DNA from: a virus
Direction: 5' to 3' (one strand)
IMG/VR virus record: IMGVR_UViG_3300025127_000276
Location: 1 to 24,100 of that record
Length of the DNA: 24,100 nucleotides
The notes beneath the pieces are model-generated. The model was not told where the DNA came from, made no database searches, and saw only the letters and a list, made by a program, of their open reading frames with translations. Below are positions 1 through 24,100 of this stretch, piece after piece. The first letter of the stretch is position 1; each line of letters starts with the position of its first letter. Both the position numbers and the translations under genes were made by a program.

Positions 1-2
1 CT

Positions 3-773
3 TTTGGTATTAATCAATTAGCGAGTGCCATAACAGTTAGAGGTTTTAATTCAGCAGTTGCGGTAGGTGATAGTGTATTTTGGATGGGATATGATAGATT
101 TTATGTTTATGATGGTCGTGTTCAAGTAATTCCTTGTTCTGTAAGAGATCATGTGTTTAAAGATTTTAATGAAACACAATCTGATAAAGTTTATGCAGGT
201 ATAAATTCAGCTTTTGGTGAAGTGTTTTGGTTTTATCCATCTGAAACTAATTCTGGTGCTAATGGTGGTACAGATGAAAATGACAGATATGTAGTGTACA
301 ACTACGATCAAAAAATATGGTATGTAGGTAATCTTGCAAGATCATCTTGGGTAGATAGAGGTGTTTATCAATATCCTATGGCTACAGATTCTAATCTTGT
401 ATACAACCATGAAAAAGGCAATGATAATGATGGCACTGCATTTACATCATTTATTGAGTCAAGTCCGATTGACATACAAGATGGAGATCAATTTGTGTTT
501 TTAAGAAGAATGATACCAGATGTTAGTTTCGATAATAGTGATACTGGAATTAGCAATGACAACAAACAAGCGATATTCTCATTGAAAGCACAAAGAAGTC
601 CCGCAGGTGGATTTATCAAAACATCCACAAATACTGTAACTTCTTCTACACAATTAAATCATCTAAGATTGCGTGGAAGATCTTTTGGATTAAGAGTCGA
701 GAGTACAACGCAAGGTGTTAATTGGAGATTAGGAACAAATAGGGTTGATATAAGAGCGGATGGTGACAGATGA
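3..773 (+). CDS. Tail/virion structural protein, 5' truncated by window edge
   Basis: The frame is open from base 3, so the gene starts upstream of the window; the first ATG inside (position 84) lies mid-protein because in-frame codons before it read smoothly (FGINQLASAITVRGF). 256 residues are visible. The sequence is rich in aromatic residues, Asp, Gly and Ser, with beta-strand-like segments such as DRFYVYDGRVQVIP and DRYVVYNYDQKIWYVG, which recur in the beta-propeller/tail-nozzle type proteins of short-tailed phages. The C-terminal part (about residues 160-256) resembles a beta-sandwich. It ends in an ATGA overlap with the next gene, as expected in a late virion operon. The broad call (virion/tail protein) is fairly safe; the exact assignment to a T7 gp12-like or P22 gp10-like family is only an impression from residue patterns. 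Confidence 0.6.
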   Translation, partial: FGINQLASAITVRGFNSAVAVGDSVFWMGYDRFYVYDGRVQVIPCSVRDHVFKDFNETQSDKVYAGINSAFGEVFWFYPSETNSGANGGTDENDRYVVYNYDQKIWYVGNLARSSWVDRGVYQYPMATDSNLVYNHEKGNDNDGTAFTSFIESSPIDIQDGDQFVFLRRMIPDVSFDNSDTGISNDNKQAIFSLKAQRSPAGGFIKTSTNTVTSSTQLNHLRLRGRSFGLRVESTTQGVNWRLGTNRVDIRADGDR

Positions 774-997
774 GTAGACAATTAGTACCACCAAATTTTT
801 CTTTGCCACCAGATGAATATGATGTGCAGTATTTTAACGAAATGGTTAGAAGTTTGAGTCAACTTGTAACACAATTGCAAAATCCTGGAGAGCTAAGAGG
901 TACTAAGATTACTTTGACGGATTTGCCTACAAGTGATACAGATTTAGAGGTAGGTGCTTTATTTAACGATAATGGGACTATAAAAGTTAAGACATAG
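770..997 (+). CDS. Small virion-region protein, unknown function
   Basis: A 75-residue protein starting at an ATG that overlaps the stop of the previous gene (ATGA at 770-773), so it is probably translationally coupled. The N-terminus is Pro/Asp/Asn-rich, the middle (about residues 22-40, FNEMVRSLSQLVTQLQN) is predicted helical, and the C-terminus has the pattern LPTSDTDLEVGALFNDNGTI, which I recall from short proteins of phage tail regions (LPTS...GALW/FND). That C-terminal pattern supports a structural or assembly role; no enzymatic motif is present. A stretch of 32 bases without a gene follows before the next start. Confidence 0.6.
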   Translation: MSRQLVPPNFSLPPDEYDVQYFNEMVRSLSQLVTQLQNPGELRGTKITLTDLPTSDTDLEVGALFNDNGTIKVKT

Positions 998-1029
998 ACG
1001 AATAAATAAAATTGAGGTAAGATAATTAC

Positions 1030-1857
1030 ATGAGTTTAGGTGATTTATTAAAAAACTTAGCTCCGATAGCTATAAGTGCATTTGCTGGACCTGCAGTAGG
1101 TCAAGGCATTGGTCAATTATTTGGAACCTCTGCAATGAATCCTTTTATTTCAAGAGCACTAACTGGTGCGGTCACATCAAAGCTAATGGGTGGTAAAAGT
1201 AAAGATGCTGTTAGAAACGCTCTACTTGCTGGTGTTGGCGGCATGGCTTTTGATAATTTTACTGGACAAGAAAATATTGCGTCAGACGTTGCAAATACAC
1301 AAAACGTAAGAAGATCACTTGATCAAGGAATATCTCGTAATCAAGCAATTGATGAAGTGGCAAAAAATGCATCACTGCCAACCGAACAAGCAACAAAAAA
1401 AATAGCAGAGGCTTTTAAACCCAAAACATTTAGTGGTGAGTTGTTACAAGCTGCTGGAGTGGGCGAAGATAATTTGTTGGCTCGTCTTCTAAATACAAGA
1501 ATGGGCGAGGGTTTGACTGCAGGATTACTTGCACAATTACTTGCTGGAGATGATGAGGAAGATACAAGAAGAGAGTTTGAAAGAAGACCATTTGGACAAG
1601 GAGGGCCAGGAGGTCAACTTGGTGGTATTAGGTTTGCCGCGGATGGAGGTCCTAGTGATCCTATGAGTTTTCCTAGAAGAAATGGTGGAATAGACCCATC
1701 AGAGGGTTCTGGAACAAAAGATGATGTTCCAGCTATGTTAATGGCTGGAGAATTTGTCTTAACTAAGGATGCCGTAAAAGGTTTAGGTGATGGCAATCAA
1801 CGTAGAGGAATACAAAGAGCCTATAATATGATGGATAACTTGGAGGCTAGAGCATAA
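1030..1857 (+). CDS. Virion-associated protein with GTKDDVPAM box
   Basis: 275 residues, starting at ATG 1030 behind the purine-rich GAGGTAAG. Residues 1-75 are hydrophobic and Gly/Ala-rich (AISAFAGPAVGQGIGQLFG, ALLAGVGGMAF), suggesting membrane-active or packing helices. The middle (about 90-150) is a charged, probably helical segment. Near residues 229-252 lies GTKDDVPAMLMAGEFVLTKD followed by AVKGLG, a box I recognise as recurring at the C-terminus of structural proteins in many phages (G-T-x-D-D-x-P-A-M-L...G-E-x-V), where it follows a glycine/proline-rich linker, as it does here. The function of this box is not established to my knowledge. The stop overlaps the next ATG by one base (TAATG), placing it in the same late operon. 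Confidence 0.65.
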   Translation: MSLGDLLKNLAPIAISAFAGPAVGQGIGQLFGTSAMNPFISRALTGAVTSKLMGGKSKDAVRNALLAGVGGMAFDNFTGQENIASDVANTQNVRRSLDQGISRNQAIDEVAKNASLPTEQATKKIAEAFKPKTFSGELLQAAGVGEDNLLARLLNTRMGEGLTAGLLAQLLAGDDEEDTRREFERRPFGQGGPGGQLGGIRFAADGGPSDPMSFPRRNGGIDPSEGSGTKDDVPAMLMAGEFVLTKDAVKGLGDGNQRRGIQRAYNMMDNLEARA

Positions 1858-2786
1858 TGGCAGTGCAAACAGTTGAAAATATACAAAGATTACCACCATT
1901 TTTAGAGGGTTTGCAAAAACGTCTCTTACAAACTGGTTTTGGAACTTTTGATGGAGCAACACAAACTGCTCCGGGATTATTAGATAGACCTTTAGGATTG
2001 CCTGGATTTCAAATTGCAGGAGCAGATCCTTTACAAGATAAAGCCACGCAACTTGGCGAACAGATGGTTGGAGCTTATCAACCTTTTTTAAGAGGTGCGG
2101 CAGATCAATCACTAGCAGCACAACAAGCTTTAACTAGTGGTTTAGGTTTTTTACAACCTGAATCAATTAAAAGATTTCAAGATCCATTTCAAGAGCAAGT
2201 TATTGATGTGGCAATGCGTCAACTTAACAGACAAGCCGACATGAGAAGAGCAGGAGCAGATGCCGCCGCGGTGAGATCTGGTGCTTTTGGTGGATCAAGA
2301 GAGGGTGTGCAGAGAGCAGAAACAGAGAGAGGTTTGCAACAAGTTAAAGGTGACACTTTGTCAAGACTGTTATCACAAGGCTTTGGACAGGCTCTCAAAG
2401 CGTCACAAGATGCAGGAAGATTGTCTGGTGGTATTGGTCAAGCATTTGGAACATTAGCAGGCACAACAAGTGATTTAGGGCGTTTACAACAAGCTTTAGG
2501 TCAAGCAGATGTATCACAATTATCACAGTTGGGTGCTTTAAGGCAAAGACAACAACAAGCAGGACTTGATGCACAAAGAGCTAACTTAATGCAACAAGCA
2601 CAAGAGCCTTTTACAAGATTGCAAATTGGTCAAAATTTATTACAAGGTATGCCAAGTGCAAGTATTCCATCTACATTTCAACAAGCTACAACGCCAGGTG
2701 CAAATCCATTTTTACAAGGTGTAGGTGCATATACAACATTATCACAAATAGCACCATTTGGTGGTGCTACAGCTACAAGAGGCTAA
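1857..2786 (+). CDS. Putative internal virion / DNA-ejection protein
   Basis: 309 residues, starting at the ATG that shares one base with the upstream TAA. The protein is unusually rich in Gln, Ala, Gly and Leu, with long helical or coiled-coil stretches (about residues 55-240), low Cys and Trp content, and an Arg/Ala/Gly-rich segment (about 125-150, ADAAAVRSGAFGGSREGVQR). Composition and position between tail and lysozyme genes match ejection/internal core proteins of short-tailed phages, which are helical and Gln/Ala-rich. I see no catalytic motif. The RSGAFGGSRE stretch is a pattern I remember from marine phage structural proteins, but I cannot name a family. The role is inferred from context and composition. 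Confidence 0.6.
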   Translation: MAVQTVENIQRLPPFLEGLQKRLLQTGFGTFDGATQTAPGLLDRPLGLPGFQIAGADPLQDKATQLGEQMVGAYQPFLRGAADQSLAAQQALTSGLGFLQPESIKRFQDPFQEQVIDVAMRQLNRQADMRRAGADAAAVRSGAFGGSREGVQRAETERGLQQVKGDTLSRLLSQGFGQALKASQDAGRLSGGIGQAFGTLAGTTSDLGRLQQALGQADVSQLSQLGALRQRQQQAGLDAQRANLMQQAQEPFTRLQIGQNLLQGMPSASIPSTFQQATTPGANPFLQGVGAYTTLSQIAPFGGATATRG

Positions 2787-2787
2787 G

Positions 2788-4716
2788 ATGGCACCAAAAC
2801 AAGGCTTAAATCTTGGAGATACAGACACTTTACTAACAAGTTTAGGATTACCGACTCAACCTAAAACATTTGCAGAATTGTCTAAAGTGTATGGACAAGG
2901 TATTCTAGGTAAAGGACCTTTAAAAGATAAATTTATACCACCTGTTGGAAGATTTAAAACTGTTCCCGGACAATCTAGGGGTATGGGAATTTTAAAAGAT
3001 TTAGGAAATGTAGGTTTAAGTGGTGTTGATTTGTTAAATCAAGCTATTGGTGGTATTAGTGCTGTTACAAATCCAGCAGGTAATATTATTGGTGATTACT
3101 TATCTCAAGTTGATCCAGAAGCATTTAAAATGCAGACCGAGGGAATTGGTGCTGGTCCTGAGTTATTTCTTCCCGGACAAGATCAAGAATTAAAAGGTAA
3201 TATTGGTGCAAAGTCAATGGCAGAAGTTCCGGGTATGGACATTTTTACACAACAAGGACAAGATCGTTTGACATCTGAAACATCAGAGGCAATTAAAGAT
3301 TTAATAGGTAAAAGTGTTGGTGATGTAGGTGCCTTTGATCCACAAGGTGAGGTTGATCAAGCAACTGTAGATAAAATAAAAGAACAACAACAAGCAGAAA
3401 CAGACAAAAAAGATATTGCTCCAGACCCTTTCTTTGATGGCGATGAGGGCGATGGAACTGGAGAAGATACAACAACCGAAGTTGAAGGTGCAGATACTGC
3501 GGCTAAAAAAGCAACTGTTAAAGCCTTAGACTCATTTCTAGCAGAGGCAAAACCGGGAATAAGTCCTAAAACATTTGATGAATACATTAACGAGTTTGGA
3601 GAAGCTACTGGATTAGATGTATCTGGTGAGGCAGATACAAAACAAGCACTCATGTCTTTTGGATTAGCACTTATGCAAAATAGAGCGGGTAAAGGCTTTG
3701 ATATTAGCAAGATACTTACATCTGTTGGTGAGGCAGGCGAGGCTGCAATGCCAGACTTTAGAAAAGCAGTGACAGAGGCAAAAGCAATTAGAGCTAAAGC
3801 GGGTGCTTATGCTTTAAGTAAACGTGATGAAGATAAAAAACTTGCTATGAATAAAAAAGCTTACTTTGTTATACCAAAGGGAGATGGCACTGCTAATACA
3901 ATTACTAGTATGATAGCAGGTGGTAAAGGCAGATTGACTAGATTAAACAGTTATGAACTTAACAGTTTAGACAACAACGCAGATTTTAGTAAGCAATTTG
4001 AAATTGTAGACGCAGATTTTTATAAAGATTATGCAAAAGCTGCCATTAATGCAGCAGGTAAAAAGAAGTTTTACCAAAGCAAAGCCGTAGATGTGCCTTT
4101 GTTTGCTGAAGCACCAAAGGGCTTAAGTTTTAAAGCACAACTAATAGATGGTAATGTTGCACCTGCTGGCACTGCACCATTATTTATTGATAGTAGCAAA
4201 AGAGTTGTTGGCATGATCCAAAATATGGAAAGAAAAGTTGATTATAATGCTAAACAATTTGAAGAGTTAGCAAACTTATTAAATGAAACAGATGTAGATA
4301 TATTAGATCAAAGTAGATCTGCTATTAAACAGACATTAAGAAATTTTGGATTAAACATCGGTGATACAGATCCCGTTAAGAAAATTAAAACAATTATGCA
4401 AAGATTACAAGCAACCAACGCGGCAGAAATTTTACAAGAATCTGGAAAGACATTATCAGACGCAGATAGAAAATTTGTTAGAGAAATTGTTGGTGATGTT
4501 AATTTCTTAGAAGGTGATGAGGCTGTGCTTAGAGGTAAGTTAAGCAACTTGTTTAATGTTATTGTTAAGAGAGGTAGAGAGAATATTAAAGACGCTTATG
4601 ACACTTTAGGAGCTCATGGTGTTAATATCGATAGAACTAACATTACTGCACAAGGAACCACTATGGTCAAAGGTGAAGATAATGTATTTAGATTTAAAGT
4701 ACAAGGCACAACATAA
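2788..4716 (+). CDS. Large putative internal virion protein
   Basis: 642 residues from ATG 2788. An upstream in-frame start at 2758 exists, but 2788 follows AGAGG at a proper distance and begins one base after the previous stop, so it is preferred. The N-terminal third is Gly/Leu-rich. An acidic Thr/Asp/Glu stretch (about residues 210-240) acts as a probable flexible linker. The C-terminal half is highly charged and helical (Lys/Ala/Asp-rich), with regions such as VGMIQNMERKVDYNAKQFEE. There is no recognisable enzymatic motif and no cysteine-rich domain. Its size and place in a run of three large proteins just upstream of the lysozyme suggest an inner-core or ejection component. The stop overlaps the next ATG (TAATG at 4714-4718). 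Function is inferred from context only. Confidence 0.6.
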   Translation: MAPKQGLNLGDTDTLLTSLGLPTQPKTFAELSKVYGQGILGKGPLKDKFIPPVGRFKTVPGQSRGMGILKDLGNVGLSGVDLLNQAIGGISAVTNPAGNIIGDYLSQVDPEAFKMQTEGIGAGPELFLPGQDQELKGNIGAKSMAEVPGMDIFTQQGQDRLTSETSEAIKDLIGKSVGDVGAFDPQGEVDQATVDKIKEQQQAETDKKDIAPDPFFDGDEGDGTGEDTTTEVEGADTAAKKATVKALDSFLAEAKPGISPKTFDEYINEFGEATGLDVSGEADTKQALMSFGLALMQNRAGKGFDISKILTSVGEAGEAAMPDFRKAVTEAKAIRAKAGAYALSKRDEDKKLAMNKKAYFVIPKGDGTANTITSMIAGGKGRLTRLNSYELNSLDNNADFSKQFEIVDADFYKDYAKAAINAAGKKKFYQSKAVDVPLFAEAPKGLSFKAQLIDGNVAPAGTAPLFIDSSKRVVGMIQNMERKVDYNAKQFEELANLLNETDVDILDQSRSAIKQTLRNFGLNIGDTDPVKKIKTIMQRLQATNAAEILQESGKTLSDADRKFVREIVGDVNFLEGDEAVLRGKLSNLFNVIVKRGRENIKDAYDTLGAHGVNIDRTNITAQGTTMVKGEDNVFRFKVQGTT

Positions 4717-7700
4717 TGGCAATTATTAATGTTGAGACACCTCAAGGAATAGTCAAAGTTGAGATTGCTGGAGATACTCCTACAGAACAAGAAACAAATG
4801 CAATTCGTTCTCAATTTTTTGCAACACCAGATAAAACCGAACAAACTTTTGAGGATTTGTTAGCACAATCAGCCAAAAAAACTCCTCAAGGTCAACCAAT
4901 ACAAGCGAATTTTGACACAAAATCTGGCATACAAGATGCAGGATTAAGAGCCTTACTGTCTAGTGCAGAAAACAATGCAGAAGAAGAGAATATTCTTGCC
5001 ACACAAGGTTTTAGTAGAGAAGATTACACAAGAGATAATAGAGGTAGATTAGCATTAACGCCTAGTGGTGCTAGAAAAGTTGGTGTTGAGACAGATAAAA
5101 ATGTCCTTATTGATGAAGAAGGTTTTAGCAGAAACGATCTATCTGATTTAGCAGGCATTATACCAGAACTTGGATTTGGTATTACTGGTGCAATTAAAGG
5201 TGCTGCAGTTGGATCAACAATAGCTCCTGGCATTGGAACATTGCTTGGTGGAGCAATTGGTGCATTTATCGGTGGTGGTGGTGGCTCTCTTGTAGAAGAA
5301 GCTATCGAGGGCATTGCTGGTGTTTCCGAACAAACTGCTGGAGAAATTGCAACAGATGCATTGGTTGAGGGTGGTATAGCTGCAGGTGGCGAACTCTTGT
5401 TCGGCATACCTTTATTAGCTTACCGAGCTATAGCTCCATCTGGTAAAAAATTTATACAAGAGGCAAGTAAAGAAGATTTAAGGATTACTGCCGAGGGTAT
5501 TAAAAGAGGTTTAGAGCCTACTATTGCACAAATAAAAGGTAGACCTATTGCAGCCAAGTTCCAACAATTACAAGAAAGTGTATTAGGTGGATCACCAAGA
5601 ACACAAAAAATAGCGGAAGCTATGGAAAAAGAGATAGGTGAACTAAACAAGCTTATAAGTCAAGGTGTGACAGAAGGTAGTGAAAAATCAGCTGGTGAGT
5701 TGTTTATTGAGTTTGAAAAAAAGTTTGGTAAAGAATTAGCTAAAAAACAAACACAAGCTTATGGATCAATTATGAGTGCTCTAAAACAGTCTGCCGATAA
5801 TTTAGCAGGTGGTTTAGAGCGTAATCAACTTATAGATGATAATGTTTTTAACTTTGTGCAACAATCTGCAAAGAACTTTGAAAATACTATGTCACAACAA
5901 TGGGCTACTATAAATGAGGTCATTGAGACATCTATTGGTGATGCTAGAATTATACCTACTACCTTAGTTAAAGAAGTTGCAGATGTGGCAGAGAAAAAAT
6001 TTGCAAAAGCAGGAACTGGCAGACTGTCTACTGAAGAAGGAACAGTAGGTCTAAATCTAGTAGAAGAATTAAGAGCGTTAGGTGACAAAGCATCTTTTAC
6101 AGACGCATACCAATTAAGAAGAAAACTTTGGGATCTTAAAAATGCACCAAAGACAGAGGCGGAATTAACACAAAAAGCTATTATTGATGGATCTAAAAAT
6201 TTATCTGATGCGTGGGATAGTGCAATCAAAACAGTTGACAACTTACTTATGGATACAAATATTACCGCTTTGACAGATGATATTACTAAACAACTAGGTT
6301 CAGAGGCGTTTAATAAGATTAAAGTTGCATCTAAGTTATTACCAACAGCAAGAAAACAATTTAGAGAGGGTACAAAATTATATGATGATATATCCACAAC
6401 TTTAGGATCAAAAGATTTAGTATCTCAAATGAGAAGTGGAGCTTTTGACATCACAAGACCTGGAGCTTTGTCTGGATTAACTCAAAAAGTTATTGGTAAG
6501 GGTGGCACACCTACTGGTCTAAAGAGATTAAAAAAAGCGTTAGATGACACGCAATATAATCAAATAAAAGGTCAGATGGGTAGAGATTGGTTGCAAAGTG
6601 CCTTAACCAAAACTGGCTTCGCATCAATCAAGCCAACAAATTTTAAACCAAATGAATTTATAAAGTCATTAGATGATTTAGGTGAAACTGGCGTAGAGTT
6701 ATATGGTAGGGCAGAATACAATAGATTAAAGCAAGTTGCCAAAGGTTTTGAGGACTTAAAACTAACAAACATTGATGAAGAAGTTTTATCTAACGCTGTT
6801 GCACAAGGTTTGGATCAAGGTGTGGCTACTGCTATGCGTGGTGCTTTAGAAACATTACAAGAAACATCAAGATTAAGAGATAGAAGTGTTTTTACTAAAA
6901 TTAGAGAGAATAAGCTTGATCCAGAAGAAGCAGTAGATTTTGTAATGGCACCAGGCACGACTCGTGGTGACATTAGAGCTGTTATGGAGTTTTTTAAAGA
7001 CAGTCCTGCAGAGTTAAAAACTATTAGAGGCACTTATGTAGAAAATATGCTTGATAATGTTGGTGCAGTAACAAACGCTGATAGTATGAAACAATTGGCT
7101 AAAAACATTGCAAGAGCAGATAAGAGCAATAAGTTAGACATAGTATTTCCTAATGTTGGAGAAACTGCTGGTCAAGCACAGAACATTAGAGATTTTGGAA
7201 AAATATTAAACAGAATATCATCAAACATTCCAAAAGGTGATTTGGTTGCTCAAGGTATATTGGCAAACATATTCAACAATGTTGGAAGAATTGCAAAAAT
7301 GTTTGTTCTTGGTCAACTATTTACTGGTAAAAAAGCTATGAAAGAAATAGTTGAGGCTGCTAAAAAATTAGATGATACTGCTAGTCCAACTGCTGAACAA
7401 CAAAGAGTATTTTTAGACGCTGTGGCTAACGCCTTTAGACCTGGACAAGCAACAACACAAGTAATTCAAGAGGGTGTAAGGGACACATCAAATCAATTAC
7501 AAGCTTTATCTGAGAGTAGTGGCATAAATCAAGCAGTTGGTAACATTGTAGGTCAAACGACTAATCAGATTAGAAATGTGCAACCAGTAAATCCAAACAC
7601 TGCTGTTGGAAGTATAGATGTAACGAGTCCAGGTACTGGAGCGGCTTTAGGATTGACACCAACAGATCAAGCAATAGCAGCTAGACGTAAGCCTCAATCA

Positions 7701-7748
7701 CCACTATCAGCTAATATGGAACAATTTGGAGAATTATTTAATAGATGA
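4716..7748 (+). CDS. Very large putative ejection protein with glycine-zipper segment
   Basis: 1010 residues, the largest gene in the window. The N-terminus (residues 1-35, MAIINVETPQGIVKVEIAGD onward) is a short beta-rich domain I recall from other marine phage virion proteins. Residues 151-190 form a glycine-zipper-like hydrophobic stretch (GITGAIKGAAVGSTIAPGIG, then GGAIGAFIGGGGG), and a second hydrophobic stretch lies at 217-240; such segments in phage internal proteins can insert into the host membrane during DNA entry. The rest is long, charged, helical sequence with little Cys. A further hydrophobic patch (NVGRIAKMFVLGQLF) lies near the C-terminus. No lytic transglycosylase motif is evident. 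The gene ends in an ATGA overlap with the lysozyme gene. The ejection/membrane-channel role is inference from composition and gene order. Confidence 0.6.
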   Translation: MAIINVETPQGIVKVEIAGDTPTEQETNAIRSQFFATPDKTEQTFEDLLAQSAKKTPQGQPIQANFDTKSGIQDAGLRALLSSAENNAEEENILATQGFSREDYTRDNRGRLALTPSGARKVGVETDKNVLIDEEGFSRNDLSDLAGIIPELGFGITGAIKGAAVGSTIAPGIGTLLGGAIGAFIGGGGGSLVEEAIEGIAGVSEQTAGEIATDALVEGGIAAGGELLFGIPLLAYRAIAPSGKKFIQEASKEDLRITAEGIKRGLEPTIAQIKGRPIAAKFQQLQESVLGGSPRTQKIAEAMEKEIGELNKLISQGVTEGSEKSAGELFIEFEKKFGKELAKKQTQAYGSIMSALKQSADNLAGGLERNQLIDDNVFNFVQQSAKNFENTMSQQWATINEVIETSIGDARIIPTTLVKEVADVAEKKFAKAGTGRLSTEEGTVGLNLVEELRALGDKASFTDAYQLRRKLWDLKNAPKTEAELTQKAIIDGSKNLSDAWDSAIKTVDNLLMDTNITALTDDITKQLGSEAFNKIKVASKLLPTARKQFREGTKLYDDISTTLGSKDLVSQMRSGAFDITRPGALSGLTQKVIGKGGTPTGLKRLKKALDDTQYNQIKGQMGRDWLQSALTKTGFASIKPTNFKPNEFIKSLDDLGETGVELYGRAEYNRLKQVAKGFEDLKLTNIDEEVLSNAVAQGLDQGVATAMRGALETLQETSRLRDRSVFTKIRENKLDPEEAVDFVMAPGTTRGDIRAVMEFFKDSPAELKTIRGTYVENMLDNVGAVTNADSMKQLAKNIARADKSNKLDIVFPNVGETAGQAQNIRDFGKILNRISSNIPKGDLVAQGILANIFNNVGRIAKMFVLGQLFTGKKAMKEIVEAAKKLDDTASPTAEQQRVFLDAVANAFRPGQATTQVIQEGVRDTSNQLQALSESSGINQAVGNIVGQTTNQIRNVQPVNPNTAVGSIDVTSPGTGAALGLTPTDQAIAARRKPQSPLSANMEQFGELFNR

Positions 7749-8194
7749 ACATAGATGAGTTAAGAGAAGAAATAGCCACTGATGAGGGCAAGGTCATGTC
7801 CGTGTACCTTGACCACCTTAACCTACCAACGCTAGGAATCGGCCACCTTATAAATGAGTGGGATGAGGAGTATGGCAAACCAGTTGGTACAGAAGTATCA
7901 GAAGAGAGAGTTAACGAGTTGTTTGCAAAAGATATTGAAACAACAATATCAGAGTGCAAAGAGTTATTTGAAAACTTTGATAATCTACCAAATGAAGTAC
8001 AAAAAATATGTGCAAACATGATGTTTAATATGGGCAGACCTAGATTAAGTGGCTTTAAAAAATTTCGTGCTGCAATAGCGAACAAAAACTGGCAAGAATG
8101 TGCCGTTCAGATGGAAGACAGCCGTTGGCACAAACAGGTAACAAATAGAGCGAATCGCCTAATTTCAAGAATGAGAGCGGTCGAGGGTACCTAA
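7745..8194 (+). CDS. Endolysin, T4-type lysozyme (GH24)
   Basis: 149 residues; cleaves the peptidoglycan glycan strand to release progeny. The catalytic triad of T4 lysozyme (Glu11-Asp20-Thr26) is matched by Glu14, Asp23 and Thr29 with identical spacings of 9 and 6 residues, inside the family signature PTLGIGHLI. The C-terminal helical lobe contains NMMFNMGRPRLSGFKKFRAA and the tail WHKQVTNRANRLISRM, both typical of GH24 phage enzymes. Length is close to that of T4 lysozyme (164). There is no signal peptide or SAR helix at the N-terminus, so export would need a holin, which I cannot identify nearby. The start overlaps the stop of the upstream virion gene (ATGA), so the enzyme is expressed with the late operon. 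Its last 30 bases overlap the 3' end of the convergent minus-strand regulator gene. Confidence 0.93.
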   Translation: MNIDELREEIATDEGKVMSVYLDHLNLPTLGIGHLINEWDEEYGKPVGTEVSEERVNELFAKDIETTISECKELFENFDNLPNEVQKICANMMFNMGRPRLSGFKKFRAAIANKNWQECAVQMEDSRWHKQVTNRANRLISRMRAVEGT

Positions 8195-8362
8195 TCCCAA
8201 AGTCTTGACGTTACTATTTAAATCTTGTTTTTCATATTCTTTATCAACTAATAATCCAATCTGTTGACGTATATTTCTACGCTCTTTATCGCATATAGCT
8301 TTAAGTTTGTTGTAAGTTGGAATGTCTATTCCTATTGACTTGAATTTTGATGTGTCTGTCAT
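8165..8362 (-). CDS. Ribbon-helix-helix (Arc/CopG-type) regulator
   Basis: 65 residues, the only gene on the minus strand that I accept. The pattern is a short beta strand (KSIGIDI), a Pro-Thr helix cap and helix A (TYNKLKAICDKE), then helix B (RNIRQQIGLLVDKEYEK), which is the RHH DNA-binding fold; dimers insert the paired beta strands into the DNA major groove. The C-terminal tail (about residues 46-65) is outside the fold. The start ATG (complement of 8360-8362) is preceded on its strand by GGAGG at a 7-base spacing, a strong ribosome binding site, and by a promoter-like pair (see separate entry). It is divergent from the DUF1064 gene with only 12 bp between starts, and its 3' end overlaps the lysozyme gene by 30 bp. 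It is a good candidate for controlling the early/late switch, which is inference. Confidence 0.75.
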   Translation of the reverse strand: MTDTSKFKSIGIDIPTYNKLKAICDKERRNIRQQIGLLVDKEYEKQDLNSNVKTLGLGTLDRSHS

Positions 8363-8370
8363 TATACTAC

Positions 8371-8384
8371 CTCCATGACCTATA
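8371..8384 (-). promoter_or_regulatory. Possible operator in the regulator's own leader
   Basis: Read on the minus strand the sequence is TATAGGTCATGGAG. It covers the Shine-Dalgarno of the ribbon-helix-helix gene and the first bases of the divergent DUF1064 gene. It resembles the TATAGGTAATGAG found in the promoter spacer at 22205-22217 and the TAGGTTATGTG at 8770-8780. This would fit autoregulation by a small DNA-binding dimer, but the similarity is short and the binding protein is inferred. Confidence 0.3.
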
Positions 8385-8752
8385 CATACCCATTTATACC
8401 CAAAAAAAATAGAACAAGCAACAACAAGTATTTTGCAAAGAAAACAATTGCTATGGGATTAAAGTTTGATAGCAGATGGGAAGCAGAGCGTTGGGGTCAA
8501 TTAAAAGCTATGGAAAGAGCTGGTGTAGTAACACAATTGGAACGTCAAATTAAATATGAGTTAAGTATTAATGACGTAAAAATTTGTGATTATATCGCAG
8601 ATTTTAGATATCTACTTGAAGAAGAAGATGGGTTATCAAGATTAGTTATAGAAGATGCAAAAGGCATTCAAACACCAGAGTTTCGTCTGAAAAAGAAGAT
8701 GATGAAAGCCATACACGATATAGATATTTATCTTTCTTTCAAAAAAAAATAA
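8375..8752 (+). CDS. DUF1064 protein, PD-(D/E)XK nuclease-like
   Basis: 125 residues. The pattern NKYFAKKTIAMGLKFDSRWE followed by AERWGQLKAMERAGVV and ERQIKYEL is the DUF1064 signature of phage proteins. The later segment CDYIADFRYLL and LVIEDAKGIQTPEFRLKKKM contains the Asp...Glu-x-(Ala)-Lys-Gly core expected for PD-(D/E)XK nucleases. DUF1064 genes usually sit in phage recombination modules, where a junction-resolving or structure-specific endonuclease role has been suggested. The start at 8375 is uncertain: no Shine-Dalgarno precedes it because the upstream 12 bp serve the divergent regulator, but the conserved region begins near residue 16, so the true start cannot be much further downstream. 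It lies between the regulator and the main replication operon. Confidence 0.75.
   Translation: MTYTYPFIPKKNRTSNNKYFAKKTIAMGLKFDSRWEAERWGQLKAMERAGVVTQLERQIKYELSINDVKICDYIADFRYLLEEEDGLSRLVIEDAKGIQTPEFRLKKKMMKAIHDIDIYLSFKKK
8393..8421 (-). promoter_or_regulatory. Candidate sigma70 promoter for the RHH gene
   Basis: On the minus strand TTGCTT (8416-8421) is followed after 17 bp by TATAAA (8393-8398). Transcription would begin near 8386, about 24 bases upstream of the regulator's ATG. It lies inside the 5' part of the divergent DUF1064 gene because the intergenic gap is only 12 bp. The -10 element is good, the -35 only moderate. Confidence 0.4.
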
Positions 8753-8761
8753 TAAAGTTTA

Positions 8762-8790
8762 TTGACAACTAGGTTATGTGTGCCTATGTT
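8762..8790 (+). promoter_or_regulatory. Strong sigma70-type promoter of the replication operon
   Basis: A perfect TTGACA (8762-8767) is separated by 17 bp from TATGTT (8785-8790). The spacer contains TAGGTTATGTGTGCCTAT (8770-8787), which includes a TAGG-N9-CCTA dyad and recurs at other promoters in this window. Transcription would start near 8797, giving a leader of about 38 bases before the ATG at 8835. It is in the gap between DUF1064 and the operon carrying the ATPase, helicase, nuclease and primase. Confidence 0.7.
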
Positions 8791-8834
8791 ACAGGTATCT
8801 AGTGTCTATTTTGTATAAAGAGAAAGGAATAATT

Positions 8835-9269
8835 ATGGATTTAGATTTTTTACATATGCCTTTGCAGGATTTGTTCAAGTATCGTGAGGACTTGAAGAAC
8901 CAAATCCAAGCGTTAAAGGATAAACAAGCTCATCTTAATGATGATCTTGCAATTAGGTTTGGCAACACTGCAAGAAATAAACTTGCAGATGATGGCAAAG
9001 ATTATGGCTCTGTAACATTACATGAGCATGGCTATAAAGTTAAAGTTAGCTTGAGGCAAAAAGTTACTTGGGATCAAGAGGGTCTTGCACAGTCTTTGAT
9101 GGATATGAATCAAGATGATGCAAGGCACTATGCTAAGATTACTTATGGCATTGATGAGCGTAAGTATAACAATGCACCTCCTGCTATCAAAGCAAAACTA
9201 CAAGAACACAGAACTGTAGAACTTACTGGTACATCTGTGGATATTACGGAGGATAATAATGACTCTTAA
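8835..9269 (+). CDS. Recombination-module protein with coiled coil, unknown function
   Basis: 144 residues from ATG 8835, preceded by AAAGGA at a 6-base spacing; an in-frame GTG at 8778 lies inside the promoter and is rejected. The first 45 residues form an amphipathic, Leu/Lys/Gln-rich coiled-coil (LFKYREDLKNQIQALKDKQA). The middle contains KVKVSLRQKVTWDQEGLAQS, and the C-terminal part ARHYAKITYGIDERKYNNAP ends in an acidic tail. I recall proteins with this KVTWDQ...Y.I.E.KY..AP pattern directly upstream of Sak4-like ATPases in phages. It could be an accessory factor for the recombinase, but no biochemical role is known to me. It overlaps the next gene by 11 bases. Confidence 0.6.
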   Translation: MDLDFLHMPLQDLFKYREDLKNQIQALKDKQAHLNDDLAIRFGNTARNKLADDGKDYGSVTLHEHGYKVKVSLRQKVTWDQEGLAQSLMDMNQDDARHYAKITYGIDERKYNNAPPAIKAKLQEHRTVELTGTSVDITEDNNDS

Positions 9270-10128
9270 GATTATTACTGCTGATGAAAGATTATCAGAA
9301 AAGCGTGGTCATAAGGTTGTGGTTTGTGGTCAAAGTGGTGTGGGTAAGACAACTCTTGCTCGCACTCTTGACCCTGATACTACTTTGTTTATGGACTTAG
9401 AGGCTGGTGATGCGGCTATTGAGAGATGGCCTATTGACGTTATTAGACCAAAAACTTGGGAAGAGTGCAGAGATTTTGCATGTTTCTTAGGTGGTCCTAA
9501 TCCAGCTTTAACACCAGAGCAACCATATTCAGTTGTGGAATATGAAAGAGTTTCACAAATGTATGGCGACTCAATTGAAATGATGAAGAAGTATGACTCA
9601 ATCTTTGTAGATAGTATTACTGTGGCAGGTAGATTGTGCTTTCAATATTGTTTAGGACACCCTGATAATAAATCAGATAGGACTGGCAAGATTGATACAA
9701 GAGCTGTTTATGGTATGCAAGGTCGTGAGATGATGTCATGGCTAACACATCTACAACATATTAGGTCTAAGAATGTTGTCTTTGTTGGCATCTTAGATGA
9801 AAAGGTTGATGACTATGGTAGAACTTTGTATGAGTTACAAATTGAAGGTTCTAAGACTGGTCGTGAGTTACCTGGTATTGTAGATGAAGTTATTACTATG
9901 GCAGTAATGCCAAGTGAAGAACATGGGCCATATAGAGCCTTTGTATGTCAAACACTTAACCAATGGGGTTATCCAGCAAAAGATAGATCTGGTCAATTAG
10001 AAGTAATTGAAGAACCACATCTTGGTAAGCTATTGGCAAAAATCAGTGGTAGGTCAAGCGGAGAAAGGGATTTAAACTTCGTTGACCCTAATGCAATCAA
10101 ATCTAGCGAAAAAGGAGATACTAAATGA
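9259..10128 (+). CDS. Sak4-like RecA-fold ATPase (phage recombinase)
   Basis: 289 residues. The Walker A motif GQSGVGKTT is at residues 24-32 and a Walker B-like SIFVDSIT at about 114-121; the segment TTLFMDLEAGDAAIERWPID is typical of the phage AAA_24/Sak4 group. Such proteins are RecA-core ATPases that work with a partner ssDNA-binding protein in single-strand annealing or strand exchange during phage replication. The next gene encodes exactly such a partner candidate (DUF669), with a 4-base ATGA overlap, which strengthens the assignment. The start has GGAGG about 8 bases upstream. The C-terminal 40 residues are charged and probably flexible. The family call is solid; the exact activity (annealing versus strand invasion versus replicative helper) is not visible. 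Confidence 0.85.
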   Translation: MTLKIITADERLSEKRGHKVVVCGQSGVGKTTLARTLDPDTTLFMDLEAGDAAIERWPIDVIRPKTWEECRDFACFLGGPNPALTPEQPYSVVEYERVSQMYGDSIEMMKKYDSIFVDSITVAGRLCFQYCLGHPDNKSDRTGKIDTRAVYGMQGREMMSWLTHLQHIRSKNVVFVGILDEKVDDYGRTLYELQIEGSKTGRELPGIVDEVITMAVMPSEEHGPYRAFVCQTLNQWGYPAKDRSGQLEVIEEPHLGKLLAKISGRSSGERDLNFVDPNAIKSSEKGDTK

Positions 10129-10718
10129 TTGATTTTAATGAAGTCCCAACTGGTGGTGGCGGCGGGGGAGATTTTGAATTAATCCCTGCTGGTACTGTAG
10201 CTCGTGTTATTTTAACTATGAAAAGGGGTTCTGAAGTTATCCCTGATTACTCAACACAACCTATGTTCAAGCAAGGTCAAACTGGTACTAAGTGGCTTGA
10301 GTGTGAGTTTACTGTTGTTGGTGGCAAGTATGACAAACGTAAGTTTTGGCAAAATATCATGGTTGATGGTGGCAAGATTAATCCTGAAAGTGGTATGCCT
10401 TGGTGTAAAGAAATTGGCATCAGAACTTTTAGAGATATTATTAATAGCACTTTTGGTCTTGATCCAAACGACACCTCACCAGAGGCAGCCATGAAAAGAA
10501 AGGTCAATGACTTAAACGTACTTGATGGTGCAGAGTTTTGTGTCAAGGTAGCCGTTGAAAAAGGTAATAATGGTTATGCAGATAAGAATAAGATGATGGT
10601 TGCTCTTGCTGTGAATAGCAATGAGTATATTGGTTCTGCACAAGCACCTCAAACTAACAACCAACAACCTCAACAACCCAATGGTAATAGCCCATTACCA
10701 CCTTGGGCAAAGAAGTAG
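10125..10718 (+). CDS. DUF669 ssDNA-binding-like protein
   Basis: 197 residues, starting in an ATGA overlap with the ATPase gene. The N-terminus has a glycine run (PTGGGGGGDFELIPAGT), followed by a beta-rich core with TKWLECEFTVVGGKYDKRKF and WQNIMVDGG, characteristic of DUF669. Proteins of this type pair with Sak4-like ATPases and are thought to serve as the phage single-strand binding protein with an OB-like core. Residues 175-197 are a Gln/Asn/Pro-rich tail (NNQQPQQPNGNSPLPPWAKK), which looks like the flexible tail of SSB but lacks the acidic DDDIPF tip; an unlinked acidic tip is found on the small protein at 13009-13257. The stop is followed by a 99-base structured gap before the helicase. 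Confidence 0.8.
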   Translation: MIDFNEVPTGGGGGGDFELIPAGTVARVILTMKRGSEVIPDYSTQPMFKQGQTGTKWLECEFTVVGGKYDKRKFWQNIMVDGGKINPESGMPWCKEIGIRTFRDIINSTFGLDPNDTSPEAAMKRKVNDLNVLDGAEFCVKVAVEKGNNGYADKNKMMVALAVNSNEYIGSAQAPQTNNQQPQQPNGNSPLPPWAKK

Positions 10719-10817
10719 GTTTCTAGGTTTCTAGCGGCAGGACTACTTTCTCGTCTGCTAGAGTCGGTTTGGGTAGCACCGATGCCGCAAAGCTACCCAT
10801 TTAACTAGGAAACAAAC
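10719..10817 (+). ncRNA. Structured intergenic element with pseudoknot potential
   Basis: This 99-base gap is more G+C rich than its surroundings and carries three perfect helices. GCGGCA (10734-10739) pairs with TGCCGC (10783-10788). TCGGT (10764-10768) pairs with ACCGA (10778-10782). GGGTAGC (10771-10777), inside the loop of the second helix, pairs with GCTACCC (10792-10798). The second and third helices form a classical H-type pseudoknot, with no base between strands 10777 and 10778, and the 3' strands of the first two helices are contiguous. AGGAA of the helicase ribosome binding site follows within 10 bases. It could be a cis-regulatory leader of the helicase gene or a processed RNA. I do not recognise it as any riboswitch I can recall. 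There is no T-run, so it is not a simple terminator. Confidence 0.5.
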
Positions 10818-12500
10818 ATGATTTTAAGACCATACCAAGAAGTAGCAGTAGAGGATGCCTCAACTGCACTAGACAAACATAAAAACACAATTGTAGTTGC
10901 ACCAACTGGTGCAGGCAAAACAATTATGTTATCTGCCCTAGTTGGCAAGAGATACAAAGTAGGTAACAAGGTTCTTATTCTGCAACACAGAGATGAGTTA
11001 GTAAGACAGAATAGAACTAAGTTTTCTAAGGTTAATCCTAACATTACGACTAGCATTGTTGATGGGTCAGAAAAAGACTGGTCTGGCAATACGATATTTA
11101 GCATGGTGCAAACGCTATCAAGAGAGAACAATCTAAACAACATCAATCACTTTGACTTAGTTGTGGTTGATGAAAGTCATCATGCAGTAGCAGATACATA
11201 TATGCGTATCATTGACAAAGTTAAACAAGCAAATGAATCAGTAGAGATTGTTGGCTTTACTGCAACACCTAATCGTGGAGACAGAAAAGGTCTTAAAAAA
11301 GTATTTACCAACTGCTCACATCAAATTGAGATTAACACATTAATTAGAGAAGGCTTCTTAGTACCACCTAAAACATACGTTGTTGATGTAGGTGTGCAGA
11401 AAGACTTACAAAATGTTCGCAAGACAGTAATTGATTTTGATATGTCAGAAGTTGAAAAAATTATGAACAAACGTGCCATTAATGAGAAGATTGTTCAAGA
11501 ATGGCAAGACAAGTCTGGTGAAAGAAAGACAGTTGTTTTTTGCAGCACAATCACTCATGCACAAGACGTTTGCGATGAGTTTAGGAAGAAAGCCATAAGA
11601 GCAGAAATTGTAACTGGTGATACACCAAGCGAACAACGTAAAGAAATATTACATGATTTAGAACATGGTGATGTCCAGGTTGTGGTCAATGTTGCGGTAT
11701 TAACAGAAGGCTTTGATGCACCACCAATTAGTTGCATTGTTCTTACAAGACCATGTTCATATAAGTCTACGATGGTGCAGATGATTGGTCGTGGTCTGCG
11801 AACAATCAGTCAAGAAGAATATCCTGGAGTAATCAAGAAAGATTGTATCGTTTTAGATTTTGGCACAAGCGTTCTTACACATGGATCACTTGATGAAGGT
11901 GTTGATCTTGATGGTGCTCAAGCAAACGTAAATGGAGCAACACCACTTAAAAACTGCCCAGAGTGTCAATCTGAAATCCCATTATCATCAAGAGAATGTC
12001 CTATCTGTGGACATGAGTTTGGTACTCAAGACAAAGAAGTTCTTGATAACTTTACTATGACAGAAGTTGATCTTATTGATAGATCACCATTTAGATGGCT
12101 TGACTTGTTTGAAAACAATAGATGTATGATGGCAAGTGGTTTTAATGGATTTAGTCTTGTCGCACATTTAGATGACCTATCTGTGGCTCTTGTAAAGCGT
12201 AATAAAGGGCGTTTAAGGGTTGTTAGCGTTGGAACTAAGGAACAAGCAGTTGCGTCTGCTGATGACTTTCTAAGAGGCATAGAAGATGGTGATGGTTCAA
12301 AGAAAGGTAAGAGATGGTTAAATCAAGGTGTGAGTGTAAAGCAGAAAGACGCATTAGCACAATTAGGTCAGTTTGTTAGACCTATGGATTTTAGTTGGAA
12401 CAAATACAAAGCAGCATGTTGGTTAAATTATTTGTGGAATAAAAAAGAAATTGATGCAAAGATTTTAAGCTATTACGAAGGAGATGATAATGCAACGTAG
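10818..12500 (+). CDS. SF2 DNA/RNA helicase with C-terminal zinc ribbon
   Basis: 560 residues. Superfamily 2 motifs occur in order: Walker A APTGAGKT (28-35), Walker B/motif II DESH (118-121), motif III-like FTATP (147-151), motif V region LTEGFDAPP (295-303) and motif VI QMIGRGLRT (321-329). The N-terminus LRPYQEVAVEDA is the typical Q-motif-like entry of the Res/UvrB-like group. A C-x2-C...C-x2-C zinc ribbon is formed by Cys380, Cys383, Cys394 and Cys397. The C-terminal 150 residues are family-specific, with an acidic end. The protein would unwind or remodel DNA at forks or recombination intermediates, consistent with its neighbours. AGGAA lies about 8 bases before the ATG. It overlaps the following gene by 11 bases. 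Confidence 0.9.
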   Translation: MILRPYQEVAVEDASTALDKHKNTIVVAPTGAGKTIMLSALVGKRYKVGNKVLILQHRDELVRQNRTKFSKVNPNITTSIVDGSEKDWSGNTIFSMVQTLSRENNLNNINHFDLVVVDESHHAVADTYMRIIDKVKQANESVEIVGFTATPNRGDRKGLKKVFTNCSHQIEINTLIREGFLVPPKTYVVDVGVQKDLQNVRKTVIDFDMSEVEKIMNKRAINEKIVQEWQDKSGERKTVVFCSTITHAQDVCDEFRKKAIRAEIVTGDTPSEQRKEILHDLEHGDVQVVVNVAVLTEGFDAPPISCIVLTRPCSYKSTMVQMIGRGLRTISQEEYPGVIKKDCIVLDFGTSVLTHGSLDEGVDLDGAQANVNGATPLKNCPECQSEIPLSSRECPICGHEFGTQDKEVLDNFTMTEVDLIDRSPFRWLDLFENNRCMMASGFNGFSLVAHLDDLSVALVKRNKGRLRVVSVGTKEQAVASADDFLRGIEDGDGSKKGKRWLNQGVSVKQKDALAQLGQFVRPMDFSWNKYKAACWLNYLWNKKEIDAKILSYYEGDDNAT

Positions 12501-12777
12501 TGAAGCATTGAAAAAAGTAGACTTAATTATTAATGGACCAAGAGCTAAATCTCATGGAGATGCTACAGAAACACATACTTATATAGCTCAAATATGGAAT
12601 ATATTATTAAGAAAAAAGTTAAAAGAACCACTTGATATACATGATGTATATAGAGCTATGATTGGCATTAAACAAATTAGAAACAGTCAGAATCCAAAAG
12701 TCGATGACAACATGATTGATATTATTGGATATGCGGCATTAGCAATAGAGGCAAAAGATGGCAAGAATGGTAATTGA
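12490..12777 (+). CDS. DUF6378-type phage protein
   Basis: 95 residues from ATG 12490, chosen over ATG 12484 because AAGGAG (12478-12483) abuts the first but is 6 bases from the second. The pattern AKSHGDATETHTYIAQIWNI...PLDIHDVYRAMIGIKQIRNS...NMIDIIGYAALAIE matches the DUF6378 group of phage proteins (HGD...N...IA.IW...; DN..DI.GYA.L). These are small helical proteins with conserved His/Asp/Glu positions reminiscent of all-alpha NTP-pyrophosphohydrolase-like proteins, but no activity is established as far as I know. It sits between the helicase and small replication-module genes, overlapping both neighbours by about 11-20 bases. Confidence 0.65.
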   Translation: MQRSEALKKVDLIINGPRAKSHGDATETHTYIAQIWNILLRKKLKEPLDIHDVYRAMIGIKQIRNSQNPKVDDNMIDIIGYAALAIEAKDGKNGN

Positions 12778-13042
12778 ATACACTATCCAAGAGGAAAATA
12801 AAGTTGGTATTGAAAACTTTAAAGATGGCAAGATGTTTGTTCAGTTTAGTTTTGATGATCACCCAGACGTTACTGCACATAAGATGCAAGATGCGTTGAT
12901 TAATGTGATGGATAAAAATAAAGATTACGTTTTAAGTATAGTCTTCATTGCTAAATTTGAAGGCGTAACAATGGCAGAGGGTGCTCTGTATAAAGAAGGA
13001 GAAGGTAGATGGATAAACCCACAATCGGAGACGATTCACTAA
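12758..13042 (+). CDS. Small replication-module protein, unknown
   Basis: 94 residues; ATG 12758 is preceded by AGAGG at a 6-base spacing and overlaps the preceding gene by 20 bases. The sequence alternates beta-like and helical segments (MVIEYTIQEENKVGIENFK, MFVQFSFDDHPDVTAHKMQD, DYVLSIVFIAKFEGVTMAEG) with an acidic character. I do not recognise a family. Its place between the helicase and nuclease genes and its tight overlap with both neighbours suggest co-expression with the replication machinery. Confidence 0.5.
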   Translation: MARMVIEYTIQEENKVGIENFKDGKMFVQFSFDDHPDVTAHKMQDALINVMDKNKDYVLSIVFIAKFEGVTMAEGALYKEGEGRWINPQSETIH

Positions 13043-13257
13043 AAAATTTAACTCAATTATTTACAAGATTTGGTTGGGATAAAAAGTTAAGCGAACTAAC
13101 TGAAGATGAGATAGTCGCAACAATATTGATTATGCAATTTTCAAAAAGGATAGATTCAGATGAACAATATACAAAAGACAGACTCGACAAATTACTTCTT
13201 GAGTATGTCTATGAAAAGCAAGACGACACAATCAATGAAGACGAAATACCTTTTTGA
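13009..13257 (+). CDS. Small acidic protein ending in SSB-like tip
   Basis: 82 residues; ATG 13009 follows GGAGAAGG, a strong ribosome binding site, and overlaps the previous gene by 34 bases. The core (residues 10-66) is helical (LKNLTQLFTRFGWDKKLSEL, EDEIVATILIMQFSKRI, TKDRLDKLLLEYVYEK). The extreme C-terminus is DTINEDEIPF. This closely matches the acidic tip of bacterial SSB (consensus DDDIPF), which docks onto many DNA-repair and replication proteins through its terminal Pro-Phe. The core is not an OB fold, so the protein is not an SSB itself. It could recruit or compete for host SSB-binding proteins. Recognition of the tip is direct from sequence; the role is inference. Confidence 0.6.
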   Translation: MDKPTIGDDSLKNLTQLFTRFGWDKKLSELTEDEIVATILIMQFSKRIDSDEQYTKDRLDKLLLEYVYEKQDDTINEDEIPF

Positions 13258-13945
13258 AGAAGTTATTGACGAAACTATTGTAAACAAAAACAGAAAAGAG
13301 CCTAGACGTAAGTATTTAGGTGCATCAATGTTGGGAGATAAGTGTGCAAGAAAGATACAGTATATTTATACTGGCTGCGAACCTGATGAAGAAAAAAAGT
13401 TTAATGCTAGAACTTTAAGGGTCTTTCAGTTTGGACATGAGATAGAAACAAGTATGGCTGGTTGGATTAGAAATGCAGGATTTGACATAAGAACTATGGA
13501 TAGTAATGGCGAACAATTTGGATTTTCCATAGCAGATGATGAGATCAAAGGACACATAGATGGTGTAATTTGTTCTGGCCCTTTGAATGTAAGTTATCCA
13601 ATGTTATGGGAATGTAAGTCTGCTAATGAGAAAAAGTTTAGAGATTTTAAGATGAAAGGTATAAAAGCTAATCATACTTATGAGGTTCAAGTTGCGTTAT
13701 ATCAAGCATATATGGATTTAACAGACAACCCTTGTTTGTTCACAGTTATTAACAAAAACACTAGCGAGATATTCTATGAGCTTGTTCCTTTTAATCAAGA
13801 ATTAGCACAGTACGCTAGTGATAGAGCAGTTGATATATTAAGAGCATCAAAGCAAAATGAAATGCTACCTAGAATAGCACAGAATAGAGATGTATTTGAT
13901 TGTAAATGGTGTCAGTTTGCAGACACATGTTGGGAAGATGGTTGA
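13235..13945 (+). CDS. PD-(D/E)XK exonuclease with Cas4/AddB-like 4-Cys cluster
   Basis: 236 residues from ATG 13235; in-frame ATGs at 13160, 13205 and 13211 are alternatives, and 13160 has AAAAGGA upstream but would overlap the previous gene by 98 bases. The nuclease core is visible: GHIDG (Asp109), ECK (Glu126, Lys128) and QVALYQAY (Gln152), the D...E-x-K...Q arrangement of RecB/Cas4-like nucleases. One cysteine near the N-terminus (GDKCARK, Cys37) plus three at the C-terminus (Cys223, Cys226, Cys232 in CKWCQFADTC) reproduce the layout that binds a 4Fe-4S cluster in Cas4 and AddB. The enzyme probably trims DNA ends to expose single strands for the Sak4/DUF669 pair. No CRISPR locus is present, so a phage recombination role is favoured. 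Confidence 0.8.
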   Translation: MKTKYLFEEVIDETIVNKNRKEPRRKYLGASMLGDKCARKIQYIYTGCEPDEEKKFNARTLRVFQFGHEIETSMAGWIRNAGFDIRTMDSNGEQFGFSIADDEIKGHIDGVICSGPLNVSYPMLWECKSANEKKFRDFKMKGIKANHTYEVQVALYQAYMDLTDNPCLFTVINKNTSEIFYELVPFNQELAQYASDRAVDILRASKQNEMLPRIAQNRDVFDCKWCQFADTCWEDG

Positions 13946-13991
13946 TGGTGACACAGAAGGTAGCAAAGTGCCACCATCAAGGGGGATGGTA

Positions 13992-16163
13992 ATGAACATT
14001 ATAAAGTTTGGCAATAGTAAAAGAACTATGGATGCAAAGGAATTAGTTGAACTAATTAGTGAGAGAGTTCCTGCAAATGTTCAGATTAATTTATTAAAAG
14101 ACACTTATCCACAAGGGGTTGTTAGAGGAGATCAATTCACTATTGGTTCACTTGGTGGTGAGGCAGGCAAGTCTTTGAAAATAGATATTAATCCCAAATC
14201 CCCATACTTTATGAAAGGTCAAGACTTTAATGGTTCTGATGGTGTTGGAGGTATTGTTAAGATATTGATGGAGGGCAGAAATATGAAGTTGCCTGAAGTT
14301 AAAGAGTTCTTTGATGATTATTTGAGTGATGACGCACCAAGACCAGTTGAAAAGATTAGTTCTATTGTTGATCCAAACATACAACAAATAAATTTAAACA
14401 CACCATACGATAGCGAACATAAATATCTTAATGCACAAGGTGAGTTATTATGTCTCGTTCGTAGGTATAACACTAAAGATAATGATGGTAATCCAGTTCT
14501 TGATGGACATGGTAAGCCGAAGAAAGAATTTAGACAATTTACTGGTGGCAGTAATTATCCAAAGATGCCAGACGTTAGACCTTTGTACAACATACCGAAC
14601 ATTGTGGCATCAGAAAAGATAATATGGGTAGAGGGAGAGAAATGTGCAGATGCACTTAATGGGCTTGGTTATACTGCTACATGCACTATGGGTGGTGCGG
14701 GTATGCTTTCAAAGAAATCTGCAAATCTATTTGACTTTTCTCCGTTGCATGAGAAAGAACTGATAATATGGCCAGACAATGATAATGCAGGTCGTAAATT
14801 AGCAGAACTTGTCCAAGAACTTGCATTAAACGCTGGTGTTAAATCAGTTACTACACTTACACCACCAAGAGGTAAGCCAGAAAGATGGGATGTTGTTGAT
14901 GCAGTTGCAGAGCAATTTAATATAAATGAGTTTTTAAACACCAATGTTAAGCAAGTAAAAAAGAACATTAATCTTCTTGACGATAGTTTGTTAATAAACA
15001 GATTTGTTGGCGATGCACCAGTACAGAAGTTTCTAATAGCGAACACATTGCCATTAGCTGTGCCAATTATATTCTCTGCTGCAGGTGATAGTGGTAAAGG
15101 TATGATGACTCTTGATCTAGCCATGAAAGTATCAAGTGGTCAACCAATGTCAGAATCATTTGGTGGCACAATAAGTGAGTTTGGTAATTCAATTATATTT
15201 ACTGCTGAAGATGATGAGGCAGAGATGCACAGAAGAATAGAAAGACTTGATATAGACAACCAAAGATCAAGCTACGAGCATGAACTGCGAATCGTGAGTT
15301 TGCCTAATGTTGGTGGTGTATTTCCCATACTACAAGAAACACATGATGGCTACAGAACAAGTGATGAATTTGATAAACTTTACGAACAAATACTGCAAAT
15401 GAAAGATTTAAAACTTATAGTTTTTGATCCATTAGCATCTTTTGTTCACGCAGATGTTAATGCAGATCCAGCGGCGGGTGCAGCACTAACTGGATTACTT
15501 GCACAGATAGCTACAGAAACTGGTGCGTCAGTTATTATGTGTCATCACATGACAAAGATTAAAGAAGACACAGTTGTTAGTACGCCTGAACAAGCAAGAA
15601 ATATGATTAGAGGTACGTCAGCATTGGTTGATGGTGTTCGTTGTGCCTTTGCATTATGGCAAGTAGATGAGGCAACTGGCAGAAGACGTTGCCAAGATTT
15701 AGGCATAGATTATCAAAGAAATAAATGCTTTGATGGTGCAGTAGTAAAATCTAATGGTCCAGCAAACAGAAACATTAGGCATTTCATTAGAGATGAGTTT
15801 AGTGGATTGTTGTTAGATAGAAGTGATGATATTTCAAGATTACATACTGGCTCTAATAAAGAGATAAAAAAGAGTGCATTGTTTAATTGGATTGCAGATT
15901 GTGAAAGAGAGGGTAGGGCTATGACACAACAGTCTGGTGCAGACGCTATCTTACAACGTATGTCTGCTGATACAGATGCACCAAACGTGCTTAATAATTG
16001 CACACAACGTATGATTGATGGTCTTGTTAGAGAATTGATACAAGAGGGTAGAATCGCCAAGTATTCATTTAGCACAAGTGGTGGTCGTAAGTGGCTTGGC
16101 ACAATAGATGGCGATATGAGTAGAGGTGAATACGAGGCCACTACTGCGAGGGATAATGTATAA
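13992..16163 (+). CDS. Primase-helicase: Toprim plus RecA-like (RepA/AAA_25) ATPase
   Basis: 723 residues from ATG 13992, which lies 6 bases after GGGGG (13981-13985); earlier in-frame ATGs (13890, 13986) have poorer spacing or overlap the nuclease gene. The N-terminal part (about 1-130) has no zinc finger I can see. A Toprim domain follows, with the catalytic Glu in WVEGEKCADAL (Glu215) and PDNDNAG (Asp262, Asp264). A RecA-like ATPase domain begins near residue 345 with SAAGDSGKGMMTLDLA (atypical Walker A, Gly in place of Ser/Thr after Lys369), acidic EDDEAEMHRR, Walker B LIVFDPLASF (475-484), and MCHHMTK (516-522). The C-terminal 130 residues look like a winged-helix extension. It would prime and unwind DNA at the phage origin using a host polymerase. 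It overlaps the next gene by 8 bases. Confidence 0.85.
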   Translation: MNIIKFGNSKRTMDAKELVELISERVPANVQINLLKDTYPQGVVRGDQFTIGSLGGEAGKSLKIDINPKSPYFMKGQDFNGSDGVGGIVKILMEGRNMKLPEVKEFFDDYLSDDAPRPVEKISSIVDPNIQQINLNTPYDSEHKYLNAQGELLCLVRRYNTKDNDGNPVLDGHGKPKKEFRQFTGGSNYPKMPDVRPLYNIPNIVASEKIIWVEGEKCADALNGLGYTATCTMGGAGMLSKKSANLFDFSPLHEKELIIWPDNDNAGRKLAELVQELALNAGVKSVTTLTPPRGKPERWDVVDAVAEQFNINEFLNTNVKQVKKNINLLDDSLLINRFVGDAPVQKFLIANTLPLAVPIIFSAAGDSGKGMMTLDLAMKVSSGQPMSESFGGTISEFGNSIIFTAEDDEAEMHRRIERLDIDNQRSSYEHELRIVSLPNVGGVFPILQETHDGYRTSDEFDKLYEQILQMKDLKLIVFDPLASFVHADVNADPAAGAALTGLLAQIATETGASVIMCHHMTKIKEDTVVSTPEQARNMIRGTSALVDGVRCAFALWQVDEATGRRRCQDLGIDYQRNKCFDGAVVKSNGPANRNIRHFIRDEFSGLLLDRSDDISRLHTGSNKEIKKSALFNWIADCEREGRAMTQQSGADAILQRMSADTDAPNVLNNCTQRMIDGLVRELIQEGRIAKYSFSTSGGRKWLGTIDGDMSRGEYEATTARDNV

Positions 16164-16971
16164 ACTTCCAGACAATAATTGTGTAATTAGCTTTAGTGGT
16201 GGCAGAACTAGTGGCTTTATGTTGAAACAAATCATTGATAACAACAATGGTCTACCAGATAACGCAGTGGTTTGTTTTGCGAACACTGGCAGAGAGATGC
16301 CACAAACACTTGAGTTTATTAATGATTGTTCGCTCAACTGGGGAATGAAAATTGTCTGGTTAGAATATGATTTGAATGATGAGAACAAGCATATATTTAA
16401 AGTTGTAGACTATGAAACTGCCAGTAAGAGAGGCGAACCATTTGATAAATTAATAAATAAGCATCAGATGTTACCTAATCCATTAGCAAGATTCTGTACT
16501 GGTAGTTTGAAAAGAGACACTATAAGTAAATATTTAAGAAGTCTTGGTTGGAAGAGATGGCACAACATCATGGGCATAAGGTCGGATGAGAAGCATAGAT
16601 GCAAAGATGGTTTTCAAAATGGCTTCTATCCACACTATCCAATGGTTGAAGCTAATCACAGTTTGCGTGATGTAGATCACTTTTGGAGCGAACAATCTTT
16701 TAAACTTAACTTACCAGTTGTTAAAGGTAAAACCATCAAAGGTAATTGTGATTTGTGTTTTCTTAAATCTGAATCACAACTTGCATCTATGGTCAGAGAT
16801 CACCCAGACTTAGCTCAATGGTGGATCGATGCCGAACAAAGACTTAACAAAAGGTTTGAACGTAAGAGAAGCATGAAAGAGTTTGCTAAATTTGTTAATG
16901 CTCAACAAGATTGGATATTTAATAATGAGGCTTATCTTTGCCAACAAGATGGTGGGGAGTGTACAGGTTGA
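16156..16971 (+). CDS. PAPS reductase/DndC-like PP-loop protein
   Basis: 271 residues from ATG 16156 (GAGG 5-6 bases upstream); an in-frame ATG at 16126 lies further inside the primase gene. The PP-loop SFSGGRTSGFM (SGG-x-x-S at 14-19) marks an adenine-nucleotide alpha hydrolase that would adenylate or bind ATP/PAPS. CFANTGREMPQTLEFIND and PLARFCTGSLKRDTISKYL are family-typical. Cysteines at 114, 198, 201, 262 and 269 (FCTG, CDLC, LCQQDGGECTG) could hold a metal or Fe-S centre. Phage members are usually labelled PAPS reductase, but the Cys layout resembles nucleic-acid thiolation enzymes at least as much as assimilatory reductases. Its stop overlaps the TTG start of the cytosine methyltransferase, so a linked role in nucleic-acid modification is possible but unproven. 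Confidence 0.75.
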   Translation: MYKLPDNNCVISFSGGRTSGFMLKQIIDNNNGLPDNAVVCFANTGREMPQTLEFINDCSLNWGMKIVWLEYDLNDENKHIFKVVDYETASKRGEPFDKLINKHQMLPNPLARFCTGSLKRDTISKYLRSLGWKRWHNIMGIRSDEKHRCKDGFQNGFYPHYPMVEANHSLRDVDHFWSEQSFKLNLPVVKGKTIKGNCDLCFLKSESQLASMVRDHPDLAQWWIDAEQRLNKRFERKRSMKEFAKFVNAQQDWIFNNEAYLCQQDGGECTG

Positions 16972-18263
16972 AGATAGTAGATTTATTTAGTGGTATAGGT
17001 GGATTTAGTTATGCCGCCGAACAAATAGTAGGTGGCTTTGAGACAATAGCTTTTGTTGAACAAGATGAATATTGTCAAAAAGTCTTGCGTAAACATTGGC
17101 ACGATGTACCAATATATAGTGATATAAGGAGTTTTAATGCAAAAGAATACAAAGACGCAGACATCGTTGTTGGAGGATTCCCATGTCAACCCTGGTCGGT
17201 TGCAGGATCTCAAAGAGGCAGCGAAGATGACAGAGATCTCTGGCACGAAATGGTTAGGGTTATTGAAGACATACGGCCTAGATGGATCATTGGCGAAAAT
17301 GTGTCAGGCTTTGTTACAATGCCAATGGGTCTCAGAAGAAGTCTCGTTGACTTGGAAAGTATTGGGTACAAAGCCATACCATATCTTATTCCAGCTGCAG
17401 CCGTCGATGCCAAACATAGACGAATGCGATGCTGGATTGTGGGCTACTCCGAACACGATGGATCATCTACCACCACGTTCAGAGGAGGGAACAACCAAGT
17501 TAATGGAAGGTCAACGCAAGGGCAGAACCAAACCAGCGAACTTGAGGGAGCAAGTAGACGAACAGACAATGAGTTTGTACAAACAGACATCTTCGACCTT
17601 ATGGCCAACACCGACAACACAAGAGATAGAACACCCACAAGCGGATTTGACACCGAACAACAGACGTTTGAGCAAGGACGGGCAGACATCTCACAGTTTG
17701 AACCTAGCGGACAGCGTGAAGATGTATCCAACACCGAGAGCAAGGGATTGGAAAGACGGATACACAGTACCGCCGTCAGTTCAAAAGGGAACGAGAGCAC
17801 ACACTTTGGGAACATTTGTAGCAGAGAAAGAATCAATGTGGCCGACACCGACAACAAAGGGGTACGGACATGCATCAATGGGTCAGACGATGATCTTCCG
17901 AAAGAAGGTGGAGAGGGGAGAGTTGACCGAACAACAAGCACAACAGATGCTAGGTTGCACACTAAGACCACCAAGAATGGAGAAATGGGATTATCCCAAA
18001 AAGGAGATGTTCCCTACGCCATCGGCAAACGAAGATGCAGCGGGTCGACCAGGGGGGAAGATGCAAAAGATGTTAGGCAACCATCCTTCCGTGAGAGACC
18101 AGTCCTCTGGAACGCTGAACCCAACGTGGGTAGAGTGGCTAATGGGGTATCCAACAGGGTACACCGACTTAGATGTTTAGGGAATAGTATCGTTCCACAA
18201 GTGGTAGCTAGAATATTTTATGCGATAAAGGAGGCGGATAAAACTGATGAAAAAATACGATAG
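16968..18263 (+). CDS. DNA (cytosine-5) methyltransferase, Dcm family
   Basis: 431 residues if started at TTG 16968, which overlaps the upstream TGA and follows GGGGAG by 8 bases, giving MKIVDLFSGIGG; GTG 16959 and TTG 16938 are in-frame alternatives and there is no ATG nearby. Motif I DLFSGIGGFS, motif IV GGFPCQPWS (catalytic Cys73), motif VI IIGENV (Glu110) and motif VIII KHRRMRCWIVG are intact, and motif X LGNSIVPQVVARI lies near residues 404-416. It transfers a methyl group from S-adenosylmethionine to C5 of cytosine. Between motifs VIII and X (about residues 165-390), where the target-recognition domain belongs, the sequence is polar and low in hydrophobics, with recurring ANTDN, SNTES and ADTDN units. 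The same DNA is read in the +1 frame as another long protein (17137-18180). This interior is visibly more G+C rich than the flanks. No restriction enzyme is adjacent. Confidence 0.88.
   Translation: MKIVDLFSGIGGFSYAAEQIVGGFETIAFVEQDEYCQKVLRKHWHDVPIYSDIRSFNAKEYKDADIVVGGFPCQPWSVAGSQRGSEDDRDLWHEMVRVIEDIRPRWIIGENVSGFVTMPMGLRRSLVDLESIGYKAIPYLIPAAAVDAKHRRMRCWIVGYSEHDGSSTTTFRGGNNQVNGRSTQGQNQTSELEGASRRTDNEFVQTDIFDLMANTDNTRDRTPTSGFDTEQQTFEQGRADISQFEPSGQREDVSNTESKGLERRIHSTAVSSKGNESTHFGNICSRERINVADTDNKGVRTCINGSDDDLPKEGGEGRVDRTTSTTDARLHTKTTKNGEMGLSQKGDVPYAIGKRRCSGSTRGEDAKDVRQPSFRERPVLWNAEPNVGRVANGVSNRVHRLRCLGNSIVPQVVARIFYAIKEADKTDEKIR
17137..18180 (+). CDS. Nested overlapping gene inside the cytosine methyltransferase
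   Basis: 347 residues in the +1 frame, wholly inside the methyltransferase gene. ATG 17137 is preceded by AAGGAG (17126-17131) at a 5-base spacing, a better ribosome binding site than that of the host gene. The translation has normal protein composition with many Trp and hydrophobics: SGTKWLGLLKTYGLDGSLAK, then SLTWKVLGTKPYHILFQLQ. Five repeats of (L/M)(W/Y/F)(P/A)TP follow at residues 101-105, 155-159, 196-200, 234-238 and 291-295, ending in LNPTWVEWLMGYPTGYTDL. I recall proteins of this pattern (W-P-T-P...R-D-W-K; LNP..VEWLMG.P.GWT.L) as hypothetical proteins in many phages and bacteria, from memory only. Function unknown; it could be a partner or target-recognition subunit of the methyltransferase. 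I judge it a real dual-coded gene rather than a shadow. Confidence 0.65.
   Translation: MQKNTKTQTSLLEDSHVNPGRLQDLKEAAKMTEISGTKWLGLLKTYGLDGSLAKMCQALLQCQWVSEEVSLTWKVLGTKPYHILFQLQPSMPNIDECDAGLWATPNTMDHLPPRSEEGTTKLMEGQRKGRTKPANLREQVDEQTMSLYKQTSSTLWPTPTTQEIEHPQADLTPNNRRLSKDGQTSHSLNLADSVKMYPTPRARDWKDGYTVPPSVQKGTRAHTLGTFVAEKESMWPTPTTKGYGHASMGQTMIFRKKVERGELTEQQAQQMLGCTLRPPRMEKWDYPKKEMFPTPSANEDAAGRPGGKMQKMLGNHPSVRDQSSGTLNPTWVEWLMGYPTGYTDLDV
17438..18036 (+). repeat. Five degenerate dual-coding repeats in the methyltransferase gene
   Basis: Units of about 27-30 bp with the core ATGTGGCCNACNCCNACN occur at 17438 (degenerate, beginning TTGTGGGC), 17601, 17722, 17836 and 18007. In the methyltransferase frame they read GYSEHDG, ANTDNTRDR, SNTESKGLERR, ADTDNKGVR and PYAIGKRR. 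In the +1 frame they read LWATP, LWPTP, MYPTP, MWPTP and MFPTP followed by polar residues. Spacing is irregular (163, 121, 114 and 171 bp), so this is a dispersed motif rather than a tandem array. Confidence 0.6.
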
Positions 18264-18516
18264 ATGTTGTGAATGTTATAAGTTGCTGCCAATAATAAAA
18301 ACCAAAAGAAAGTATGGCACTCTTTGTAAAAGTTGTGTCAAAGCAAAATTACTTACCATGCATAACAACAAATCAGATTTTAAACCTATGCCTGATGTCC
18401 ATACCGAAGAAAGATTTGAAGATGATCCTAGAGCACTTGAAGAAATAGAGTATGGTAAAGTATACAAAACCAGCACCCATGTATTTAGTAGAAGTATTTT
18501 AGATGATATAGGTTGA
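18247..18516 (+). CDS. Small zinc-ribbon protein, unknown function
   Basis: 89 residues overlapping the end of the methyltransferase gene by 17 bases, with AAGGAGG about 12 bases before the ATG. Two Cys-x2-Cys pairs, RCCEC (Cys7, Cys10) and LCKSC (Cys27, Cys30), form a probable zinc ribbon in the first 35 residues. The rest is acidic (HTEERFEDDPRALEEIEYGK) and ends with a Ser/Thr-rich segment. Such small zinc proteins in phages are usually nucleic-acid or RNA-polymerase binders, but nothing specific is visible. Its TGA stop lies inside the -35 box of the following promoter. Confidence 0.55.
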   Translation: MKKYDRCCECYKLLPIIKTKRKYGTLCKSCVKAKLLTMHNNKSDFKPMPDVHTEERFEDDPRALEEIEYGKVYKTSTHVFSRSILDDIG

Positions 18517-18541
18517 CATGAGTGCCTATTTTGATTATATA
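18513..18541 (+). promoter_or_regulatory. Sigma70-type promoter preceding the small-RNA candidate
   Basis: TTGACA (18513-18518) and TATATA (18536-18541) are separated by exactly 17 bp; TATAAT (18540-18545) is an alternative but too far. The segment TAGG-TTGACATGAG-TGCCTAT (18509-18529) contains the motif seen in the spacers at 8770 and 22207, here with three extra bases. The -35 overlaps the stop codon of the preceding gene. No gene follows before the terminator at 18597-18631. Confidence 0.6.
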
Positions 18542-18547
18542 TAATGT

Positions 18548-18631
18548 ATAAAGATGGTGATCATCGATCACTCCTTTTGTTTTAAAATGTTTGTTTAAAA
18601 AAGACCTAGCTAAAAACTGGGTCTTTTTTTT
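18548..18631 (+). ncRNA. Candidate small RNA, about 84 nt
   Basis: A predicted transcript from the promoter at 18513-18541 to the intrinsic terminator. It contains no credible reading frame. Its 5' part folds as the perfect hairpin GTGATC-ATC-GATCAC (18557-18571), followed by a U/A-rich single-stranded linker (18573-18596) and then the terminator hairpin. This hairpin, A/U-rich linker and U-tailed terminator layout is that of many trans-acting, Hfq-type small RNAs. An alternative is an attenuated leader for the gene at 18696, but that gene has its own promoters after the terminator. The transcript ends are inferred. Confidence 0.5.
18597..18631 (+). terminator. Rho-independent terminator
   Basis: GACCTAG (18603-18609) and CTGGGTC (18617-18623) form a 7-bp stem with one G-U pair and a 7-base loop, extended by A residues on the left pairing with the right-hand T run (18624-18631, eight T). 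It is the clearest intrinsic terminator in the window and separates the methyltransferase operon from the gene starting at 18696. Because of the flanking A/T run it may also work in the reverse direction. Confidence 0.85.
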
Positions 18632-18634
18632 GCC

Positions 18635-18675
18635 TTGACATTGGCATTGACTTCCTATTATAACTATCCTATACT
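18635..18675 (+). promoter_or_regulatory. Overlapping promoters for the 18696 gene
   Basis: Two -35/-10 pairs lie here: TTGACA (18635-18640) with TTATAA (18658-18663), and TTGACT (18647-18652) with TATACT (18670-18675), each with 17 bp between. The second has the better -10 box. The spacer of the first (18641-18658) is a weak match to the shared TAGGTnATGnGTGCYTAT motif. They sit directly after the terminator and 20-60 bases before the ATG at 18696, whose AGGAA ribosome binding site follows. Confidence 0.6.
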
Positions 18676-18695
18676 AGCAATTATGAGGAATTATT

Positions 18696-20000
18696 ATGTC
18701 AAAGTTTGAAAAATTTGTAAAAGATGAGTTTGTTAATAAACCATTAATGGCAAGTGAAATCATTGGTGCTATGTCGCAACCAAAGAGAACCATCATGGGT
18801 TATCATCAACATTCTTATGCCGAGGCGGCAATCAGAAAATTACAAGTTAAACTGGTTAATGCACAGAAGTTTGTTATCAGTAATGATCTCATTGATCATG
18901 CCATCGAGGCATCATTATCAAGACCATTTGTTTTGAATGAAATGATTAAGGGTGCTATCCCACCATTTAAAAATATGTTTATTGAGTGGGATGAACATTA
19001 TCGTGTCTATGCAATGACTAAATTGTATCATAAGCATTTACCTCAATATAAAGATAGGATTGAACCGCCTAAAGATTACATGGATCGCCTTGGCTATCAT
19101 ATCCATCAAAGAGATACTGATCCCAATGGTAGTTTAACTTTTGGCGATAAAATCACTACTTATGAAATGTGGTGTTTGTTGCCTAAACAAGATGGAGAAA
19201 AAGAAGGTAAATGGATTATGTCTCCCATGTCAAATACTATCATCAATGATGAGTATTGTAGCCATGATCGTATGTACCAACATTTTTTAAACACCATTGT
19301 AAAAGAAAATACTTTTGGTGATGAATACATTAAACCTAGATTGGATAAAAATTTTTGGATTAAAGAGCAAGTAAATGAAGCAGTTAAATTAGTTGGGCAT
19401 CCTTACGTTTTAAAATATTTTGGTGAGTATGATGATAATAGAGATTATTGGAAAGCCACTTCAGTTGATGGCAATGTAGAAGATTATAAAGTAATGAACG
19501 AAGTTTATTCACGATTAAATACCACTCATTCAAGCAGTATGGATTGGATTGCTGGCAAAGATGAAGTTAAAAATGGTTATGTTCAACAAACAATGTCAGA
19601 TATTGCAAGGACACATTTAGCTTTATTGCAAGGTGGAGATATGAGATTTATTGTTAGTGTCCTATCATTGCTTAATTATGATCTTATTGTTCAACAAAAA
19701 CAACAACCTGCAAAGAATAAAATTACACACGTTAGATATGGAAAACGTGTACCACTTAATGAATATAATCTTATCAATATTGATTTGCCAAAGCCTAAAG
19801 GCAGAGTTGTATATGAAAAGATTTTTACTGGTCATGGAACGCCAAAGAGATGGCACATGAGAAGAGGTCATTGGAGACGATATCGTGATGCAAAAGGTAA
19901 TATCACGAAAAGAGTTTGGATTGACCAATGTGAGGCTGGCAGTAAAGAGCTAGGCTCTAAAATTAACGACTATAACTTACAAAAAGCAAAAGGAGAGTAG
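18696..20000 (+). CDS. Unknown protein with C-terminal RRGHWRR motif
   Basis: 434 residues with its own promoter, AGGAA 7 bases upstream of the ATG. The protein is rich in Lys, Tyr, His and Asp, has no transmembrane segment and no standard enzymatic motif. The C-terminal region WHMRRGHWRRYRDAKGNITK followed by RVWI resembles a short module (R-G-H-W-R...G-K...W-V) found at the end of many phage and plasmid proteins of unknown function. The middle has aromatic-rich segments such as IIGAMSQPKRTIMGYHQHSY near residue 22. A separately promoted gene behind a terminator suggests an early or host-takeover role, but this is speculation. Base composition does not differ obviously from its neighbours. 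Confidence 0.6.
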   Translation: MSKFEKFVKDEFVNKPLMASEIIGAMSQPKRTIMGYHQHSYAEAAIRKLQVKLVNAQKFVISNDLIDHAIEASLSRPFVLNEMIKGAIPPFKNMFIEWDEHYRVYAMTKLYHKHLPQYKDRIEPPKDYMDRLGYHIHQRDTDPNGSLTFGDKITTYEMWCLLPKQDGEKEGKWIMSPMSNTIINDEYCSHDRMYQHFLNTIVKENTFGDEYIKPRLDKNFWIKEQVNEAVKLVGHPYVLKYFGEYDDNRDYWKATSVDGNVEDYKVMNEVYSRLNTTHSSSMDWIAGKDEVKNGYVQQTMSDIARTHLALLQGGDMRFIVSVLSLLNYDLIVQQKQQPAKNKITHVRYGKRVPLNEYNLINIDLPKPKGRVVYEKIFTGHGTPKRWHMRRGHWRRYRDAKGNITKRVWIDQCEAGSKELGSKINDYNLQKAKGE

Positions 20001-20001
20001 T

Positions 20002-20199
20002 ATGACTGCTTATCAAAACAATCTTTTAATTGAAGTAGAGGAATATTTCGGTACTCTATTAAATGACGATGGACTAACAAACAAACAAGCGTTAGCCCTA
20101 GTTAAAAAAAATTATGGCGAACACGGACATGAACATGTTTGTGATTTAATTAAGGCAGAAGAAAAATTAGATAACGGAGATTATTATTATGAATACTAA
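20002..20199 (+). CDS. Small acidic protein, unknown
   Basis: 65 residues; ATG 20002 lies one base after the previous stop, with GGAG 5-6 bases upstream. It is helical and acidic (IEVEEYFGTLLNDDGLTNKQ, LVKKNYGEHGHEHVCDLIKA) with a Tyr-rich end DNGDYYYEY. No family is recognised. It is probably translated with the upstream gene. Confidence 0.5.
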   Translation: MTAYQNNLLIEVEEYFGTLLNDDGLTNKQALALVKKNYGEHGHEHVCDLIKAEEKLDNGDYYYEY

Positions 20200-20299
20200 A
20201 TATTTGAAGTTACATATTCATAAAACAACTATCCACAAAAAGCCGAGCATCTTTGTTCGCTACTATAGAAAGATTGTTGAATGGTTAAAATGTTTCTAA
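20189..20299 (+). CDS. Very small basic protein, tentative
   Basis: 36 residues in the gap between two accepted genes: MNTKYLKLHIHKTTIHKKPS then IFVRYYRKIVEWLKCF. It starts at ATG 20189, overlapping the end of the previous gene by 11 bases, with GGAG about 10 bases upstream, and its TAA (20297-20299) shares a base with an ATG of the next frame (TAATG), a coupling arrangement used repeatedly in this genome. It is strongly basic and amphipathic. Without it, about 80 bases would be empty. The small size makes it uncertain. Confidence 0.35.
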   Translation: MNTKYLKLHIHKTTIHKKPSIFVRYYRKIVEWLKCF

Positions 20300-20511
20300 T
20301 GATTTGCGTTGTTTGGATTGAAGGCTCAAGATACGAAGGTGGTCAGACCAATTGTATGATGCACATCAGCAAGGTTGAATATAGCAGTCTTGATGAGTGC
20401 AGAGCAGATTTAAACAATAGCAAAAGACTGGTCATTGATCGCTTGAGAGATGAGTTTGGCGATGGACCTGAAGATTATAACGTACAAGCTAGTTGTATGA
20501 AAGCTGTTTGA
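20281..20511 (+). CDS. Small Cys-containing, possibly exported protein
   Basis: 76 residues from ATG 20281; ATGs at 20290 and 20299 are in-frame alternatives, the last forming a TAATG junction with the tiny upstream frame. The N-terminus MVKMFLMICVVWIEG is hydrophobic and could be a short signal or anchor segment. Cysteines follow in TNCMMHIS, DECRADLN and ASCMKAV, which could form disulfides outside the cytoplasm. The C-terminal half is acidic. I cannot name a family. It overlaps the next gene at a TGATG junction. Confidence 0.5.
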   Translation: MVKMFLMICVVWIEGSRYEGGQTNCMMHISKVEYSSLDECRADLNNSKRLVIDRLRDEFGDGPEDYNVQASCMKAV

Positions 20512-20837
20512 TGTTGGTAGTCATAGAATCGCCCTATAAGGGCAAAGTTAAACAAAATGTAGCTTATGCACAAAAGTGCATGAGCGATTCTCTTTTGCGA
20601 GGTGAATGTCCATTTGCCTCGCATTTACTTTATACACAAGTGTTAGATGATACAGTTCCTGAATTAAGAAGTATGGGAATGTCAAGAGCATTTGAATGGT
20701 ATCGCCACGCAGATCTCATGGCAGTTTACATAGATAAAGGAATATCAAATGGCATGAAAATGGGCATGGAAGTAGCGGAAAAGCTCGGAATAGAAATAGT
20801 TTATAGGACATTAGATGGAAATAATAATAGAAGGTAG
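20511..20837 (+). CDS. DUF7768/DUF4406-like nucleoside-deoxyribosyltransferase-fold protein
   Basis: 108 residues from ATG 20511, which overlaps the previous TGA (TGATG); an in-frame TTG at 20493 is rejected. The patterns VVIESPYKGKVKQNVAYAQK, CMSDSLLRGECPFASHLLYT, QVLDD..PE...MGMS.AFEW and DLMAVYIDKGISNGMKMGME are typical of a phage family with the nucleoside 2-deoxyribosyltransferase-like fold (IESPY...N..YA..C..D.L.RGE.P.ASHL.YTQ...D.GIS.GM..G). The family may act on nucleotides or nucleosides, but substrate and activity are not visible from sequence. Its neighbour, the adenine/cytosine methyltransferase, starts 23 bases before its end. Confidence 0.65.
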   Translation: MLVVIESPYKGKVKQNVAYAQKCMSDSLLRGECPFASHLLYTQVLDDTVPELRSMGMSRAFEWYRHADLMAVYIDKGISNGMKMGMEVAEKLGIEIVYRTLDGNNNRR

Positions 20838-22209
20838 CACAGTTTACAATGGCGACTGCTTAGAAGTCATGGAGAAAATAGATAAGTGTTCGGTTGATAG
20901 CGTGGTAACTGATCCGCCGTATCACCTAACATCTATTGTTCAGAGGTTCGGTAAAGAAGATTCAGCACCAGCTCAGTTCGGTACAGATGGAGCATTTGCC
21001 AGAGCGTCAAAAGGTTTTATGGGTAAAGAGTGGGATGGTGGCGACATAGCTTTCCAAGCGAACACATGGCGTAAATGTTATGAGTTGTTGAAGCCTGGAG
21101 GTCATTTGATAGCGTTTAGTGGATCACGAACATACCATAGAATGGCAGTTGCCATAGAAGACGCTGGATTTGAAATTAGAGATCAATGTATTTGGTTGTA
21201 TGGTAGTGGGTTTCCTAAAAGCCACAATATAGGCAAAGAAGTTGATAAGAAAATGGGTAATCAGCGTGAAGTTGTTGAAACGAACAATAGAATAGCTACT
21301 AGCTTGGGTAATGGTCTTAACATGGATGGTGGTATAGCTAATAAAGATTACAAATATACGCAAGGCAATTCAGAATGGGAAGGTTGGGGTACTGCGTTGA
21401 AACCTGCACATGAACCTATGGTGTTAGCAAGAAAGCCTTTGTCGGAGAAGTCGGTGGCAGACAACGTAATGAAGCATGGAACTGGTGCGATAAATATTGA
21501 TGAGTGTCGGATACAAGGCGAGGTCAAGCACCCAAACACAATGCCAGACTTCCGTGATCAAGGCGAACAAAGTAAGGCTGCAATCGGTGTTGATAAGCTA
21601 TCATTTGGTCAAACATCTAACGCAAAGCGTAAAAAAGTTGTTCGTAAGGCTCGGACAGCAGATGGCGTGTGGACTGATGATAATAGTGGCATGAAGTCGG
21701 AGGGTTCGGAGTTTGCAGATGCAGATCCAAGAGGGCGTTGGCCGAGCAATATTATGCACGATGGCAGCGAACAAGTGCAGCAAATCTTTCCAACAACGAG
21801 CAGCACGGAGGTCAGCAGACAGCGAACACACAAGGGGATTTGGACTGCTGGTGAGCTTGCTGATACCGAACAATTCATGCCAGCTTATGGGGATCATGGC
21901 AACGCTTCTCGGTATTTCTACTGTGCAAAGACATCAAAAGATGAGCGTAAGTCAGGACTGGGAGGTGAAATTAAAGCGAACACTCACCCAACAGTTAAAC
22001 CAGTTGAGCTGATGCGATACCTTGTTCGCTTGGTTACGCCCAAAGGAGGACTGGTGCTCGATCCGTTTATGGGTAGTGGATCAACTGGCATGGGTGCAAG
22101 AGAAGAAGATTTTAGATTCATTGGCATAGAAAAAGAAGAAGAATACTACGAAATCGCCAAGGCAAGGATAAAAAACGTAAAACCCCAGTTAAAATTGTTT
22201 GACATATAG
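20815..22209 (+). CDS. DNA N6-adenine/N4-cytosine methyltransferase, beta-type order
   Basis: 464 residues. The catalytic motif IV VTDPPYHLT (DPPY at 33-36) comes first, and the S-adenosylmethionine site LDPFMGSGSTGMGA (about 415-428) is at the C-terminus after THPTVKPVELMRYLVRL; this IV-then-I order defines the beta class. Between them lie GGHLIAFSGSRTYHRMAVAI, WGTALKPAHEPMVLARKPL, GRWPSNIMHDGS and SRYFYCAKTS, the large family insert of phage enzymes that probably reads the target. It methylates an exocyclic amino group of adenine or cytosine; DPPY allows N6-adenine and does not exclude N4-cytosine. No restriction enzyme is beside it. The last bases contain the -35 box of the following promoter. 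Confidence 0.9.
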   Translation: MEIIIEGSTVYNGDCLEVMEKIDKCSVDSVVTDPPYHLTSIVQRFGKEDSAPAQFGTDGAFARASKGFMGKEWDGGDIAFQANTWRKCYELLKPGGHLIAFSGSRTYHRMAVAIEDAGFEIRDQCIWLYGSGFPKSHNIGKEVDKKMGNQREVVETNNRIATSLGNGLNMDGGIANKDYKYTQGNSEWEGWGTALKPAHEPMVLARKPLSEKSVADNVMKHGTGAINIDECRIQGEVKHPNTMPDFRDQGEQSKAAIGVDKLSFGQTSNAKRKKVVRKARTADGVWTDDNSGMKSEGSEFADADPRGRWPSNIMHDGSEQVQQIFPTTSSTEVSRQRTHKGIWTAGELADTEQFMPAYGDHGNASRYFYCAKTSKDERKSGLGGEIKANTHPTVKPVELMRYLVRLVTPKGGLVLDPFMGSGSTGMGAREEDFRFIGIEKEEEYYEIAKARIKNVKPQLKLFDI

Positions 22210-22227
22210 GTAATGAGTGCTTATATA
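22199..22227 (+). promoter_or_regulatory. Sigma70-type promoter with shared spacer motif
   Basis: TTGACA (22199-22204) and TATATA (22222-22227) are 17 bp apart. The spacer holds TAGGTAATGAGTGCTTAT (22207-22224), nearly identical to that of the promoter at 8762-8790. It overlaps the stop of the methyltransferase gene and drives the small-gene cluster starting at 22263, whose AAGGAG ribosome binding site lies at 22249-22254. Confidence 0.65.
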
Positions 22228-22262
22228 TATGGTATAACATTTTAACAAAAGGAGAATCTGTT

Positions 22263-22577
22263 ATGAAAATTGGAGATAGGATCAAAGTAATTGATCAGGA
22301 AATTTATGGTATGTGTGTTCACATTCATAGAAATGAAGTTGTAATCGAAGACGAAGATGCAGAAACAGAAGACAATCAACTCTGTTTTAAAAAATCAGAA
22401 GTGGAGTTAGCGATTACAGATGAAATGTTAAATGCGTTTCTTGGTGATTCATCTAACAAACAAGCTAGGATTAATCTTAGACATGAATGTAAGCAAGATA
22501 AAGATGCTTACAATGATGTAGTAGAGTATTGGGAGATGATTAACGATGTGAGAGATCATGTAAAGGGGATTGCATAA
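22263..22577 (+). CDS. Small acidic accessory protein, unknown
   Basis: 104 residues, preceded by the strong AAGGAG and a promoter. The first 45 residues (MKIGDRIKVIDQEIYGMCVH, IHRNEVVIEDEDAETEDNQL) look like a small beta-barrel (SH3/KOW-like) with an acidic turn; the rest is helical and acidic, ending VEYWEMINDVRDHVKGIA. No catalytic motif. The stop shares one base with the next start (TAATG). First gene of the accessory operon. Confidence 0.5.
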   Translation: MKIGDRIKVIDQEIYGMCVHIHRNEVVIEDEDAETEDNQLCFKKSEVELAITDEMLNAFLGDSSNKQARINLRHECKQDKDAYNDVVEYWEMINDVRDHVKGIA

Positions 22578-22732
22578 TGGAAAACTTAGTAAAAGTTAAA
22601 GTCTTTACTAAAAAAGATTTAGAGAAAGTCAGTAAGTTAATTGACGATTTGTATTTTGATTACGATAGAATGAGTACAAGTGGTCAAGAAACTCTTGATA
22701 AAATCTCAAGTACCTTAGAGGAGTTATCATAA
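22577..22732 (+). CDS. 51-residue coiled-coil-like protein
   Basis: The protein begins MENLVKVKVFTKKDLEKVSK and ends SSTLEELS. It starts at an ATG sharing a base with the previous TAA and ends at a TAA sharing a base with the next ATG (TAATG at both ends), leaving no gap, so the reading is well supported despite its size. It is acidic and helical, with Leu/Ile/Val heptad-like spacing in residues 14-51. GGGG lies about 8 bases upstream of the start. Function unknown. Confidence 0.6.
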   Translation: MENLVKVKVFTKKDLEKVSKLIDDLYFDYDRMSTSGQETLDKISSTLEELS

Positions 22733-23280
22733 TGTTGTATGGTGCGTATGGTGCAAATCTAAATATGTCCAATATGGAAGTGCGTTGTCCTAAAGCAAAG
22801 CCTATGATTAGTTTTATGCTTAAGGACTATAAACTTGTATTTAATGGTGTTGCAGACATCATTAAGTGCAAGGGTGCAGAAGTGCCTATTGGCTTATGGA
22901 AGATTACAGACAAGTGTGAGAAAGCCTTAGATAGATTCGAGGGCTTCCCATATCTGTATAAAAAAATGTATGTCAATCTTGATATTCCTGGAGCAAAGGG
23001 TAAGTGTATGTTCTATGTTATGCGTAGAAAAGGGTTTGGTGTTCCACCAGCTCATTATTACAATTGTCTTGCACAAGGCTATGAAGATTTTGGCATGGAT
23101 AAAGACTATTTGTGTTGGGCAGTCCGTGAGGCAGAAGAGTCACAAGGTCTTAAACTCAATCTAGCAAAAAAAGTGTCTAATAATGATGATTTAGAACTTG
23201 GTGTAGATTGGGAATACGATTGGGATGGTAGTCATATCCCATTAACAGACAAAGCAAAAGGGAGAATCAATAATGGCTAA
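22732..23280 (+). CDS. Gamma-glutamylcyclotransferase (GGCT/AIG2)-fold protein
   Basis: 182 residues. The N-terminal YGAYGANLN is the substrate-binding loop of the GGCT/BtrG fold (Y-G-S/T-N-L), and CEKALDRFEGFPYLYKKMY carries the likely catalytic acid Glu70 in the family pattern LD.FEG.P..Y.R. PIGLWKITD precedes it, as in family members. The enzyme class removes gamma-glutamyl groups as 5-oxoproline; here the true substrate is unknown. AGAGGAG lies 11-15 bases upstream and the start is coupled to the previous stop. The C-terminal 60 residues (acidic, ending GRINNG) are an extension. It overlaps the following gene by 8 bases. Confidence 0.75.
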   Translation: MLYGAYGANLNMSNMEVRCPKAKPMISFMLKDYKLVFNGVADIIKCKGAEVPIGLWKITDKCEKALDRFEGFPYLYKKMYVNLDIPGAKGKCMFYVMRRKGFGVPPAHYYNCLAQGYEDFGMDKDYLCWAVREAEESQGLKLNLAKKVSNNDDLELGVDWEYDWDGSHIPLTDKAKGRINNG

Positions 23281-23581
23281 ATTAAAAGTAGGTCAAAGAT
23301 TGGCTGAAAATGTTGTTGCCTTGCCACAAAATGTTGGCTTGGCATCAGATAACCAGTTTATGCTTGACGGATACACTAAAGTACGATTCCCACCTAATGC
23401 CTATGGCAAAAGTAAAGGTGTTGGCTCAGAGCGAATGTGGGTCAAGATCGTTGATGGCGATAGCCTAAATGGTGTTGGTGTGCTTGAAAACGAACCTATG
23501 TATAGCGATTTCAAGTTATATCAAAAGGTAAAATTTGAGGAAGATGAAGATGGTTTCCCAAAATTCCAAGAACTTGCCTAG
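23273..23581 (+). CDS. Small protein, possible DUF2314-like
   Basis: 102 residues, with GGGAG about 9 bases before the ATG. The C-terminal half ERMWVKIVDGDSLNGVGVLE followed by NEPMYSDFKLYQKVKFEED resembles the DUF2314 pattern (E-x-M-W-V-x-V....G.L.N.P....LK.G..V.F). DUF2314 proteins are small beta-rich proteins of unknown role. The assignment is from memory of the pattern and should be treated as tentative. Overlaps both neighbours. Confidence 0.5.
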   Translation: MAKLKVGQRLAENVVALPQNVGLASDNQFMLDGYTKVRFPPNAYGKSKGVGSERMWVKIVDGDSLNGVGVLENEPMYSDFKLYQKVKFEEDEDGFPKFQELA

Positions 23582-23873
23582 AGTTCGCTGCACAAAGTGC
23601 AACGAGCAGATCCTGCGTAACCGAGAACTGGTTGTTAATAAACGAACAATCTGTCTTGGTTGTGCAGTTGAAATGGGTTTAACTCAAAAAATTAAACTAG
23701 ATATTAATCATAAAGAGAACTGTTACAAACGTGCAGGATTAGGCGATGATGATTGTCATTATTGTTGGGTTCAAACGTGGGGAGCAATGCGTGATTTAGG
23801 CTACGAGTGTACCGATAATGGCTCGTGGTATAAACGAACAGATTTCCATAATGTACTGGTCATTTATGAGTAA
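23550..23873 (+). CDS. Zinc-binding protein with several Cys pairs
   Basis: 107 residues from ATG 23550, with GAGGAAG upstream; ATG 23544 is too close to the ribosome binding site and the frame extends back only to a TTG at 23535. Cys14/Cys17 (CTKC) and Cys35/Cys38 (CLGC) form a zinc ribbon, and Cys58, Cys69 and Cys72 (CYKRAGLGDDDCHYC) could form a second site. The C-terminal 35 residues (WGAMRDLGYECTDNGSWYKR) are aromatic. It overlaps the previous gene by 32 bases. It is the last gene before the repeat-rich region and may act on nucleic acid there, but this is inference only. Confidence 0.55.
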   Translation: MVSQNSKNLPRVRCTKCNEQILRNRELVVNKRTICLGCAVEMGLTQKIKLDINHKENCYKRAGLGDDDCHYCWVQTWGAMRDLGYECTDNGSWYKRTDFHNVLVIYE

Positions 23874-23955
23874 TTTACTTACCACTTACCAACTTACTTG
23901 GTAAGTAAAAATAGAGGGAAGTTATAAGTCATTGATAATATTAGATAAATTAAAT

Positions 23956-24044
23956 CAACTTACCGAACTTACTTTTTACCATTGCAAGTTAATTTTAGCT
24001 TGTAAGTCATTGATTTCATTGGTACTTACCAACTTACCGAACTT
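23956..24044 (+). repeat. Long direct repeats in the terminal region
   Basis: The 15-base CAACTTACCGAACTT occurs at 23956-23970 and 24030-24044. The 12-base TAAGTCATTGAT occurs at 23925-23936 and 24003-24014, and ACTTACCAACTTAC at 23884-23897 and 24024-24037. All are exact copies. Confidence 0.85.
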
Positions 24045-24098
24045 CCCCCCCTATAGGGGGTATAGGGGGGTGGTAAGTAACCCACCCCATACCCTATA
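24045..24098. repeat. G/C-rich palindromes beside the iterons
   Basis: CCCCCTATAGGGGG (24047-24060 approximately) is a perfect palindrome. It is followed by a second G run with TATA, then GGTAAGTAACCCACCCCATACCCTATA, so the whole end forms an imperfect large dyad (TATAGGG...GGGTGG against CCACCCC...CCCTATA). It could form a hairpin or cruciform beside the repeats. Confidence 0.55.
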
Positions 24099-24100
24099 TT

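Follow-up and report, generated by a model that had tools for sequence, protein, structure and literature searches.

A pseudoknot close to a gene for a single-stranded-DNA-binding protein (SSB) has been described before. In phage T4, a gene 32 pseudoknot serves as the nucleation site from which gp32 spreads across the ribosome-binding site; this pseudoknot also overlaps the homing endonuclease ORF segG (PMC535899). The gene 32 operator of T4 and RB69 is a single pseudoknot of about 28 nt, located 5' of the SSB gene and followed by UUAAA repeats. The element described here is likewise a pseudoknot beside an SSB gene in a phage replication region that can overlap another ORF, but it is about 70 nt long, has five helices, lies 3' of the SSB gene and does not require such repeats. 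Since in that operator class the pseudoknot belongs to the leader 5' of the SSB gene, we did not assign the element to it. The STAXI motif, a pseudoknot present in two or three repeats with frequent UUCG loops, is also often found near single-stranded-DNA-binding protein genes, and the L17 downstream element is a structured RNA tied to the preceding gene (PMC2864571). The likeness to STAXI ends with a pseudoknot near such genes, as tandem repeats are required there and the present element occurs as a single copy per contig and has no Rfam match. Like the L17 element, it is tied to the gene before it, but the gene, the hosts and the fold differ, again with no Rfam match.

The element lies in a 24,100-nt stretch of viral DNA (IMG/VR record IMGVR_UViG_3300025127_000276, positions 1 to 24,100; hereafter the window). 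It lies within a 99-nt gap between an ssb-like gene and a helicase gene, the only noteworthy non-coding gap between the otherwise overlapping genes from 8778 to 13042. The predicted fold is a double pseudoknot in the sense mRNA, with the following features.

10125..10718, plus strand: ssb-like gene, 197 aa, phrog_2300, with an OB-fold model; the gene that the element always follows
10719..10728, plus strand: spacer from the ssb stop to P1, GUUUCUAGGU; in the predicted MFE fold, able to pair with AACUAGGAAAC of the helicase Shine-Dalgarno region
10729..10799 (core 10730-10799), plus strand: whole RNA element, sense strand of the mRNA; descriptor score 75.4; 73.6 bits, E 9e-19 with covariance model R1, whose training set includes near-identical relatives
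10730..10735, plus strand: P1 5' strand UCUAGC; pairs with 10757-10762, 95% of cells paired, double changes at 6/6 pairs
10736..10739, plus strand: bulge GGCA, the PK1 5' strand; pairs with UGCC at 10783-10786; combinations GGC/GCC, GGU/ACC and GAC/GUC among relatives
10740..10743, plus strand: P1b 5' strand GGAC; pairs with 10753-10756, 94% paired, double changes at 3/4 pairs
10753..10756, plus strand: P1b 3' strand GUCU; covariation in alignment A2
10757..10762, plus strand: P1 3' strand GCUAGA; covariation in alignment A2
10764..10768, plus strand: P2 5' strand UCGGU; pairs with 10778-10782, 93% paired, double changes at 5/5 pairs
10770..10777, plus strand: P3 5' strand UGGGUAGC, inside the P2 loop; pairs with 10792-10799, double changes at 7/8 pairs
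10778..10782, plus strand: P2 3' strand ACCGA; covariation in alignment A2
10783..10786, plus strand: PK1 3' strand UGCC; three-strand complementarity in 104/112 scored distinct elements
10789..10791, plus strand: A-rich junction AAA from PK1 to P3, NAA-like in nearly all copies
10792..10799, plus strand: P3 3' strand GCUACCCA; covariation in alignment A2
10806..10817, plus strand: helicase Shine-Dalgarno region (TAGGAAACAAAC), from sequence
10818..12500, plus strand: helicase gene (ResIII/DEAD, zinc ribbon), the next gene here and in many but not all relatives

The complete fold thus comprises five helices at 10729-10799: a hairpin (P1/P1b) whose 5' bulge GGCA pairs with UGCC to form PK1, followed by an H-type pseudoknot (P2/P3). 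A sequence-only reading had counted three helices, at 10734-10739/10783-10788 (6 bp), 10764-10768/10778-10782 (5 bp) and 10771-10777/10792-10798 (7 bp). All three are present in the window. As it had stated, the second and third make up a gapless H-type pseudoknot, and 8 nt separate the end of the third from the AGGA at 10807; P1 and P1b (10740-10743/10753-10756) were absent from it. Its 6-bp helix is PK1 together with 10734-10735 paired to 10787-10788, and G10734-C10735 are common to this helix and to P1. The GC at 10787-10788, which extends the PK1 3' strand, repeats the P1 3' dinucleotide at 10757-10758. P3 is GC-rich and very stable, lies at the 3' edge of the element and reaches 8 bp when U10770-A10799 is counted. 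Pairing of the spacer at 10719-10728 with the Shine-Dalgarno region is not consistently conserved within the window's clade. Directly 3' of the ssb stop, the window holds a tandem UUUCUAG repeat at 10719-10735 (GUUUCUAGGUUUCUAGC); in the predicted fold, its first copy is able to base-pair with the Shine-Dalgarno region of the helicase.

Comparison with relatives gave decisive support for this predicted fold. In an MAFFT alignment of 49 distinct sequences (A2, with rows partly misaligned), 89.5% of cells were paired; column shuffling left 73.8% paired, and sliding the partners by 1-3 columns no more than 46%. Changes on both sides were observed in 22/27 pairs, amounting to 188 such cells against 60. 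All five helices, including the three of the sequence-only reading, are kept across A2 by compensatory change. P2 and P3 are almost wholly replaced between lineages, P2 occurring as UCGGU/ACCGA, CACGG/CCGUG or CCAAGG/CCUUGG and P3 as GGGUAGC/GCUACCC, GGGUAGU/ACUACCC or GGGGGG/CCCCCC; the PK1 variants are those given above. In a gapless clade of 22 sequences (alignment A5), 98.7% of cells were paired, against at most 55% when slid. To our eyes the family is of interest in having three crossing helices supported by covariation outside Rfam.

The same alignments indicate which strand is functional, because a G-U pair on one DNA strand is a C-A mismatch on the other. A5 contained 31 G-U cells and 0 A-C cells, which argues that the functional molecule is the sense RNA; A2, in which rows are partly misaligned, contained 30 G-U and 10 A-C cells. 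It has been proposed for STAXI that such structures could act in DNA (PMC2864571), and a DNA-level structure, for instance a single-strand origin, might merely lie near the replication genes, among which the element does sit. The G-U bias in both alignments fits sense RNA only, however, and the window shows no GC-skew turn, so that this explanation is hardly credible. Since both compensatory change and tolerance of G-U without A-C were found, we conclude that the predicted structure is a cis-acting, sense-strand mRNA element, in agreement with the original proposal of a structured RNA.

The fold is also unlikely to arise by chance. With a descriptor of the whole fold, the window scored 75.4, whereas 3,000 dinucleotide-shuffled versions of the 99-nt gap gave 8 scores of 50 or more (best 57.8) and none of the shuffled relatives (480 kb) reached 55. 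Folded without pseudoknots, the intergenic RNA was more stable than shuffles (z -3.1). Elsewhere in the window, an apparent intergenic gap at 22578-22731 scored 51.3, which is chance level; this gap seems to contain a small ORF from about 22577 that falls below the 60-aa listing limit.

No Rfam 15 family reached its gathering cut-off, either in the window or across 112 kb from 19 diverse relatives, and no known riboswitch model matched. A literature search found no named element like this one, although it may have been described earlier elsewhere. The family is absent from Rfam and previously uncatalogued. HDV-like ribozymes share the nested double-pseudoknot strand order P1-PK1-P1b-P1'-P2-P2'-PK1' and require an unpaired C before PK1'. 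This order, together with a weak match to RAGATH-5 (RF02685), raises the idea of a self-cleaving ribozyme. The RAGATH-5 likeness is local (GGG..GCACCG...AAAGC..CCC in the window clade) and scored 17.9 bits at 10770-10799 against a cut-off of 50; at E<=1 it was seen in 1/6 records, none above the cut-off, and the five other lineages with the same fold gave no match. HDV, twister and hammerhead models did not match the window or the 19 relatives. Moreover, the element lacks the J4/2 catalytic C and carries the additional P3 pseudoknot. The junction before PK1' is only 0-1 nt, and the nearest candidate, the C preceding the A-rich junction, reads U throughout the winged-helix clade, in which cleavage would also cut an ORF. 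Membership of the HDV-like and RAGATH-5 classes was therefore rejected, and self-cleavage seems very improbable. A frameshift or readthrough pseudoknot was likewise set aside, as the spacer to the ssb stop is not fixed (0 to 57 nt) and frames vary; in L083 the ssb frame reaches a TGA within the element.

Searches anchored on structure, helicase and SSB (a helicase query, two RNA patterns and an SSB query) yielded at least 113 distinct copies in viral contigs. Two helicase-anchored sets, blind to the RNA and restricted to loci with roughly 160 nt or more of upstream sequence, contained a parsed element in 139/144 loci, or 142/144 when three recognised by eye are included (L271-L273, with G-U in PK1). 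The two loci without it (L075 and L277) begin inside or near an interposed gene. The RNA pattern GGGGGG...GCCG..AACCCCCC places no constraint on P1 or on genes; among the matches listed, all parsed cases fell in the SSB-helicase region except a chance match on an unrelated contig (L313). A first, degenerate pattern matched one unrelated contig (L200). Long records carry one copy per contig. A helicase query of genome contigs detected no prophage relatives, and blastn of the window region and of L240 against phage records gave no matches. The helicases and SSBs detected in isolated phages were all distant ones (<=43% and about 30%, respectively), and inspection by eye revealed no element 3' of the DUF669 gene of Roseobacter phage CRP-902 or 5' of the helicase in the Manatee Spring contig MW202473. 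These comparisons indicate that the predicted structured RNA family is real and widespread in uncultured marine phage contigs.

The gene upstream of the element was suggested at the outset to encode an ssDNA-binding protein, and modelling bears this out. AlphaFold predicted an OB-like barrel for the phrog_2300 product (mean pLDDT 82), for which PrgE, encoded on plasmid pCF10, was the best solved Foldseek match (E 2.8e-5), ahead of yeast RPA (E 0.012). On the basis of this fold comparison and of its place beside a Sak4-like gene, the modelled product does look like an SSB. Relatives of this protein at about 30% identity in Wolbachia WO, Acidithiobacillus AcaML1 and Megaira phages (H41-H52) are annotated as hypothetical only, and could perhaps be named with the help of the OB-fold result. 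With one chance match excepted, all parsed elements that have sufficient upstream sequence lie 0-57 nt 3' of an ssb stop; in nearly all lineages the distance from the stop to P1 is 0-18 nt, and in a few it is 57 nt. The ssb start overlaps the preceding gene by 4 nt, with no such element 5' of ssb. A sister clade without the element keeps ssb, with an SSB about 60% identical to the query and a strong AGGAGG directly at the ssb stop. This amounts to one change on the SSB tree, nested among carriers, and hence to a single loss of the element, which makes the clade a ready negative control.

In contrast with the constancy of ssb, the gene that follows the element varies. In other lineages it encodes a zinc-finger-like protein, a PDDEXK_14 nuclease, an HNH-type protein (named from sequence only) or a winged-helix (HTH) protein. 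In the winged-helix clade, the start of the ORF lies 10 nt upstream of the ssb stop, and the frame stays open across the whole element in 24/24 distinct copies examined; the element lies about 30 nt or more past the next gene's start codon and is read as MGALETLWQFISGKPSEVAKSSKGGAGAVKPP. Lineage L435 reads this RNA in a different frame, MNWLKKILAAALHVVVSPSLGG. The use of two frames in two lineages argues that the RNA and not the peptide is conserved. The element persists even in lineages where it has become part of the next coding sequence, and it is rare for a single RNA fold to be non-coding in some lineages and coding in two frames in others. The sequence-only reading took the element to be a translation-control or ligand-sensing leader for the helicase. 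A leader role for the helicase is not supported, since the element stays with the ssb stop while its follower changes, and a helicase-specific leader or riboswitch is not indicated. Several unrelated small genes (L226:2078-2497, L011:1718-2011, L247 and L274:1388-1702) fill the slot between the element and the helicase start in different phages; they encode PDDEXK_14 nuclease, zinc-finger-like, HNH-like and winged-helix proteins, and the slot has the appearance of a gene-insertion hot spot. In L399, L409, L410, L412 and L450, the winged-helix ORF has a 39-nt in-frame extension just 5' of the element, which in L450 repeats part of the sequence (GKPSD... LSGKPSEV) and looks like a partial duplication.

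The element probably sets the output of the neighbouring replication proteins. Its constant position directly behind ssb, combined with a variable follower, suggests that it concerns the ssb cistron or divides the operon. We favour, with a probability of roughly one in three, a boundary element behind ssb that acts as a roadblock to 3'-to-5' mRNA decay and stabilises the ssb message. Exonucleases arriving from downstream would halt at the P3/P2/PK1 knot, the ssb message would outlive the helicase part of the mRNA, and much SSB but less of the proteins encoded downstream would result. We infer both the block and the underlying stoichiometry, in which SSB would be needed in bulk and the helicase would not. 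Intercistronic stem-loops, such as the puf or mal operon hairpins, stabilise the upstream part of a message and provide a parallel in kind. A position inside the next ORF also fits an effect on upstream mRNA and not a start-site leader. Several observations speak against a roadblock, however. A plain hairpin could block exonucleases, which leaves five helices, a strongly conserved GGC bulge and three-strand complementarity unexplained; ribosomes on the winged-helix gene would unwind the element; UCUAGC-loop hairpins in many helicase leaders hint at translational control; and one clade lost the element yet kept ssb. If the element does set the amount of SSB relative to other replication proteins, it would offer a compact model of replication-operon balance in DNA phages.

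The association with ssb might instead reflect feedback, in which SSB would bind the pseudoknot, spread on the mRNA and repress the next gene or its own once free SSB accumulates. The element accompanies an SSB gene in every checkable case, one chance match apart, the modelled SSB has an OB fold, and T4 gp32 provides a precedent both for pseudoknot nucleation and for an overlapping ORF, segG (PMC535899). Feedback is thus a close, if somewhat less likely, rival of the roadblock. Against it, the T4 pseudoknot precedes gene 32, whereas here the pseudoknot follows ssb and none precedes it, and relatives without the RNA keep an SSB of about 60% identity.

The complementarity among three strands requires separate consideration. 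In 104/112 scored copies, the dinucleotide just 5' of the GGC bulge can pair with P1' and equally with the dinucleotide after PK1'; its changes (AC, AG, GT) are matched at both partners, as in AC/GT/GT and AG/CT/CT. The pattern suggests a conserved alternative in which either P1 or PK1 is extended, with few independent dinucleotide events because the sequences are related. In many lineages a small hairpin precedes the next start; its loop contains UCUAG(C/A), and the Shine-Dalgarno sequence is part of its 3' strand or adjoins it. The stem of the hairpin differs between lineages, and the loop could pair with the P1' sequence GCUAGA. For a UCUAGC copy complementary to P1', 31/67 distinct leaders beat 95% of shuffled tails, a result that is suggestive only, as the sequences are related. 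The window's own clade has no downstream UCUAGC copy.

Translational coupling could account for these features. RNA unfolding is an accepted model of such coupling (PMC12548453). Ribosomes at the ssb stop would open P1, and the freed GCUAGA would pair with the loop UCUAGCA and open the Shine-Dalgarno hairpin, thereby linking translation of the next gene to that of ssb. The start of P1 0-18 nt past the stop in nearly all lineages, the UCUAGC copy within a hairpin of varying stem and the concerted changes at three places are all consistent with this proposal. It too is a close rival of the roadblock, a little less likely than feedback. Against it, the window clade lacks the downstream copy, the next start codon of the winged-helix clade precedes the element and the hairpin statistics come from related sequences. 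In a bolder reading, the element may represent a new class of phage RNA that uses three-strand exchange, the same dinucleotide entering P1 or PK1; ribosomes ending at ssb, or SSB itself, would choose the state and so set replication-gene output.

Stabilisation of the ssb message is also to be weighed against an effect on transcription. Nascent put RNAs of phage HK022 bring about processive antitermination, and the element could similarly modify RNA polymerase for the rest of the replication operon. Such an activity would be in cis, on the sense strand and independent of translation, would tolerate a position within an ORF, and would suit the window, in which the replication-region genes are all on the same strand. 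It is improbable, however, for an element in mid-operon with no promoter proximity, around which intrinsic terminators are not in excess. Further along the window, a PAPS-reductase-like gene (16126-16971, a weak Pfam match) and a DNA methylase gene (20815-22209, N6_N4_Mtase) occur in the same region and possibly point to DNA modification.

Follow-up and report, generated by a model that had tools for sequence, protein, structure and literature searches.

The window analysed here, a stretch of 24,100 nucleotides (positions 1 to 24,100 of the IMG/VR virus record IMGVR_UViG_3300025127_000276), is a phage contig, and the record IMGVR_UViG_3300030380_000065 is identical to it. Two long genes overlap on its plus strand in different frames (Table 1). 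In the outer frame, an ORF extends from TTG16968 to position 18263 and encodes a protein of 431 amino acids, the alpha chain, which is matched over its full length by PF00145 (E 5.7e-46) and which also matches TIGR00675 (E 1.1e-41) and phrog_363. The motifs of a C5-cytosine DNA methyltransferase, namely I, IV with its Pro-Cys, VI, VIII and X, are all found in alpha. Motif IX is absent from the outer frame of the window and appears to be located in the nested gene instead. The latter occupies the +1 frame and runs for 347 codons without a stop from ATG17137 to TAG18180. Its product, the beta chain, is matched by phrog_1008 over most of the protein (residues 9-345, E 2.2e-26); it was not recognised in Pfam and NCBIfam searches, and no relative was found in the PDB by profile searches.

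In beta, the recognition region consists of (W/Y/F/L)-x-T-P units in a row, usually two to six, and the window carries five of these W-P-T-P cassettes. The first-pass annotation had called the nested protein Trp-rich, which is more accurately described as repeated (W/Y/F)-x-T-P units. The interior of the outer frame had been characterised as polar and repeat-like. This is indeed the case, and the pattern is the out-of-frame shadow of the W-P-T-P units. For instance, TGGCCAACACCGACA is read as WPTPT in beta and as ..ANTD in alpha.

Table 1 Features of the overlapping genes in the window
Feature	Position	Strand	Basis
Alpha, outer frame; C5-methyltransferase motifs I-VIII, linker and motif X	16968..18263	+	PF00145, TIGR00675, phrog_363
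Alpha motif I, DLFSGIGGF	16980..17006	+	Translation
Shine-Dalgarno sequence AAGGAG of the nested gene, 5 nt before the ATG	17126..17131	+	Sequence; Shine-Dalgarno sequence and start kept in homologues
Beta, nested +1 frame, 347 amino acids; cassettes and putative motif IX	17137..18180	+	phrog_1008; conserved ORF; codon-position reversal
Alpha motif IV with catalytic Pro-Cys, FPCQPWSVAG	17178..17207	+	Translation
Alpha motif VI, GENV	17292..17303	+	Translation
Alpha motif VIII, KHRRMRCWIVG	17412..17444	+	Translation
Beta cassette 1, WATPNTMDHLPPRS...	17440..17601	+	Unit family 1, 103 loci
Alpha linker, outer-frame reading of the beta cassettes, open and almost free to vary	17445..18167	+	Codon-position and stop counts
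Beta cassette 2, WPTPTTQEIEHPQADL...	17602..17724	+	Unit family 3, 41 loci
Beta cassette 3, YPTPRARDWKDG...	17725..17838	+	Unit family 0, 156 loci
Beta cassette 4, WPTPTTKGYGHASMG...	17839..18009	+	Unit family 7, 23 loci
Beta cassette 5, FPTPSANEDAAGRPG...	18010..18114	+	Unit family 9, 17 loci
Putative motif IX in beta (residues 327-343), LNPTWVEWLMGYPTGYT	18115..18165	+	L209 block in frame with motif X, PF00145 277-323
Alpha motif X, LRCLGNSIVPQVV (includes LRCLGNSIVPQ)	18168..18206	+	Translation; present in alpha of nested loci

The nested arrangement is present in hundreds of phages and prophages and also in plasmids. In tblastn searches among phages, the nested protein retrieved 56 records and a shorter homologue 140. 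The first six phage homologues that were inspected (Paenibacillus, Lacticaseibacillus, C75C1, C72C1, gut phage) are all nested within an intact methyltransferase gene, again in the +1 frame. In the Paenibacillus phage Leyra, both genes are annotated (gp61/gp62). Viral contigs scanned with the nested family yielded at least 563 relatives, of which the best 80 were kept. The outer protein was also used as a query, so that the choice of loci did not depend on the nested frame; in each of the 54 loci obtained in this way, the nested ORF is present up to the limits of the contig. Homologues with stop codons throughout the +1 frame, which the first-pass annotation had named as the observation that would speak against a nested gene, were not seen among the loci fetched with the outer protein. 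Genome contigs contained 224 relatives, and the titles of the best 80 of these name Firmicutes, Bacteroidetes, Proteobacteria, Spirochaetes, Planctomycetes, Verrucomicrobia, Acidobacteria and others.

The loci were chosen by similarity and several are redundant. A nested +1 ORF is found in 137 of the first 140, and 227 of 230 similarity-selected loci show a nested or split +1 arrangement, the three exceptions being a single chain (L212), a displaced copy (L160) and a tandem duplication (L036). A motif-based classification of 310 loci returned 246 nested, 9 split and 3 single-chain cases, most of the remaining loci being cut by contig ends or lying outside the strict motif patterns. Thirteen loci were scored as lacking motif IX by the strict pattern; on inspection all have the +1 ORF, and 12 have an IX-like end. 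As a control, the conventional methyltransferases of the same host genomes were inspected; they carry motif IX in frame (e.g. RALTSRERARLQTFPDNY), and no nested ORF of more than 65 amino acids was found in them.

The nested +1 ORF was confirmed to be a real gene. A Shine-Dalgarno sequence with a start codon heads the nested frame in 126 of 140 loci; by the same criteria, frame 0 scores in 2/140 and frame +2 in 60/140. Of the 99 unique loci, 59 have a strong Shine-Dalgarno sequence with an ATG within 60 nt, as compared to 11.1 (s.d. about 3) expected from alpha-synonymous shuffling, which keeps the outer protein. Judging from this conservation, beta possesses a conserved translation start, and since the signals are kept beyond chance, independent initiation is favoured over frameshifting. 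Stop codons were evaluated in the recognition region of 152 loci by synonymous codon shuffling of the other frame. Neither the outer frame (814.5 expected) nor the nested frame (340.3 expected) contains a single stop, and the third frame has 1671 against 1543.4 expected. For the window alone, shuffling of the outer codons predicts 3.5 nested-frame stops and shuffling of the nested codons predicts 5.5 outer-frame stops (p=0.001), with 0 observed in both cases; the third frame is undepleted (17 observed, 11.8 expected). The nested gene that had been proposed from the ATG and the AAGGAG five bases upstream is therefore upheld: the frame is open over 17137-18180, chance is excluded by the shuffling and the product matches phrog_1008.

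The codon-level constraint analysis proposed in the first-pass annotation was carried out on 46 independent pairs of related loci (unique sequences, non-overlapping pairs). The regions flanking beta show the normal wobble pattern in the outer frame, with 161/86/513 differences at codon positions 1/2/3 upstream and 99/63/328 downstream of beta. In the recognition region between motifs VIII and IX, the outer-frame counts are 2101/1202/1286, and the pattern is reversed in 36 of 44 informative pairs. In the closest relatives, the counts for this region are 984/414/296, and a single pair (L091 and L107) gives 61/12/2. The first position of an outer-frame codon coincides with the third position of a nested-frame codon; between these motifs, the wobble has hence passed to the nested frame. 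Moreover, outer-frame position 1 changes here at 0.30 per codon, as compared to 0.25-0.33 at synonymous sites elsewhere, and the outer amino acids of the recognition region are therefore nearly unconstrained. The sequence evidence thus places the amino-acid selection between motifs VIII and IX in the nested frame, the outer frame being kept mainly free of stops. The dual coding selection that had been postulated holds insofar as both frames are selected; however, the selection is unequal.

The N-terminal part of beta (about 100 amino acids) overlaps motifs IV-VIII of alpha. Part of the similarity among beta N-termini may be a shadow of alpha, because conventional streptococcal methyltransferases also have a +1 ORF over these motifs. 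The third positions of the outer frame are slowed in this overlap (0.153 versus 0.25-0.33), which suggests, without proving it, that beta is constrained there as well.

The cassettes were grouped by single linkage (790 units from 223 beta chains). The resulting families recur in distant loci: the unit WATPNTMDHLP occurs in 103 loci and another family in 156, although the broadest family may be over-merged. A relative with an alpha chain 92% identical to that of the window (L088) has the family order 1-3-0-7-9. Among close relatives the order varies, being 1-7-0 in L115, 1-3-2-7-0-9 in L100 and 1-0-3-2-0-7-9 in L092, which suggests that recognition modules recombine, as in multispecific phage methyltransferases. 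It may be hypothesised that each cassette serves one target.

Natural rearrangements indicate which parts of the two frames belong together. In the split loci L037, L066, L079 (= L152, L286), L146, L233, L238 and L300, the outer ORF ends just past motif VIII, and the +1 ORF spans the recognition cassettes, an LNPxWVEWLMGxPxGWT block and motif X. The same split exists as two annotated genes in the Mycobacterium phage Iracema64 (gp79/gp78) and in the Streptomyces phage Vash (gp32/gp33). In L212, a Pelosinus contig, and in L230, all parts are united in one chain. The locus L209 carries a LNPDWVEWLMGFPVGWT block in the outer frame immediately before motif X, and its 66-aa tail aligns without gaps to positions 277-323 of PF00145 (E 5.7e-4; TIGR00675, E 0.01). 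When the LNPDWVEWLMGFPVGWT block is removed from this tail, the PF00145 and TIGR00675 matches are lost. Thus, the block can be identified as motif IX, and the cassettes stand at the place of the target-recognition domain. An IX-X profile HMM gave no significant match to distant conventional methyltransferases, and the assignment is based on L209, on position and on motif resemblance. From these comparisons, motif IX can be placed in beta, and the best-supported reading is that beta represents the target-recognition region and motif IX of the methyltransferase. The first role suggested for the nested protein, the supply of target recognition, is hence favoured by the codon positions and by the rearranged relatives, and beta would provide motif IX in addition. 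No evidence was found for the proposed role as an inhibitor.

The single-chain protein L230 was also modelled with AlphaFold using a mixed alpha/beta alignment (mean pLDDT 65.6, pTM 0.64). The catalytic domain and the motif X helix are predicted with confidence, and the predicted catalytic domain matches the fold of M.HhaI and M.HaeIII. In one run, most of the recognition region stayed under a pLDDT of 50, and a second run, for which the alignment was richer in beta rows, was poorer overall.

Taken together, we consider it very probable that the locus encodes one C5-cytosine DNA methyltransferase made of two polypeptides from overlapping frames, with beta contributing recognition and motif IX. 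Alpha would form the catalytic large domain with motifs I-VIII (AdoMet binding, Pro-Cys nucleophile, base flipping), to which the C-terminal motif X helix would be tied by a disordered and meaningless linker. Beta would be translated separately from the same mRNA, from its own Shine-Dalgarno sequence and ATG17137, and would provide the small domain, consisting of the target-recognition region with its string of W-P-T-P cassettes and motif IX. Docking of beta on alpha would then yield the active enzyme. Phage methyltransferases usually shield the phage DNA from restriction, and the phage most likely methylates its own DNA against restriction by the host. Monomeric C5 enzymes that have been cut can reassemble from fragments (PMC3404938; PMC5944983). 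Together with the two-polypeptide enzymes M.EcoHK31I and M.AquI, this makes an assembly from separate chains plausible.

Several other explanations were considered. Programmed frameshifting from the outer into the +1 frame after motif VIII would give a fused chain of motifs I-VIII, the recognition region and motif IX, and L212 and L230 are natural single chains with this order. However, the independent Shine-Dalgarno sequence and start are conserved beyond chance, the nested loci keep the outer frame open to motif X, which a shift does not need, and in the split loci motif X is in beta, with alpha ending just past motif VIII. Frameshifting is therefore improbable. Slightly less probable still is a complete conventional methyltransferase in the outer frame with an unrelated overprinted gene inside it, be it an inhibitor, an anti-restriction protein or a partner. 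Overprinted viral genes are often accessory, and PF00145 matches the outer frame from end to end. The Pfam score itself does not discriminate, being 157.9 bits for alpha alone and 156.7 bits for an artificial chimera of alpha, beta and motif X. However, motif IX is missing from the outer frame, and its recognition region is almost without amino-acid constraint, for which reasons it was rejected as a complete enzyme. Moreover, in split and single-chain relatives one frame covers both the beta segment and motif X, and the C-terminal block of beta appears to be motif IX.

It is very improbable that the +1 frame is a shadow ORF, open merely through conserved outer sequence and codon bias. This applies in part to the stretch over motifs IV-VIII, where a +1 ORF of about 140 amino acids is also present in the conventional methyltransferases of the Streptococcus phages MM1 and 5093. 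In the recognition region, however, it is the outer sequence that varies, none of the roughly 340 expected nested-frame stops is seen and the beta cassettes recur in distant loci. Furthermore, a shadow ORF predicts substitutions at outer-frame third positions in this region, and the opposite is observed. Finally, nothing specific speaks for a sequencing or assembly frameshift or a decaying pseudogene, a negligible prospect that is refuted by the conservation of the same architecture in more than 200 independent contigs and isolate phages and by purifying selection in both frames; the statement of the first-pass annotation that no sequencing frameshift is needed thus stands.

The chances seem about even that the locus belongs to a large and largely unrecognised class of two-chain C5 methyltransferases, in which the overprinted recognition subunit consists of independent cassettes that can be reshuffled and probably addresses several targets. 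If this is true, recombination must hold two frames open while only one carries meaning. On the two-chain reading, naturally split C5 methyltransferases turn from a curiosity into a widespread arrangement, found here in phages, plasmids and genome contigs assigned to many phyla. This reading also explains why phage annotations often contain two overlapping "methyltransferases" or omit the second gene. Gene callers that forbid overlaps miss the specificity subunit, and the outer frame would give no meaningful prediction of the target. The locus is among the clearest cases in DNA phages of a long same-strand overlap in which amino-acid selection switches the frame within one gene. No description of a cassette-bearing nested subunit was found in the open-access literature, subscription papers and REBASE being outside the search.

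Among known proteins, the beta chain of the window matches the family phrog_1008 ("DNA methyltransferase"), and a "Mte8-like protein" of a K1H phage, Leyra gp62 and Iracema64 gp78 are homologous or equivalent beta chains. They are annotated as methyltransferases or as unknown, yet they lack the catalytic motifs and resemble specificity subunits. Overlapping C5 methyltransferases have been reported in Streptococcus phages (PMC5601072). Like the window, MM1 and 5093 contain an additional ORF within the C5-methyltransferase gene, shifted to the +1 frame. In these phages, however, the outer frame by itself encodes a full enzyme that includes a motif IX (KLTPRECWRLQGFPDW), and the nested ORF ends short of the recognition region. 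The window does not belong to this overlap type, which is a different system. Multispecific phage C5 methyltransferases of the SPbeta, phi3T, rho11s and H2 type are said to carry recognition modules of about 40 amino acids serially between motifs VIII and IX. By this description, the modules in series resemble the modular, reshuffled cassettes that are the putative recognition modules of beta, although these enzymes consist of a single chain in a single frame. The ShiLan domain is an out-of-frame HNH endonuclease concealed in a phage methylase gene (PMC11855218). Like beta, it is a functional ORF concealed out of frame within a phage methylase, and the host frame is kept open; unlike beta, it is a mobile nuclease insertion and not a part of the enzyme.

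Two-chain enzymes come closer. M.AquI is divided into a catalytic chain and a chain with the recognition part and motifs IX and X, the variable region lying partly in the large subunit (PMC3404938). This division resembles that of the split relatives L037, L066, Iracema64 and Vash, whereas in the window the genes are nested and motif X is in the outer chain. M.EcoHK31I, which reportedly targets YGGCCR, is said to have its small-chain gene inside the large-chain gene in another frame, and M.EaeI is reportedly likewise a two-polypeptide C5 methyltransferase. M.EcoHK31I is described as two polypeptides, with motif IX on the small chain and the recognition domain predicted in the large one (PMC3404938); if the class of overprinted recognition subunits considered above is real, this prediction may need to be revisited. 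The two systems share the division into a large chain with motifs I-VIII and X and a small chain, here beta, with motif IX. Unlike in M.EcoHK31I, as far as its published description allows the comparison, the selection on the recognition region of the window lies in the nested chain, which carries several reshuffled cassettes. M.EcoHK31I is therefore the closest precedent, and the enzyme of the window is a variant of it rather than an enzyme of the same type.

The nested chain of the pair, beta, which overlaps the outer cytosine methyltransferase chain alpha in the +1 frame, is also present in Mycobacterium phage Zerg and Bacteroides phage BS-TP4, where it has been left unannotated. Gene calling that is averse to overlaps has concealed the predicted specificity subunit in both phages.

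Coordinates of features in the window and in related loci
Locus	Positions	Feature
Window	16126-16971	PAPS-reductase-like gene
Window	18696-20000	434-aa ORF
Window	20815-22209	N6_N4_Mtase (PF01555)
L027	2959-4764	several further W-P-T-P units in beta
L029	2120-2350	additional partial beta
L036	133-1952	tandemly duplicated nested pair
L160	2567-4223	beta cassette/motif IX part, 3' of alpha
Zerg (L327)	1501-2214	nested beta
BS-TP4 (L328)	1471-2793	nested beta

The layout of the pair varies among relatives. The additional units of L027 lie between motif IX and the stop. In L029, one cassette with motif IX directly follows the nested pair and is possibly a stored or remnant cassette. L160 retains the nested N-terminal piece of beta despite the displacement of the remainder out of alpha, and the second alpha of L036 lacks the N-terminal motifs.

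In the window, the PAPS-reductase-like gene lies immediately 5' of the methyltransferase gene, and its stop overlaps the TTG start. Such a gene is also close to the nested pair in phage C72C1 (L005), Klebsiella phage Seifer (L225) and BS-TP4. The phage of the window carries a second DNA methyltransferase gene, N6_N4_Mtase, with two conserved halves separated by a long insert. The 434-aa ORF had no match in Pfam or PHROG.

The annotation of Streptococcus phage 5093 (L322, L324) includes the anti-CRISPR AcrIIA6; the same phage encodes the conventional C5-methyltransferase that serves as the contrast case, being complete with its own motif IX.
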